Shown here: one piece after another, positions 1 to 64,000 of the stretch
Position numbering within the stretch: position 1 is the first letter of the stretch
Layout: every line of letters starts with the position of its first letter
The notes under the pieces: model-generated
The model's input: the letters and a program-made list of their open reading frames with translations, nothing else
What the model was told of the DNA's origin: nothing
The model's database searches: none
Position numbers and translations under genes: made by a program
Source of the DNA: Alphaproteobacteria bacterium
GTDB taxonomy: Bacteria; Pseudomonadota; Alphaproteobacteria; UBA6615
Assembly: GCA_028279245.1 (NCBI GenBank)
Contig: JANQOE010000023.1
Coordinates: 1 to 64,000 of the forward strand
Direction of reading: 5' to 3'
DNA length: 64,000 nt

Positions 1-1320
1 GCCCATGAGATGATCCTGCGGCTGCATGCGGGCGATGTTCTCGGCGACAGTGCCGGCCATCAGCGTCACATCCTGCGGCAGATAGCCGACGAGCGTGCCG
101 AGCCGGTCCGCCGGCCACTGATCCAGAGTCGCGCCGCCGAGGCGAATGGTGCCGGCCGCCGGTTGCCAGATGTTAGCGAGCGCACGGCCCAGGGACGACT
201 TGCCGCTGGCGCTGTGACCGATAACGCCGAGTGCCTGCCCCGGTGCCAGATCGAAGGAGACGCCGCCGACCGTCAGCGCGCGGGTCTCCGGCACGACGAC
301 CGCGAGGTTGCGCACCGTGAGGTTCGGCAGCGGCCGCGGCAATGGGGTCTTCGCCGCCTCGACCGGTGCCGCGGCCAGTTGCTGCTGCAAGCGGCGCCAG
401 GCAAACAGTCCACGCTGCATCACCGGCCACTGGGCGATTCCCTGCTCGATCGGCGCCAAGGCGCGTCCCATCAGGATGGACGCGGCGATCATTGCGCCGG
501 GCGTGATCGCTCCGCCGATGGCGAGGGCCGCGCCGAGCGCGAGGACCGCCGACTGCAGATAGAAGCGCATCGCTTTCGAGGCCGAGCCGTAGGCACCGGC
601 GCGGTCACTCGCGGTGATGTCCGCGGCGAGCGCGTCCTGCCGCAGGCGTGCCAGCCGCTCGACGATCCCGCCCTTCATGCCCAGCGCCTTGACGTCCGTC
701 GCGTCCTGCTGCGCGGCGTTGGCGAACGCGTCGGCGCGCGCGGCCAAGGCGCGCGCCGCGTCCAGCGCCTTACGCGAGCGCCATTGGTTCAAGAGGGTGA
801 TGGCCACCATGACCAGACCGCCGGCAACACCCAACACACCGAGCCAGGGATGGAAGACGAACATGGCGGCCAGGAAGACCGGTGCCCACGGCAAATCGAA
901 GATGACCGGTAGCGCGCCGCCGGACAGGACTTGCCGCACGTCCGTCAGGTTGCGCGCCGCCGATGGTTCGCCTTCGTACGCGTGCCGTTCGGCTTGGCGC
1001 AGCGACACTTCATCGGCGCGGCGCGCCAGCAACGTCTGCGTGCGCGCACCGACACGGGCGACCAGCCGCCCGCGCGCGAAATCGAGGATGCCGTACAGCA
1101 GGAAAAGAAGGGTGACCAGCGCGAACAACGCGGTGAGGGTTTCGACGGATCCGCTAGCCAGCACCCGGTCGTAGACCTGCAGCATGAACAGCGGACCAGT
1201 GAGGATCAGCAGATTGGCGAAGGCGCTGAAGACCGCGGCGGCGATCAACAGATGGCGGCTCTTGCCGACTGCCTGATTTAGTTCGCGCCTGCCCGGTTTG
1301 GAAATGGCGGATGGCGACAC
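1..1320 (-). CDS. Type I secretion system ABC transporter/permease (PrtD-like), 3' end truncated by the window edge
   Basis: Not in the ORF track because it runs off the edge. Reverse translation from GTG at 1320 gives VSPSAISKPGRRELNQAVGKSRHLLIAAAVFSALANLLILTGPLFMLQVYDRVLASGSVETLTAL..., typical of T1SS ABC transporters; Walker A-like GVIGHSASGKSSLGRAL further on. Confidence 0.88.
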   Translation of the reverse strand, partial: MSPSAISKPGRRELNQAVGKSRHLLIAAAVFSAFANLLILTGPLFMLQVYDRVLASGSVETLTALFALVTLLFLLYGILDFARGRLVARVGARTQTLLARRADEVSLRQAERHAYEGEPSAARNLTDVRQVLSGGALPVIFDLPWAPVFLAAMFVFHPWLGVLGVAGGLVMVAITLLNQWRSRKALDAARALAARADAFANAAQQDATDVKALGMKGGIVERLARLRQDALAADITASDRAGAYGSASKAMRFYLQSAVLALGAALAIGGAITPGAMIAASILMGRALAPIEQGIAQWPVMQRGLFAWRRLQQQLAAAPVEAAKTPLPRPLPNLTVRNLAVVVPETRALTVGGVSFDLAPGQALGVIGHSASGKSSLGRALANIWQPAAGTIRLGGATLDQWPADRLGTLVGYLPQDVTLMAGTVAENIARMQPQDHLMG

Positions 1321-1399
1321 GACGTTTGCCCCCGTAGTTATCGCTGGATGACGGGCGTGGGAGCGGATGCCGCCGCTGCCACGCCCGCGGCGGCTGGGT

Positions 1400-2368
1400 C
1401 TAAACGATCGTATCGTCGACCGGTGCAACCTCGGCGGCGGCGATTTCGGCCGCGGCCGGCACGAAAACAGCCTGGTCGATCCGGGCAAACTCCGAGTCAT
1501 CGCGGCGTCCAACAAATTCGATGTGGTCGCCCTGGCTGAGATGCAGCCCGGTGATCGTCACCGACGTCGCGTTTTCCGCGGTGGCGCGGTCGCCGTCCAG
1601 ATCCTGGTCCAGACTGATGGTCTCGATCACGTCGCCGTTGATGCGCACGTCGATCTCGCCCTGGCCGTCATCCTCATCGAAGTAGAACAGTTGCAGCGCA
1701 TAGTCGCCGTCGCGGCCGTCAAAGGTGGTCGACGCCACACCTTCGTGAGCGCTCAGCTTGATGAGCTGCCCGCCCGACGCGTCATCGTCATGTTCGATCC
1801 GATAGCCGGAGAGATGCAGGTCCTCCGCCTCGACGGTGATGGGCGTCGGCTCGTTGCCGGGTATGTCGAGCGGGATCAGCACACGGTCGATCACGTGCAC
1901 GATCCCATTGGAGGCGGCAATGTCCGTCGTGACCAGCGACGGGTCGGCGAGGTCAGGCTCGTTGTCGACCAGTTTGGTGCCGTCGGGGCTGAACGTCGCG
2001 CCGTCGAGCAGCGTCGGCACCTGGTCGAGGGCCGCAACTTCCTCCAGCGTCTTCGCGCCGGCCGACACGTGGTAGAGCAATACGTTGGTGAGAACGGGGA
2101 TCGGATCGCCGTCCGGCGCCAGCGCCGCAAGCGCATCGGCAATCGCCGCGAACACCGCATCTTCGTCGTGCGGATCGCCGGTATAGCCGAAATCCTGCGC
2201 CAGCCTGACAAACGCCGCGTCGGTTGGCGCGAACACCGTCAGGTCCGCATCCGCATCGGCCAATTCATCGTCGAGGCCGGCGGCGACAACGGCAGTGAGA
2301 AGTATGTTGAAGTCATCCGAAGATGATACCAACCCGGCAATGCTGGGTTGTTGTTGCGTTTCGTCCAT
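1400..2368 (-). CDS. Fasciclin (FAS1) domain protein with C-terminal carbohydrate-binding-like domain; possible T1SS substrate
   Basis: DLTVFAPTDAAF, VLLYHVSAGA and NGIVHVIDRVLIP are FAS1 hallmarks; strongly acidic; no N-terminal signal peptide; directly upstream of the T1SS transporter on the same strand. Confidence 0.8.
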   Translation of the reverse strand: MDETQQQPSIAGLVSSSDDFNILLTAVVAAGLDDELADADADLTVFAPTDAAFVRLAQDFGYTGDPHDEDAVFAAIADALAALAPDGDPIPVLTNVLLYHVSAGAKTLEEVAALDQVPTLLDGATFSPDGTKLVDNEPDLADPSLVTTDIAASNGIVHVIDRVLIPLDIPGNEPTPITVEAEDLHLSGYRIEHDDDASGGQLIKLSAHEGVASTTFDGRDGDYALQLFYFDEDDGQGEIDVRINGDVIETISLDQDLDGDRATAENATSVTITGLHLSQGDHIEFVGRRDDSEFARIDQAVFVPAAAEIAAAEVAPVDDTIV

Positions 2369-2560
2369 GTCGACTTTCCCTGCATCTAGTCATAAGCGAT
2401 GCATCCGTTACGGCGCGTCACGTGCAACGGATCAGGACGGTTTTGTTACACATCATGATTTTTTCAACGCACAGCCGATGGTTGACGTCGGCACAGTCAA
2501 AAACGATCTTGTGTACCCCGCTCGAAGGTGGGTGGCGATCTGTCCGCCGGTGGGTGGCAA

Positions 2561-3721
2561 CTAGTTGACGCTGTACTTGGCGATGAAATCGCGGTCGGGT
2601 TCGACGCCGATGCCCGGCCGCTCCGGCGCCGCGACGGTGCCGCCGTTGGCCTTCACCTGGTCCAGTATCCGCAACGGCTCGGTCGGCAGCTCGTCCTGGA
2701 AACGGCTGGGGTTGGTGTCGAACTCCAGCATGGGCGACCAGGGATGCAGGCCGCCGGGCAGGTCCGGCATCGCGGTCAGCAGATGCAGGTTGACAGCAAC
2801 GGCAATCGCCGAGCCCCACACATGGTTGGTCACCGGCACGAAGTGGGTGTGCGCCAGCGCCAGAACCTTCAGGTATTCGGTGATGCCGCCGAGGCCGCAG
2901 ACTTCCGGCTGGGCGATATCGACGCAGCCGGCCTGCAACAGGTCGCGCCAGCCCCAACGGGTGAACTCCGCCTCGCCGCCCGCAATGTTGACGTCGAGCC
3001 GATTCCGCAGATAGCGGTAGCCGGCGCGGTCTTCCGGCGCGACCGGTTCCTCGAACCAGTAGACGCCGAGCCGGTCGAGGGCGCGGCCGACTTCCAGCGC
3101 ATCGGACGTCGTGTAGCAATGATTGGCGTCGACCATCAGCCGCGTTGAGTCAGTCAGCGCGCCGCGCACCGCCTCGACCAGCCGGATGTCGTCGCGCGGG
3201 CCCAAGCCCACCTTCATTTTGACCGCGCCAAAACCCTGGGCTTCGATGGCCGCGGCCTCCTCGGCAAAGCGCCGCGGCAGGTCGCCCTCGCGGCGCAGCA
3301 TCATGCCGTAGCCGTAGACCGGAATGCGGTCGCGGCAACGCCCGCCGACCAGCTTGTACAGCGGCTGCCCCGTCGCCTGGCCGACGATATCCCACAGCGC
3401 GATGTCGACGCCGGACAACGCCTGGATCGGCATGCCCTTCTGCCCGTGGTCGCGCAGCAGGTTGTAGACGCGGTGCCATAGCCGTTCGCGGTCGAACGGA
3501 TCGGCGCCGTCGATCAGTGGCGCAATAACCCGCTCGACAATCGCCTTGTTGGCGAGCGCAACATTGCCCGGCCCAAAACACTCCCCCCAGCCGGTGATGC
3601 CTTCATCCGTACTGACCTCGACCAGATGGGCGGAGCGGCGCGCATAGTATTGCTGCGAGTAGCCGAGCTCCTCGTCGAGGTCGTATTGCAGAACGTGGCT
3701 CTTGACGGCGGTGATGCGCAT
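2561..3721 (-). CDS. Mandelate racemase/muconate lactonizing enzyme family protein (enolase superfamily)
   Basis: MRITAVKSHVLQYDLDE N-terminus, VKMKVG (KxK), VDANHCY and WFEEPV metal-ligand motifs. Confidence 0.9.
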   Translation of the reverse strand: MRITAVKSHVLQYDLDEELGYSQQYYARRSAHLVEVSTDEGITGWGECFGPGNVALANKAIVERVIAPLIDGADPFDRERLWHRVYNLLRDHGQKGMPIQALSGVDIALWDIVGQATGQPLYKLVGGRCRDRIPVYGYGMMLRREGDLPRRFAEEAAAIEAQGFGAVKMKVGLGPRDDIRLVEAVRGALTDSTRLMVDANHCYTTSDALEVGRALDRLGVYWFEEPVAPEDRAGYRYLRNRLDVNIAGGEAEFTRWGWRDLLQAGCVDIAQPEVCGLGGITEYLKVLALAHTHFVPVTNHVWGSAIAVAVNLHLLTAMPDLPGGLHPWSPMLEFDTNPSRFQDELPTEPLRILDQVKANGGTVAAPERPGIGVEPDRDFIAKYSVN

Positions 3722-3871
3722 GGCGGTGCTCAGCTCCCTGAGCCTACTGTTCTACACGACCTGTCCGATGTGCGCGAAGGCCGCGGACGGGCGCGGGGGT
3801 GTGACGGTCACTGTGGGCACCATTGGTGTCGTATTAGTGCGCGCCGGTAGAAAGTTCGCGGCGTATTGGCC

Positions 3872-6688
3872 TCACGAACTTCCGCGGCTGCGAAGCTCGG
3901 CAGATGCCTGGTCACGGTTGTTCTGGATCATCGTCCACTGCCGCGGGAAGTCGGCCTCGGTGTAGACGCGCAGGGCGGCGTCGTAGCAGTCGATGGCGCG
4001 CCGAAGGTTCGTATCGCGATCACCCGACGGGAGATTGGCATAGGCATTGCCGAGGTTGTTCTGAGTCGCCGCCCACGCCTGCGGGAAGTCGGCCTCAGTG
4101 CGGACGCGCAGGGCGGCGTCGTAACAACCGATGGCGCGCCGCAGGTTGGCGTAGCGATCGCCCGACGGTAGGCCGGCATAGGCAGTGCCGAGGTTGTTCT
4201 GAGTCGCCGCCCAGTCCTGCGGGAAGTCGGCCTCAGTGCGGACGCGCAGGGCGGCGTCGTAACAACCGATGGCGCGCCTCAGGTTGGCATCGCGATCGCC
4301 CGACGCCAGGTCAGCATAGGTGACGCCGCGGTTGTTCTGGGTCGTCGCCCACGCCTGCGGGAAGTCGGCCTCGGTGTAGACGCGCAGGGCGGCGTCAAAG
4401 CAACCGATGGCGCGCCGCAGGTTGGCGTCGCGATCGCCCGACGGCAGGTCGGCATGGGCATTGCCTAGGTTGTTCTGGGTCATCGCCCAGGCCTGCGGGA
4501 AGTCGGCCTCGGTGCGGACGCGCAAGGCGGCGTCGTAGCAGTCGATGGCGCGCCGAAGGTTGGCGTCACGATCGCCCGACGGCAGGCTGGCATAGGCATT
4601 GCCGAGGTTGTTCTGAGTCGTCGCCCAGGCCTGCGGGAAGTCGGCCTCGGCGTAGACGCGCAGGGCGGCGTCAAAGCAACCGATGGCGCGCCGCAGGTTG
4701 GCGTCGCGATCGCCCGACGGCAGGTCGGCATAGGCAGTGCCGAGGTTGTTCTGGGTCATCGCCCAGTCCTGCGAGAAGTCGGCCTCGGTGTAGACGCGCA
4801 GGGCGGCGTCGTAGCAGTCGATGGCGCGCCGCAGGTTGGCGGCGCGATCGCCCGACGGCAGGGCGGCATAGGCGACTCCGCGGCCGTTCTGAGTCGTCGC
4901 CCAGTTTTGCGGGAAGTCGTACTCGCTGTAGACGAGGAGAACGGAGTCGAAGCAATCGATGGCCCGCCGTAGGTTGGTGGCGCGATCGCCGAGAGATGCG
5001 CTCCAATACTCGAGACCCCAGCCGTGCAGGGCGGCCACTGCTTCTAACCGGCTTTCCGCATCGGTCAGTAGTCCCATCAGGCCGCACGGCTCCCACCAAG
5101 ACAGGAGCGCATAGTGATCGGCCATGCGCCGACTAGCGCGGGCAGACTCCGCCTGGACATTCCATTCCCGCCGCGCGGCTGCTGCGTCGATCTGCCAATC
5201 GTGATACCAGGCTGCCGCCGAAAAATGATCGGTCTCACTCTCCGCGCGGCCGCTCCAGTGGTTTCGCCACCATTTGTGGCCCTCCCGCCAATGTACTTCA
5301 TTGTCAGTTTGTTCGATGGCGTCCAGCGCTTCGCGCATGCGGGCATGGAGCATCAGCCAACCAGAGTCTTCCGCATGGCCGACGAAGCTGTAGCCGGCTA
5401 AAGAGCGCCAGGCGAAGTCCTGTTCAGCGCCGGGCGCGCTCGAAAAGCACGCGCGGGCCGCCGCCTCATCAAAGCGAGTTACCAGCGCCAATCGTTTCAG
5501 CCATTCCGCATACGCGCCATCGCCGCCCAATGACCGCAGAAACCGGGTGGCGAGTGTGCGGGTATCGCTCGCGGTCATCTCGAACGTCGCCGGATCGATC
5601 GCAACGCCACGCTGCCTGAGGACCCAGCAGGTATCGGCACAGAGGCCGAGGCTAAACGCGTGGTACCCCTGCGCACCGCCCGCCGATGGTTCGCCGCCCG
5701 TTTCGGTGTCTTCGCAAGCTTGCAGGATGGCTTGCTGCAATCGTGGGTCCGTGATGCTGCATTGACCGAGATAATCTCGCGCGTCAGCCTCCGACAGGCC
5801 ACCGACCGGAAGCTGCTCAAGAGCATTCGCCTCGGCAAACGGCGAGTCATGATCACGGTCCCAAGTGAGTCGATCTCGACCAGCTAGCACGATGAGCAGG
5901 CCCGATTTGGGATCGTACAGGTCTCGCAGCCACTGCTGCGCATCGAACAATCGCTCAGGACTGTCCCGATGACTCCCTAGGGCTTCGACCGTGTCGATGA
6001 ACACAACGGCACGACAGGCCCGTCCATGCTGGTCGGGCAGGTTCTCGCGCAAATCGGTAATAAGGCGCCGATGGAGTTGCGGATAGATTTCCCCTGGCAG
6101 TTGGTGCTTCAACCGAACGAAGTCTTCCTGGCCGAGCTTCGTCGCGAGGCGATCGCCCACACCGCTTTCATTCAGCCACGCCCGCACCGGCGACGTGACT
6201 TTGTTGACAACCCACGCAACCAGCGATGCGCCCGGTATGTCGCTCGCGGCGGCGTCTCCAGCCTCGACAACGAACTCCCACGCGCTACCGAGGAATCTCG
6301 AACCGCGGAAGTTCGGCTCGTCCTGCTGGCCCTCTTTGAACCGCAGCCAGGTATAGGCGATGTCAAACCGGGGACAACGGATCGTCGCCCCGAATTGCCG
6401 GCGTATCTCGCCCAGGACGCGCGATGGGTCGGTCAGCAAAGCCTGGCCACCAAAGCGCGGATCAAGATCGATGTGGGCTGTGGGCAACCGGTTGGTTTGT
6501 TGGCGTAGCCGCTTGAGCAGCCACGATTTGCCGGAACCGCCCACACCGTGAAACATCAATATTGGGATCGGGTCGGTACCGGGCGCGTCAAGAATGCGAC
6601 GAAACGCAGCCTGCTCAGCGTCCCGGTTGGTGAAGTGCTGGAGCTCCTCGCTCGGCTTGGCGAAATCCTCGTCGCGTGGCGTGACCAT
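3872..6688 (-). CDS. STAND-like P-loop NTPase with C-terminal TPR-like tandem repeats
   Basis: Walker A GVGGSGKSWLLKRL, Walker B-like RAVVFIDTVEAL; about 8 C-terminal copies of a 46-aa unit (AALRVYTEADFPQAWATTQNNLGNAYADLPSGDRDANLRRAI). Confidence 0.8.
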   Translation of the reverse strand: MVTPRDEDFAKPSEELQHFTNRDAEQAAFRRILDAPGTDPIPILMFHGVGGSGKSWLLKRLRQQTNRLPTAHIDLDPRFGGQALLTDPSRVLGEIRRQFGATIRCPRFDIAYTWLRFKEGQQDEPNFRGSRFLGSAWEFVVEAGDAAASDIPGASLVAWVVNKVTSPVRAWLNESGVGDRLATKLGQEDFVRLKHQLPGEIYPQLHRRLITDLRENLPDQHGRACRAVVFIDTVEALGSHRDSPERLFDAQQWLRDLYDPKSGLLIVLAGRDRLTWDRDHDSPFAEANALEQLPVGGLSEADARDYLGQCSITDPRLQQAILQACEDTETGGEPSAGGAQGYHAFSLGLCADTCWVLRQRGVAIDPATFEMTASDTRTLATRFLRSLGGDGAYAEWLKRLALVTRFDEAAARACFSSAPGAEQDFAWRSLAGYSFVGHAEDSGWLMLHARMREALDAIEQTDNEVHWREGHKWWRNHWSGRAESETDHFSAAAWYHDWQIDAAAARREWNVQAESARASRRMADHYALLSWWEPCGLMGLLTDAESRLEAVAALHGWGLEYWSASLGDRATNLRRAIDCFDSVLLVYSEYDFPQNWATTQNGRGVAYAALPSGDRAANLRRAIDCYDAALRVYTEADFSQDWAMTQNNLGTAYADLPSGDRDANLRRAIGCFDAALRVYAEADFPQAWATTQNNLGNAYASLPSGDRDANLRRAIDCYDAALRVRTEADFPQAWAMTQNNLGNAHADLPSGDRDANLRRAIGCFDAALRVYTEADFPQAWATTQNNRGVTYADLASGDRDANLRRAIGCYDAALRVRTEADFPQDWAATQNNLGTAYAGLPSGDRYANLRRAIGCYDAALRVRTEADFPQAWAATQNNLGNAYANLPSGDRDTNLRRAIDCYDAALRVYTEADFPRQWTMIQNNRDQASAELRSRGSS
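3900..4990 (-). repeat. In-frame tandem repeat array, 138-bp unit, about 7-8 copies, encoding TPR-like units
   Basis: Segments such as 'gcgggaagtcggcctc..gtagacgcgcagggcggcgtc' recur every 138 nt; the encoded 46-aa units are highly similar. Confidence 0.85.
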
Positions 6689-6941
6689 GTGGCTTACAGC
6701 GATCTCCTAGCTTGGCCATCGCTGACGTATTCAGACACCGGCCGCGTTCTAAGTATGTTGCACCAATCTCCATTGGCGCAACCAACAGTAAGAGCGGCAA
6801 TCGCCTGAGACCGGCGTAGACGAACCGCGTCTTCGCGGTGTGGCGGCGAGGTTGAGCCGGCCCGGCCGGCTCTGCAGGTCAAGTTGGCGAGCGCGACATT
6901 GCCGGCCGAAGGTATCTACTTCGGCACTTTCCAGCATCGCC

Positions 6942-7289
6942 CTAGGCCGGCTGCGGCACTTCTGCACTTGTCGCTGCCGTACCGCGGGACTGAATGTCGA
7001 TCGACACCTGCACATCGTCATCAAGCGCATTGATGATTTTAATCAGGCGGTCGAGGGTGAAGCGTTTCAGGTTGGCATTTCGAATTTCGGAGAAGTCGCT
7101 TGCGCTGTAGCCGGTCGCCTTCGCCGCTGCCCGCACACTGAGATTGCGGTCATCAAGAATGCCAATGATCTTAGTCGACAGGATAGCCTTGGCTTGCTGC
7201 AAATCCGGGTTGGGTAAGCTCGCATCGCGAAAAACGTTGCCGCTGCCGCGTACAAGTTCCAATTCCTCCTCTGGCTTGTTCGTCATCAT
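6942..7289 (-). CDS. XRE/HTH-type antitoxin (HigA-like)
   Basis: LSVRAAAKATGYSASDFSEIRNANLKRFTLDRLIKIINAL helix-turn-helix; ATGA overlap with the upstream toxin gene. Confidence 0.8.
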   Translation of the reverse strand: MMTNKPEEELELVRGSGNVFRDASLPNPDLQQAKAILSTKIIGILDDRNLSVRAAAKATGYSASDFSEIRNANLKRFTLDRLIKIINALDDDVQVSIDIQSRGTAATSAEVPQPA

Positions 7290-7633
7290 GTCAATATCTC
7301 CTTCAAGCGCTTAAGCCGTGTGCGGATCAGATCCACCTCCGGCTTGGGGGTTTTGATCCCCGTTTTCGATTTCTTCTTGAACGCGTGTATCACCCAGATC
7401 GCGTCATCAAGTTGTACAGTATAGACGGTTCGGTAAGCATCCTTGCCGTAGCGGAGCGCGATCTCGAATACCCCTGCTTCCAGCCCCTTCATGGGTTTGG
7501 CGATATCGGGCATGCGGCCTTCGGCAACGTTCGTTAGGGCTGTTGCGATTCTCTCCTGCGCACCGACCGGAAACTTCGAGAAGTCCTTCTGTGCTGCCTT
7601 GATCCACGCGACTTCCCTTGTATCCCTTAGCAT
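7286..7633 (-). CDS. RelE/HigB-type (Gp49-like) toxin
   Basis: GLEAGVFEIALRYGKDAYRTVYTVQLDDAIWVIHAFKKKSKTGIKTPKPEVDLIRTRL is typical of the Gp49/HigB family. Confidence 0.85.
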   Translation of the reverse strand: MLRDTREVAWIKAAQKDFSKFPVGAQERIATALTNVAEGRMPDIAKPMKGLEAGVFEIALRYGKDAYRTVYTVQLDDAIWVIHAFKKKSKTGIKTPKPEVDLIRTRLKRLKEILT

Positions 7634-7640
7634 TCACTAT

Positions 7641-7658
7641 GTTTGCAAATTTGCGAAC
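7641..7658. promoter_or_regulatory. Putative HigA operator
   Basis: Near-perfect 18-bp palindrome GTTTGCAAATTTGCGAAC, 8 nt upstream of the toxin start codon. Confidence 0.5.
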
Positions 7659-7796
7659 ACTTGTCAAGCACGAATTACATTTCCTTAGTGTGCATTTCAA
7701 CGTGTCATGAGCCGCGCATCGGCGTCTTTTGACCTTGCCCTTCGGCTCTTTCTACGGTATATATACCTGTCTTGACCGCAATTCGGAGAGGGGCGC

Positions 7797-8582
7797 ATGA
7801 CGGCAAAGATCACCAAACTGCCGACATCGGAGAAGCAGATCGACAAAGATCGGTCGAATGCGCAGCGGAGTACCGGGCCGCGCAGCGGTGCCGGCAAGGC
7901 GATCGCGGGCCGTAACGCGCTACAACACGGTCTTTGTGCCGCAGAGACTCCGGTGCTGCCCGATGAGGATGCGGGCGTGTTTCGGCAATATCACCAGCGG
8001 CTGATGGCCGAACTGGCGCCGCGCGGCATGCTGGAGGCGGCGATGGTCGAACGGATCGCCAATCTGCAGTGGCGGCTGGCGCGGGCCGGGGGGATCGAGG
8101 CGGCGATCTTTGCCGTCGAACATGCCCGCCGCGCCCACCTGTTGGCGGAGTCGCGTTGCAGCGAGGCCGACCCGGGCAGCATGCCGGATTGGGACCAGGT
8201 GCGCCGATACCCGCCGCGGGGCGGCGTCCAGTTTGAAGATGACGAAGAACCGCATGTGCTGGCGGCGGTCGAGACATGGAACACCCAACTGGCCACCTAC
8301 AAGAAGGCGCGGGCGAAGCGCGACGTGGCCCGGGAGCAGTATCGCAGCATGACCGGCGCTAAGACGTTCGACCATCTGATGGATCAGCCAAAGCGGCTGG
8401 AAAACCTGACCCGTTATGAGATCAACCTGTACCGCCAGCTCGAAGCGGCGTTGCGGCAGTATTGGATGGTCGCCGGCGTTCGCCCGCGGCCGGCGGACGA
8501 CGCGCCGGAGATCCTGCAATCAGCACCGGCCGACGACGACACGGCCGCACCCAACGTCAACGGTGAAGCGCTAAGTGACTGA
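7797..8582 (+). CDS. Hypothetical protein with N-terminal NAQRSTGPRSGAGKAIAGRNALQHGL motif
   Basis: Long ORF with alphaproteobacterial codon usage; the N-terminal STGP...GK...NALxHGL motif recurs in many uncharacterised bacterial proteins. Confidence 0.7.
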   Translation: MTAKITKLPTSEKQIDKDRSNAQRSTGPRSGAGKAIAGRNALQHGLCAAETPVLPDEDAGVFRQYHQRLMAELAPRGMLEAAMVERIANLQWRLARAGGIEAAIFAVEHARRAHLLAESRCSEADPGSMPDWDQVRRYPPRGGVQFEDDEEPHVLAAVETWNTQLATYKKARAKRDVAREQYRSMTGAKTFDHLMDQPKRLENLTRYEINLYRQLEAALRQYWMVAGVRPRPADDAPEILQSAPADDDTAAPNVNGEALSD

Positions 8583-8654
8583 TTTTGAACGGCAAAGACT
8601 CAGAGATTTCCAAACGAACCCATTTCGCCCCGGCCGATCTAGTGAGTGCGCGTC

Positions 8655-9761
8655 CTAGCCCGTCCGCTCCAGCCGGAACTGTTGCGCGGCGAGTTCGTCG
8701 GCGGTGTCGTCGTCTTCGAACTGCAGGTCCTGAATCTTTTCGCCGCGGGACTTCACCTTGTCTGTTGAGATGCGGATCTGGCGCACATCCTCGACCGACT
8801 GGTCGAAGTGGCTTTGCAGTTTGCCGACCCGTTTGTCGAGGCGATCGACGTCTTCCAGCAGGCGCAGCACCTCCTTCTGGATCACGTTCGCGGCCTCGCG
8901 CATGCGCACGTCCTTCAGCACCGCGCGCACCGTGTTCAGGGTGGCCCACAAGGTGGTGGGGGAGACGATGAAGACGCGGGCTTTGTACGACTGGTCGATG
9001 ACGTCGGCGAAGTTGGCGTGCAGTTCGGCATACACCGCTTCCGACGGCAGGAACATTAGCGCGGACTCCGCCGTCTCGCCGGGCACAATGTATTTGTCGG
9101 CGATGTCGCGCACATGTTTCAGCACGTCGGCGGCGAAGGCGCGTTCCGCCTGTTTGCGCGCTGCCGGGTCCTGGGCGTCGACCAGGGCGCGGTAGGCCTC
9201 CAGCGGGTATTTGGCGTCGATGACGATCGAACCGGGCGGGTTGGGCAGGATGAGCATGCAGTCGGCGCGTTTGTTCGCGCCGACTTTGGCCTGAAAGGCA
9301 TAGGCGGAGGGTGGCAGCACGGCTTCGACCAGATCGCGCAGTTGCAGTTCGCCGAACGCGCCGCGGGCCTGTTTGTTGGCGAGGATGTCTTGCAGGCCGA
9401 CGACCTGGCTGGACAGTTCGGCGATGTTCTTTTGCGCGGCGTCGATCTTGATGAGCCGTTCCGTCAGCGCGTCGAGCAGGCCGCGTTGCTGACTGGTGCT
9501 CTTCTCCAGGGTCTCGCTGACCCGCGTCGACACCTGCCCCAGGCGTTCGTCGAGGGCGGCGGCGAGCGCCCGCTCCTGCTCCTGCAGGCGCTGGGCGAGC
9601 TGGGCCTGGCTGGCGGCCTGAGTTTCGGCCATCTGGCTGAGGCGGCCGGCGACCTCGTCGACCCGGGCCGCGGCCGGATCTTGGCGGCGGTGCAAATAAA
9701 AGAATCCGGCCGCGGCGCCGGCCAACACCAGGACCAGCGCGAAGCCGAGGATGATCTCCAT
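8655..9761 (-). CDS. rmuC: DNA recombination protein RmuC
   Basis: GAFGELQLRDLVEAVLPPSAYAFQ, CMLILPNPPGSIVIDAKYPLEAYRAL, ESALMFLPSEAVYAELHA; N-terminal TM and coiled coil. Confidence 0.93.
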   Translation of the reverse strand: MEIILGFALVLVLAGAAAGFFYLHRRQDPAAARVDEVAGRLSQMAETQAASQAQLAQRLQEQERALAAALDERLGQVSTRVSETLEKSTSQQRGLLDALTERLIKIDAAQKNIAELSSQVVGLQDILANKQARGAFGELQLRDLVEAVLPPSAYAFQAKVGANKRADCMLILPNPPGSIVIDAKYPLEAYRALVDAQDPAARKQAERAFAADVLKHVRDIADKYIVPGETAESALMFLPSEAVYAELHANFADVIDQSYKARVFIVSPTTLWATLNTVRAVLKDVRMREAANVIQKEVLRLLEDVDRLDKRVGKLQSHFDQSVEDVRQIRISTDKVKSRGEKIQDLQFEDDDTADELAAQQFRLERTG

Positions 9762-9884
9762 GGCGGCGTCCCAACGAATCGGAAAGAGAACTATCTTAAC
9801 AGAAGCGGCGCCGGGTGCTTATCTTGACCGGTGGTGTGGCGGGCTTAACTAATTAAGAGCTGTTCTAAACTTAGCATCAATACC

Positions 9885-10409
9885 ATGGCACTGCTGGAAA
9901 TCATCGAAGCGCCGGACCCCCGGCTGAAGGTCGTTTGCGAAACCGTCGAGACCGTCGACGACGACCTGCGGCAGTTCATGGACGATATGCTGGAGACCAT
10001 GTACGCGGCCCCCGGCATCGGGCTGTCGGCGCCACAGGTCGGCGACCGGCGGCGGGTGATCGTCGTCGACGTGTCGCGCGACGGCGAGACCAAGCGGCCG
10101 CTACGCATGGTGAACCCGGAAATCGTCGATACGGCGGGCGAGCCGGTGATGAGCGAGGAAGGCTGCCTCAGCTTTCCCGAGATGTTCGCCGAAGTCGAGC
10201 GGCCGAGCGCCGTCAAGATCCGCTACCTCGACGAAAACAGCGAGCCGCGCGAGATCGAGGCCGATGGATTGTTGGCGACCTGCATTCAGCACGAGATCGA
10301 CCATCTGGACGGGGTGCTGTTCGTCGACCATATCGGCACCGTCCGGCGCAATATCATCTTGCGCAAAATGAAAAAGGTGAAGCGCCTGAAGGCACGCGAG
10401 GCGGCCTGA
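9885..10409 (+). CDS. def: Peptide deformylase
   Basis: [35 protein letters not shown]. Confidence 0.97.
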
Positions 10410-10416
10410 GGCCGCG

Positions 10417-11334
10417 ATGAGACTCGCCTTCATGGGTTCCGCCGAGCTGGCGGTGCCGGCCTTGCAGCGGTTGGCCGATGATGGCCACGACATCGTACGG
10501 GTCTATACCCAACCGCCACGGCCGGCGGGACGCGGCCACAAGGTGCGGCCGACTCCGCTGCATGCGGCGGCGGATCGGCTCGGCCTTCCGGTGGTCACGC
10601 CGACGAGCCTGAAGGGCAAGGACGAGCAGCAAGCGTTCGCCGGCCTGCGGCTCGACGCGGCGGTGGTGGTGGCCTACAGCCTGTTATTGCCGCAACCGAT
10701 CCTCGACGCGCCGCGGCTGGGCTGCATCAATATCCATGCGTCGCTGCTGCCGCGCTGGCGCGGTGCCGCGCCGATCCAACGGGCGATCCTGGCCGGCGAC
10801 ACGGGGACCGGCGTCACCATCATGCAAATGGAAGCCGGGCTCGACACCGGCCCGATGCTGTTGCGCCGGGCGGTGCCGATCACCAAGACAACGACCGCCT
10901 CGGCGTTGCATGACGAACTGGCGCAGCTCGGCGCGGACATGGTGGGCGAAGTGTTGCCGGCGCTGGAGCGCGGCGAGATAACGCCGACGCCGCAGCCGGC
11001 GGAGGGTTCGACCTACGCGAAGAAATTGATTAGGGACGAGGGCCGGCTCGACTGGAGCTGGCCGGCGGAGTTTCTCGACCGCCGGGTGCGGGCGTTGAAC
11101 CCCTGGCCGGGCGTGTGGTGCATGTTGGGCGAGGAACGGCTCAAAGTGCTGGCGGTCGAGCCGCTGGTCAGTACTCATGGGGAAGCGGGCAAGGTGCTGG
11201 ACGAGCATTTTACCGTGGCCTGCGGCGCGGGTGCCCTACGGTTTCTGCAAGTGCAACGGGCCGGTAAGGCGCCGCTATCGGCGGTAGATTTCCTGCGTGG
11301 CCACAAGCTTGGGGTGGGTGACCGGCTGGGCTGA
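10417..11334 (+). CDS. fmt: Methionyl-tRNA formyltransferase
   Basis: [25 protein letters not shown]; directly downstream of def. Confidence 0.97.
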
Positions 11335-11446
11335 GACTCTGGTATGTCCCAACCATCAGCGAAACAGCTACGCACTTTTGGGTAAGCCGATCTTAAGACC
11401 GGGTTCATAGTATCGATCTCCCGTAGCAATCGTCGGCCGGCGCAAA

Positions 11447-13294
11447 ATGCAGTCTCGCGCGCTTCAACAGGTGTTCTGCGGCGTGCTGGCGGGCGGGCTC
11501 TTCTTGATCGACTCCCGCCTGCCACTCGGGGTCGCCGCCGGTGTTCCGTACATTCTGGTCATCGCCGTGGCGGCCCGGGATCCCTCGACGCTCGCCGTCT
11601 GGGTGTGGGCGGTTATTTGCAGCTTTTTGCTGGCCCTTGGGTTTGGCCTGTCGCCGGCTGCGGGGAACCCGTGGCATGGTCTGCTGAACCGCGGGATGGG
11701 GCTGTTTGTCATTTGGACAACGGCCATCCTGGCCGTGCAATACAAACGCAGTCTGAACACGCAGGCCCGCGCCCTCGAAGAACTGCGGGAAAGCCAGGCC
11801 AGTCTCGCCACGCTGCAGAAGGTGGCCAAGCTGGGCAGTTGGGTGCGCGAGATGGCGTCGGACGAGGCCCACTGTTCCGAAGAGTTCTGCCGGCTGATGG
11901 GCTTCGACCGCCGCAGTGTCAGGTTTGCCGAAATCGTGACGCGTATTCACCCGGACGACCGGGCTTCGTTCAAGGAAGACACGGCGGAAGCGCTGGCGAA
12001 GGGCGGATCCTTCGAATCGACATTCCGCGCGGCCCTGCCGGACGGGTCGGAGCGCATCCTGGTCGCGCGTGGCACGGTCAGCACTGACGCCGCCGGCCGT
12101 CCGATCCGCACGGCCGGCACCTTGCAGGACATCACCGCGTTCCGGCAGACGGAGCAGGCACTCGAGTCACAACGCACGCTGTTGGAGACGCTGATGGAGG
12201 CGTGGCCGGATATGGTTTTCGTCAAGGACGCCGAAAGCCGGTTTGTCACTGCAAACGCGTGGACCGCGTCGAAGATGGGCGCCAAGGACCCCGAGGACAT
12301 GATCGGTAAGACCGACTTCGATTATCATCAGAAGCATCTGGCCGATGACTTTTTTGCAGCCGAACAAAAACTCATCCGAACGCGGCGGCCTATCCTGTCA
12401 CGGGAGGAAGCTGTCATTGACCCCAACGGCGACGTTCTCTGGCTGTCCAGCACGAAGGTCCCGTTGATGCGCGACGGCGAGGTTGTGGGTCTCGTCGGCA
12501 TCAACCGCGACATAACGGCGCTGCATACTGCGCGTAAGCAGGCCGAATTGGCGAACCGCACCAAGTCGCAGTTCCTCGCCAATATGAGTCATGAGTTGCG
12601 TACGCCGCTCAACGCCATCATCGGCTTTTCCTCGATCATCAAGGAACAGGCGATGGGGCCGGTGGGCAACGCGACATATGTCGAATATGGCGCAGACATA
12701 AACAGCGCCGGCCAACACTTGCTGCAACTGATCAACGATATCCTGGATCTTTCCAAAGTGGAGTCCGGCCGCGACCATTTGAATGAGGAGAACATCTGCG
12801 TCGACAAGCTGTTGGAAGGCATCATGCGGCTGCTGCGCGAGCGCGCCGACGAAGCCGGGCTGAAACTGGTGCCGGATTCGCCGCCGCAGTTGCCGTCCTT
12901 GTTTGTCGATGAGCGCAAGCTGAAGCAGATCGTGGTCAACTTGCTTTCCAACGCGATCAAGTTCACCAAGCCTGGGGGCACGGTCACGGTGACAGTGAGA
13001 GCCGACGACCGCGTGGGTTACATGTTGCAGGTTGCCGACACCGGGATCGGCATCGACCCGCAGCACATCCCCGTAGCGCTTTCCGTCTTCGGCCGGGTCG
13101 AGGAACCGCAAAACCGCAACAGCGAGGGGACCGGCCTGGGGCTGCCGCTGACCAAGGCATTGGTCGAACAGCATGGCGGTTCGCTTGATATCGAAAGCGC
13201 TGTTGGCGCCGGCACAACGGTGACCGTTGTCTTTCCGGCCGATCGCATTGGCGGACGTGACGTCGTGCCGGACGCCGCAGCACCGATCCTCTGA
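11447..13294 (+). CDS. PAS-domain hybrid-type sensor histidine kinase
   Basis: PAS segments, H-box FLANMSHELRTPLNAIIGFSSII, N-box VVNLLSNAIKFTKPGG, G-box GTGLGLPLTKALVEQHGG. Confidence 0.92.
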   Translation: MQSRALQQVFCGVLAGGLFLIDSRLPLGVAAGVPYILVIAVAARDPSTLAVWVWAVICSFLLALGFGLSPAAGNPWHGLLNRGMGLFVIWTTAILAVQYKRSLNTQARALEELRESQASLATLQKVAKLGSWVREMASDEAHCSEEFCRLMGFDRRSVRFAEIVTRIHPDDRASFKEDTAEALAKGGSFESTFRAALPDGSERILVARGTVSTDAAGRPIRTAGTLQDITAFRQTEQALESQRTLLETLMEAWPDMVFVKDAESRFVTANAWTASKMGAKDPEDMIGKTDFDYHQKHLADDFFAAEQKLIRTRRPILSREEAVIDPNGDVLWLSSTKVPLMRDGEVVGLVGINRDITALHTARKQAELANRTKSQFLANMSHELRTPLNAIIGFSSIIKEQAMGPVGNATYVEYGADINSAGQHLLQLINDILDLSKVESGRDHLNEENICVDKLLEGIMRLLRERADEAGLKLVPDSPPQLPSLFVDERKLKQIVVNLLSNAIKFTKPGGTVTVTVRADDRVGYMLQVADTGIGIDPQHIPVALSVFGRVEEPQNRNSEGTGLGLPLTKALVEQHGGSLDIESAVGAGTTVTVVFPADRIGGRDVVPDAAAPIL

Positions 13295-13300
13295 GGTAGG

Positions 13301-13687
13301 TTACGTCACCGCGCGGGCGATCAACGCGGTGTCGGTGAACTGACGAAACCGGCGCACGCGTCCATCCAGCAGGTCGAACAGGTGAACCGTGGCCGCTTCG
13401 AAAGCTTTCCCGGTCTGTTTGTGCCGGCCCCGATAGGCGCCGACCACCAAGACGGTGTCGCCGGCGTCATGGAACTCTTGCTTGTCGAAGCCGAAGTCAT
13501 CCCAATGCTTCGGCAACGTGCGGAACACGCCTTCGACCGCCGCGGCCGGGCCGTGGTGGTGACCGCCGTACGGAAAGCCCTCGTTCTGAATCCACTCCAG
13601 ATCCGGATCGCAGAGTTCGGCAAAGGCCTCGTAGTCCTTGTTGCTCAGTGCTTCGTAAAGCTTGCGGACGATTTCAACGCTCGACAT
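13301..13687 (-). CDS. SnoaL-like/nuclear transport factor 2 family protein
   Basis: MSSVEIVRKLYEALSNKDYEAFAELCDPDLEW ... VVGAYRGRHKQTGKAFEAATVHLFDLLDGRVRRFRQFTDT. Confidence 0.85.
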   Translation of the reverse strand: MSSVEIVRKLYEALSNKDYEAFAELCDPDLEWIQNEGFPYGGHHHGPAAAVEGVFRTLPKHWDDFGFDKQEFHDAGDTVLVVGAYRGRHKQTGKAFEAATVHLFDLLDGRVRRFRQFTDTALIARAVT

Positions 13688-13701
13688 GTTGTTCTCCTGA
13701 C

Positions 13702-14439
13702 CTAGGCGCGGCCGGCGACATAGCCGCCATCGACCGGCATGATGATACCTGTGGTGAATGCGGCGTCCGACAGATGAAGGACCGCCGCAGTAACCTCCTC
13801 GACCTCGCCGACCCGGTTCACCAACGCGACACCGCCGAAGGAGTCGACGTCGGCGCCATTGTAGAGCGGCGTGCGGATAACGCCGGGGGCGACCAGGTTG
13901 ACGCGGATGCCGTCGACCGCCAGTTCCGCCGCCAGGCTGGTGGTCAGGGCGTGCACACCGCCCTTGCTGGCCAACGGGGCGGAGGCCGGAATGCTGGCGT
14001 GGGCGTGGTCAATCAGCACGGTGCCGATGTTGATGATGTTGCCGCCGCCGTTCGCCTTCATGTGGCGGACGACCGCCTGGGTGGTGAGGTAGGTGCCTTT
14101 CAGATTGCCGTTGACGTAACCGTCGAGGTCGCGTTCGGTCACGTCGAGAAACGGCTTCGTCGCAAAGGTGCCGGCGTTGTTGACGAGCACATCGATACCG
14201 CCGAACAGATCAATGGCGGTGCGAACGAGTTCGGCGCCGGTGGCGGTGCTGCCGATATCGCCGACGACGGTGGCCGTGCGGTCCGGCGCGTCCAGCGCCG
14301 TCTGCGCCGCCGCTAGTTTCGCGGCGTCACGGCCGTGCATCACGACGTTGTCGCCGCGTTCGACAAAGCCGCGGGCGATATCGAGGCCGATACCGCTGGA
14401 CGAGCCGGTGACGATTGCGGTGATGGGGGATCTGATCAT
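13702..14439 (-). CDS. SDR family oxidoreductase
   Basis: Rossmann TGSSSGIGLDIARGF, NNAGTF; the Tyr-x3-Lys region reads SAPLASKGG, lacking an obvious catalytic Tyr; GIRVNLVAPGVIRTPLY. Confidence 0.9.
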   Translation of the reverse strand: MIRSPITAIVTGSSSGIGLDIARGFVERGDNVVMHGRDAAKLAAAQTALDAPDRTATVVGDIGSTATGAELVRTAIDLFGGIDVLVNNAGTFATKPFLDVTERDLDGYVNGNLKGTYLTTQAVVRHMKANGGGNIINIGTVLIDHAHASIPASAPLASKGGVHALTTSLAAELAVDGIRVNLVAPGVIRTPLYNGADVDSFGGVALVNRVGEVEEVTAAVLHLSDAAFTTGIIMPVDGGYVAGRA

Positions 14440-14465
14440 GCGTTCGGTTTCCTTTCCATAGGACG

Positions 14466-14477
14466 ACGACCGGTCGT
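14466..14477. promoter_or_regulatory. Putative TetR operator upstream of the SDR gene
   Basis: Perfect palindrome ACGACCGGTCGT, identical to the one upstream of the tetR gene. Confidence 0.6.
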
Positions 14478-14502
14478 CTTCGAACTGAGCAAAAAAGGGC
14501 AG

Positions 14503-15099
14503 CTACGCGTCGGGCCGGAAGAACCCGTCGAGCAGCCGGTCAAGACAGTGCCGCAGTGGGGCGGTGGACTGTTCGATCTTCATGCGGATCACGGCGCCTT
14601 CCCATGCATCGATCAGAATCGCCGCGAGGTCGGCGGCGACGATGTCTTTGCGGACGGTGCCGTCCGTCTGTGCTTGCGCCAAGGCACCGGCGATGCCGCC
14701 ATGGTAGCGGTGCAGGGCGTCAGCGAGCGCCGCCCGGCAGATTTCGCTGCCCTCCAACTCGCCGCCCAGATTGGAGACCAGGCAACCGCCGACATACTCG
14801 GCTTGCCGGAAGCTGCGCATCTCCGCCTTGAAGTAACGGCGCACCCCGGTCAGCGCGTCGGGCGCCGCTTGCAAGGCCACCCGCATCTTGTCAGCCAGGC
14901 AGTCGGCGTAATAGGTGATAGCCGCCGCGCCGAAGTCTTCCTTGCTGTCGAAGTAGTTGTAGAACGAGCCCTTCGGCACGCCGACTTCGTCGAGCACCTG
15001 TTTCAACCCGGTGCCGTGATAGCCCTGCTGCAGGAACGCGGCCGTGCCGTGTTCCAGCAGCCGCAGCCGAGTGTCCTCGCTGAGACGCGGTCTTGCCAT
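14503..15099 (-). CDS. TetR/AcrR family transcriptional regulator
   Basis: MARPRLSEDTRLRLLEHGTAAFLQQGYHGTGLKQVLDEVGVPKGSFYNYFDSKEDF. Confidence 0.93.
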   Translation of the reverse strand: MARPRLSEDTRLRLLEHGTAAFLQQGYHGTGLKQVLDEVGVPKGSFYNYFDSKEDFGAAAITYYADCLADKMRVALQAAPDALTGVRRYFKAEMRSFRQAEYVGGCLVSNLGGELEGSEICRAALADALHRYHGGIAGALAQAQTDGTVRKDIVAADLAAILIDAWEGAVIRMKIEQSTAPLRHCLDRLLDGFFRPDA

Positions 15100-15110
15100 G
15101 GCGCGTATAT

Positions 15111-15122
15111 ACGACCGGTCGT
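15111..15122. promoter_or_regulatory. Putative TetR autoregulatory operator
   Basis: Perfect palindrome ACGACCGGTCGT 12 nt upstream of the tetR start. Confidence 0.6.
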
Positions 15123-15186
15123 CTTGTTATTCAAGAGACCTCGCCGCAAAGAAACGATGGCCGGAGGTGGGTAAGGCCCCGGATTC

Positions 15187-15236
15187 AATTGGTTCGTCCA
15201 ATTACGGTCGATTTCACCGTTTTGGTTTGACCAATT
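15187..15236. promoter_or_regulatory. Two GntR/FCD-type operator-like inverted repeats upstream of tctC
   Basis: AATTGGTTCGTCCAATT (15187-15203) and TTTTGGTTTGACCAATT (15220-15236), centres 33 bp apart; both resemble ATTGGTnnnACCAAT. Confidence 0.5.
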
Positions 15237-15296
15237 TCGGCAAGCTGCTACTCTGCGAGCTCGCGTCAAATCAATGAAAACTGGGAGGGACGTTGT

Positions 15297-16283
15297 ATGT
15301 TTAGGCGGCATTTCGCCGGACTGGGACTGGCTGTTGCGGGCGCGCTGACCCTTGGCCTGATGCCGGCAGCGACCGGCCTGTCGACGGCTTCGGCGCAGGA
15401 AGCCTTTCCGACAAAACCGATCCGCGTCATCGTGCCGTTCGCGCCGGGCGGACGGACCGATACAGTCGCGCGGCTGCTGGCCAAGAAGATCGAGGAGAAG
15501 GACCTGCTGCCGCAGCCGTTGGTGATCGTCAACATGCAAGGCGGCAGCGGCGGCATCGCCGGACAGGCGACGCTGGACGCGGAGGCCGACGGCCACACCA
15601 TCCTGCATTGGCACCATCAGTTCCTGATCGCCCATGCGATGGAGCTGGTGCCGTTCGCGATCGAAGACTTCGATTCCATCGGCTTTGCCGGCGGCGGCAG
15701 CCCGGTGTGGGCGGTGCGGGCGGAGTCGGACTACGCAACGCTGGACGATCTGGTCACCGCCCTGCAGGCGGAGCCGCGGTCGCTGGTCGAAACGATCGGC
15801 ATCGGCACGATCCCGCATTTCGTCGGCGCGCTGCTGGCCAACGAGGCTGGTTTCGAAACTCGCAAGGTGCAGGCGGGCGGTGGTGCCGACCGGCTGAAAA
15901 TGATTGCCGGCAAACAGGCCGACATCGCGCTGTTCTCGGCGGCCGAATATCTGCGCAACAAGGACGTGGCCGGCGGCTTGCGGCCCCTGGTGTTCTTCGG
16001 GCCGAACCGCATCGACGTGATCTCTGAAGTGCCGACGGCGTTGGAGCTGGGATACAATGTGACCTGGGCCAACCCGAACTGGTGGCTGGCGCCGAAGGGC
16101 GTGCCGGCCGACCGGCTGCAACTGATCGCCGATGCGTTGCGGCAAGCGATGGACGATCCGGAGATCAAAGAGTGGTACGTCACCAACGCGCTGGATCACT
16201 ATTGGACGGACGGTGCGACGGCGATGGACGAGTCCGCAACCCTGCAGGCGGCCCTCGACGAGGTCGCCGCGACCATCAAGTAG
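15297..16283 (+). CDS. tctC: Tripartite tricarboxylate transporter substrate-binding protein (TctC/Bug family)
   Basis: Signal peptide; FPTKPIRVIVPFAPGGRTDTVARLLAKKI; followed by TctB and TctA. Confidence 0.92.
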   Translation: MFRRHFAGLGLAVAGALTLGLMPAATGLSTASAQEAFPTKPIRVIVPFAPGGRTDTVARLLAKKIEEKDLLPQPLVIVNMQGGSGGIAGQATLDAEADGHTILHWHHQFLIAHAMELVPFAIEDFDSIGFAGGGSPVWAVRAESDYATLDDLVTALQAEPRSLVETIGIGTIPHFVGALLANEAGFETRKVQAGGGADRLKMIAGKQADIALFSAAEYLRNKDVAGGLRPLVFFGPNRIDVISEVPTALELGYNVTWANPNWWLAPKGVPADRLQLIADALRQAMDDPEIKEWYVTNALDHYWTDGATAMDESATLQAALDEVAATIK

Positions 16284-16348
16284 TTTGCGGCACGATGTTG
16301 TTCGGGGCGTCACGTGACCGCGTGGCGCCCTTTTCTTTGGCGGTGTGA

Positions 16349-16828
16349 GTGACCGGCGTGAAGCTGACGAAAACAAAACGGGGTGATCTGCTGTTTGCGG
16401 CAGGGATCGCGGTTGCCGCCGTGGTGGTGTTTATCGGCACCATCGGCCTGCCGCCACCACGCTATGAACCGATCGGCTCCGCAGCAATTCCCCGGGTGAT
16501 GGCGGCCATTCTGCTGTTGTTGTCGGCGCTGTTGATCTTCGACGTGCTGCGCCGTCCGGCAAACACTGACCCGCAAGAGGCGCCGCGCGTGGCAACACCC
16601 CTTGCCCCGATTCTGTCGGCGGCCGCCATCATCGCTTACGTCGCGGTGATGGATAGCGGGTTGTTGGGGTTCCAACCCGCCACCGCGTTGCTGGTGTTCG
16701 GGTTGGCGTTCGGGCTGACCGGGTTCCGCCGCCGGGCGGCGTTGCCGGCAGCGGTGTTCGCGATCCTGCTGGCGCTGGGCACGTTCTACGTCTTCACCAA
16801 CTTCTTCTACATCGACTTGCCGCGCTGA
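16349..16828 (+). CDS. tctB: Tripartite tricarboxylate transporter small membrane subunit TctB
   Basis: Four-helix small membrane protein between tctC and tctA. Confidence 0.9.
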   Translation: MTGVKLTKTKRGDLLFAAGIAVAAVVVFIGTIGLPPPRYEPIGSAAIPRVMAAILLLLSALLIFDVLRRPANTDPQEAPRVATPLAPILSAAAIIAYVAVMDSGLLGFQPATALLVFGLAFGLTGFRRRAALPAAVFAILLALGTFYVFTNFFYIDLPR

Positions 16829-16831
16829 CGG

Positions 16832-18313
16832 ATGCTGGAAGCCTTTCAGACGACGTTTTCGTTCTGGCCGCTGACCTTCCTGTTGATCGGCACAGCAGCC
16901 GGCATCGTTGTCGGGTCGATCCCGGGGCTGACAGCGACCATGTTGATCGCCCTGACCCTGCCGCTCACCTTCACCATGGCGCCGACAACCGCGATGGCGT
17001 TGCTGGTCGGCGAATATGTCGGCGGCATTTCCGGCGGACTGATTTCGGCAACGTTGCTGCGTATGCCAGGGACGCCGGCGTCGATCATGACGACGCTGGA
17101 CGGTTTCCCAATGGCGACTTCCGGACGGGGGGAACGGGCGTTGGCCCTGGGTATCCTCGCGTCCGTTGTCGGCGGTCTGGTTTCCTGGGTGTTCCTTGCC
17201 GTGCTGTCGCCGCCGCTGTCGTTGCTCGCGCTGCGGTTCGGGCCGTGGGAGTACTTTGCGCTGGTGCTGATGGCGCTGGTGATGCTGGCGACCTTGTCCC
17301 AAGGGTCGATGATCAAGGGACTGATGGCCGGCTTCCTGGGCATGGTGCTGGCGGTGCCCGGCATCGACCCGTCGGTCGGCCAGTTGCGGCTGACCTTCGG
17401 CTTTCAGTCGATGGCCGGCGGCTTCTCGCTGTTGCCGGTGCTGATCGGCACCTTCGCGGTCAGCCAGATCTTCAAGGACCTGCTGTATCTGAACGAAAAG
17501 CTGCCTGATGTGCGGGTCGAGCGGCGGCGCATCATGGTCGGCTTCCGCGACCTGCGGACCCATGGCGCCAACCTGCTGCGGTCCTCCGTCATCGGCACCT
17601 GGATTGGCATCCTGCCGGGCATCGGCGGCAACATTGCGGCGATGGTGTCCTACGCCACTTCAAAAAACCTGTCGAAGGAACCGGAGAAGTTCGGCACCGG
17701 TCACGAGCCGGGCGTGGTGTCGACCGAGGCGGCGAACAACGCCTCGATCGGCGGCGCGCTGATCCCGCTGATCACCATGGGCATTCCGGGCAGCGTCACT
17801 GAGGCCGTGTTGATCGGCGCGCTGATCATTCACAACCTGCAGCCGGGCCCGTTGCTGTTCACGACGAACCCGGAAATCGCCTTCGGCATCATCACGTCCT
17901 ATCTGGTGGCGAACGTCATGATGCTGTTTCTGATGCTGTTCGCGATTTCATGGATCGCGAAGATCATGTACGTGCCGCGCCACCTGTTGCTGAGCGGCAT
18001 CCTGGTGTTCTGCGTCATCGGCACCTTTGCGCTCAACAACCGGTTCTTCGACGTGTGGGTGATGCTGGCGTTCGGCGCGCTCGGGTTCGTGCTGGAACGC
18101 TGCAAGGTGCCTTTGGGGCCGTTCGTCATCGGCTTCGTGCTGTCGCCCTTGGCCGAGGAACAGTTGCGGTCCGGCCTGATGCTGTCGGATGGCGACCCGG
18201 CCGGGGTTTTGGAGTATCCGATTGCCACTGGGTTGCTGGTTGTGGTCGTGCTGACGCTGTGCTGGCCGCTTATTCGGCGGCAGATCGAGGCGGTGCGAAA
18301 GCCGGTTGGTTAG
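16832..18313 (+). CDS. tctA: Tripartite tricarboxylate transporter large permease TctA
   Basis: GSIPGLTATMLIALTLPLTFTM, LRMPGTPASIMTTLDGFPMA, GFVLSPLAEEQLRSGLMLS. Confidence 0.96.
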   Translation: MLEAFQTTFSFWPLTFLLIGTAAGIVVGSIPGLTATMLIALTLPLTFTMAPTTAMALLVGEYVGGISGGLISATLLRMPGTPASIMTTLDGFPMATSGRGERALALGILASVVGGLVSWVFLAVLSPPLSLLALRFGPWEYFALVLMALVMLATLSQGSMIKGLMAGFLGMVLAVPGIDPSVGQLRLTFGFQSMAGGFSLLPVLIGTFAVSQIFKDLLYLNEKLPDVRVERRRIMVGFRDLRTHGANLLRSSVIGTWIGILPGIGGNIAAMVSYATSKNLSKEPEKFGTGHEPGVVSTEAANNASIGGALIPLITMGIPGSVTEAVLIGALIIHNLQPGPLLFTTNPEIAFGIITSYLVANVMMLFLMLFAISWIAKIMYVPRHLLLSGILVFCVIGTFALNNRFFDVWVMLAFGALGFVLERCKVPLGPFVIGFVLSPLAEEQLRSGLMLSDGDPAGVLEYPIATGLLVVVVLTLCWPLIRRQIEAVRKPVG

Positions 18314-18383
18314 CGACACCGCCTTGCGTCGCTTTCTGTTCGAGACGGAAGCGGTGTTCTATCCGGGCCGGCCGTGACGCGGC

Positions 18384-18764
18384 CTAGTGGGTGGCGGCAC
18401 CCGTGGCGGTCTCCCCGCCGTCGGGCCCGTACATCACCACCCAGGTTTCGAAATCGTCGGTGAAGTCTTCGAACCGGTGCGGCATGCCGGCGGGAACGAA
18501 CATGGTGTCGCCGGGTTGGAACGGCACCCGTTCCGTGCGCGCTGCGGTCTCGCCAACGGCTAACATGCCGGTGCCGGCCATCACGATGTAGAGTTCGTCC
18601 TGGTCGTGTGGCGTCTGTTCGTCGGTGCCGCGCGGCGCGTAGTGATAGAGCTCCATCGTGCCATGTTCGAACAACTGCGCGGCGCGCAGGCCGCCGGGGC
18701 TGGTCCCCGCTGCCAGGGCTTCGGTCACGGCTAGGCGGGCGGCGGTGAGCGATGTTTGGTCCAT
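18384..18764 (-). CDS. Cupin domain protein
   Basis: HDQDELYIVMAGTGMLAVGET ... FQPGDTMFVPAGMPHRFEDFTDDFETWVVMYG; start placed at MDQTSL with RBS AGGAGAT. Confidence 0.88.
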   Translation of the reverse strand: MDQTSLTAARLAVTEALAAGTSPGGLRAAQLFEHGTMELYHYAPRGTDEQTPHDQDELYIVMAGTGMLAVGETAARTERVPFQPGDTMFVPAGMPHRFEDFTDDFETWVVMYGPDGGETATGAATH

Positions 18765-18851
18765 CGAAAATCTCCTCTTGTTCACGTACCTATTATGTCG
18801 TCGGGAACAGCGGGGCGTGCAGATGGCTGCGACGCTTTGGCCCATGCCGCA

Positions 18852-19403
18852 TCACTGCGCCGCCGGCAGTTCGCAGCCCGCCGCAGTACAGACGCCCGTG
18901 GGCTGGTCGGCCGCGTTTGTACTGGCCGTTGCGGCTGCCGGTGCCTCGGAAACCAGCGCCATGATCTCGGCCCCCAAGCGCAGGTCGGGCACATGGCCGA
19001 AATGCTGAAAACGGCGGCGGCCCTGGCGGTCGATCAACACAAGGGTCGGCGTCCCACGCATCTGGTAGGCCGCCATGGTCTGCGGGATGCCGTCGGCAGC
19101 GCCGGGCATGTCGACGCCGACGGGAAAGGAGATCCGGTATTCGTGCAGAAACGCGGTCAGCGCCGTCAACGTTTGCGCCGCGTGATGTTCGAACACCGAA
19201 TGCAGACCGACGACGGCGACGTCATCGTGGCCGAACATGTCGTGCACGCGCTGCGCCTGCGGCAGACCGTCGCTGACACAGCCGGGGCAGAGCATCTGAA
19301 ACGCCTCGACCAGCACGACTTTGCCGCGCAACTGTAGCAGGCTCGATGGCTGGGACGTGTTGAGCCATTCGCTTATTCGCCAGTCGGGCGCTGTGGTCGT
19401 CAT
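18852..19403 (-). CDS. Redoxin/peroxiredoxin-like thioredoxin-fold protein
   Basis: LRGKVVLVEAFQMLCPGCVSDGLPQ with CxxC motif; RGTPTLVLIDRQGR cis-Pro segment; ATGA overlap with HTHP stop suggests start at 19403. Confidence 0.88.
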   Translation of the reverse strand: MTTTAPDWRISEWLNTSQPSSLLQLRGKVVLVEAFQMLCPGCVSDGLPQAQRVHDMFGHDDVAVVGLHSVFEHHAAQTLTALTAFLHEYRISFPVGVDMPGAADGIPQTMAAYQMRGTPTLVLIDRQGRRRFQHFGHVPDLRLGAEIMALVSEAPAAATASTNAADQPTGVCTAAGCELPAAQ

Positions 19404-19636
19404 CGGTTGTCCCGCCAATAGTTGTTGGCTGCAGCGACTGTTTGGAAGTGGGCCGCCACGACGTGGGATGCGGCGATCAGACTATCCGCGTTCTGGTCGT
19501 AGTCGGACCGTAGCCGCGCGCGGATTTCGTCCGAAGGCTGGGTCAGCTTGACCGCCATGCGTGCGAGCTTGATCGCCAGTGCATAGCCAGCCTCCGGCGT
19601 TTCGGTCACGAGGCTGGGTAGCCAAGACTCCGTCAT
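19400..19636 (-). CDS. Hexameric tyrosine-coordinated heme protein (HTHP)
   Basis: MTESWLPSLVTETPEAGYALAIKLARMAVKLTQPSDEIRARLRSDYDQNADSLIAASHVVAAHFQTVAAANNYWRDN closely resembles the Silicibacter pomeroyi HTHP sequence from memory; start placed at MTESW with upstream AAGGAG. Confidence 0.88.
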   Translation of the reverse strand: MTESWLPSLVTETPEAGYALAIKLARMAVKLTQPSDEIRARLRSDYDQNADSLIAASHVVAAHFQTVAAANNYWRDNR

Positions 19637-19689
19637 GGTGCTTCTCCTTGCGTTGGGGGCTGGCGGCGGGCTGGCCGCCGCCATGGCCT

Positions 19690-20442
19690 CTACTGATTGA
19701 CGCGACCAGGCAGACTGAGGTCGCCGGAGCCGATGTCGAAGACGTCGACGACGCAGAAGAACGGCGCGTGCAGGTTCTGATTGACGCGCAGGCCGGCGGT
19801 CACGCCATCGAACGCGGCGTCCTCGATGACCGCGATGTCATCGAACGGCACGCGGATCTCCACAGTGTCGGTGTGGATGTCCGGCTGCCACCCTGGGCTG
19901 TCGAGCAGAATGGGCAGACCGGGCCAGGTCTTTGGCAAGCGCGGTTTCGCGCCTTCCGGCACATCGAGCACCTTGAGGGCGCCGGGCCCGCAGGTATCGT
20001 CGGGGCCGAGGACGACCCAATGGCTGTGCCACACACCGCCGTCATTGGCGAAATCGCCGTCGTTGTTTTCGTCGAACAGCGGCGTGTCGTCGAAATCGGG
20101 ATGGCTGGTGGCGGCCAGCGCAAGAATGCCGGCGCCGCGTTCGAATCCGACCTCGTAAGGGTCGATCGTGGTCGGCCAGACATAGGCGTATGCATCGCTG
20201 CCGCCGACGGCGCCGGTCGGGGCCGGCGTGAGCGAACCGGCCGTGCCGGTGACGCCCATGTGGAAGACGGCGACGTTGCCCTCCGTCGCGATCCGCGCGT
20301 GGATCACGTCGAACGGGGCGGCAACCTGGTCCGATGGCGGCGCGACGAAGCCACCGTCATTGGGGCCGTGAGCCGCCGCCGTGCCGGCCGCGAGCAACAG
20401 TGCCACGGTGCCAGCGTGGTGAAGAAAAACCTTGTATGTCAT
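19690..20442 (-). CDS. Secreted hypothetical protein
   Basis: N-terminal signal peptide (FLHHAGTVALLLAAGTAAAHG); no family recognised; same strand between marR and HTHP. Confidence 0.75.
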   Translation of the reverse strand: MTYKVFLHHAGTVALLLAAGTAAAHGPNDGGFVAPPSDQVAAPFDVIHARIATEGNVAVFHMGVTGTAGSLTPAPTGAVGGSDAYAYVWPTTIDPYEVGFERGAGILALAATSHPDFDDTPLFDENNDGDFANDGGVWHSHWVVLGPDDTCGPGALKVLDVPEGAKPRLPKTWPGLPILLDSPGWQPDIHTDTVEIRVPFDDIAVIEDAAFDGVTAGLRVNQNLHAPFFCVVDVFDIGSGDLSLPGRVNQ

Positions 20443-20484
20443 GATGTTCGTGTCTCCTGTCTCGGCAGAGGTGGGTTGACGTTT

Positions 20485-20518
20485 GGATGCCTCGCCCGTT
20501 GCAGCGGGCGGGGCATCC
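20485..20518 (-). other. Strong hairpin between marR and the secreted-protein gene
   Basis: GGATGCCTCGCCCG-TTGCAG-CGGGCGGGGCATCC: 14-bp stem with a single mismatch/wobble; no obvious T-tract. Confidence 0.7.
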
Positions 20519-20529
20519 GTCTCAAATCA

Positions 20530-21153
20530 TCAGAGCGCCGACACAAATGTCTGCCAGTTGGCGGCAGCATCGGTCTCCGACGTCGTCTCGTGGTCGGCGC
20601 AGTCGAGGCGCAGGTTGGCATCGCCGAAGGCCGCGTCGACAAAGGCGCAGTGGTGCGGCGCAGCCGGATCATCATGCACGTTGGGCCGGAAGTACTGGCA
20701 GGTAGCGCACATGCGCTGCACAGGAATTGCCTGGCGCGTCTGCAGGGCGCGGACCATCTTGGTTAGGCCCTTGAGAAAGACCGCCTGTTCGCATGGGTCC
20801 AGAGAGTCGACGGCTTCAAGCAGCGCGTCGGGCCAGACCGCCATCGCCTTGGCGCGGCGGCGGCCGGTGCGGGTCGGGTGCAGGCGGACGGCGCGGGCGT
20901 CTTTTGGGTCCGGCCGTTTTTCGACCAGCCGTTTCCGCACGAGGGCCGCAACCGCGTCGCTGGCGGTCGGCTGGGTGACCGCCAGTTCGGCGGCCACATC
21001 ACCGATACGCGCCGGCCCGCGGGTGTCGAGCTGCACCAGGATCTGCGCCTGGGTCGGCGTTAGCCCGACTGCATCTGACTGCGCCCATTGCTCCGCCCTT
21101 AACACGGTGCCGATGCGCGCCAGCCCCGTGACGATGTTCCGCTCCGTCGTCAT
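20530..21153 (-). CDS. MarR family transcriptional regulator with C-terminal four-cysteine extension
   Basis: Winged-helix RIGDVAAELAVTQPTASDAVAALVRKRLVEKRPDPKDARAVRLHPT; C-terminal CATC-X16-C-X15-CADHE. Confidence 0.88.
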   Translation of the reverse strand: MTTERNIVTGLARIGTVLRAEQWAQSDAVGLTPTQAQILVQLDTRGPARIGDVAAELAVTQPTASDAVAALVRKRLVEKRPDPKDARAVRLHPTRTGRRRAKAMAVWPDALLEAVDSLDPCEQAVFLKGLTKMVRALQTRQAIPVQRMCATCQYFRPNVHDDPAAPHHCAFVDAAFGDANLRLDCADHETTSETDAAANWQTFVSAL

Positions 21154-21160
21154 GAAGCTG

Positions 21161-21181
21161 ATATGTAGGAGTCCTATATAT
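21161..21181. promoter_or_regulatory. Putative MarR operator
   Basis: ATATGTAGGA-G-TCCTATATAT near-perfect inverted repeat (one mismatch in 10-bp arms), 7 nt upstream of the marR ATG. Confidence 0.6.
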
Positions 21182-21206
21182 TTTCAAGAGAAAAAATGCG
21201 AGGAGG

Positions 21207-22496
21207 TTAGCGGAACATCAGGGCCGTCGGTATCGGACGATCATAGGCGGCCAGCGGTATCCCGCGGCGGTCGCCTGGGCGCAGCAGTTGACCGCCGCCG
21301 CCGGCGAACATCTGGGTCGAGCCGCCGCCGTCCAGGTTGACAGCCGAGACCGCGCCGAGGCCTGCCATGATTTCCGCCAACTCGGCGAGGGTGACGCCGC
21401 CGGGCCGGGTGGCGGCTAGCATGCTGGACTCGCCGGCGACGGCGGCGACGATGAGTTGGCCGGCCGGATCGAGGCCGACCGCGAGGCGCGCGGCGCGCGT
21501 CGCATGGGTGTCGGCGGGGAAGCGCATTGGCGGATGGCGCAGGCCGCTGTTGCCGAAAAAGCCCTCGTCCCAAAAGGATTGTTCCGACAGAGCGTTCCCG
21601 CCGCCGAGGAGTGCGGGGCCGGCCTGCAGCGCCGCGGTCAATGACGGGAAAGGGGGACAGCGGAAGGTCACGGGCGCGCCCTGCTGTAGGGCGGCGACCG
21701 TGTCGGCGGGCGGTTCTGCCGGCCAGCGCAGCACGATGCCGGCGCCGGGGACTGGCATGCCGCCGCCGCGTTTCGCCGCGACCGCCCACCGTTGCACCAG
21801 GGCGATTTCGAAGACGCCGGGCTGGGCGGGGGTTCGGCCGGCCGCCAATTCGTGCCGGCTGACGATGGCGACGTCTGGGTCGTCCGGCGCCAGCACCTCA
21901 CCGGTGGGCAAGCAGACTTCGATGTCGCCCAGGGCGAGGTGCGCGAAGACAACTCGGTCCGGCAACTGCAGGATCGCGGCGCGGCCGCCGAGGGGTGGGC
22001 TGAGGATCTCACCGTCCCCGGCGACCAAACCGATGGGATCGCCGAGTGCGTCGAGGGGGCTGGCTTCGTCGCCCATGAGAAAGAAGTTGCCGTTGCTGAG
22101 GAGCGCCGACTGGGGTTCGCCCCGGGAGTGGTCTCGTAGATAGCCGAGTTCGGCGACCGGAAAGGCGCGGACTGGCGGTCCCGACGGGTGGTCCAAGCGG
22201 CCATGGGTGGCGGCCGTGTCGATACGGCGCGTGGGCAGGGATGCAGCGAGGCGCACGCGTTCTGCCCACACCTCCAGTCCGTCGATTTGCTGCGGCGCGC
22301 AACGCTGTGCCGGCCGCGGCAGCGGGACTGCTTCCAGCACTTCGTCATAGATGTCCGGCGACAGCATGGTGAGATCGGCCGCGAGCCGGGCGGGCGATGC
22401 GCGCAGGGGCGCGACGTCGAAGGCGCGGCAGAGAGCGATGACGACCTGCGCGACATGGCCATTCGACAGGGTGACATCGCGTTGTTCGAACCGCAC
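21207..22496 (-). CDS. Phosphodiester glycosidase family protein (NAGPA-like domain)
   Basis: GLGAVSAVNLDGGGSTQMFAGGG hallmark; GTG start at 22496 avoids a long overlap with the upstream permease gene. Confidence 0.85.
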   Translation of the reverse strand: MRFEQRDVTLSNGHVAQVVIALCRAFDVAPLRASPARLAADLTMLSPDIYDEVLEAVPLPRPAQRCAPQQIDGLEVWAERVRLAASLPTRRIDTAATHGRLDHPSGPPVRAFPVAELGYLRDHSRGEPQSALLSNGNFFLMGDEASPLDALGDPIGLVAGDGEILSPPLGGRAAILQLPDRVVFAHLALGDIEVCLPTGEVLAPDDPDVAIVSRHELAAGRTPAQPGVFEIALVQRWAVAAKRGGGMPVPGAGIVLRWPAEPPADTVAALQQGAPVTFRCPPFPSLTAALQAGPALLGGGNALSEQSFWDEGFFGNSGLRHPPMRFPADTHATRAARLAVGLDPAGQLIVAAVAGESSMLAATRPGGVTLAELAEIMAGLGAVSAVNLDGGGSTQMFAGGGGQLLRPGDRRGIPLAAYDRPIPTALMFR

Positions 22497-22498
22497 CG

Positions 22499-23341
22499 CT
22501 ACCCCTTGATGCCGGAGCCCATGAAGTTCTGCACGATATGCCGTTGGGCGGAGAGGTAGACAAGGATGAGCGGCAGCGTCGAGATGACCGCGCCGGTCAT
22601 CAATAGTTTCCAACTGGCCTCATATTGGCTGACAAATGTCATCAAGCCTTGCGGCAAGGTGCGGAGGTCTGGATCGGTGATGTAGAGAACCGGGCGCAGC
22701 AGTTCGTCCCAGTTGGTGATGAAGGCGATGACGAACAATGCGGCGAGCGCCGGCTTCGCGTTCGGCAGCATCACCGAGTAGTAGATGCGAAACAGCCCGG
22801 CGCCGTCGACGATGGCTGCTTCTTCCAGTTCCTTCGGCATGGACCGGAAGGTCTCGGTCATCAGTAGGGTACCGAGGGTGCCGACGAGGAAGGACGGCAC
22901 AATCAGCGGCAGGTAAGTGTCGAGCCAGCCGAGGCCGCGCATCAGCAGGAATTCCGGGATGATCGTCACCTCCACCGGTACGAACATGGTGCCGAGGATG
23001 GCGACGAAAATCAGCCGCCGGCCCGGAAACTCCAACCGGCCGAAGGCATAGCCGGCAAGAGAGCAGGTGAACAGCTGACCGATGGATGCCATCGTCGCGA
23101 CGAAGGTCGAGTTGATGAAGTAGCGCAGGAAATTGCGTTCGTTCCAGACGGTCACGTAGTTGCTGAACGGTGTGCCGTCGACGATGAGGGTCGGGACGAA
23201 GGACGGCGGTAGCCGGAAGGTGTCGCCTTCGGACTGGAAGGAATTCACCAGCATCCACAGGAACGGGATGAAGGCGATGATGCCGTACACGATCAGCGCA
23301 GCGTAGAGCGCAACGCGCACGATCCGGCCGCTGTCACGCAT
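22499..23341 (-). CDS. Carbohydrate ABC transporter permease (MalG/UgpE-like)
   Basis: EEAAIVDGAGLFRIYYSVMLPNAKPALAALFVIAFITNWDELLRP EAA loop. Confidence 0.95.
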   Translation of the reverse strand: MRDSGRIVRVALYAALIVYGIIAFIPFLWMLVNSFQSEGDTFRLPPSFVPTLIVDGTPFSNYVTVWNERNFLRYFINSTFVATMASIGQLFTCSLAGYAFGRLEFPGRRLIFVAILGTMFVPVEVTIIPEFLLMRGLGWLDTYLPLIVPSFLVGTLGTLLMTETFRSMPKELEEAAIVDGAGLFRIYYSVMLPNAKPALAALFVIAFITNWDELLRPVLYITDPDLRTLPQGLMTFVSQYEASWKLLMTGAVISTLPLILVYLSAQRHIVQNFMGSGIKG

Positions 23342-24206
23342 AGGACCACCGGCGGCGTAGCCGAAAGTTCACCAAGGTCGCCAAGCCAACCAGGATGCAC
23401 AGCAGATACGCCAGGGCCGAGGCGTATCCCATGTCAAAATGGATGAAGGCATTCTGGTAGATGAAGAAGGCAAGGGTCGTCGACGCCTGATTTGGACCGC
23501 CTTCGGTCAGGGCGAACGTGACCTCAAAGGTCTGGGACGAGCGTACGAGGGCGATGATGATGACGAAGAATGTGGTCGGTGCGAGCAACGGCAACGTCAC
23601 ATAACGAAACACCTGCCAGCGGGTGGCGCCGTCGACCCGCGCCGCCTCGCGCAGGGTGGGGTCGATTCCCTGCAAACCGGCGAGGAACAACAACATGAAG
23701 AAGCCGGCCTCGCGCCACACCGATACGGTCGCCAGAGCGATCAGCGCCCAGTTCGGGTCGGCCAACCAGGCGGGCGGGTCGGTGAAACCGAGCCACTTCA
23801 AAAAGTTGTTCAGGAGGCCGAAGCGGGTCGAGAAGATCCAGCGCCAGGTCAGGGTGACGGCGACGGTTGAGGTGATATAGGGCAGGAAATAGAGGCCGCG
23901 AAAGAACGGCGCAGCGCGAATGCCGGTGTTGAGCAACACCGCCAGGCCCATGCCGACCACTGTCACGCCGGGCACGTACATCAATGCATAGACGGTGGTG
24001 TTCTGGAGGATGAACCAGAACTCGCCCGACTGCAGCATTGTCAAGTAGTTGCCGAAACCGACCCATTCGGGCACCCCAATGACATTCCAGTTGGTGAAGG
24101 AGATGCCGAAGGCGGCGGCAATCGGGCCGAGCCGGAAGACCAGCAGGCCGACTAACGCGGGGATGAGAAACAGGTAGGCGTAGTTGGTGACGCGGCGGGA
24201 TTCCAT
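23334..24206 (-). CDS. Sugar ABC transporter permease (MalF/UgpA-like)
   Basis: LREAARVDGATRWQVFRYVTLPLLAPTTFF EAA loop. Confidence 0.95.
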   Translation of the reverse strand: MESRRVTNYAYLFLIPALVGLLVFRLGPIAAAFGISFTNWNVIGVPEWVGFGNYLTMLQSGEFWFILQNTTVYALMYVPGVTVVGMGLAVLLNTGIRAAPFFRGLYFLPYITSTVAVTLTWRWIFSTRFGLLNNFLKWLGFTDPPAWLADPNWALIALATVSVWREAGFFMLLFLAGLQGIDPTLREAARVDGATRWQVFRYVTLPLLAPTTFFVIIIALVRSSQTFEVTFALTEGGPNQASTTLAFFIYQNAFIHFDMGYASALAYLLCILVGLATLVNFRLRRRWSYA

Positions 24207-24253
24207 TCAGGCGGCGGACGCCGGGCCGGTGCGATACCGGCCCGGCTTTGCGT

Positions 24254-25537
24254 CTACTGTTGCGACAGGACGCCGTTGCCGTATTCGACGAAGGCCGCCA
24301 CGGCTTCGTCGAGAGTCTTGCGGCCGTTGAACACTTCATCCAACTCGCCGTTCATGCCACCGCTCTCGGTCGCGGCATAACCGCGCCACTTGCTCCACGC
24401 CGGCGTGAAGGAAGTGGTGGTCGTCTGGGCACCGATGTTGAGGATGACATCCTTGTTGGCCGGTTGCTCATCGCGCTCCAGCCATTCGTCGGTTTCGGCG
24501 ATGGCCCGGTAGGCCGGGACTTTGCCTGCCTCGAAATCGGACGGCGACCGGCCCTCGCCCACCATGTGTTGAATGAAGGCCCAGGCCAGGTCCGATTGCT
24601 CGCTATTCGGTGCAACTGCCAGCATGTCGGCCCAGGCATAGCCCCGCGCGGTGTCGGCCGTAGCGCTCGGCCCCATCGGTACTTGCGCGATCCCCCATTC
24701 GAACGAGTCGCCGGCAACCTTGCGGACATTGTTAATGTTCCACGAGCCGTCGACCCACATGGCCGCCATGCCTTGCGGGAACACGTCCTGCTGGCGGATG
24801 CCTTCCATCTCCTGCGGTTGGGCCGCAACGCCATGAACGTTGGCCAAATCGGTGACGAACTGCAACGCTTCGATTGCCGCCGCGTCCGGTGCCAATTGTG
24901 TGCGGTCGTCGCTCAGCAACTGGCCGCCGTTGCGGTAGATCCACGGTTCGATATGGGCGTACCGGCCGTAGGCCCAGAAACCAAACTGCTCCGGATCGCC
25001 GTCACCGTTGCTGTCGGTGGTCAATGCTTTAGCCGCTTCGAGGAACTCGTCCCAGGTCCAGTCGGCATCAGGGTGCGGCACGCCGGCCGCGTCGAACGCC
25101 GTCTTGTTGTAGTAGAGCACAGGTGCGACCCAGTTCTGCGGAAAGGCGTACATGCCGTCACCAAAGCGGGCGATATCCATCGCGCCGCTGTAGTACGCAT
25201 CGCCGTCGAGTTCGCCGACATATGCCGACAGGTCGGCGAGTTGCCCACTGGCCTGCCATTCCTGGATAAAGCCGGACGACATCGCGAAGACGTCCGGCAG
25301 GTCGCCGGCCGCGGCCAGGGCGGACAGGCGCGGCCAATAGTCTTTCTGCGGCATGGCGAGTGCCTCGACCTCCACACCCGGGTTGGCCGCTTCAAACTCC
25401 TTGATCGCGGACTGCTCGATCTCGAGCTGCTCCGGATCCCAATTCATGTAAGTCAGTTTTGTTTGCGCCACTGCCGCCGTTGCACCGAGCAAAACCGCCG
25501 TTCCGGAGGCAACACCAATCAAATGCCGAAGGCCCAT
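24254..25537 (-). CDS. Extracellular sugar-binding protein of ABC transporter
   Basis: Signal peptide MGLRHLIGVASGTAVLLGATAAVAQ then KLTYMNWDPEQLEIEQSAIKEFEAANPGVEVE; RBS AGGAGAGG. Confidence 0.93.
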   Translation of the reverse strand: MGLRHLIGVASGTAVLLGATAAVAQTKLTYMNWDPEQLEIEQSAIKEFEAANPGVEVEALAMPQKDYWPRLSALAAAGDLPDVFAMSSGFIQEWQASGQLADLSAYVGELDGDAYYSGAMDIARFGDGMYAFPQNWVAPVLYYNKTAFDAAGVPHPDADWTWDEFLEAAKALTTDSNGDGDPEQFGFWAYGRYAHIEPWIYRNGGQLLSDDRTQLAPDAAAIEALQFVTDLANVHGVAAQPQEMEGIRQQDVFPQGMAAMWVDGSWNINNVRKVAGDSFEWGIAQVPMGPSATADTARGYAWADMLAVAPNSEQSDLAWAFIQHMVGEGRSPSDFEAGKVPAYRAIAETDEWLERDEQPANKDVILNIGAQTTTTSFTPAWSKWRGYAATESGGMNGELDEVFNGRKTLDEAVAAFVEYGNGVLSQQ

Positions 25538-25743
25538 AACCCTCTCCTGTAAAGACGCAGCCGCTGAGTCGGCCGCTGTTGTAGGCGAGATCATACCCAT
25601 AGAGCCCTGGAACGACACTATTGTTACGAATGGAACCGTCATAGTTGTGGTTTGTTTCACGCTGTTCTCTCTGAACGGGATGGCCGCAATCGCCTGCCCC
25701 GACGGGGCTTCGCGCCGGACGGTCGATCACCGATAATGGCCGG

Positions 25744-26607
25744 GTGATTCCCGCCCACGTTCTCCTCGCGACGACGGCGGCGCTGATCTGGGGCGGGACC
25801 TTTCCGATCTCTGCGATCGCCCTCGAGTCGACGCCCCCGATCTTTTTCGGATTCCTGCGCTTTCTGTGTGCGGCGGCGTTCGTTGTCGTGGTGCCACGTC
25901 CGGCGGTGCCCTGGCCGCTGCTCATCGCCATCGGGGTCGTGCTTGGTGGCGGACAGTACGCCTTCGTCCTGGTTTCAATGACCAACGGACTCTCCGCCGG
26001 TCTAGCCTCGCTGCTGGTCCACACGCAGGCGTTTTTCACGATCTTGATCGCGATCTTCGTCTTCGGTGAGCGCCTGAACCGCCGGCACGTCCTGGCGATC
26101 CTGCTCGCCGGCGCCGGGCTGGCCGCGCTGGTGGTGGATCGGGCCGAAGTCGGCGCGGCCGCCGGCCTGGTCTTGATTCTAATGGGAGCGTTGTGCGGCG
26201 CCGTCGGGAACAACTTTCTCAAGAAGCTCGGCAACGTCGATATGGTGGGCGTCTCCGTTTGGATGAGCCTCCCGGCCTGCGTGCCACTGCTGGTGCTGTC
26301 GCTTTGGCTGGAAGGTGCGCCGGCTGGATTGATCGGCACGTTCGGGTGGGACACGGCCGGCGCGCTCGCCTATTTGGCGGTGTTGTCGACGGTTGTCGTC
26401 TTCGCCATCTGGGGCAAACTGTTCACGACTTACGCAGCGGCCATCGTCGCGCCGTTCCTCCTGCTGGTCCCGGTGTTCGGCATGAGCCTGTCCGCCCTGG
26501 TACTGGGCGAACGCCTGTCCGCACTGCAATTCGGCGGCGCGGCCCTGGTGTTCGCCGGTCTGGCGGTCGCACTCTGGCCGGCGCGCGCCCTAGAGCCGGG
26601 CCGTTAG
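25744..26607 (+). CDS. EamA/DMT family transporter
   Basis: Ten hydrophobic helices in two EamA repeats; LIWGGTFPISAIALESTPPIFFGFLRF. Confidence 0.92.
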   Translation: MIPAHVLLATTAALIWGGTFPISAIALESTPPIFFGFLRFLCAAAFVVVVPRPAVPWPLLIAIGVVLGGGQYAFVLVSMTNGLSAGLASLLVHTQAFFTILIAIFVFGERLNRRHVLAILLAGAGLAALVVDRAEVGAAAGLVLILMGALCGAVGNNFLKKLGNVDMVGVSVWMSLPACVPLLVLSLWLEGAPAGLIGTFGWDTAGALAYLAVLSTVVVFAIWGKLFTTYAAAIVAPFLLLVPVFGMSLSALVLGERLSALQFGGAALVFAGLAVALWPARALEPGR

Positions 26608-27515
26608 GCCGGGTTGCCAGCCGCGCGCTTCGCGAGCGTCGTTTCGACGGCGCGCAGTTTTTCCGGGTTGCGGACGACGTAGATGGCGGCGATGCGGCCG
26701 TCGCGCACGTCGATGCTCATGGTCTGCTCCAGCGCGCCGTCGAGGTGCACGACCAGGCCCGGCAGGCCGTTGATCGGCACCGCGGCGATCTCGGCGCGAT
26801 CACCACGCCGGTGGCTCTTGCGCACGATACCGGCGAAGAAGCGGGCCACCTTGGCAGCGCCGACAATCGGTTGCAGGGCCGCCAGTTTGACGCCGCCGCC
26901 GTCGGAATAGGCGACGGCATCGGCGGTCAGCAGCGCTTCGATGCCGCCGACATCGCCGGTCGTTACCGCCTCCATAAAGCTTTGGAGCAGCGCCTGATGG
27001 GCGCCCGGCGGCGTCGGCCGCGCCGGCCGGGCGCCGGTGACGGCCTTGCGGGCGCGGGCGGCGAGTTGCCGGCATGCTGCCTCGCTCTTATCCAGGGACG
27101 CGGCGATTTCGGCGTAGGAACAGTCGAACACATCGTGCAGCAGGAAGGCCGCGCGTTCCGGCGCCGACAGTTTTTCGAGGATCAGCAGCAGGGCGAATGA
27201 CAAATCGTCGGCGATCTCCGCCGCGGTGTCGGCTGAGAGGGTTTCGGCGTCGAGCACCGGTTCCGGCAGCCAAGGACCGACATAGACCTCGCGGCGCCGG
27301 TGGGCGCGTTTGAGCTGATCCAGGCAGAGCCGGGTGACGGTCTTGAACAGAAAGGCTTCGAGGTTGCGGATGTCGTCCAGCCGGGTGCGGGCGACGCGGA
27401 GGTAGGCGTCCTGCACTACATCCTCCGCGTCCGCCCGGCTGCCCAGCATGCGATACGCGAGGCCTTCGAGGCGTCCGCGGCAGCCCGCGAACGCCCCTTC
27501 CAGGTCGGTGCTCAC
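26604..27515 (-). CDS. ECF sigma factor with C-terminal SnoaL-like domain (ECF41/SigJ-like)
   Basis: AYRMLGSRADAEDVVQDAYLR, LSAPERAAFLLHDVFDCSYAEIAASLDKSEAACRQLAARARK plus SnoaL-like C-terminus; GTGA overlap with the upstream gene. Confidence 0.9.
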   Translation of the reverse strand: MSTDLEGAFAGCRGRLEGLAYRMLGSRADAEDVVQDAYLRVARTRLDDIRNLEAFLFKTVTRLCLDQLKRAHRRREVYVGPWLPEPVLDAETLSADTAAEIADDLSFALLLILEKLSAPERAAFLLHDVFDCSYAEIAASLDKSEAACRQLAARARKAVTGARPARPTPPGAHQALLQSFMEAVTTGDVGGIEALLTADAVAYSDGGGVKLAALQPIVGAAKVARFFAGIVRKSHRRGDRAEIAAVPINGLPGLVVHLDGALEQTMSIDVRDGRIAAIYVVRNPEKLRAVETTLAKRAAGNPA

Positions 27516-28057
27516 GCCGCCTCTTTCACCACGTCGACTGGCGCGTCGGCGACGCGGACGCGCTGGCACGATTTGGCGAAACCGAGGCCGGCCTTCACCA
27601 TCGGGTAGACGCGGCCGATTTGCATACCGAGGGTCAGGTCGACGACCGCGGCGTCGCCCCATTGCGCCCGCACCACCTCGCGCGCCGTATCGGCTTCGGA
27701 CGTGCGGTGCAGGACGGCCTCGGCAAAGCGGTAGCCGACGCTGGTGTCGACATCCATGGCGGCGCGATCGCGGGTCAGCACCGCTTCGATATTGGCCGCG
27801 GAAACGCCGGCCTCGCGCGCCATATCGACCACGAGCTGCACACAGGGGCCGCAGTCCTCGGCCAGAGCGCCGACCAGTTTCGCGGCGAACATGGCTTCTT
27901 TCGGCGCAGCTTCACAATGCTGGGCCAGGTCCGCGAGCTGGCTGAACTTCGCGGCCGCGGCCGGGGAGACGTCGAGCATATGCTCCAGATAGCTGACATC
28001 GTAGTCGTAGAGCTTACCAAACGCCTGGAACTGTTCACGCAGATCTGCCGTTTGCAT
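27512..28057 (-). CDS. Carboxymuconolactone decarboxylase (AhpD-like) family protein
   Basis: EAMFAAKLVGALAEDCGPCVQLVVDMAREAGV: E...CxxC-like CMD motif (here CGPCVQL). Confidence 0.85.
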   Translation of the reverse strand: MQTADLREQFQAFGKLYDYDVSYLEHMLDVSPAAAAKFSQLADLAQHCEAAPKEAMFAAKLVGALAEDCGPCVQLVVDMAREAGVSAANIEAVLTRDRAAMDVDTSVGYRFAEAVLHRTSEADTAREVVRAQWGDAAVVDLTLGMQIGRVYPMVKAGLGFAKSCQRVRVADAPVDVVKEAA

Positions 28058-28094
28058 GGCTGTTTCGTCCTATTCTGTGTTCTGTCTCCCACTA

Positions 28095-28121
28095 GACGAA
28101 TGAGCGGCCCGGTTTGTGACA
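28095..28121 (-). promoter_or_regulatory. Putative ECF41-dependent promoter
   Basis: TGTCACA-N16-CGTC on the minus strand about 38 nt upstream of the CMD start codon. Confidence 0.75.
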
Positions 28122-28198
28122 CGATGACCGCGACGCCTCGCCGCAGCGGTTGCGGCGCGACCTTGGTTAACCGGCCTGTTGCTTAACTGGCCCGTTGG

Positions 28199-29008
28199 TT
28201 AGCCGGTCTGGCGGGCGACGAGGATGTAACTCTGGGGTGGTTGTGCGGCCTGGTCGTTGTAGATGTCGAATTCGGCGCTGCTGATGTTGTGCGGGAGCTC
28301 GCGGAAGCGTTCGATGGCGAGACCATTGTCAAGACATGCCGTGATGATGTCGGACATCTTGTGCACGAACCAGTAGTGGGCTGGCCCGGGCTGGCGCGGG
28401 CCGCCGTCATACAGAATGGCGCCTAGATCCTCGAACGGCTCGTCCTTGAAGTAGCTGTACTGCAGCCGATACGGATCGTCGGTGTCGTACACCTCGAACA
28501 TCATCATGATCGGATGTTCTTCGTAGATGAACAGCGCGCCACCGGGCTTCAGCAACCGCGCCGCGACCGCCAGGAAGGCGGGCAGTTCGGGCATCCAGCC
28601 GAGCACGCCGATAGTGATGACGACGATGTCGTAAGCGGCATCGTGTTGGACCCCGATGGCATAAGCATCGGTTTCGACGAAGCTGCAGTCGATGTTGCCG
28701 GCCGCTGCCAATTCGTGTGCCTGGGCGAGGAATGCATTGGACTGATCGAACCCGACGCAGGACCGCGCGCCGAGGTTCTTGATGGACAGGATCTCGCGGC
28801 CGTTGTTGCAGCAAAGTTGTGCCACGTCGGCACCGGCGACGCCGAGGGATTGCAGTTCCTCGGTGGCGAGCGTATCGAGACAGGAGTGGCCCGGCGTTTC
28901 GAATGCCTTACGCAGGCGCGCAAAGCCTTCGGCATCGCGGTGAAAGGGCGCCGACGCGTCCCAGGCAGCACGGTTCGCCTCGGTATAGTCACGGCGGGAC
29001 TTGGTCAT
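28199..29008 (-). CDS. Class I SAM-dependent methyltransferase
   Basis: VAQLCCNNGREILSIKNLGARSCVGFDQSNAFLAQA motif I; YDIVVITIGVLGWMPELPAFLAVAARLLKPGGALFIYEEHP. Confidence 0.9.
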   Translation of the reverse strand: MTKSRRDYTEANRAAWDASAPFHRDAEGFARLRKAFETPGHSCLDTLATEELQSLGVAGADVAQLCCNNGREILSIKNLGARSCVGFDQSNAFLAQAHELAAAGNIDCSFVETDAYAIGVQHDAAYDIVVITIGVLGWMPELPAFLAVAARLLKPGGALFIYEEHPIMMMFEVYDTDDPYRLQYSYFKDEPFEDLGAILYDGGPRQPGPAHYWFVHKMSDIITACLDNGLAIERFRELPHNISSAEFDIYNDQAAQPPQSYILVARQTG

Positions 29009-29502
29009 TCCTCGCTGGTCCCGTCCCCCTGCGCCAGGGCGTCGAGGGCATCGGCATTCAGCCGGTAGTTCACCGTGTGGGTCATGTGGGTGCCGCCGAG
29101 GCGTTCATAAAATGCCTGGGCCCGTTGGTTGCCGGTGTCTGTCGTCCAGTCCATGCGAGTACAGCCGCGCTTGACGGCGAGGTCTGCCAAACACTGCATC
29201 AATCGCGTGCCGGCGCCCGACGAACGGGCCCCCGTTTCCACATAGAGCAGCCGCAGATAGAGGATGGGGCGCAGGTCGGCGTTCGGGAAAATGATCGAGA
29301 AACTGGCGAAGCCGACAGTCCTGCCGTTGCATTCGGCGAGCAAGACCTCGCAGCCCGGATGCTGGCCAAGTGTATCGCCGACGTGGCCCGGTGCGTCGAC
29401 CGTTTCGGCGGCGCCGTAGTCCCGCTGCAGCTCACCGAACAGGTGGTCGAGGATGTCGCGATCGGCTGCCGGGTCCGCCAGCCGGACGCGCAAGTCAGCC
29501 AT
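29005..29502 (-). CDS. GNAT family N-acetyltransferase
   Basis: LRLLYVETGARSSGAGTRLMQCLADLAVKRGCTRMDWTTDTGNQRAQAFYERLGG. Confidence 0.93.
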   Translation of the reverse strand: MADLRVRLADPAADRDILDHLFGELQRDYGAAETVDAPGHVGDTLGQHPGCEVLLAECNGRTVGFASFSIIFPNADLRPILYLRLLYVETGARSSGAGTRLMQCLADLAVKRGCTRMDWTTDTGNQRAQAFYERLGGTHMTHTVNYRLNADALDALAQGDGTSEE

Positions 29503-30280
29503 CGGGCGTGGCGGCGGCGAAGCTTGCGCTGACCGCGCCGATGTCGCCGAAGTCGGCGGTGGCGGTGTCGCCGGGCTGCAGCGGCAATGCGCCGGCCCAA
29601 GTGCCGGTCATCACCACGTCGCCATCGCGCAGGCCGCGTTCGCCGATGGTGGGATGGTTTGCCAGATAAACGACGGCGTCGCACGGGTCGTCCCAGACGA
29701 GTTCGGCGTTGCTGCCGGTGACGGTTTCGCCGCTCACCGACACTTGCGCCGAACGGTTGCGCAGATCGCGCGCCGCCCAATTGTGCACCGGGGCGCCAAG
29801 TACAATGGCGTCGTTGCCCGCCGCGTCCGCGACAATCCATGGGCCATGTCCTGCCGCGCCGCCTTCCATGCGCAGGGCGACGATCTCGAAGCCCGGGGCG
29901 ACGGATGCAATGGCGGGCTTCACCTCCGCCAGGTCGTAAGCTTGGGCGCGCCGCGGCAGGTCGGCGCCGAGGATGATGGCCAATTCGGTTTCGAGACGCG
30001 GCCCATGCGTGGGGAAGACAGGCAGTGTCGCGCCGCTATCGTAAACAAAGCCTTCGAGCACTGGCCCGACGAAGGGCGCATCGAAGCCGAGTGTTTGCAT
30101 GCTGGCGTCGCTTGCCGCGCCGATCTTCCAGCCGACAATGGCGCGTTCGCTGAGGGCGGTTTGCCGCGCGAGTTCTTCATAGGCGCGGTCAACGGCGTCG
30201 ATACCATCGAGATCGGTGCGCGGGACCAGCGTGCCGGAGAGGCGCGCGCGCCAGAGTTTGCCGGCTACCGAGTCCGTCAT
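29495..30280 (-). CDS. 2-keto-4-pentenoate hydratase / fumarylacetoacetate hydrolase family protein
   Basis: VGWKIGAASDASMQTLGFDAPFVGPV, ETELAIILGADLP, VMTGTWAGALPLQPGDTATADFGDIGAVSASF. Confidence 0.92.
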   Translation of the reverse strand: MTDSVAGKLWRARLSGTLVPRTDLDGIDAVDRAYEELARQTALSERAIVGWKIGAASDASMQTLGFDAPFVGPVLEGFVYDSGATLPVFPTHGPRLETELAIILGADLPRRAQAYDLAEVKPAIASVAPGFEIVALRMEGGAAGHGPWIVADAAGNDAIVLGAPVHNWAARDLRNRSAQVSVSGETVTGSNAELVWDDPCDAVVYLANHPTIGERGLRDGDVVMTGTWAGALPLQPGDTATADFGDIGAVSASFAAATPDG

Positions 30281-30481
30281 GTTGCCTTCCTACTTGCTGT
30301 CGGCTTCCTGTTCGCGGGTCCGGAGCCCGTGGATCACCGGAGACCTTAGCAGGCCGGGCCGGAAACACCTAGGCGCGGGCGGCATATCGCGGTACGGATC
30401 GTGGATGGGCAGCCGTCGTAGCTTTGCGGCGACCTGCTGCCCGCTGAGCCGGTACTTGTTCAACATCCGCCTAGTGGGCGG

Positions 30482-32638
30482 TCAGCTAGAAGCGCGCCGG
30501 CTCTTGTCTTGCTCTTTGTTTCGCCAAGCCTTAAGGAATACGCTCACATCGGTCTGCAACTGGGGATCTATCCGATCTGTTTGCTCTAGCTCCTCAAGCC
30601 GCGACCGGAACACTGCTAGATCCATAAGATCTCCGAGGCTATCAACGGCGGCGCCAACCTTCTTCATGGAAACCCGGTCTCCTACGCTTTGAGACCAGCT
30701 TTCGCTCGTAAACGCTTTGGCCAGTTTTGCCACACCAACATCGTTCAGGAGCTGCTCACTGACCCAGGCCGTGAGATCCGCCGGATTGTCTTCACAAAGA
30801 TCTCGCCAGCGGAAAAGAATGTACGGCAGTCTCGGATGATCTAGCAGGTCGTCGTCATTCACCGCAGCCTCGATCGCCCCCAAGGCCATCCCCTTCAGTC
30901 GTGCTGTGTGTGATTCATCGACCAAACACATCTCCGCCGGTCGCGACGAGCTGCCGTCTGCCCGAGGATTGTGTTCGTCAAGAGCGGAAGAAACAAAGTC
31001 GATGAGCCAACCCAACTGCGCGTCCTCACACGCCCGAAGGAACAACCCGCTTCGATCTGCAGAATCGAATCTGTGGAGGGTCAGCTTTCGAATCAGCCAA
31101 TGAATTCGGAGGTAATTATCACCAATTCCAAGTATTCCACGATCCTCGTCTTCGGGCCTATTTATGTCGTCCGCTATCTCGAATATGGCCGTGACAAGAG
31201 GCTGGATGTGTTCTTCCTCTATCCGAATCGAATGAATGGTGAGTTCTTCCAACAGAATTGGAACCTTAGATGTCCCGCTTTTGCGAATCGAAAGAGATGC
31301 CCTACGGAACTTGTCTTTGATAAACTCTGCGTTGCCGGCGCCTTGGACTAACTCTTCGATCTCCTCTGATCGAAGAGTGTCTTCGCCGATCGTCATACGG
31401 AAATATGAATCGAAATGCCTTTCCGCACATACACGCCGCTGCGCTTCCCATTGCTCCAGAGTACCATCCGAGTACCGCGTGTTCTCGAACCGGGGAAATA
31501 GTCTCTCAAGCGCGGTACTTGCAGTCTGCCGACGGGCCTCAGGCAGCGGGCCCAGTAGACGCTCGAGTAATACCTCTGGCTTCTCTTTTTCGTCGTAGCT
31601 GCTTCTAGTACCACAGATCTGATCTTTGAGATTGCGAATGCTGTTGTACAGCGATGTCTCGAAGAGGCGCATGACCTCTAGCGCGACGAAGTCGGCCTTG
31701 TCCACTTGATCCGCAACCGGGGGCCAACTCACCGCCATCATGTTGGATAGTCGGGTCACGTCACGGGGCGACTTGATGTAGGGAGACACCGCGTCATAGA
31801 AGACGTTCATAAACCGCAGTAGTTCGGATTCATCCTTCGACGAACCACAACGCTCTTCGATCTCGGCAAGCACCGCACCGTTCAAGTCGTTCTGCGTAGG
31901 TGATGGGATATCGAAGCTAGCCTGTACAATCTTCTCAAGAAAGTGCGGACCTTCGGAGGGGTAGCGTCTAGCCACTGATCGCTCAGCTTGGTTTCTGTCA
32001 AACGCCAACAGATAGATTATGTTTGGGAGCCGGCCGACGGATTTCAGCAATCTAAAGACGAGCAGAGCTTCGTCAGGCAGGAGCCTATCTAGATCGTCGA
32101 TTATGACAAGGTATCGCCTGTCTTGTTCCCTCAGTGACTCTGATAACTGCGCGAATATCTCCTCAACGCTTTCTTCCGGGAAGAACGTCTGCACGAAGTC
32201 CATGGACCGCGACACCAGAACCCCCCAGGAGCCGCCTGTGGCCACGTTGACGGCCGGTCCAAGAACAGGACTTGCCCGTAATAGGATCCTGCTTAGACGG
32301 GGGACGAGTTTCTTTGCATCAGCGGTCTCGGCCAGGGTTGCGTTGATCTCTTGAAGAAAAGCGAGTGTTAGTGCCTCCTCGCCTCTGAACCACCAGCTCT
32401 TGAAGTCGATTATTTTCAGTGAGCCTGCCTTTTCGCTGGTGCCAAGGTGATGTCTGATAAGGTTGATCGCACTGCTCTTCCCGGATCCCCAACTCCCATT
32501 CAATGCGATGGTAACGCCTACGGGCGAATCGATATTCGTTATGCTTTGCGCTAGCGCCTGGGCGAAGGCATCTATACCGAAACGATCGTCCTCTGGTGTC
32601 TGTATGGGGGCGTCATTGAAGTAGTTTTGATTGGCCAT
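30482..32638 (-). CDS. KAP family P-loop NTPase
   Basis: DRFGIDAFAQALAQSITNIDSPVGVTIALNGSWGSGKSSAINLIRHHL Walker A; RYLVIIDDLDRLLPDEALLVFRLLKSVGRLPNIIYLLAFDR Walker B. Confidence 0.92.
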   Translation of the reverse strand: MANQNYFNDAPIQTPEDDRFGIDAFAQALAQSITNIDSPVGVTIALNGSWGSGKSSAINLIRHHLGTSEKAGSLKIIDFKSWWFRGEEALTLAFLQEINATLAETADAKKLVPRLSRILLRASPVLGPAVNVATGGSWGVLVSRSMDFVQTFFPEESVEEIFAQLSESLREQDRRYLVIIDDLDRLLPDEALLVFRLLKSVGRLPNIIYLLAFDRNQAERSVARRYPSEGPHFLEKIVQASFDIPSPTQNDLNGAVLAEIEERCGSSKDESELLRFMNVFYDAVSPYIKSPRDVTRLSNMMAVSWPPVADQVDKADFVALEVMRLFETSLYNSIRNLKDQICGTRSSYDEKEKPEVLLERLLGPLPEARRQTASTALERLFPRFENTRYSDGTLEQWEAQRRVCAERHFDSYFRMTIGEDTLRSEEIEELVQGAGNAEFIKDKFRRASLSIRKSGTSKVPILLEELTIHSIRIEEEHIQPLVTAIFEIADDINRPEDEDRGILGIGDNYLRIHWLIRKLTLHRFDSADRSGLFLRACEDAQLGWLIDFVSSALDEHNPRADGSSSRPAEMCLVDESHTARLKGMALGAIEAAVNDDDLLDHPRLPYILFRWRDLCEDNPADLTAWVSEQLLNDVGVAKLAKAFTSESWSQSVGDRVSMKKVGAAVDSLGDLMDLAVFRSRLEELEQTDRIDPQLQTDVSVFLKAWRNKEQDKSRRASS

Positions 32639-32776
32639 TGGAGACGGTATTTCTGCCAAAGACAAGAACGGCCACTACATACCACAATCCCCAGTTGGCG
32701 GAACAACGCAGCGTGCCGACCGTTTCCGGCCTTGGTTGAGCCCAGTCTCGATCGGCGAGGAGATAGGGTTCCTGGC

Positions 32777-34462
32777 CTAGCGGCCTCGCCCCTTCACCTT
32801 CGCCCAGCTATCGCGCAGACTGATGGTGCGATTGAACACCAGACGGTCCGAGGTGGAGTCCGGGTCGGGACAGAAGTAGCCGGTGCGTTCGAACTGCACC
32901 GTGTCGGCGGCGTTGCGGGCGGCCAGGCTGGGTTCGACAAGACAGTCGGTTAGCACTTCACGCGAGTGGGGATTCAGTTCGCCGATGAAGTCGTCGGCGC
33001 CGGCGGGGTTTTCGATGCTGAAGAGCTGTTCGTAGAGACGGATCTCCGCCGGGACCGCATGGGCGGCCGAGACCCAATGAATGGTCCCCTTCACTTTGCG
33101 CCCGTCGGGTGCATTGCCGCCTTTGGTTTCCGGATCGTAGGTGCAATGCAATTCGACCACCTCGCCATTGTCGTCTTTGACGAAATCGGTGCAGGTGACG
33201 AAGTAGGCGAAGCGCAGCCGCACCTCCCGCCTCGGGCCGAGGCGGAAGAATTTGCGCGGTGGGTCTTCCATGAAGTCGTCGCGTTCGATGTAGAGTTCGC
33301 GGCCGAAGGGCACGATGCGGTTGCCGGCGTCTGGGTCGTTCGGGTTGTTGACGGCGTCCAGCTCTTCGGTCTGGCCTTCGGGGTAGTTGGTGATGACGAC
33401 CTTCAGCGGGCGCAGCACCGCCATCCGGCGGTCGGCGTGGGTGTTGAGATGGTCGCGGATGGCGCTGTCGAGTTGCGCCATTTCGACGACGCCTTCGGTC
33501 TTGCCGATGGACAGGCGGCTGATGAAGTCGCGGATCGCCGCGGCGGGCACGCCACGGCGGCGCAAGCCCGACAGGGTCGGCATGCGCGGGTCGTCCCAGC
33601 CGTCCACATGACCGTCCTGCACCAACTGGGTGAGGCGGCGTTTCGACAGCACGGTGTGGGAGATGGCGAGACGCGAGAACTCATACTGGTGCGGCTGGGC
33701 CGGCACCGGCAGATGTTCGATCAGCCAGTCATAGAGCGGGCGATGGGCCTCGAACTCCAGGGTGCACAGGGAATGGGTGACGCCTTCGATGGCGTCGGAC
33801 TGGCCGTGGGCGAAGTCGTAGGTGGGGTAGATCGACCAGGTGCCACCGGTACGCGGATGGTGGGCCCGCAAGATGCGGTAGAGGACCGGGTCGCGCAGGT
33901 TGATGTTGCCAGACGCCATATCGATCTTCGCCCGCAGCACGCGCGACCCGTCGGGGAAGTCGCCGGCACGCATGGCCCGGAACAGCTCCAGGTTCTTGTC
34001 CGGCGTGCGGTCACGGTAGGGGCTGTCGCGGCCGGGCTCGGTCAGGGTACCGCGGTATTCGCGCATCTCCTCGGCCGAGAGATCGTCGACATATGCGTGG
34101 CCTTGTTCGATCAGATGTTCGGCCCAGGCGTAGAGTTGTTCGAAATTATCCGACGCGTGATAGAGGTGCGCGCCCCAATCGAAGCCGAGCCAACGCACAT
34201 CGGCCTCGATGGCATCGATGAACTCCTGCTCCTCTTTCGCCGGGTTGGTGTCGTCGAAGCGCAGATGGCAGCGCCCGCCGAATTCCTGCGCCACGCCGAA
34301 ATTCAGGCAGATGGACTTGGCGTGGCCGATATGCAGATAGCCATTGGGCTCCGGCGGGAAGCGGGTGACGAGACTCTGTACGCGGCCGGCGTCGAGGTCG
34401 GCGCGGATGGTGTCGCGGATGAAGTCCCGCGGCGCATCTTCAATGACGGCCGGGTCGGCCAT
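32777..34462 (-). CDS. glnS: Glutaminyl-tRNA synthetase
   Basis: [44 protein letters not shown] (HIGH); VLSKRRL (KMSKS-like). Confidence 0.98.
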
Positions 34463-34578
34463 GGTCTGTCTGCTCGGTGAGTTCGGGTTGGGCGTGGTGT
34501 GCCAGTTTTTCCGGCAGAGGCCAAGGGTGGCTCGTTATGGTTAAGAACTGAAAAGCGGCTCGTTGCCGGATGCTCCGG

Positions 34579-35070
34579 TCAGTCAATCAGCCGATACATC
34601 AGCACTTCGTCATGGTAGACGCCGTCGATTTTCAGGGCGCGCGGTTCGGTGCCGTAGGTCATGAATCCATGGCGTTCGTAGAGACGGCGGGCCGGATGGT
34701 TGGTGGCATTGACGGTCAGTTGCAGCATCTCGAACCGTCCGGCGGCAAAGTCGATTGCGTGGGTGACAAGGGCATCGGCGAGACCCTGGCGGCGCGCCCG
34801 GCCGGCCACATAGACCATGACCACCGACGCCTTGTGCTGCAGTTTGACACGATGCATATGCGCCAGGCCGAGGGTGCCGCATAGGCCGTCGGCGTCGAAA
34901 CCACCAAAGCCCAGGGTGTTTTCCAGCCGTTCGGCGACGTCCGCGATCGATTGCGCCGCATGCTCATGGCTGGCTGTGCCGAAGGCGCTGGGGTGGCGTT
35001 CGAGGGCTTCCAGGCGGATTTCGTGGAATGCGGCAGCGTCGGCCGCGGTGAGGCGGCGGATTTCGAACAT
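34579..35070 (-). CDS. GNAT family N-acetyltransferase
   Basis: MFEIRRLTAADAAAFHEIRLEALERHPSAFG ... VYVAGRARRQGLADALVTHAIDFA; start corrected from the longer track ORF. Confidence 0.92.
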   Translation of the reverse strand: MFEIRRLTAADAAAFHEIRLEALERHPSAFGTASHEHAAQSIADVAERLENTLGFGGFDADGLCGTLGLAHMHRVKLQHKASVVMVYVAGRARRQGLADALVTHAIDFAAGRFEMLQLTVNATNHPARRLYERHGFMTYGTEPRALKIDGVYHDEVLMYRLID

Positions 35071-35071
35071 G

Positions 35072-35917
35072 CTAGCCGAGCTCAAACGTGGTGATGCCGA
35101 AGGTGCGGTGTAGCGGCAACTCCGGCGCCGGGCCGCGGTACATGCGCGCGGTTTCGAACACTGGGGCGAGGCCGTGGCGTTCGGCGAGGGCCATGGCGGC
35201 GGCGTTCGGTTCCGGCGGGTCGAGGCTGATCGTGGCGCCATCGGCGGTCGCTGCCAGGGCGCAGAACAACAGATCGGCGGTCGCTGCATCATCGGCGAAT
35301 AAGGGGCCGATCTTGTAGCCGACACGGCACTGGCGGATGACGCCATAGCCGGTGATGCCGTCAGCGGTGATGCAGGCGAAGCCGTGGCGGGTGGGGCCGG
35401 GCGTTACCCAGTCGGCGACGAACGACGCGCGCGGTGCGGGAAAGAATGGGGCGTCATAGGCGATGACCCGTTCGGCCAGGGCGGCGTCGATCGGTTGCAG
35501 CCGTGAGTCGTCCGGTGCGGCGCCGTTCACCGTGCCGCTGTAGCGCACGTTGCGGTGGGCGAGGACAAAGCCGGATTTCTCGTAGTTGGCGATCTGCGCG
35601 AGGACGCCGTCGAGTCCAACGGTGCGGCCGTTCAGATGCGACAGGCCGGCTTCCCAGGTTTGCCAGCCGAAACCGCGGCCGCGATGCGCGGGATCGCAAA
35701 TGTAAAAGCCGACGAAGCCATAATTGGTGCCGTAGCGCACGGCGGAGATGCTCGCGACGACTTTGCCGTTCTGGGCCGCGCGGATGAAACCAGCGGGATC
35801 GGCATTGTAGAACGGATCGCCGTCGGCCAGACCGGGGTTCCAGCCTTCGGCGGCGGCCCAATCGAGTGTGGTGCCGAATTCGGCCCGGGTCATCGGGCCG
35901 ATGTCGAGGTTGGTCAC
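35072..35917 (-). CDS. GNAT family N-acetyltransferase (two-domain, YitH-like)
   Basis: NYGFVGFYICDPAHRGRGFGWQTWEAGLSHLNGRTVGLDGVLAQIANYEKSGFVLAHRNVRYSG. Confidence 0.88.
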   Translation of the reverse strand: MTNLDIGPMTRAEFGTTLDWAAAEGWNPGLADGDPFYNADPAGFIRAAQNGKVVASISAVRYGTNYGFVGFYICDPAHRGRGFGWQTWEAGLSHLNGRTVGLDGVLAQIANYEKSGFVLAHRNVRYSGTVNGAAPDDSRLQPIDAALAERVIAYDAPFFPAPRASFVADWVTPGPTRHGFACITADGITGYGVIRQCRVGYKIGPLFADDAATADLLFCALAATADGATISLDPPEPNAAAMALAERHGLAPVFETARMYRGPAPELPLHRTFGITTFELG

Positions 35918-35918
35918 A

Positions 35919-37673
35919 TCAGTTGCCGAACAGCAGAGTCACGCTCATGCGCCGTTCCGCAAAGCCGTTGCCGAACTCGAAGCCGGCTGGGTGAAGCTTG
36001 GTGTCACATGGAAAGATGACGGCGCGATTGCAGCGGTACGGCACTGCGACTTCCGGCGCCGCGGCAGGGCGCAGCAGCAAACAACCGACGCCGCGCGAGC
36101 GGTTGGCGGCATCCGGCGTGATCCACAGATTGACGCAGACGGCGCCGCGCTCCGCCTGGATCTCGATGGCGGCGTCATTGTCATAGCGCGCGGCGCGGCA
36201 GCCGATCAGGCGACGCCCGCCTAGAACCGCGGGCAGCGCGCGGCGCAGTTCGGCGGCGATCTGAAACAACACGGCCGGGGCAAAGCCGGCGCCGAGGTCG
36301 GTGGCGACTACGCCGGGCGCGGGCGTTTTGGTCCATACGGTCGACTCAAGGCAATAGTCGTACAGGATGGCGACGGCGTTCGCCGACAACACGCCGTCGA
36401 CGATCGCACAACCGTGAGCCTGGATATCGGCGGCGGTCGTGCGCATGTCACATGCTGGTTCGATCGCCGCCTCGACCGGCGGCGCCGCTGCAACATGCAA
36501 CAGCCGATTGTAGGCGGTGCGAAAGGCGCGCGACGGTGTGGGCCGCAAATCGTTGAGACGCGTCGCGCCGTGGCGCAACCAAGCCGCCGCGTGCTGCTCA
36601 TATTCAAACAGCAATGGCGACAGCTCGGATGGCAACCGGTCGCGATAACGCAGGTACCGGAGTTGGCCAAGGTCATGGTGGATCTTCGCGGCGTCGATAG
36701 CCGCGTCGGCATCGTCCGGCCCCGTCGCGCAACGTGACGGCACCAGCGCCGCAGCGGCGGCCTCTTCGAATTTGTCTTGTTCCGCCAGAAGTAACGCCAG
36801 CTGTTCACGGACTAATGCGTCTTCCGGGTTGAGGGCGACGGCGCGTTGGAACGATTCTTCGGCGCCGGTGAACTCGCCGGTATCGAGCAGGGCGAAACCG
36901 AGATGGCGGTGGGCTAAGGCGTAGTTGGGATCGACGGCGACGGCGGCCTGAAAGGCCTCTACGGCTTTGCCATCGTCACCCAACTCTTTTTGAAGGCTGC
37001 CGAGGTTGAGGTGCACGGACGGTGTTGGCGCCTCGGACAGGACATCGGCGAAGATCTGCTTCGCCTCCTCCAGCTTGCCGGTGCGTTGCAGCAGCACGCC
37101 GAGTTTGACGCGGTCTTCGATGTCGACGTTGGTATCCAACTCGTGCAGGCGGCGATAGGCGGCAATGGCTTCCAGCGTTTCGCCGACAAAGTCGAGGGCG
37201 CGGGCCAGGTGCCGCCAGGCGGCGGCGTAGTCCGGCGCGGCGGCGGTGGCACGGCGGTAGGACTCCACCGCCTCCGCCGGCCGTTTGGCGCCGCGCAGCA
37301 GGTGGCCGAGATTGATGTGGGCCGGAGCGTAGGAGCCGTTGGCAGCGACCGCGCGGCGCAAAGCATCCTCGGCGGCGGCTAGTTGGCCACGTTCGTTGTG
37401 GAGGCTGCCCAGGTTGCTGAGGAACGGCGCGTGGCCGGGGCGCAGCTCGTCGGCGCGGCGGATCATCTCCTCGGCGCCGTCCAGGTCGCCAAACTGCTGG
37501 GTGGCGATGCCGCACAGGTGCCAGGCATCGGCATTGTCCGGGTGGACGGCCAACACGCGCCGGTAGGTCTCCATAGCGCGTTTGACCTGTCCGGCCTGGT
37601 GTTGGTCGAAGGCCTGGCGGAGCGCGGTGGCCGCGTCCGCCACCACCTCATCGGGTGTTGTCTGGGTGCTCAT
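35919..37673 (-). CDS. TPR-repeat protein with C-terminal degenerate 2OG-Fe(II) oxygenase-like domain
   Basis: Series of TPR units; C-terminus AVCVNLWITPDAANRSRGVGCLLL...VPYRCNRAVIFPCDTKLHPAGFEFGNGFAERRMSVTLLFGN resembles TPR-associated 2OG oxygenase domains; start placed at MSTQTTPDEV. Confidence 0.8.
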   Translation of the reverse strand: MSTQTTPDEVVADAATALRQAFDQHQAGQVKRAMETYRRVLAVHPDNADAWHLCGIATQQFGDLDGAEEMIRRADELRPGHAPFLSNLGSLHNERGQLAAAEDALRRAVAANGSYAPAHINLGHLLRGAKRPAEAVESYRRATAAAPDYAAAWRHLARALDFVGETLEAIAAYRRLHELDTNVDIEDRVKLGVLLQRTGKLEEAKQIFADVLSEAPTPSVHLNLGSLQKELGDDGKAVEAFQAAVAVDPNYALAHRHLGFALLDTGEFTGAEESFQRAVALNPEDALVREQLALLLAEQDKFEEAAAAALVPSRCATGPDDADAAIDAAKIHHDLGQLRYLRYRDRLPSELSPLLFEYEQHAAAWLRHGATRLNDLRPTPSRAFRTAYNRLLHVAAAPPVEAAIEPACDMRTTAADIQAHGCAIVDGVLSANAVAILYDYCLESTVWTKTPAPGVVATDLGAGFAPAVLFQIAAELRRALPAVLGGRRLIGCRAARYDNDAAIEIQAERGAVCVNLWITPDAANRSRGVGCLLLRPAAAPEVAVPYRCNRAVIFPCDTKLHPAGFEFGNGFAERRMSVTLLFGN

Positions 37674-37758
37674 GGCCCGTATTATCGGAGATCCGGCGGG
37701 ATGGTGGAACCGGCCAGCGCCGAAAATGCAGCCCAACACAGCCTCGGGAGGGACCGTT

Positions 37759-38814
37759 ATGAAGACCATGAAAGGACCGGCGATATTTCTGGCGCAGTTC
37801 GCCGGAGACGAGGCGCCGTTCAACGACATCGATTCCATCGCCCGCTGGGCGGCCGACCTTGGCTACAAGGGCGTGCAGATCCCGTCCTGGGACGCGCGGC
37901 TGTTCGACCTGGCCACGGCCGCCGAAAGCCAGACCTATTGCGACGATTTGAAGGGCCGGCTGGCCGATGCCGGGATCGCCATCACCGAGCTGTCGACCCA
38001 TTTGCAGGGACAGTTGGTCGCGGTGCACCCGGCCTATGACGAGGCGTTCGACGGCTTCGCGGCGCCGGAAGTGCGCGGCAACCCGGCGGCGCGGACGGAA
38101 TGGGCGGTCGGCCAGATGAAAATGGCGGCCAAGGCCTCCCAAAAGCTGGGGCTGACGGACCACGCCACCTTCTCCGGCGCGCTGGTCTGGCCGTACATGT
38201 ACCCCTGGCCGCAGCGACCGGCGGGCTTGGTAGAGACGGGGTTCACCGAGCTGGCGAAGCGCTGGAAGCCGATCCTCGACGCGTTCGACGAGGCCGGGGT
38301 CAACGTCTGCTACGAGGTGCATCCGGGCGAAGATCTGCATGACGGCGCGACGGTCGAGATGTTCCTCGACAAGGTTGACCACCACCCGCGGGCCAACATC
38401 CTATACGACCCGAGCCATTTCGTGCTGCAGCAACTCGACTACCTCGAATACATCGACCTGTATCACGAGCGCATCAAGATGTTCCATGTGAAGGACGCCG
38501 AGTTCAATCCGACCGGACGGGTCGGCGCCTATGGCGGTTTCCAGGGCTGGGTCGACCGGGCCGGCCGGTTCCGCAGCCTGGGCGACGGCCAGGTCGATTT
38601 CGGCGGCATCTTCTCAAAACTCGCGGGCTACGACTTCGAAGGCTGGGCGGTGTTGGAGTGGGAGTGCTGCCTGAAGCATCCGGAAGATGGGGCGGCGGAA
38701 GGTGCCCCGTTCATCGAAGCACATATCATCCGGGTGACCGAGAAGGCGTTCGACGACTTTGCCGACGGCGGCACCGACGAAGCAGCGAACCGGCGGATGC
38801 TCGGCATCAGCTAA
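37759..38814 (+). CDS. Sugar phosphate isomerase/epimerase (xylose isomerase-like TIM barrel)
   Basis: NVCYEVHPGEDLHDGATVEMFLDKVDHHPRANILYDPSHFVLQQLDYLEYI...MFHVKDAEF; start at MKTMKGPAIFLAQF. Confidence 0.93.
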   Translation: MKTMKGPAIFLAQFAGDEAPFNDIDSIARWAADLGYKGVQIPSWDARLFDLATAAESQTYCDDLKGRLADAGIAITELSTHLQGQLVAVHPAYDEAFDGFAAPEVRGNPAARTEWAVGQMKMAAKASQKLGLTDHATFSGALVWPYMYPWPQRPAGLVETGFTELAKRWKPILDAFDEAGVNVCYEVHPGEDLHDGATVEMFLDKVDHHPRANILYDPSHFVLQQLDYLEYIDLYHERIKMFHVKDAEFNPTGRVGAYGGFQGWVDRAGRFRSLGDGQVDFGGIFSKLAGYDFEGWAVLEWECCLKHPEDGAAEGAPFIEAHIIRVTEKAFDDFADGGTDEAANRRMLGIS

Positions 38815-38826
38815 CGGGAGGACAGT

Positions 38827-40008
38827 ATGAGTGAGATTGGCGGAAGCGCCGGCGGGGTCGCCGCGCGGCGTTTACGGTTGGGTATGGTCGGCGGCGGGCA
38901 AGGCGCGTTCATCGGCGCCGTGCACCGGATTGCGGCGCGCATTGACGACCGGTACGAGCTGGTCGCCGGCGCGTTGTCGTCGGACCCGGCGCGGGCCAAG
39001 GCGTCGGCAGCGGAGCTGCATATTGCGCCGGACCGGGCCTATGGCTCCTTCGCCGAAATGGCGGAGAAGGAGAAGGCGCGGGACGACGGTATCGACGTGG
39101 TGGCGGTCGTCACGCCGAACCATGTGCATCACGCGGCGTGCGTGCCGTTTATCAACGCCGGTATCCACGTCATCTGCGACAAGCCGTTGACGACAACGTT
39201 GGCCGATGCGCTGGATCTGGTGGAGCGCGTGAAGAAGGCCGGCATCGTGTTCGGGCTGACCCACAACTACACGGGCTACCCGATGGTGCGGCAGGCCCGG
39301 GCAATGGTCGCCGCCGGGGAGCTGGGCAAGATCCGTGTGGTGCAGGCTGAGTATGCGCAGGACTGGCTGGCGACCCAGGTCGACAATAAGCAGGCGGAAT
39401 GGCGTACGGACCCGGCGCGGTCCGGCCCGGCCGGTTGCGTCGGCGATATCGGGACCCATGCGCTGAATTTGGCGAGCTACGTCACCGGCTTGGAATTGGA
39501 AGCAGTGTCGACGGAGCTAACGTCGTTCGTCGAAGGCCGGCCCCTGGACGACAATGCGAACATGCTGTTGCGCTTCGATGGTGGGGCGCGGGGCATGCTG
39601 TGGTCGAGCCAGGTGGCGGTCGGCAACGAAAACAATCTGCGGCTGCGCGTCTATGGCGAGAAGGGTGGCCTGGCATGGGCGCAGGAGCACCCCAACCAAC
39701 TGACCTTCACGGCGTTCGGCGGGAAGCCGCAGACGCTGAGCCGCAGCAGTGGCGAGCTGACCGACGCGGCGACGCACGCCTCACGGATCCCCGCCGGGCA
39801 TCCCGAAGGTTATCTGGAGGGCTTCGCCGTTCTGTACAACGACATCGCGGAACAGATCACCGCGCGGCTGGAAGGGCGAGACCCGGACCCGTTGGCCTGT
39901 CAGGTGCCGACGGTCGAGGACGGCGCGCGCGGCGTGAAGTTCATCGAGGCGGCGGTCACGTCGAGCCAGCAGAACGGGGCGTGGGTCGAGGCGAAAGCGC
40001 CGCTGTAG
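38827..40008 (+). CDS. Gfo/Idh/MocA family oxidoreductase
   Basis: [54 protein letters not shown]. Confidence 0.96.
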
Positions 40009-40026
40009 CAAGACTGTGTTGGCCGG

Positions 40027-40719
40027 TTACGTCTTTTCAGCGTCGAGGGCGTAGCCGGCACCGCGCACCGTGCGAATGACGTCGATCTGACCGTCATTGT
40101 TGAGTGCCTTGCGCAGCCGGCGCACATGCACGTCGACGGTGCGTTCGTCGAGATACTTGTCGCGACCCCAGGCCAAGTCGAGCAGTTGACCGCGGGACAG
40201 CACCCGGCCCGGCCGCTTCATCAACACATGCAATAGACGAAACTCGGTCGGACCCAAGTGAATGGCGCGGGCGCCGCGCTTCACCTTGTGCGTCGCCAGA
40301 TCCATGATGATGTCGCGGTACTGCAGGCGTTCGTCAGGCAGACCGGCGCCGCTGCGCCGCAGGACGGAACGGATGCGGGCGATCAGTTCGCTGGGAGAGA
40401 AAGGCTTGACGATGTAGTCGTCGGCACCGCCCTCGAGACCGCGCACGCGATCCTCTTCCTCGCCGCGCGCGGTGAGCATGATGATCGGTAGTTTCTGATG
40501 AAACGGATCGGCGCGCAGACGGCGGCATACCTCGATGCCCGACAGGCGCGGCAGCATCCAGTCGAGGACGATCAGGTCGGGCTGTTCCAGGTCGATCTGT
40601 TCAAGGGCCGCCACGCCGTCCTGGGCGACACGCGTCCGGTGGCCGGCCTTTTCCAGATTGTAGCGCAGCATCTCGACGAGCGGCGCTTCGTCTTCGACGA
40701 CCAAGATCAGGGGCTTCAT
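40027..40719 (-). CDS. phoB: Phosphate regulon response regulator PhoB
   Basis: ILVVEDEAPLVEMLRYNLEKAGHRTRVAQDG; C-terminal wHTH GPTEFRLLHVLMKRPGRVLSRGQLLDLAWG; ATGA overlap with the upstream phoU paralog. Confidence 0.95.
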   Translation of the reverse strand: MKPLILVVEDEAPLVEMLRYNLEKAGHRTRVAQDGVAALEQIDLEQPDLIVLDWMLPRLSGIEVCRRLRADPFHQKLPIIMLTARGEEEDRVRGLEGGADDYIVKPFSPSELIARIRSVLRRSGAGLPDERLQYRDIIMDLATHKVKRGARAIHLGPTEFRLLHVLMKRPGRVLSRGQLLDLAWGRDKYLDERTVDVHVRRLRKALNNDGQIDVIRTVRGAGYALDAEKT

Positions 40720-41432
40720 TCGGATTCTCCGGCGGTAATCACCGTCAAACTCGATGCGTCCCCCTTACGCCGGCGTTCCGCCGGCTCCGCACCGTGGACC
40801 AGGAAATAGACACTTTCGGCGATGTTGGTAACGTGATCGCCAATGCGCTCGATATTCTTTGCGACAAACAGCAGATGGGTGCAGGGCGTGATGTTGCGCG
40901 GGTCTTCCATCATGTAAGTCAGGAGTTCGCGGAACAGGCTGGAATGGAGCCGGTCGACCTCGACATCGCGCGCCCGGACGTCGGCGGCTTTGTCGGCATC
41001 GCGCGCCATGTAGGCATCCAGCACGTTTTGAATCATCGCCTGCACAAGTTCGCCCATGCGCGGGATCAAGTAGGATGCGGGCACCGCCGGCGCCCGTGAT
41101 AGCGCTTCGGTACGGCGGACCAGGCTGGTCGTGCAGCCGCCAATGCGTTCGAGTTGGCTGGAGATCTTGGTCGCGACAATGCAACTGCGCAGGTCGGTCG
41201 GTATTTTGTCCGCGCTCCCAGCGATCCGCAGGGTGTGCTGCTGGATCGATTGGTCGAGGTGGGCAATCTGCCGGGCGCGCCGGCCAATGCCGGCTGCTTG
41301 CAACAGGTCGCGACGCGCCACGACACCGATTGCGTCGGCCAACAAGGCCTCCGCCAGCCCGCCCATCTCGGCGATGAGCGTGTCGATCTCGCGAAGCGCT
41401 GCCTCGACCGCCTGATCCTGTACCGCGTGCAT
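40716..41432 (-). CDS. PhoU family protein (second copy)
   Basis: RELLTYMMEDPRNITPCTHLLFVAKNIERIGDHVTNIAESVYFLVHG; start corrected to MHAVQDQAVEAAL. Confidence 0.9.
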   Translation of the reverse strand: MHAVQDQAVEAALREIDTLIAEMGGLAEALLADAIGVVARRDLLQAAGIGRRARQIAHLDQSIQQHTLRIAGSADKIPTDLRSCIVATKISSQLERIGGCTTSLVRRTEALSRAPAVPASYLIPRMGELVQAMIQNVLDAYMARDADKAADVRARDVEVDRLHSSLFRELLTYMMEDPRNITPCTHLLFVAKNIERIGDHVTNIAESVYFLVHGAEPAERRRKGDASSLTVITAGESE

Positions 41433-41479
41433 TTTGTCAGCCGGCCGATCCGCCGGATGCTGTGCAGCGGCCAAAGACT

Positions 41480-41989
41480 TCAACCCGCATTCTGGAGCGT
41501 AGCCTCGCCCTGACCCATTTCGTCGAGCCGCCGCTGCAGCGCCAAGCGCCCGAGCGAGGCGAGCGGGAGGCTGACGAAGATCTGGAGGCGCCGTTCGATC
41601 TGACCATAGATCTGGGCGAAGTAGGCGTTGGTTTCCGCCGAGCTGCCCTCGAATGCGGCCGGGTCGGGAAAGCCCCAATGCGCGGTCATCGGCTGACCGG
41701 GCCAAACCGGACAGACCTCACCCGCGGCGTTGTCGCACACGGTGAAGACAAACTGCATCTGCGGCGCGTCAGGCTGGGCGAATTCCTCCCAGTTCTTGGA
41801 CCGCAGCTCGCCGGTTGGATAGTTGAACCGCTGGAGCAGGCTCAGTGCGTGCGGATTCACCTGACCGGCCGGATGGCTGCCGGCGCTGAAAGCCTGGAAG
41901 TTAGGACGGCCGATCCGGTTCAGGATGCTTTCGGCCATGATGCTACGGGCGGAGTTGCCTGTGCAGAGGAAGAGGACGTTGTGTGCCAT
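41480..41989 (-). CDS. arsC: Arsenate reductase ArsC (low-MW phosphatase fold)
   Basis: NVLFLCTGNSARSIMAESILN; KNWEEFAQPDAPQMQFVFTVCDNAAGEVCPVWPGQPMTAHWGFPDPA. Confidence 0.92.
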   Translation of the reverse strand: MAHNVLFLCTGNSARSIMAESILNRIGRPNFQAFSAGSHPAGQVNPHALSLLQRFNYPTGELRSKNWEEFAQPDAPQMQFVFTVCDNAAGEVCPVWPGQPMTAHWGFPDPAAFEGSSAETNAYFAQIYGQIERRLQIFVSLPLASLGRLALQRRLDEMGQGEATLQNAG

Positions 41990-41991
41990 GG

Positions 41992-42723
41992 CTAGCCGTT
42001 ACCTGCGCCGGCTTCCCGCGGTTCCACGACCATGACGCTCGACAGGTCGTGTTTCGGGCGGTCCTCGTCAATGAAGTCGCCGGTTACTTGGAAATGGATG
42101 CGTTCGGCGATGTTGGTCGCCAGATCGCCAATGCGCTCGATGTTCTTCGCGGTGAAGAGCAGGTGCGTGCATGACGTGATGCGCCGCGGGTCTTCCATCA
42201 TGTGCGTGAGCAACTCGCGAAACACGGCGTCGTAGCTTTCATCGATCTCCACGTCGCGTTCCCAGACCTTGCGCGCCAATTCGATGTCGTGGTCGGCGAA
42301 GGCCTGCATGACGTCGCGCACCATCTCTCGCACCATCTGCGCCATCCGCGGGATGGTGACGATCGGCGTGGTCACGGGCGCTTGGTCGAGGGCAACCGTG
42401 CGCTTGGCGATGTTCTTCGCGTAGTCGCCGATGCGTTCGATATCCGGGGCGATTTTCATAGCTGCCAGCGCGCGGCGGAGGTCATCGGCCATGGGCTGGC
42501 GCAAGGCCATCAAGTTTAACGCGGCGCGGTCAACCTCCGCCTCGAGGGCGTCGATTTCAGCGTCATCAGCGACGACCTTCTTGGCGAGCTTCGTATCGTG
42601 CCTGACGAGCGCGCGAACGGACCCGTCGATCTGCGCTACCGCGAGTTCACCCATTTGCGTAATCAAACCGGTCAGCCGCGCAAGTTCGGCGTCGAACGAA
42701 GTGACGATGTGGCCTTTGTCCAT
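41992..42723 (-). CDS. phoU: Phosphate signalling protein PhoU
   Basis: HIVTSFDAELARLTGLITQMGELAVAQIDGSVRALVRHD ... RITSCTHLLFTAKNIERIGDLATNIAERIHF. Confidence 0.95.
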   Translation of the reverse strand: MDKGHIVTSFDAELARLTGLITQMGELAVAQIDGSVRALVRHDTKLAKKVVADDAEIDALEAEVDRAALNLMALRQPMADDLRRALAAMKIAPDIERIGDYAKNIAKRTVALDQAPVTTPIVTIPRMAQMVREMVRDVMQAFADHDIELARKVWERDVEIDESYDAVFRELLTHMMEDPRRITSCTHLLFTAKNIERIGDLATNIAERIHFQVTGDFIDEDRPKHDLSSVMVVEPREAGAGNG

Positions 42724-42744
42724 GGCCGCCTCCGATTGCTGGGC

Positions 42745-43566
42745 CTAGCCGAAGCGGCCCGTAATGTAGTCCTGCGTGCGTTCGTCGCGCGGCGCGGTGA
42801 AGATCTGCTCCGTCTCGCCTTCCTCGACGAGGATGCCGAGGTGGAAGAACGCCGTCTTCTGGCTGACCCGCGCGGCCTGCTGCATCGAGTGGGTGACGAT
42901 GACGATGGTATATTCCTGCCGCAGTTCGTCGATCAGTTCCTCAATCCGCGCGGTGGCAATCGGATCGAGCGCAGAACACGGTTCGTCCATCAAAATGACT
43001 TCAGGTTGCACGGCAATGGCCCGCGCGATGCAGAGCCGCTGCTGTTGCCCGCCGGAGAGGCCGGTGCCCGGCTCATCCAACCGGTCCTTCACCTCGTCCC
43101 ACAAGCCGGCGCGGCGCAGGCTTCTTTCGACAATCGCGTCGAAGTCGGCCTTGGTGGTCGCCAGTCCGTGGATGCGCGGTGCATAGGTGATGTTATCGGC
43201 GATCGACTTCGGGAACGGGTTCGGTTTCTGGAATACCATGCCGACGCGCGCCCGCAACTGCACCACGTCGAGGGCATCGGACAAGATCTCGACTCCATCC
43301 AGCTTGATATTGCCGGCGACGCGGCAGCCTTCGATGGTGTCGTTCATGCGGTTGAGGCAACGCAGGAACGTCGACTTGCCGCAGCCAGACGGCCCGATGA
43401 GCGACGTGACGGAGTGGGAGGCGATATCCAGGTCGACATCGAATAGCGCCTGCTTCTCCCCGTAAAAGACGCTGACACGCTCGGCGGCGATGCGGATCGC
43501 CTGCGGGATATCGTCGTTAGCCACCGGGACGCCTTCCGTTGTCTGGGTCTCCGCCAGATTTGCCAT
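42745..43566 (-). CDS. pstB: Phosphate ABC transporter ATP-binding protein PstB
   Basis: [64 protein letters not shown]. Confidence 0.98.
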
Positions 43567-44871
43567 CTACCACCGCCTTTCGAAGCGTTTACGCAACAAC
43601 ACCGCCAAGAGGTTCATGGTGATCAGGAACGCCAGCAAGACCATGATGGCGGCGGAGGTCTTCTCAACAAAACCACGTTCCGGGGCGTCCGCCCAGAGGA
43701 AGATTTGCACCGGCAGCACGGTCGCCGGGTCGGTGAAGCTGCCAGGGACGTCGACGATAAAGGCGACCATGCCGATCATCAGCAGCGGCGCGGTCTCACC
43801 AAGGGCCTGGGCCATGCCGATGATCGTGCCCGTCAGCATGCCCGGCAGGGCCAGGGGCAAGACGTGGTGGGTGACCGTTTGCAGGGGTGACGCGCCCATC
43901 CCTAGGGCCGCTTCACGAATAGAGGGAGGCACGGCTTTGAGCGAGGCCCGGCCGGCGATGATGATCGTCGGCAGGGTCATCAAAGCGAGCACAATGCCAC
44001 CGACTAGAGGCGCCGAGCGAGGAAGACCGAAGAGGTTCAGCAGAACGGCCAGGCCGAGCAGACCAAAAACGATCGACGGCACCGCCGCCAGATTGTTGAT
44101 GTTCACCTCAATCAAGTCGGTCCAACGGTTTTTCGGGGCGAATTCCTCGAGATAGACCGCGGCCATCACACCGACGGGAAACGCCAGCAATAGCGTGACG
44201 ATGAGGGTGAAGAACGAGCCGACCACGGCGCCGCGAATACCGGCCTGTTCGGGTTCGCGGCTGTCGGCGGAGCTGAAGAAGGTCCCGTTGAACCGTTTTT
44301 CAACACGGCCGTTGGCGGCGAGTTGATCGAACCAGGAGACCTGGTTGTCGTTTACCCGGCGGTCACTCTCCGGCACATCGCGAGGGATCTGACCCTTGTT
44401 GAAGCTGTCGAAGTCGGCGCCGGCTTTCACCCAGATGGTCTGGGTGGTGCCCATCCAATCCAGGTTCTCCAGCAGGGCCGCACGCACGGTGGACGGCGCG
44501 CCGACACTAATGAGCTTATTCAGATCGCGCCGGTCGGTGCGCCCGGACACGTCCGGGAAGTAGGCGCGGAGCGCGTTGCGGGTCAGACCCTGGAAGTTGG
44601 CGCGGCCGATCACCGCGGGATCGCCGGTTCCGTCCGGATCCACTTCGGCTGGGTCGAAGGTGACGTCGATAGCGACTTCCGTCGCGATGAACGCGGTGTA
44701 GCCATTGCTGACGATGGTGATCAGCATGATCGCCAGCATGCCGAGGGCGACACAGATCGCCGCCAAGCCGATCCGCCGAAACCGGCGTTCCTGCCGATAG
44801 CGCCGCTCGATACGAGCCGCGGAGTCGGCGTCGGCGAGCGGACGCGGCACGGTGGTGGCGATATCAGTCAT
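43567..44871 (-). CDS. pstA: Phosphate ABC transporter permease PstA
   Basis: Position in pst operon; IREAALGMGASPLQTVTHHVLPLALPGMLTGTIIGMAQALGETAPLLMIG. Confidence 0.95.
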   Translation of the reverse strand: MTDIATTVPRPLADADSAARIERRYRQERRFRRIGLAAICVALGMLAIMLITIVSNGYTAFIATEVAIDVTFDPAEVDPDGTGDPAVIGRANFQGLTRNALRAYFPDVSGRTDRRDLNKLISVGAPSTVRAALLENLDWMGTTQTIWVKAGADFDSFNKGQIPRDVPESDRRVNDNQVSWFDQLAANGRVEKRFNGTFFSSADSREPEQAGIRGAVVGSFFTLIVTLLLAFPVGVMAAVYLEEFAPKNRWTDLIEVNINNLAAVPSIVFGLLGLAVLLNLFGLPRSAPLVGGIVLALMTLPTIIIAGRASLKAVPPSIREAALGMGASPLQTVTHHVLPLALPGMLTGTIIGMAQALGETAPLLMIGMVAFIVDVPGSFTDPATVLPVQIFLWADAPERGFVEKTSAAIMVLLAFLITMNLLAVLLRKRFERRW

Positions 44872-46243
44872 ATTTCTCCCGGTATTTCCGCACGACCCGC
44901 AACGCGATCACGTTCAAGCCGAGGGTCACAACAAAGAGCACGAGACCCAGTGCAAACGCCGCCAGTGTCTTGGCGCTGTCGAACTCCTGATCGCCGGTCA
45001 ACAGCGTGACGATCTGCACCGTCACGGTGGTCACCGCCTGCAATGGATTCGCCGTGAGGTTCGCAGCCAAACCGGCGGCCATAACAACAATCATGGTTTC
45101 GCCGATGGCGCGGCTGACGGCGAGCAGAATACTGCCGACGATACCGGGCAGTGCCGCCGGGATGATGACCTGACGGATCGTCTCCGAATGGGTCGCCCCG
45201 AGCGCGAAGGAGCCGTCGCGCATTGCCTGCGGCACAGCGTTGATCACATCATCCGACAGGGAGGAGACGAACGGGATGATCATGATGCCCATGACCACGC
45301 CGGCGGCGAGAGCGCTTTCCGACGCCACGCCCAAACCGACTGACTCGCCCAATCCGCGGAAGAACGGGGCAATCGTCAAAGCGGCGAAGAAGCCGTAGAC
45401 GACCGTCGGAATGCCGGCGAGGATTTCCAGGATTGGCTTGACGATCGCGCGGAACCGCCGCGACGCATATTCCGACATGTAGATTGCCGACATCAGGCCG
45501 ATCGGCACGGCCACCGTCATGGCGATAATGGTGATGAGAAACGTACCAGCGAACACCGGGATGGCGCCGAAGGCGCCGGAGGATCCGACCTGGTCGGCGC
45601 GCAAGGCGGTCTGCGGGCTCCACTGCAGCCCGAACAGGAACTCGGTGATCGGGACCTTGCCGAAGAAGCGCAGTGCCTCGAACAACAGGGAGACGACGAT
45701 GCCAACCGTGGTGAGAATGGCGATGGTCGAAGCGACGATCAGGACGATCTTGATGACGCGCTCAACTGCCGGCCTGGCACGGAACGTCGGATTGACGAGG
45801 CGGCGCCCGTAAGAAAGGCCGCCGATCGCCGCAGCGATGGCGACGACCGCCCAAAGCGCGGTGCTGATGTTGCGCCAGGTTGAATAACGCTCGGCCGCCT
45901 CGGTCATGGCCGCATCCGGCTCACGGCTGAGGATCCCGCCCGAGGCCAGACTACGAATGTCGTTGAGCAACAGGTTGAGTTGGGTTTCCGACAGGGCGCG
46001 CGCCGTGTCGCCCAGGCCGGACAGGGTGATTGACCGCAGGAACTGGGGTTCCAGCACCTGCCAGAGGAAGACCATCAGGAATGCTGGAATCCCACACCAC
46101 AGCGCCACATAGGCGCCGTAGTAACTGGGCAGCGAGTGCATGTCCTTGACGCTGCTGCCGCTGGCGAGAACGCGCTGCCGCCCCAGGCGGTACGACAGCA
46201 TGGTCAGCACCAACAACACTGCCGTCAGCAGAGTGAACGTCAT
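44864..46243 (-). CDS. pstC: Phosphate ABC transporter permease PstC
   Basis: MRDGSFALGATHSETIRQVIIPAALPGIVGSILLAVSRAIGETMIVVMAAG; start corrected to MTFTLLTAVLL. Confidence 0.94.
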   Translation of the reverse strand: MTFTLLTAVLLVLTMLSYRLGRQRVLASGSSVKDMHSLPSYYGAYVALWCGIPAFLMVFLWQVLEPQFLRSITLSGLGDTARALSETQLNLLLNDIRSLASGGILSREPDAAMTEAAERYSTWRNISTALWAVVAIAAAIGGLSYGRRLVNPTFRARPAVERVIKIVLIVASTIAILTTVGIVVSLLFEALRFFGKVPITEFLFGLQWSPQTALRADQVGSSGAFGAIPVFAGTFLITIIAMTVAVPIGLMSAIYMSEYASRRFRAIVKPILEILAGIPTVVYGFFAALTIAPFFRGLGESVGLGVASESALAAGVVMGIMIIPFVSSLSDDVINAVPQAMRDGSFALGATHSETIRQVIIPAALPGIVGSILLAVSRAIGETMIVVMAAGLAANLTANPLQAVTTVTVQIVTLLTGDQEFDSAKTLAAFALGLVLFVVTLGLNVIALRVVRKYREKYD

Positions 46244-46268
46244 TGCAGTCCCCGCCCTCTCGTAGGCT

Positions 46269-46302
46269 CGGGCGGAACCGCCGGTAGCAGCGGTTCCGCC
46301 CG
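46269..46302 (-). other. Perfect 13-bp stem-loop between pstS and pstC
   Basis: CGGGCGGAACCGC-CGGTAGCA-GCGGTTCCGCCCG; no downstream T-tract. Confidence 0.75.
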
Positions 46303-46320
46303 TCCGGTCGCTTTGGTTCT

Positions 46321-47337
46321 TTACAGAGCCAACGGCGCGAGGGATTGCGCCGCGTTGCCAACCGCCTGGCGGTCCGCGTCGGGCAGCGGAATCAGGCCTT
46401 TGTCGACGAGGTAACCGTCCTCGCCCCAAGCACCTTCGCTGGTGAACTCATTGACGAACTCCTGAATGCCAGGAACGACGCCGACATGCTCACCCTTGAC
46501 ATAGAAGTATAGGGAGCGGGAGACACCGTAGTCGCCAGCCGCAATGTTCTCGAAGGTTGGATCGACACCGTCGATGTTCGAGCCCTGCAGCTTGTCGGAG
46601 TTCTGGTCGAGGAAGCTGAAGCCGAAGATGCCGAACGCGCCCGGGTTGGCATCGAGCTTCTGCACGATCAGGTTGTCGTTCTCGCCGGCTTCGACAAACG
46701 CGCCATCCTCGCGGATGAAATGGCAGGCGCTGTCCTCAAGGCCGAGTTCGGCAGCGCCGTCGACTTGGTCGCAGCCGCCTTCCATGGCGAGTTCGACGAA
46801 CGCATCGCGCGTGCCGGAGGTCGGCGGCGGACCGAGCACTTCGATCTTGCTGTTCGGCAGCGACGGGTCGATGTCGCTCCAGTTCACATAGGGGTTCTCA
46901 ACGAGGGCACCGTCGACCGGCACTTCCTTGGCGAGGGCGAGAAAGAGCTGACCCTTGGTCAAGGCCATCTGATCAGCGGATTTCGAGTTGGCCAATACGA
47001 TGCCGTCGAAGCCCACTTTCACTTCCGTGATGGTGATGCCGTTCTGGGTGCAAGTCTCGAATTCGGAGGATTTGATACGGCGCGAAGCGTTGGTGATGTC
47101 CGGATGCTCCAAGCCGACACCTGAGCAGAACAGCTTCAAGCCGCCGCCAGAGCCGGTGCTCTCCACAACCGGGGTCTTGAAGTCAGTGGTGCGGCCGAAG
47201 TTCTCGGCGACCGCCGTTGCGAACGGGAAAACCGTCGACGAACCGACGATCCGGATCTGGTCCCGGGACTGAGCCTCCGCGGCGCCAACCACCGCCACGC
47301 TGGCCAGCAGGCCGAGCGTAAGTGTCTTTGTTCTCAT
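46321..47337 (-). CDS. pstS: Phosphate ABC transporter substrate-binding protein PstS
   Basis: Signal peptide; IRIVGSSTVFPFATAVAENFGRTTDFKTPVVESTGSGGGLKLFCSG. Confidence 0.95.
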   Translation of the reverse strand: MRTKTLTLGLLASVAVVGAAEAQSRDQIRIVGSSTVFPFATAVAENFGRTTDFKTPVVESTGSGGGLKLFCSGVGLEHPDITNASRRIKSSEFETCTQNGITITEVKVGFDGIVLANSKSADQMALTKGQLFLALAKEVPVDGALVENPYVNWSDIDPSLPNSKIEVLGPPPTSGTRDAFVELAMEGGCDQVDGAAELGLEDSACHFIREDGAFVEAGENDNLIVQKLDANPGAFGIFGFSFLDQNSDKLQGSNIDGVDPTFENIAAGDYGVSRSLYFYVKGEHVGVVPGIQEFVNEFTSEGAWGEDGYLVDKGLIPLPDADRQAVGNAAQSLAPLAL

Positions 47338-47400
47338 TGCGTCCTCTAATAAATGAATCTCGACCGGCGGTTAGCCGGATAGTCCGACGGTAAGACCGCG

Positions 47401-47431
47401 CACTGACGGTTGTATGTCACTTGTGTGACGC
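47401..47431 (-). promoter_or_regulatory. Putative PHO box upstream of pstS
   Basis: Minus strand GCGTCACACAA GTGACATACAA CCGTCAGTG: three 11-bp-phased half-sites loosely matching CTGTCAT-type repeats. Confidence 0.45.
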
Positions 47432-47546
47432 TATTATTACAGTCCGTTGGCCATCTTTTTATTTATTTACAACTACTTATTGGCCTCTCATCACGACCGC
47501 AAACGACAGTGACATGTTGTTCCTGTCAACAAAGTCTGCCCCAGGT

Positions 47547-48614
47547 CTAGGTGGCCGCGTACTGCGGCAGGACCACCGTAAAGGTCGTGCCGGCGCCGAC
47601 TTCGCTGTCGACGGTCAGGTATCCACGGTGGCGGCTGACAATGTGTTTGACGATCGCCAGCCCCAAGCCGGTGCCGCCGAGGCTGCGGGAGCGGCCCTTA
47701 TCGACCCGATAGAAGCGTTCGGTCAGGCGTGGCAGATGTTCCGGGGCGATCCCCTCGCCATGATCGCGGATGGCAACCGCCACTCCGACCCCGCCGGTTT
47801 CGCGCATGCGCGGGAGCGGCTGTAGGCTGATCTCGACGGCTGAACCTTCGCGACCGTACTTCACGGCGTTGTCCACCAGGTTTTGGAAGACCTGGCGCAG
47901 TTGATCGACGTCGCCGGCCACCGGCTGCAGGCCGGCGGCGACATCCATCTCGATCGCCATTTCCTTGCGTTGCGCCGCGCCGGCCAGCGTGTCGACCGTG
48001 CTGGCTATGACCGGTTCCAGATCAACCGGCTCGCTGGGCGGCACATGTTCATTGATCTCGACGCGGCTGAGCGACAGCAGGTCGTCAATCAGATTGGCCA
48101 TGCGCGCCGCCTCGCCCTCCATAATGTCGAGGAAGCGTTCCTGCACCGCCGGATCGTCGCGCGCCGGGCCCTTCAGGGTTTCGATAAAGCCAAGGACCGA
48201 CGACAGGGGCGAACGCAATTCGTGGCTGACGTTGGCAACCAGGTCGGCCCGGATTTCCTCGGCCCGGGTGGCGACGGTGATGTCGCGAAACAGCAGCATC
48301 AGCAGCGGTGCGGCGGCACCGTGCCGCAACGGGGTGACCGACAAACCAAAGGTGCGGCGCACCGGCGCCGCCAGTTCGATCACCGTTTCCGGACACTCCC
48401 CGGCGGACAGCATCTCGTCGGCGGCGCGCAAGACGTCGGGGTGGCGGACGGTCTGGGCCAGGTCTCGGCCGAGGCCAGTTGCGCCGAAGGTGTCAGTCGC
48501 CGCAGCGTTCGCCGCAACCAGGTTGCGGCCGGTATCGACAATCAGCACAGGGTCGGGGATGGCTTCCAGCAGTTCCGCCGCATGCGGCAGATCCGCGACA
48601 TCCGCATCCGTCAC
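47547..48614 (-). CDS. phoR: Phosphate regulon sensor histidine kinase PhoR
   Basis: LVANVSHELRSPLSSVLGFIETLKGPARDDPAVQERFLDIMEGEAARMANLIDDLLSLSRVE; upstream of pstS. Confidence 0.93.
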   Translation of the reverse strand: MTDADVADLPHAAELLEAIPDPVLIVDTGRNLVAANAAATDTFGATGLGRDLAQTVRHPDVLRAADEMLSAGECPETVIELAAPVRRTFGLSVTPLRHGAAAPLLMLLFRDITVATRAEEIRADLVANVSHELRSPLSSVLGFIETLKGPARDDPAVQERFLDIMEGEAARMANLIDDLLSLSRVEINEHVPPSEPVDLEPVIASTVDTLAGAAQRKEMAIEMDVAAGLQPVAGDVDQLRQVFQNLVDNAVKYGREGSAVEISLQPLPRMRETGGVGVAVAIRDHGEGIAPEHLPRLTERFYRVDKGRSRSLGGTGLGLAIVKHIVSRHRGYLTVDSEVGAGTTFTVVLPQYAAT

Positions 48615-48683
48615 GCGTGTTGGCCCGATATCACGGCGCCTTCCTAGCAGCTGGCGGTGCCAGAGTCTCGATGGCGGGCGGGA

Positions 48684-49013
48684 CTAGTAGATGGAGGTTT
48701 GCGGGCCGGGGCCGCTGAACAGGGTCTGCGCCAGTTGCGGATCGCCCGGATCGACCGGACCCGGGGCAATCGATGCGTCCGGGGTGACGATCTTCGCGTT
48801 GAGCCGCTGAAAGATGCTGGGCGCGAGGTCGCTGTCCGGGAATAGGATCAGGAACTCTTGCAGGGAGTCGATGGTATCGGCGCTGGTCGCCGCCTGGTAA
48901 GCCACCCGTTCCTCGGGGGTCGGCGCGGCCATCGCACTGCTCATGGCGGCGGTCGACACACCGGCCGACAGGGCCATCGCATTCAGGATCTTCCAGAGAC
49001 TGTTCTCAGGCAT
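48684..49013 (-). CDS. Hypothetical protein with putative N-terminal signal sequence
   Basis: MPENSLWKILNAMALSAGVSTAAMSSAMAAPTPEERVAYQAATSADTIDSLQEFLILFPDSDLAP. Confidence 0.6.
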   Translation of the reverse strand: MPENSLWKILNAMALSAGVSTAAMSSAMAAPTPEERVAYQAATSADTIDSLQEFLILFPDSDLAPSIFQRLNAKIVTPDASIAPGPVDPGDPQLAQTLFSGPGPQTSIY

Positions 49014-49139
49014 CGAGACCGCTCGTTTGGGGGCGCCCGCGCAGTGTAGTTGAGCGGCCGAAAATGCCTTGACCTCTTATGGCTTAGCATCCCTCGAATG
49101 GGTTCTCGGCGGCACTACCCCCTGTGGGAGAGGGTTAAA

Positions 49140-49154
49140 CTAACCATGCCTTAA
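49140..49154 (+). promoter_or_regulatory. Putative CtrA box
   Basis: CTAACCATGCCTTAA differs from TTAACCATnnnTTAA at one position; 41 nt upstream of the 49195 ORF. Confidence 0.4.
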
Positions 49155-49194
49155 GGCCGCTGATTTAGCCTGGATTCGTCGAAAAACCGCCAGG

Positions 49195-49470
49195 ATGGCC
49201 GCGATGCTGAGCGACAAGGAACTGGTCGCCATGAAGATCCACATGCTGGAATTTCTGGTCCAGCGCCTTTTTTACGAACTGTTCCGCCGGTCCGGCGATC
49301 CGCTGCCGCAAATCCAGAACTACGCCGAGGCGATGCGGCTAAATCTCGAGCAGAATGTGCTGGAAAGCGACGATCCGATCGCTGCTGAAGGCCAAATGGC
49401 GATCAGCGAAATGTTGAACGCCTTCTGGGACACCACCATCGCCAGGGCCCATGTTACCCCGGTTGAGTAA
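49195..49470 (+). CDS. Hypothetical protein
   Basis: Compact intergenic ORF not antisense to any other gene: MAAMLSDKELVAMKIHMLEFLVQRLFYELFRRSGDPLPQIQNYAEAMR. Confidence 0.65.
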   Translation: MAAMLSDKELVAMKIHMLEFLVQRLFYELFRRSGDPLPQIQNYAEAMRLNLEQNVLESDDPIAAEGQMAISEMLNAFWDTTIARAHVTPVE

Positions 49471-49503
49471 ACCCGGCGCCTGTCCGCCTCCGCAAAAACA
49501 CGG

Positions 49504-49518
49504 TTAACAATCCGCTAA
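49504..49518 (+). promoter_or_regulatory. Putative CtrA-like box
   Basis: TTAACAATCCGCTAA, two mismatches to TTAACCATnnnTTAA; upstream of 49576 ORF. Confidence 0.3.
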
Positions 49519-49575
49519 GGCTTTTTGCCTAGGGTGATCTCACGGGCAACCGCCAGCCCGGTACCAGGAGGTCAC

Positions 49576-49878
49576 ATGTTGAGACTGGCCCTCATCGCCT
49601 TCACCGCGGCCATGATCGCCCTGCCGATGAATGCACATGCGCGCCAAGCCTGCGCCGAACGCGCCGACATCACCAAACGGCTTGGCAACAAGTACTTCGA
49701 ACACCCGGTTGCGACCGGTGTCGCCAACAATGGCGGCCTGTTGGAAGTGCTCAGCTCCAAGGACGGGTCGACCTGGTCGATCATCGTCACCATGCCGGAT
49801 GGCAAGGCTTGCATGTTCGCGGTCGGCCAGCATTGGGAAATGCTGCCCGAGAAGAAGCGCGAAAAGCCGGCGACCTAA
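49576..49878 (+). CDS. Secreted hypothetical protein
   Basis: Signal peptide MLRLALIAFTAAMIALPMNAHARQ; RBS CAGGAGG upstream of ATG. Confidence 0.7.
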   Translation: MLRLALIAFTAAMIALPMNAHARQACAERADITKRLGNKYFEHPVATGVANNGGLLEVLSSKDGSTWSIIVTMPDGKACMFAVGQHWEMLPEKKREKPAT

Positions 49879-51434
49879 AGCTGCCCGGACGCGAGCCCGT
49901 CCAGCCCATGACTGAGCGGCCGTAAGGCCGCGTAGGCCTGCCGATACACGCCGTCATAAAGCGCCTCGTAGCGGTCGACCCATTCCGGATTGGGCGCGAC
50001 GATCCGCGGCGCCGGCCCCGCAACCGCACGCTGGGCCTCTGTAAGATTCGGATACACACCTGCCGCCAACCCACCAAGAATAGCCGCACCGAGGGTCGTC
50101 GATTCGGTGACCGGCATGACCGACAAAGCGCGGCCGTAGACACTGGCCTTGATCTCCAACAACAGGTCGTTGCGGGCATTGCCGCCGGCCACCCGGATTT
50201 CGGCGGGAATCCCCAACTCCCCAGCGACACCGTCCACCACCAGCCGCGCCTCCATCGCCAGACCCTCTAGGACCGCGCGATACAAGCTGGCGCGGCCCAT
50301 ATGGGGGCGCAGTCCGACAAAGGCGCCGCGGGCGCGGTTGTCGCGATGCGGGCTGCCGGCATGGTGGACATGAGGGACGAAGATCAGGCCGTCTGCCGCC
50401 GGTGCCACGTCGCGACCGCCGGCGATTAGTTCGGCGTGGTCAATGCCGGGCGCGACCGCCCGCCGAAACCAATCGATCGACGCGCCGGAACTGTAGATGC
50501 CGCCGAACATGTAATAGCTGGGCCGGTCGGTGTGCACGGCGCCCTGAGTGTAGCCACGCTCGGCTAGCGCTGGATTGCCGACCGGTGCAGACAACGAGAA
50601 GTACAACGCCTCGGCGGTGCCCATGGAGTCCAGCATGAGTTCCGGCCGCGAGACGCCAAGGGCGACGGCACCGAGGACGTGATCGTGACCGCCCACGCCA
50701 ACAATCGTGTCGCGGGAGAGCCCGGTTGCTTCGGCGGCTTCCTTCGTGACCGGGCCGAGCGCCGTGCCGTTGGCTTGGATCGGCGGATAGATGGACGGCC
50801 GCAGGTCCACTTCGGCCAGCAACTCCGTCGACCAGTCGCGCCGGTGAATGTCAAAGGCAAGGGTGCGCGAGGCGAGGCTGGGGTCGGTGGCGACAACTCC
50901 ACTCAACCGATAGGCAATCCAATCCGCTAGGGGCAGGAAGCGATGGGTCCGCGGCAGCAAATCCGGATGCTGGGCGCGAAGCCATATCAGTTTGCACAAA
51001 CCAAAGAACGGATCGACAAACAAACCGGTGGTGTCGAAGACACGCTGCCGGCCAAGCTGCGCTTCAAGCTTGTCGGCAATATCGGCGGTGCGATTGTCGT
51101 ACCAGGCGATCGCGTTGTGCAGCGGCCGGCCGCTTTCATCAATCAGGACAATCGACTCGCCGACGCTGGCGGCGGCGACACCGGCAACCGGTTGATCCCC
51201 CGGCACGGCGGACGTTGCTTCGCGCAACACGCGGACCGCCGCCTGCCAGATCGCTTCCGGCTCGAACTCGGTCCAGCCGGGGCGGGGCGTTACCGTTGGG
51301 GTGGGAACCTGCGCCACCGCGACCTGCCGGCCGCTTGCATCGAAGATGAGGGCGCGCACGCTGCTGGAGCCGATGTCGACGCCGGCCAGCAACGGCCCTT
51401 CGATTTGTTCGGATCCCATCAAGCTCCGTTCCAC
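49875..51434 (-). CDS. FGGY-family carbohydrate kinase (xylulokinase-like)
   Basis: GVDIGSSSVRALIFDASGRQVAVAQ, AWYDNRTADI, EIRVAGGNARNDLLLEIKASVYGRAL. Confidence 0.94.
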   Translation of the reverse strand: MERSLMGSEQIEGPLLAGVDIGSSSVRALIFDASGRQVAVAQVPTPTVTPRPGWTEFEPEAIWQAAVRVLREATSAVPGDQPVAGVAAASVGESIVLIDESGRPLHNAIAWYDNRTADIADKLEAQLGRQRVFDTTGLFVDPFFGLCKLIWLRAQHPDLLPRTHRFLPLADWIAYRLSGVVATDPSLASRTLAFDIHRRDWSTELLAEVDLRPSIYPPIQANGTALGPVTKEAAEATGLSRDTIVGVGGHDHVLGAVALGVSRPELMLDSMGTAEALYFSLSAPVGNPALAERGYTQGAVHTDRPSYYMFGGIYSSGASIDWFRRAVAPGIDHAELIAGGRDVAPAADGLIFVPHVHHAGSPHRDNRARGAFVGLRPHMGRASLYRAVLEGLAMEARLVVDGVAGELGIPAEIRVAGGNARNDLLLEIKASVYGRALSVMPVTESTTLGAAILGGLAAGVYPNLTEAQRAVAGPAPRIVAPNPEWVDRYEALYDGVYRQAYAALRPLSHGLDGLASGQL

Positions 51435-51490
51435 CCCACAGGTTTTCCGGCAGTGTTCCGTGTTCCGCCGGGCGGCACAAGACGCAGGAC

Positions 51491-52441
51491 CTATCGGCCC
51501 GCGCTGTTCCTGAAGAGCGGTGTGCGGGCAACGGCGATGCCGCTTAGAATGAGCCCGAGGGACAGCCAGGTCGCCGGGCCGAACTGCTCATTGAGCAGCA
51601 GCCAGCCCCAGAACGCGCCGAACAACGGGATCAGGTAAACGGATTGGGCGACGAACGTGTAGCCGACCTGGGCAATGAGATAGAAGCGCACGAGTAGCGC
51701 CAGCGCAGTCGGAAACACCGCCAGATAGACCACTGCGGCGGCGGCGCCGATGCCGGGCGAGACGGTCCAAGGCCGGTCGATCAACACAGCAAGCGGTACC
51801 AAGACAGCGGCGCCGCTGATCAGCACCGCGCGGGTCAGGACGTGGGGCCGGTGCGGCCCGCCCAACCGGACCGTCAGAATTCCACCCACGGTATAGGACA
51901 GCGCAGCTAACAGGACGGCGCCGTAGCCCCGCAGCGGCCCGGCTTCGGCAAATCCTGCTTCAGGGCCGACCAACACTGCGATGCCGAGGAACCCCAGCCC
52001 CATGCCGGCGACCTTGGCGGGTGTCAGCCGGTCATCCCTGGTGAAGAAGTGGGCCAGGATCAGGGCGAAGATCGGGCCGATTCCCATCAGAATGGCCGCC
52101 GGGCCACTACCGATAAACTGTTCGCCCCAAGGCAGGAGGAAAAACGGCACCACCGTGTTGAACAGGGTGATCGTCGTAGCCGCGACCCAAAGCCGCAGGC
52201 CGCCGGTGAGGACCGTGGAACCGCGGGCCCGATCGAGGAGCAGACTGAACGCCCAGACAACGGCGGCGCCGAGCAAGACCCGCCCGGCGGCAATGGTAAG
52301 CGGCGGAATCTCGGCCACGGAGATCTTCATCGCCTGAAACGATGATCCCCAGGTCGCGGCAATCACCAGCAGCAGGGCGTAGTGGCGGAGCGAGGGGGTG
52401 ACCATTGCGACGTGACCCATTCCCACTAACCCAAAGGGCAA
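51491..52441 (-). CDS. EamA/DMT family transporter
   Basis: ATWGSSFQAMKISVAEIPPLTIAAGRVLLGAAVVWAFSLL; ten TM pattern. Confidence 0.92.
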   Translation of the reverse strand: MPFGLVGMGHVAMVTPSLRHYALLLVIAATWGSSFQAMKISVAEIPPLTIAAGRVLLGAAVVWAFSLLLDRARGSTVLTGGLRLWVAATTITLFNTVVPFFLLPWGEQFIGSGPAAILMGIGPIFALILAHFFTRDDRLTPAKVAGMGLGFLGIAVLVGPEAGFAEAGPLRGYGAVLLAALSYTVGGILTVRLGGPHRPHVLTRAVLISGAAVLVPLAVLIDRPWTVSPGIGAAAAVVYLAVFPTALALLVRFYLIAQVGYTFVAQSVYLIPLFGAFWGWLLLNEQFGPATWLSLGLILSGIAVARTPLFRNSAGR

Positions 52442-52605
52442 AATTGACTTGGGCCAGACCTGCCCCTACGTTGCGCTCGCACCAACTAAACAATCTTCGA
52501 CAGCTGCGCCACCCTTGCCGCGAGACGGGCAAAGGACGCCACAACTCACAATTTGACGCCGCAATCTGGCGGCGCCGGACAGTCAACAACGCGCCGAGGA
52601 GGCCT

Positions 52606-53163
52606 ATGCAACACACCGCCCTGCCCATTGCTATCGTTATCGGATCCGGCTTCGACGAGGATCAGTTCACCCAAGCGCAACGCTATCTGCTCAACGCCGA
52701 GATCCCGGCAAAAGTCGTCTCAGTCGATGGCGGCTTGGTTCAGGGTTGGTATCAAGGCACGTGGGGCCATCACTTCATGGCCGACGAAAACCTGTCCGAC
52801 GTGTTGTCCGCCGACTATCAGGGGCTGGTCCTGATCGGCGGCGCACGCAGTCTGGTGAGTTTGCAAAACAATCCGCACGCGAAGCGATTCGTCCGCGCAT
52901 TCGTGCAGGCGGCCAAGCCTGTCGTGGCGATCGGTGAGGCCGGCATGTTGCTGGTCGGCTCCGAAGTGGCGGCCGGACGCCAGATGGTGCCAGCCGAAGG
53001 CAAGGGCCCAGCGCTCGAAAAAGCCGGTGCGCTGTTGGCCGAAGGCGAAATGGAAGTGGACGGCATGTTGCTGACCGCCGCCAACACTGTAGAAATGGGC
53101 ACGATGCTCGACGAACTGATCGAGATGCTGCGGCGTGCCGACGAAGCGTTGGAGGCCGCCTAA
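52606..53163 (+). CDS. DJ-1/PfpI-like domain protein lacking the nucleophilic cysteine
   Basis: GLVLIGGARSLVSLQNNPHAKRFVRAFVQAAKPVVAIGEAGMLLVGSEVAAGRQMV aligns with the PfpI AICHG segment but contains no Cys; start corrected to MQHTALP. Confidence 0.78.
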   Translation: MQHTALPIAIVIGSGFDEDQFTQAQRYLLNAEIPAKVVSVDGGLVQGWYQGTWGHHFMADENLSDVLSADYQGLVLIGGARSLVSLQNNPHAKRFVRAFVQAAKPVVAIGEAGMLLVGSEVAAGRQMVPAEGKGPALEKAGALLAEGEMEVDGMLLTAANTVEMGTMLDELIEMLRRADEALEAA

Positions 53164-53180
53164 CCCCCGGGGGGTGACGT

Positions 53181-53648
53181 TTGCCCGGACTGACCGCGCC
53201 GGCGGTAACCGAAACACCGGTTGCCGCCGCCGAACTGACACAGAATGTAACGCGTGGCGTTTGCCGGGGTCTTATTGAGCTTGGCTATTCCGTTCTAACC
53301 GAATTCACGTTGGCGAACGGGCGGCGCGTCGACGTCATGGCGTTGAGCGCCGACGGCAAGTTTCTGGCGGCGGAAGTTAAGGTGACGACAACCGACTTCC
53401 TGGGCGACAACAAGTGGCCCGACTATCTGCCGTACTGCGACGCCTTCTATTTCGCCGTGCACGACGCGTTTCCGTTGGACCTGGTGCCCGACGACTGCGG
53501 CTTGATCGTCGCCGATGCGTACGGCGCGGAAATCCTGCGTCAGCGGGCGCATGGCGCGATCCACGCGAGTCGCCGGAAGGCGGTGACGTTACGCTACGCG
53601 CGCGTGGCAGCAGATCGGCTGCAGGTTACGCGCGACCCTCGTCTTTAG
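53181..53648 (+). CDS. mmcB: MmcB family DNA repair protein
   Basis: GRRVDVMALSADGKFLAAEVKVTTTDFLGDNKWPDYLPYCDAFYFAVHDAFPLDLVPDDCGLIVADAYGAEILR. Confidence 0.88.
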   Translation: MPGLTAPAVTETPVAAAELTQNVTRGVCRGLIELGYSVLTEFTLANGRRVDVMALSADGKFLAAEVKVTTTDFLGDNKWPDYLPYCDAFYFAVHDAFPLDLVPDDCGLIVADAYGAEILRQRAHGAIHASRRKAVTLRYARVAADRLQVTRDPRL

Positions 53649-55099
53649 CCGCCATCACCGTTAGCACGCGCGATTGTCGCGGTGGTCGAGTGACCCGGTT
53701 CCAGCGGCGCAAGTTTCACCTCGCCACCGTAGCTCTGCACGAATGATGCGCCGACCACTTGGTCGACGGTGTAATCGGCACCTTTAACCAAAACGTCGGG
53801 GCGCATCGTTTCAATCAGCGCGAGCGGCGTGTCTTCGCCGAAGCGGACGACAAGATCGACACTGGCGAGTGACGCCAGCACCCGTTCGCGGGCGGCGACC
53901 GTTTGCACCGGCCGGTCCTTTCCCTTCAGGCGCCGCACCGACGCGTCATCGTTGACGCCGATCACCAGCCGGTCGCACGCGTTGCGCGCCCAGGCCAGCA
54001 GCGCGACGTGTCCCGGATGAATCAGGTCGAAGCAGCCATTGGTGAAGCCGATCCGTCGTCCCTCGGCGCGCCAACGGTTGACACGCTCCGCCAACTGCGA
54101 CCGGTCTACGATCTTGTTGTGATCGCCGGGCTGCAGAGCCTCGTCTAACTCGTCGGGGAGCACGGCGGCGGTGCCGACTTTACCAACGACACGACCGGCG
54201 GCGGCGTTGGCGAGACGCATCGCCACCGGGAAGGGCAAACCCGCAGCCAAGGCGGCTCCCACTATGGCAACGACGGTGTCCCCCGCGCCCGACACGTCGA
54301 ACACTTCCTGAGCGACCGTTGGCAGGTGCGCCACATCGCCATCCCGTGTCACGAACGACATCCCGTCCGGGCCGCGAGTCACAAGCACGTTGTTGATGCC
54401 GCAAGCATCGACAACGTAGCGCGCGGCGGCCACCACTTCTTCGTCGGAACCGACTGGCTGGCTGGCGGCGGCTTCCAGTTCCGCCCGGTTGGGGGTGATG
54501 AGATCCGCGCCGCGATAGATGCCGTAATCCTGCCCCTTCGGATCGACAATGACCGGGGTCCGTGCGTCGCGCGCTGCGGCAATGAGATGCTGCAAGACGG
54601 CCGGACCCAACATGCCCTTGCCGTAGTCGGAGATGATCAACGCGCCGACTTGCGGCAGCAGCCGTCGCGCGTGTTCTTCGATCGCCGCATGGGTTGCTGC
54701 CTGCGCCGGCGCCGTCTCCTCAAGGTCGGTGCGCAGCAATTGTTGGCCACCGGCGATGAAGCGGGTCTTGATCGTGGTCGGGCGGTCGGCCTCGTGCAGC
54801 AGTGTGACTTCGCCGGCCAAGTTATCGAGCAGGCGCGCGACGGTGCGGCCTGCGTCGTCCTCGCCCACCAGTGCGATCAATGAAGGCGCCGCGCCGATGG
54901 TTGCGAGGTTGCGAAAGACGTTGCCGGCACCGCCAAGCATCACCGTTTCACGCCCGACGCGCAGGACCGGCACCGGCGCCTCGGCCGAAATGCGATCCGC
55001 GGCCCCGTAGACGAAGCGGTCCAGCATCAGGTCGCCGATACAGGCCACTTTGGCGCCGGCCAGGTTGGCCGCGGCCGGCAAAGCGTCGGGATCCGTCAT
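53645..55099 (-). CDS. hldE: Bifunctional heptose 7-phosphate kinase / heptose 1-phosphate adenylyltransferase
   Basis: PfkB-like kinase (DVSGAGDTVVAIVGAALAAG) fused to cytidylyltransferase-like domain (GFTNGCFDLIHPGHVALLAWARN). Confidence 0.96.
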   Translation of the reverse strand: MTDPDALPAAANLAGAKVACIGDLMLDRFVYGAADRISAEAPVPVLRVGRETVMLGGAGNVFRNLATIGAAPSLIALVGEDDAGRTVARLLDNLAGEVTLLHEADRPTTIKTRFIAGGQQLLRTDLEETAPAQAATHAAIEEHARRLLPQVGALIISDYGKGMLGPAVLQHLIAAARDARTPVIVDPKGQDYGIYRGADLITPNRAELEAAASQPVGSDEEVVAAARYVVDACGINNVLVTRGPDGMSFVTRDGDVAHLPTVAQEVFDVSGAGDTVVAIVGAALAAGLPFPVAMRLANAAAGRVVGKVGTAAVLPDELDEALQPGDHNKIVDRSQLAERVNRWRAEGRRIGFTNGCFDLIHPGHVALLAWARNACDRLVIGVNDDASVRRLKGKDRPVQTVAARERVLASLASVDLVVRFGEDTPLALIETMRPDVLVKGADYTVDQVVGASFVQSYGGEVKLAPLEPGHSTTATIARANGDGG

Positions 55100-55143
55100 G
55101 ATGCCGGGCTACCCTATGGCATCGCCCAGGGCAAGGTGCGGCT

Positions 55144-55917
55144 TTACGTGCTCAAGAACCGAAAGGACTGGCCCTCTAGTACCAAGCAGGTGAGCCGGCC
55201 ACTGGCGAACGCGCCGGTGTCGATGCCGATGCGGTTGGGCCGGACCTCCGGCTCCGCCACCGGCGTGTGGCCATGCACAACAATCGAACCGTGGGATTCC
55301 TTGCTTTTCAGGAACGCATCACGGATCCAGATGAGGTCGCTTTCCTGCTGGGCGTCGATCGGCACGCCAGGGCGGACGCCGGCGTGGACGAAGAAATAAT
55401 CGCCTTCGCGGTGAGTTAACGGCAGGGCGCCCATGAATTCGAGGTGGGCCGCCGGAACCTCTTGGCGAAGCGATTCCTGGATCTCCGCCAAGCCTTCCTC
55501 AGTGAAACCGAGACTTGCCGGCTGGGCGACCCCGTAACTCATCAACGTCTCCCGGCCGCCATTGACCAGCCAGACCGGCCCGACCTGGGTATCCTCCAGG
55601 AATTTTAGCAGAAAATCCTCGTGGTTGCCCTTGAGGCAGACCCGTTCGAAGCCCGGGAGCGCCGGCTGCAGCAGGTGGTCGAGGACCGCCCGCGACTCGA
55701 AGCCGCGATCGATGTAGTCGCCCAGATAGACTAGGACCGCGCGCGCCGGGGACTGGTTCCGCCGGTCTTCGACAATCCGGTCCTCAAGGGCCCTCAACAG
55801 GTCGAGGCGGCCATGGATGTCGCCGATCGCGTAGACTCGGGTGCCCGCGGGAACCTGCCCCTGGGGCGGCTCTACCGGTTCCGGGCCACGATTGCGGCCG
55901 AAGAGTCGTTGAAACAT
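55144..55917 (-). CDS. Metallophosphoesterase (PPP-type serine/threonine phosphatase fold)
   Basis: YAIGDIHGRLDLLRAL, YLGDYIDRGFESRAVLDHLL, LKGNHEDFLLKFLED. Confidence 0.94.
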   Translation of the reverse strand: MFQRLFGRNRGPEPVEPPQGQVPAGTRVYAIGDIHGRLDLLRALEDRIVEDRRNQSPARAVLVYLGDYIDRGFESRAVLDHLLQPALPGFERVCLKGNHEDFLLKFLEDTQVGPVWLVNGGRETLMSYGVAQPASLGFTEEGLAEIQESLRQEVPAAHLEFMGALPLTHREGDYFFVHAGVRPGVPIDAQQESDLIWIRDAFLKSKESHGSIVVHGHTPVAEPEVRPNRIGIDTGAFASGRLTCLVLEGQSFRFLST

Positions 55918-55991
55918 GGGCCAGATACTAGAAGGACGCACGCAGGTCACAAACACTCATACGTAAGGGTGCGCCGGCTGCAGCCTGGTTA

Positions 55992-57266
55992 ATGGATTCG
56001 CAAGCTGCCGATACTAAGGTGCTTGTTCCAACACGTGGGGCCTGTATGCAATCCGCCTTGAACCCGGTTGCCGGTCGAGGGACCTCCTCACCAGAGCTGT
56101 TGCTCCAGGAATTGATCAAACGAATCGAGCGCAATCCAAGCGGCCGCAAAGCCATTCACCTCGGCCTGTCGAAGCTCCGCCCCGTTAACCGGCAGCCCCA
56201 TCATGTGCGCATTGCCCACAACACCTTCGAAGACCAGGTGCGCAACCTGGAAGGACAATTGTTCCTGCCGAGCAACGGCGACATCGTGTTCGTCATTGCC
56301 ACTGGCGTGGATCTGGAGGCCATCGACGAGGGCATCCTAAAGATTCGGCACCTGTTTGCCGAAGACCCGCTGATGGAACTCGACGAGAGCCCGGGGACCG
56401 GCGATTTCTGCACCTGGTACGACCTTGACGAGGAGTTCGAGAACTTCCAGAGGTTGGGCCAGGATCTCGCTGCGCAGTTGAAGCTTCGGCAGCATCGCGG
56501 CGCCAACAAGCCCCAGAAACGGATGCGGAAGCCGCTGACTCCGGCGGCGCTCCAGGAAATGGAAAAGGCGCTGGCGCAGGCCGACTTGTCTAGCCTGACC
56601 CGGCAGCAGCCGATCTGCGCCATCAAGGCCGGGGCGGACCCGGTCATCGTGATGAAGGAGTTCTACGTCTCCATTCGTGACCTGGCGGGACAAATCGCCG
56701 GGGATGTTGACCTGACTTCGGACCGGTGGCTGTTCCAGCGGCTGACCCAAACACTGGATCGGCGCGTGCTGTCCCAGTTCGGCCGATTGGAAAAAGGCGA
56801 TACCTGGCGGTACTTCTCGCTTAACCTGAATGTCGCGACGGTGCTGGCGCCCGAGTTTCTGAAGTTCGACGGTGCCCTGCGGTCAGGCGCGCGCGGCACG
56901 ATCAGCATCGAGTTGCCGCCGGCCGATGTCTTTAGCGACGCCTCCGCGTTCGTATTCGCCCGCGACTTCCTGCGGGCCCGCGGCTATCGCGTGTGCCTGG
57001 ACGGGCTCACCCATTTCATCGCGCCAATGATCGACCGGGCGCGGCTGGGCGTCGACCTGCTGAAGCTGCAGTGGGATCCCGAACTGGCTGAGTCGGGCAG
57101 CGAGCTACGCAAGAAAGAATTGACGGAATTCGTCAAGCGGGCCGGTGCCGCCCGCGTCATTCTATGCCGTTGCGACGATCAACGTGCCGTCGACTACGGT
57201 TCCGCGCTGGGGATCTTCATGTTCCAAGGGCGTCATCTGGACGGCCTGGTCGCCGATAAACCCTAA
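55992..57266 (+). CDS. Hypothetical protein with degenerate GGDEF/EAL-like domains
   Basis: GTISIELPPADVFSDASAFVFARDFLRARGYRVCLDGLTHF ... GIFMFQGRHLDGLV resembles the C-terminal half of EAL domains; no EAL or GGDEF signature present. Confidence 0.6.
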   Translation: MDSQAADTKVLVPTRGACMQSALNPVAGRGTSSPELLLQELIKRIERNPSGRKAIHLGLSKLRPVNRQPHHVRIAHNTFEDQVRNLEGQLFLPSNGDIVFVIATGVDLEAIDEGILKIRHLFAEDPLMELDESPGTGDFCTWYDLDEEFENFQRLGQDLAAQLKLRQHRGANKPQKRMRKPLTPAALQEMEKALAQADLSSLTRQQPICAIKAGADPVIVMKEFYVSIRDLAGQIAGDVDLTSDRWLFQRLTQTLDRRVLSQFGRLEKGDTWRYFSLNLNVATVLAPEFLKFDGALRSGARGTISIELPPADVFSDASAFVFARDFLRARGYRVCLDGLTHFIAPMIDRARLGVDLLKLQWDPELAESGSELRKKELTEFVKRAGAARVILCRCDDQRAVDYGSALGIFMFQGRHLDGLVADKP

Positions 57267-57270
57267 GACG

Positions 57271-57840
57271 CTATTCGCGGGGCGCGTGCTTCGCGAGGAT
57301 CCGCTGCAGCGTTCGCCGGTGCATGTTCAAGCGCCGGGCCGTCTCCGAAACATTGCGGCCGCACTGTTCGAACACCCGTTGAATATGTTCCCAGCGAATG
57401 CGGTCGGCGGACATCGGCCGTTCCGGCGGCGGCGGTAGCTCTTCGCCGTCAGCAAGCAGTGCCGACACAACGGCATCCGCGTCGGCAGGTTTCGGCAGAT
57501 AGTCGACGGCACCGGCTTTCACAGCGGCGACTGCCGTAGCGATGTTGCCGTAGCCGGTGAGCATGATGACGCGCACGCCGGGGCGGGCCCGGCGCAGGGC
57601 CTGCACCACGTCCAGACCGCTGCCGTCCTCCAACCGCAAATCGACCACCGCGTAGGCCGGCGGGGTCGCGGCGGCGACGGCCATGCCTTCCTCAACGCTT
57701 TCGGCGGTTGCGACAGTAAAGCCGCGACGCTCCATCGCTTTGGCAAGCTGCAGACGCAGATTGCGCTCGTCATCGACGATCAGTAGCGAGCGGTCCGAGA
57801 TGGTTGCCTGTGCTGGTGCTTCGAGGGTTTGTAGCATCAC
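57271..57840 (-). CDS. RegA/ActR/PrrA family redox response regulator
   Basis: LLIVDDERNLRLQLAKAMERRGFTVATAESVEEG ... Fis-like HTH WEHIQRVFEQCGRNVSETARRLNMHRRTLQRILAKHAPRE. Confidence 0.95.
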   Translation of the reverse strand: MMLQTLEAPAQATISDRSLLIVDDERNLRLQLAKAMERRGFTVATAESVEEGMAVAAATPPAYAVVDLRLEDGSGLDVVQALRRARPGVRVIMLTGYGNIATAVAAVKAGAVDYLPKPADADAVVSALLADGEELPPPPERPMSADRIRWEHIQRVFEQCGRNVSETARRLNMHRRTLQRILAKHAPRE

Positions 57841-59189
57841 TCAACGGCCTCCGATGGGTCCTTGGCCTGTACCTCTAACATGGAACGATTCCAAGTCACG
57901 TCAACTTGGGCACCGCGGATGCGCCGATTGGTGAAGCGGATGCGGCCCCCCGTCTGCCCCAACAGAGTCTGGGCGATAAAGACGCCTAACCCCATATGTT
58001 CGCCGCCGCGGCGGCTCGATACGTAGGGCTCGCCGAGGCGGTCCAGCATCGCCGGGGCAAACCCCGGCCCGTCGTCCTGCACGATGATTTCGATGGTTGA
58101 TTCCGTCCACCGGCACTCGATCATCACCTGGGTCCGCGCAAATTGGACAGCGTTCTGGATGATGTTGCCCAGCCCATGCACGAGTTCCGGGCTGCGGCGG
58201 ACACGGGGCTCCAGGCTGCCGTCGATGCTGGTTGCGGTAATCTCGATCCGGGCCAGGCCGCCCTGATGCTGGGTGACCGCCGCGCTGACCAAGACCGACA
58301 CCGGTAGCTCAGAATAGGGCGACTGGTCGTCGGCCTCCGAGCGTTGTCCCAGTTCGGCCAAGATGTTGCGGCAGCGATCCGCCTCCGCTTGGAGAATCTG
58401 CACATCCTCTGCAAAGGGGCTGTCGGGCGGGACCTCGCGGGTCAGTTCCTTAACCGTAACGGCGATGGTCGCCAATGGGCTGCCGAGTTCATGAGCAGCC
58501 GCGGCGGCCAACGCGCCGAGGGAGGAGACCCGTTGCTCCTTCGCCAGGGCCAGTTGGGATGCATTCAGCGCATCCCCCATGCGGCGCCGTTCCGCCGACA
58601 CGCTGCCAGCATAGGCGGCCACGAAAACAATGCCGAGAACCACGGCTATCCAGGTGCCAAAGATGAGAATGCGGCTGATCTCGCCGGGGGTGACCCCCGG
58701 CGGCAACGGCAGATGCCAGATCGCCAGCACGGTGGCGCAGGCCACGGACAAGCCGCCGAGGGCGGCGGTGTTGCGGCGGGGTAGCAAAGTGGCGGAGACG
58801 GTCACCGGCGCCAACAGCAGCAAGGCAAAGGGGTTGCTGAGGCCGCCGGTGAGGTAAAGCAGCACCGTGAGTTGAACAGCGTCGAACGCCAGATAGCCGG
58901 TGATTTCCGAATTGGTCGGGCGGAGGCGAGTGGGACGCAACAGGCCTGCCCAAGTGTTGAGCAGAACCGCGGCGGCGACCGCCGAGAAGGCTGGGACCAA
59001 CGGGATATGGAGGCCGAAACCGTAGTGGACGACCACCAGGGTCGCGGCTTGACCGGCAATCGCCACCCAACGGATCGCGGTCAGCGTGCGCAGGCTGACT
59101 CCGCCGGATGCCACCGGCGCTTCGCCGGCACGCGCTGGTTCGACTGGTCGTGAGGCCATGTCCGATGCTGGATCCGTGCGCGGCGGCAC
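57837..59189 (-). CDS. RegB/ActS/PrrB family redox-sensing histidine kinase
   Basis: GGLSNPF quinone-site heptapeptide; H-box AAAAAHELGSPLATIAVT; redox Cys region EADRCRNILAELGQR. Confidence 0.95.
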   Translation of the reverse strand: MPPRTDPASDMASRPVEPARAGEAPVASGGVSLRTLTAIRWVAIAGQAATLVVVHYGFGLHIPLVPAFSAVAAAVLLNTWAGLLRPTRLRPTNSEITGYLAFDAVQLTVLLYLTGGLSNPFALLLLAPVTVSATLLPRRNTAALGGLSVACATVLAIWHLPLPPGVTPGEISRILIFGTWIAVVLGIVFVAAYAGSVSAERRRMGDALNASQLALAKEQRVSSLGALAAAAAHELGSPLATIAVTVKELTREVPPDSPFAEDVQILQAEADRCRNILAELGQRSEADDQSPYSELPVSVLVSAAVTQHQGGLARIEITATSIDGSLEPRVRRSPELVHGLGNIIQNAVQFARTQVMIECRWTESTIEIIVQDDGPGFAPAMLDRLGEPYVSSRRGGEHMGLGVFIAQTLLGQTGGRIRFTNRRIRGAQVDVTWNRSMLEVQAKDPSEAVE

Positions 59190-59197
59190 TCAAGCCG

Positions 59198-60238
59198 TTA
59201 CGCGGCGGGCGAGGCGGTGGCGACGCCGGCTTCGCCGAAACTAGCCATGCCGGTGTGACAAGCGACCGCCGCGCGGACCAAGCCGATCGCCAGCGCGGCG
59301 CCGCTGGCCTCCCCCAGCCGCATGCCGAGATCGAACAACGGTTCCTTGCCAAGAAGTTCGGCTAGCCAGCCGTGGGCGGGTTCCGCCGACCGATGGGACA
59401 CCAGGCAGTGGTCGAGACTTGCGGATTCCGCCGCATGAAGGGCCGCCGCCGCCGCGCCACAGACATAGCCATCCAGCAACACTGGAATCCTCAGCAACCG
59501 GGCGCCGATAATCGCGCCGGCCATCGCGGCAATCTCGTGCCCGCCGAGGCAGCGCAGGGTTTGCAGCGGCTCGTCGGTCGTTACGGCGCGGTGCAGTTCG
59601 ACGGCGCGGCCGACCACCGCCGCCTTGTTCGCTAGGGCCGCACCGGTGACCCCGGTTCCGGGGCCCGTCCAATCCGCTGGGCCGCCACCGTACAGGGTGT
59701 GACAGATTGCCGCCGCCGCAGTTGTGTTGGCGATCCCCATCTCACCGACCGCGACCAAATCGAGGCCCGGTTCAACCGACGCCATGCCGTAGGCGAATGC
59801 GTTGAGGCATTCCTGTTCGGTAAGTGCCGGCCCGGTGGTGAAATCCACCGTCGGGTGATCGAGGGCCAGTTCGAGAACCCGCAGTTCGGCATCGACGATG
59901 CCGGCGAGTTGGTTCACGGCAGCGCCGCCGGCCTGGAAGTTTTGGACCATCTGGGCGGTGACGTCGGCGGGAAATGCCGAAACCCCGCGCGCGGCGACCC
60001 CGTGGTTGCCGGCAAAAACGCAGATGCGGGGACGGTCGACGGACGGCGGATGACGGCCCTGCCACATGGCCATCCACGCGGCGATCTCCTCAAGCCGGCC
60101 AAGCGCGCCGGGCGGCTTCGTGAGCACGGCTTCGCGCTGCCGCGCGGCTTCCGCCGCACCCGCGTCGGGCCCCGGTAGTTCGGCCAGCAAGGTCCGCAAT
60201 TCGGCAAAGCTGTTGATTGGCGAGTCCATCCATCCCAC
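59198..60238 (-). CDS. cobT: Nicotinate-nucleotide--dimethylbenzimidazole phosphoribosyltransferase
   Basis: ICVFAGNHGVAARGVSAFPADVTAQMVQNFQAGGAAVNQLA; GEMGIANTTAAAAI. Confidence 0.97.
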   Translation of the reverse strand: MGWMDSPINSFAELRTLLAELPGPDAGAAEAARQREAVLTKPPGALGRLEEIAAWMAMWQGRHPPSVDRPRICVFAGNHGVAARGVSAFPADVTAQMVQNFQAGGAAVNQLAGIVDAELRVLELALDHPTVDFTTGPALTEQECLNAFAYGMASVEPGLDLVAVGEMGIANTTAAAAICHTLYGGGPADWTGPGTGVTGAALANKAAVVGRAVELHRAVTTDEPLQTLRCLGGHEIAAMAGAIIGARLLRIPVLLDGYVCGAAAAALHAAESASLDHCLVSHRSAEPAHGWLAELLGKEPLFDLGMRLGEASGAALAIGLVRAAVACHTGMASFGEAGVATASPAA

Positions 60239-60275
60239 CCGGTCGCAATGCGCCTGCTATATAGGGAGTGCCGAA

Positions 60276-61067
60276 ATGCCACAACAGAACCAGTCTCAAT
60301 CCACGCCGGGTCAAAGTTCGCGCTTGGCCGTGAGCTTTCTTACGCGCGTGCCGGTCAATGCGGCCGGTGGTGATTTGCAGTCGGCGTTCTGGGCTTTTCC
60401 GTTGGTTGGCGCCGCGATCGGACTGATCGGCGGCGGCGTCTATGCGTTGGCGGTGCTGGCCGGATTGCCGTTGATGGCCGCGGTCATCCTGGCCTTCATG
60501 GCCATGGCCTGGCTGACCGGGGCGCTGCACGAAGACGGACTCGCCGATACGGCTGACGGTTTCGGCGGCGGGCGGGACCGTGAAGCTAAACTGGCCATCA
60601 TGCGTGACAGCCGGATCGGCAGCTATGGCGTGTTGACGCTGATCCTGGTGATGGGGCTGAAGATCACGCTGGTCACCCATATCGGCGCGCGGACCGGCGA
60701 GATCATCACGGTGGTCGCTGCATTGACCGCCGCTGCGGCGACCAGCCGTGGGGCGATGCTGTTCGTGCCGGTGTTGCTTGGTCCGGCGCGCGCGGACGGG
60801 TTGGGCCGTTCGGTTGCGGAGACTCTGCCCCTGCGACTGGTGGCGCCGGCCGTGCTGGCGGTCGCGGTGACGGGTATCGCCGGCTGGCACATCGGTTGGG
60901 TGCCGGCCACCGGGTCGATCATCGGGGCCAGCTTGGCTATTGTCGCGGTCGCCTGGTTGGCGGCACGGCAGATCGGCGGGTATACCGGCGATACCTTGGG
61001 TGCCGCCCAGCAAATCAGCGAAACCGCGAGCCTCGTCGCGCTGGCCGCGATGATCGGAGGGAGTTGA
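60276..61067 (+). CDS. cobS: Adenosylcobinamide-GDP ribazoletransferase
   Basis: LTRVPV, TGALHEDGLADTADGFGGGRDREAKLAIMRDSRIGSYG; start corrected to MPQQNQSQ. Confidence 0.95.
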   Translation: MPQQNQSQSTPGQSSRLAVSFLTRVPVNAAGGDLQSAFWAFPLVGAAIGLIGGGVYALAVLAGLPLMAAVILAFMAMAWLTGALHEDGLADTADGFGGGRDREAKLAIMRDSRIGSYGVLTLILVMGLKITLVTHIGARTGEIITVVAALTAAAATSRGAMLFVPVLLGPARADGLGRSVAETLPLRLVAPAVLAVAVTGIAGWHIGWVPATGSIIGASLAIVAVAWLAARQIGGYTGDTLGAAQQISETASLVALAAMIGGS

Positions 61068-61070
61068 CCC

Positions 61071-61697
61071 GTGACCGAAGTGACCCGCTGGTGGTGGATC
61101 CGCCACGCCCCCGTGACCTCGACCAACGGCCGCATCTACGGCCAGGGCGACCCGCCGGCCGACGCCGACAACCCGACCACCGCCGGCGCCTTGGCGCGCG
61201 CCCTGCCGGCAGATGCGGTGTTGGTCACCAGCCAACTGCAACGGACGCACCAAACCGCCAACGCAATCCGCGAGGGTGGTCTGGTCATGCCGGAACCGGT
61301 GGTCGAGCACGACCTGGCGGAACAGCATTTGGGCGACTGGCAGGGGAGAATGCGAGAGGAAGTGATCGCCGAGTTGGGTGACCATAACTTCTGGGTCGCC
61401 CCGGCGCGCCAGACACCGCCGAATGGCGAGAGCTTTGCGACGATGACTGAGCGGGTGTCGGCGGTGATCGACCGGCTGACCCAAACCTTCCTGGGCCGGG
61501 ACATCATTGCGGTCACCCACGGCGGGACCATCCGCGCCGCGTTGCGTCACGCTTTGGACTTGGACCCGGAGGCGGCCCTGGCGTTCCGGATCGACAACTG
61601 GTCGATCACGCGGGTGGACCATTACGGGCCGACGGACTCGCATCCCGACGGCTCATGGGCGGTGAGCGGGGTGAACATTCACGCGCCGGGTTATTGA
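61071..61697 (+). CDS. Histidine phosphatase family protein (alpha-ribazole phosphatase-like)
   Basis: WWWIRHAPVTSTNGRIYGQGDPPAD; IAVTHGGTIRAALRHAL; located in cob cluster. Confidence 0.9.
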   Translation: MTEVTRWWWIRHAPVTSTNGRIYGQGDPPADADNPTTAGALARALPADAVLVTSQLQRTHQTANAIREGGLVMPEPVVEHDLAEQHLGDWQGRMREEVIAELGDHNFWVAPARQTPPNGESFATMTERVSAVIDRLTQTFLGRDIIAVTHGGTIRAALRHALDLDPEAALAFRIDNWSITRVDHYGPTDSHPDGSWAVSGVNIHAPGY

Positions 61698-61714
61698 ACC
61701 GACGCCTTGGCGTG

Positions 61715-61885
61715 TTAGGTTCGCCCCCGTCGAATCAGGGAAGTCCGGTACGGTAACACCAAAGCCGGCGCTGCCCCCGCAACTGTAAGCGGCGAGACCC
61801 GGATCGAAATGCCACTGGTCAACCAGGACCGGGAAGGCGATCCGCGGTCGATGAACGCGAGCCAGGAGACCTATTCGGCGCAGGT
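61715..61885 (+). ncRNA. Cobalamin (B12/AdoCbl) riboswitch
   Basis: GGGAAGTCCGGTACGG...GCTGCCCCCGCAACTGTAAGCGGCGAG...ATGCCACTG...CCGGGAAGGCG...GAGCCAGGAGACC, the conserved B12-box architecture, upstream of cobU-cobW. Confidence 0.95.
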
Positions 61886-62476
61886 TTGAGTCGACAACCT
61901 CGGGCGGAGGCGGCGTTGGCAGATACGGTCACGAACGCGGCGCTGCCGCTTGTTACCCTGATTCTGGGCGGTGCCAGATCGGGCAAAAGTCGGTATGGCG
62001 AAGGCCTGATCGAGCAGCGACTCGGCACGCTCTACCGAGCGGCGACTTACATCGCCACGGCGGACGCACGCGACGCGGAGATGTCGGCGCGCATTGCCCG
62101 ACACCGGGCGCGGCGCGGCCCGGCCTGGCACACGGTCGAGGAGCCGACCGAGCTGGCAGAAGCGTTGGGGCTGTACACCGATCCAGAAAAACCGGTTCTG
62201 GTCGACTGTCTGACTCTCTGGCTGAGCAACATGCTGCTGGACGACCGCGATATCGAGCGTGAGTCGACGACGCTGCTGGACGCATTACGAGATGCGAAGG
62301 GGCCGGCACTGCTGATCGCCAATGAGGTCGGCTATGGCGTGGTGCCGGACAATGCGCTGGCGCGACGGTTTCGCGATGCAGCGGGGCTGTTGAACCAGGC
62401 TGTCGCGGAAGTAGCGGACAGTGTCGTATTGGTCACCGCCGGCTTGCCTGTGGTGTTGAAGGGAGAACGCAGTTGA
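61886..62476 (+). CDS. cobU: Bifunctional adenosylcobinamide kinase / adenosylcobinamide-phosphate guanylyltransferase
   Basis: LILGGARSGKSRYGEGLIEQ; YIATADARDAEMSARIARHRARRGPAWHTVEEP; LVDCLTLWLSNML. Confidence 0.96.
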   Translation: MSRQPRAEAALADTVTNAALPLVTLILGGARSGKSRYGEGLIEQRLGTLYRAATYIATADARDAEMSARIARHRARRGPAWHTVEEPTELAEALGLYTDPEKPVLVDCLTLWLSNMLLDDRDIERESTTLLDALRDAKGPALLIANEVGYGVVPDNALARRFRDAAGLLNQAVAEVADSVVLVTAGLPVVLKGERS

Positions 62477-63495
62477 ACCGGATTCCAGCAACGATCGTGA
62501 CGGGGTTTCTCGGCGCGGGCAAAACCAGCTTGATCCAACATCTGATTGCCAACGCCGATGGCCGGCGTATCGCGCTGATTATCAACGAGTTCGGCGATGT
62601 CGGTGTGGACCGGGAGTTGCTGCTGGGATGCGGTGATGAGAGTTGCGGTGCGGACGACATCGTCGAACTGGCCAATGGTTGCATCTGCTGCACGGTGGCC
62701 GACGATTTTCTGCCGACCATGCAAGCGTTGCTGGGGCGTGACGACGTGCCAGAACACATCGTTATCGAAACATCAGGATTGGCCCTGCCGAAGCCGCTGG
62801 TGAAAGCATTTGCCTGGCCGGAAGTGCGCAGCCGAGTGACGGTCGACGGCGTGGTCGCGGTGATCGACGGACCGGCGGTTGCCGCGGGTTTGTTCGCCAG
62901 CGACCCGGCGGCGGTGCAAGCGGCCCGGTTGGCGGACCCGTCACTGGATCACGACGATCCGCTGGAAGAACTGTTCGAAGACCAGGTGCAGTGCGCCGAC
63001 CTGATCGTGCTGAACAAGATCGACCTGCTGAACGGCGATGCCGGCGCCGTCGAAGCAGAGATCAAGACACGCGGCCGGCCGAACGTGCCGATTTTGGAGA
63101 CATCGCACGGGCGTATCGAGCCGCGGGTACTGACGGGCATCGGCGCGGCGGCGGAGTCGGATCTCGATACACGCCCGAGCCACCATGACAGCGCGGACGA
63201 TCACGACCATGACGATTTTGAAACGATGCGCGTGCCGCTGGGCGCCGTTACAGACGCCGACGCGCTGCAATCGCGGCTGACGTCACTGGCGGCGACCTAT
63301 GGCTGGCTCCGGGTGAAGGGATTCGTTGCGGTCGACGGCCGGCCGTTGCGGCACGTGGTGCAAGGCGTGGGGGCGCGCATTAACGGCTACTACGACCGCC
63401 CCTGGGGACCCGACGAACAGCGCCGGTCGGAGTTGGTGGTCATCGGGCGCCAAGGATTGGACCGTGCCGGAATCCTGCGCGACCTGCGCGGTTAG
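62473..63495 (+). CDS. cobW: CobW family GTP-binding protein
   Basis: VTGFLGAGKTSLIQHLI, ANGCICCTVADDF, LNKIDL; His/Asp-rich linker; downstream of cobU. Confidence 0.95.
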   Translation: MNRIPATIVTGFLGAGKTSLIQHLIANADGRRIALIINEFGDVGVDRELLLGCGDESCGADDIVELANGCICCTVADDFLPTMQALLGRDDVPEHIVIETSGLALPKPLVKAFAWPEVRSRVTVDGVVAVIDGPAVAAGLFASDPAAVQAARLADPSLDHDDPLEELFEDQVQCADLIVLNKIDLLNGDAGAVEAEIKTRGRPNVPILETSHGRIEPRVLTGIGAAAESDLDTRPSHHDSADDHDHDDFETMRVPLGAVTDADALQSRLTSLAATYGWLRVKGFVAVDGRPLRHVVQGVGARINGYYDRPWGPDEQRRSELVVIGRQGLDRAGILRDLRG

Positions 63496-63695
63496 AACAG
63501 GCAGAGAATGGCGTAACAGCTATCGAAATAGCGCGCGAAAACGACAAACAGGATCAGGTCGAGCAGGAAGCCGACCGCGGTGATCGGGAGTGCGACATAG
63601 AGCAGAAAGTACAGCAGTGCCCACAAGGTGAAGCGCGGTGCGGGAATGCGCTGTCCGAGGATTTCCTTGGGCCGGCCGAGTCGCATGGCCCGCAC
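63492..63695 (-). CDS. Small hypothetical membrane protein
   Basis: 67 aa with central hydrophobic helices LWALLYFLLYVALPITAVGFLLDLILFVVFARYF. Confidence 0.55.
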   Translation of the reverse strand: MRAMRLGRPKEILGQRIPAPRFTLWALLYFLLYVALPITAVGFLLDLILFVVFARYFDSCYAILCLF

Positions 63696-63715
63696 AAGCT
63701 AACGTCAGCCTATCC

Positions 63716-64000
63716 GTGACGCCAGCCAACACCACTCGCCTGCAATGGAACGCGTGCGACAAGGCGACATGGCGCGGGTATTTCGAGCAGATGTCATGGT
63801 CGTCCCTGGAACAGTCCTGGGCCTATGGCGATGCCGTCGCCGCGACCTCCGATGCGGCGGTGCAACGCGGTTGCCTGGTGGACGCGGACGGACATGTCGA
63901 AGCGATCGTGCAGGCGGCGGAGAAACGGATCGGCCGGTTGATTTCCTTCGTGCGCATCGTCCGCGGCCCGTTGCACCTTCAAGGTGCCGAGGGTTCGTTT
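63716..64000 (+). CDS. FemAB/GNAT-like protein, N-terminal part; truncated by the window edge
   Basis: Open frame from GTG 63716 to the window end, not in the ORF track: VTPANTTRLQWNACDKATWRGYFEQMSWSSLEQSWAYGDAVAATSDAAVQRGCLVDADGHVEAIVQAAEKRIGRLISFVRIVRGPLHL. Confidence 0.5.
   Translation, partial: MTPANTTRLQWNACDKATWRGYFEQMSWSSLEQSWAYGDAVAATSDAAVQRGCLVDADGHVEAIVQAAEKRIGRLISFVRIVRGPLHLQGAEGSF

Follow-up and report, generated by a model that had tools for sequence, protein, structure and literature searches.

Organization of the Locus

The window, i.e., the whole stretch of 64,000 nucleotides of alphaproteobacterial DNA that was analyzed, contains a run of five minus-strand genes extending from position 21153 down to 18384, in the order MarR-family regulator with four C-terminal cysteines (MarR4C), predicted secreted protein, hexameric tyrosine-coordinated heme protein (HTHP), redoxin, and cupin, with intergenic distances of 87, 53, −4, and 87 bases, respectively. 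All five co-directional genes described in an earlier sequence-only reading of this DNA are present where that reading had placed them. The features of the locus are as follows:

21166–21176, no strand: candidate operator TAGGAGTCCTA, the core of a longer imperfect palindrome (approximately 21162–21181) directly upstream of marR
20530–21153, minus strand: MarR4C, 207 aa, predicted repressor of the MarR family with a C-x2-C-x16-C-x15-C tail
20485–20518, minus strand: GC-rich hairpin in the gap between marR and the secreted-protein gene (fold z −4.8, no U-run)
19690–20442, minus strand: predicted secreted protein, 250 aa, outside Pfam and NCBIfam
19400–19636, minus strand: HTHP, 78 aa (PF11534, match to 2oyy, alignment of 25 sequences)
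18852–19403, minus strand: redoxin of the AhpC/TSA-Redoxin fold, with CPGC and a C-terminal C-x4-C (match to 3eyt, alignment)
18384–18764, minus strand: cupin (Cupin_2, 41 bits)

The ATG of the redoxin gene overlaps the stop codon of the HTHP gene by four bases, as had been claimed from the ATGA motif at this junction. With start codons chosen by hand, the two genes overlap or stand a few bases apart wherever both occur, an arrangement that fits translational coupling. A search of the operon region gave no canonical sigma-70 promoter. The hairpin at 20485–20518 is real, the fold of 20440–20535 reaching −37 kcal/mol (z −4.8); as an intrinsic terminator, which the sequence-only reading had named as a possible objection to a joint transcript, it is unsupported, since no U-run follows it and the terminator scan made no such call. 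Related GC-rich hairpins are located at the module loci of Defluviimonas (L116) and of genome G379 (L143). The cupin, previously counted as part of the redox run, has no comparable homologue at the other module loci and is probably outside the conserved module. A second cupin, 43% identical over 104 residues, is encoded elsewhere in the same genome (L002, G000:C55).

HTHP and the Redoxin

The 78-aa product matches PF11534 with 124.5 bits against a cut-off of 25, over positions 1–72 of 72, and its best solved match is 2oyy, the hexameric cytochrome of Ruegeria pomeroyi (E 1e-26); both matches bear out its assignment to the HTHP family. Tyr46 and Arg43 are invariant over 25 aligned sequences, and on the basis of the alignment and the numbering of the family we take them to be the heme ligand and the distal arginine, respectively. 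In the solved HTHP the tyrosine is proximal and the arginine distal, and reduction of peroxide by the protein was seen at an electrode (PMC4813847); R. pomeroyi is the organism whose HTHP was crystallized (PMC4813847 and its reference 20). The family, described earlier as rare, is not especially rare, as at least 577 HTHP places were confirmed in a one-genome-per-species collection, yet within the class sample only 6 of 385 genomes have one. Some HTHP genes reside on plasmids of Escherichia (L026, NZ_CP126915.1), one of them conjugative, with annotation as a peroxidase. The HTHP of plasmid pTAV3 of Paracoccus versutus (L030:3902-4225) has an N-terminal extension resembling a signal peptide, which suggests a periplasmic location of that protein.

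The best solved relative of the redoxin is 3eyt, i.e., SPOA0173 of R. pomeroyi (E 2e-56, with the CPGC motifs aligned), while its Pfam scores are barely above the cut-off (28.8 bits for PF00578 and 27.3 for PF08534). The protein thus has a thioredoxin-like fold with CxxC and can be placed in the SPOA0173 subfamily of the Redoxin/AhpC-TSA superfamily; the version from the window is predicted to be cytoplasmic. No paper on SPOA0173 was found in the open-access literature. Most of the relatives end in C-x4-C, in the window CTAAGC (18852–18910), and this tail extends past the region covered by the alignment with the solved 3eyt construct. A search with the redoxin gave a match in 16 of 260 genomes. 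At 6 of the 15 redoxin loci outside the genome of origin it is accompanied by MarR4C and/or the secreted-protein gene, and at 3 of the 15 a catalase gene is adjoining or nearby. Because it mostly occurs without HTHP, the redoxin need not be the electron donor of the heme protein.

The Four-Cysteine Regulator and Its Operator

The regulator has a winged-helix MarR domain (PF12802, 52.4 bits; PF01047, 45.3 bits), and the four C-terminal cysteines attributed to it earlier were confirmed as C149, C152, C169, and C185. They are invariant over 12 aligned regulators that are 21–65% identical to the MarR of the window and belong to two types: type I, that of the window, with TAGGANTCCTA in front of the unit, and type II, with TATCGASTCGATA-like pairs in a divergent intergenic gap. 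All four cysteines are kept even though identity between the two types is only 21–26%. The spacing pattern of the tail is matched by 33 of 34 module regulators, the remaining one having a longer last spacer. The tail search gave a match in 16 of 289 genomes, and 8 of the 12 strong matches outside the genome of origin adjoin genes for the secreted protein, the redoxin, or a MOSC protein. No solved relative of the tail was found, and the four cysteines could form a structural zinc site without a sensing role. The reactive cysteine of the OhrR type, which lies near the N terminus, is absent, as the regulator in the window has no cysteine before residue 120.

The TAGGAGTCCTA palindrome is located 12 bases before the ATG of marR, and the copy at 21166–21176 is the sole exact one in the 4.34 Mb genome. 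Within 1.56 Mb of collected loci TAGGANTCCTA has 12 exact copies, each ahead of a module unit: 11 stand immediately upstream of genes for MarR4C, the redoxin, or the secreted protein, and the twelfth is in front of a thioredoxin–secreted protein–DUF2024-like–MarR4C unit of genome G110. It was found once per genome in eight whole genomes, in seven of them at the module, compared with 0–3 copies of a reversed control pattern, and the type II operator TAKCGASTCGMTA has an exact match in three of six genomes, every site being at a module; these site counts ignore kinship between the genomes. In Rhizobium SSA_523 TAGGANTCCTA is present at a redoxin–SOD–MarR unit and also at a separate secreted-protein gene, while in the cyanobacterium Nostoc a four-cysteine MarR gene is divergent from tpx–thioredoxin–MOSC with TAGGAGTCCTA between them. 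The palindromic operator proposed earlier is conserved and module-specific, as is the four-cysteine MarR, across the collected loci and whole genomes. Among the open-access papers matched by a search for the operator sequences, none evidently deals with them in connection with bacterial regulators.

The Predicted Secreted Protein

The N terminus of the 250-aa protein is hydrophobic and, as judged by eye, resembles a signal peptide. In agreement with the claim that its family is an unrecognized one, the protein has no match in Pfam or NCBIfam; a profile compared with PDB and Pfam gave nothing credible, and no relatives were found in a scan of viral contigs. An AlphaFold model based on five sequences reached a pLDDT of 40.8, below use for a structure search. 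The alignment reveals the motifs WHxHWVVL and HPDxxD, three invariant histidines (His114, His139, and His141), and a cysteine pair kept in all members except that of Hymenobacter, features that would suit a metal site and a disulfide. The profile recognized 17 of the 385 class-sample genomes, with 19 loci.

Recurrence and Composition of the Module

The gene set recurs in other genera, a point that the earlier reading had put up for checking. On the R. pomeroyi megaplasmid MOSC–MarR genes are divergent from secreted protein–HTHP–redoxin–MOSC–PDR oxidoreductase, and the same core genes are found in Sulfitobacter F26204, Actibacterium XHP0104, a Roseobacter MAG, and genome G677. A Geminicoccaceae MAG has MarR–secreted protein–HTHP without the redoxin, and a plasmid of Hymenobacter (Bacteroidota) carries secreted protein–HTHP with MarR and MOSC genes nearby.

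The class sample was also searched from the side of the secreted protein, to avoid judging HTHP loci alone. At the 18 secreted-protein loci besides that of the window, MarR4C is adjoining or near at 15, the redoxin at 7, MOSC at 3, and HTHP at 1, simple counts that are inflated by species sampling and shared ancestry. Conversely, the secreted protein and/or the redoxin accompany HTHP at 5 of 80 species-wide loci, chosen by similarity to the HTHP of the window, and at 2 of 18 plasmid loci. Judged from these neighborhoods, the conserved core is MarR4C with the secreted protein, and the redoxin is the commonest third member. HTHP had been regarded, together with a dedicated redoxin, as the heart of the module; most secreted-protein and redoxin loci lack HTHP and most HTHP loci lack both of the others, and the counts from the secreted-protein, regulator, redoxin, and HTHP sides make it an optional member. 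The proposed neighborhood analysis of HTHP homologs supports the earlier reading in part: HTHP does recur with module genes across genera, but at only a small fraction of its species-wide loci. The HTHP tree, built on 72 columns, puts the module HTHPs at several places, with a minimum of six changes of module label, at least two of them forced by strongly supported branches; the number of recruitments is uncertain because the tree is weakly resolved.

That unrelated genes merely happen to be co-directional here is very improbable. The non-recurrent cupin and the low share of HTHP loci that adjoin the module would suit such a chance neighborhood, but MarR4C, the secreted protein, the redoxin, and the operator recur independently across genera and phyla, and for the MarR–secreted protein–redoxin core chance is already contradicted. 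Comparison of sequences and gene order shows that the four-cysteine MarR and its operator form a recurrent unit with the secreted protein and the redoxin across bacteria. In the lineage of the window the operon was probably acquired, as same-family genomes lack its genes: HTHP is absent from 23 other genomes of the family, and the secreted protein, the MarR4C tail, and the redoxin are absent from the sampled same-family genomes listed.

Other genes accompany module members at individual loci, their names in unannotated genomes being a reading of translated ORFs and not profile matches. They encode catalase (L120, L157, L207, L210), superoxide dismutase, SodC-like or annotated as such (L154, L121), AhpD-like proteins (L157, L121), and thioredoxin (L122, L148). 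It is also worth mentioning that a DUF2024-type gene is present at loci L147, L148, and L029, annotated in L029 and recognized by eye elsewhere, and that L148 carries in addition a small CPVC thioredoxin-like gene.

Proposed Function

Since the partners are oxidant-defense genes (HTHP, catalase, SOD, AhpD-like, thioredoxin, and thiol peroxidase), the reading favored here, with a probability of roughly 65%, is a dedicated, autoregulated oxidant-stress operon comprising MarR4C, the secreted protein, HTHP, and the redoxin. MarR4C would hold the operon off as a repressor until an oxidant or electrophile modified the four-cysteine site, by disulfide formation or by loss of a bound metal; peroxide would be the most likely inducer, reactive nitrogen a possible one. 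Release of MarR4C from the operator would allow expression of marR, the secreted protein, HTHP, and the redoxin. HTHP would then reduce peroxide via its tyrosine-ligated heme, as one among several interchangeable effectors, and the redoxin, with its CPGC and CX4C tail, would be a source or relay of thiol electrons for HTHP, for substrates, or for the oxidized regulator, the last route being modeled on thioredoxin and OhrR. The secreted protein would act in the periplasm against the same stress. A cysteine-based MarR regulator controlled by thioredoxin has a precedent in OhrR (PMC3469484).

The redox or detoxification role proposed from the sequence alone is thus favored by the catalase, superoxide dismutase, thiol peroxidase, thioredoxin, and AhpD-like partners, while its peroxide version meets a counterpoint, as some modules and many HTHP loci lie in nitric-oxide islands and not among peroxide genes. 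NO-linked genes (Rrf2/NsrR, globins, YtfE/DnrN, DUF6522, NnrS, and hmpA) were noted near 19 of the 80 HTHP loci versus 2 of 32 module loci free of HTHP, although the two sets are uneven, the HTHP loci being longer and picked by similarity. In Defluviimonas the genes directly beside the module encode NnrS, hemerythrin, and a group III truncated hemoglobin; in Shinella it abuts Rrf2–cbb3, and in Hymenobacter it lies near hmpA. These neighbors would suit a nitrosative-stress module in which MarR4C senses NO or nitrosothiols, perhaps via an Fe-S cluster on the four cysteines, and HTHP is a heme scavenger of NO or peroxynitrite. We consider this unlikely, as most secreted-protein loci and redoxin loci are devoid of NO genes, the remaining partners are Tpx and enzymes acting on peroxide and superoxide, and neither an Rrf2 regulator nor NO genes were noticed among the ORFs of 15500–24500, where the regulator is a MarR. 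Judged from the 80 HTHP loci (L035–L114), HTHP may have a role related to NO outside the module.

MarR regulators often respond to phenolics, and the operon could also belong with other MarR-controlled systems that detoxify electrophiles, quinones, or N-hydroxylated compounds, its redox partners being secondary. MOSC (YiiM-like) genes in several modules, PDR/VanB-type oxidoreductases, and the GST and OsmC-like neighbors in G252 point in this direction; still, MOSC genes are present at just 3 of the 18 class-sample loci and are missing from the run in the window, and HTHP, catalase, SOD, and Tpx suit oxidants better, which makes this explanation less probable again than the nitrosative one.

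Relation to Known Systems and Significance

The oxidant-stress operon favored here resembles the OhrR/Ohr system in its MarR-family regulator, presumed cysteine chemistry, local operator, and thiol redox effector, and thioredoxin control, as proposed here for MarR4C, is published for OhrR (PMC3469484). It differs from that system in that MarR4C has a separate C-terminal four-cysteine tail instead of the N-terminal sensing cysteine and the operon contains no Ohr. Another close likeness is the HTHP locus of R. pomeroyi DSS-3 (SPO_RS20690–20705), the source of both the HTHP structure and the redoxin structure (SPOA0173, 3eyt). It has a four-cysteine MarR, the secreted protein, HTHP, and the redoxin, the last three in the order of the window, but its MarR is divergent and not co-directional, its operator is of the different type, and MOSC genes are present on both sides. 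Numerous HTHP genes, along with a few modules, are located inside NsrR-type nitric-oxide regulons, whereas the regulator in the window is of the MarR and not the Rrf2 type, and no NO gene was noticed beside the operon. In the open-access papers searched, no description was found of the gene set of the window, in line with the earlier statement that no such pathway was described, nor of the DSS-3 locus as a regulon, nor of a physiological role of HTHP, despite its crystal structure and the peroxide chemistry seen in vitro.

A MarR-controlled oxidant-stress operon is rated as an already known kind of system; what is rated as new is the tail of the regulator and the family of the secreted protein. 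We lean, by a little, towards regarding these operons as a widespread new class of self-contained oxidant-stress regulons, with a MarR subclass bearing a C-terminal four-cysteine switch (thiol, zinc, or Fe-S), a new secreted family at the core, and interchangeable effectors such as HTHP, catalase, SOD, and thiol peroxidase, which would give HTHP a physiological context not found published. The four-cysteine MarR subclass and the secreted family, the latter encoded in 17 of 385 class-sample genomes, are concrete targets for study, and a binding assay can be set up directly on the conserved operator. Once HTHP is assigned to a defined regulon whose regulator, operator, and thiol partner are named, its role becomes testable.
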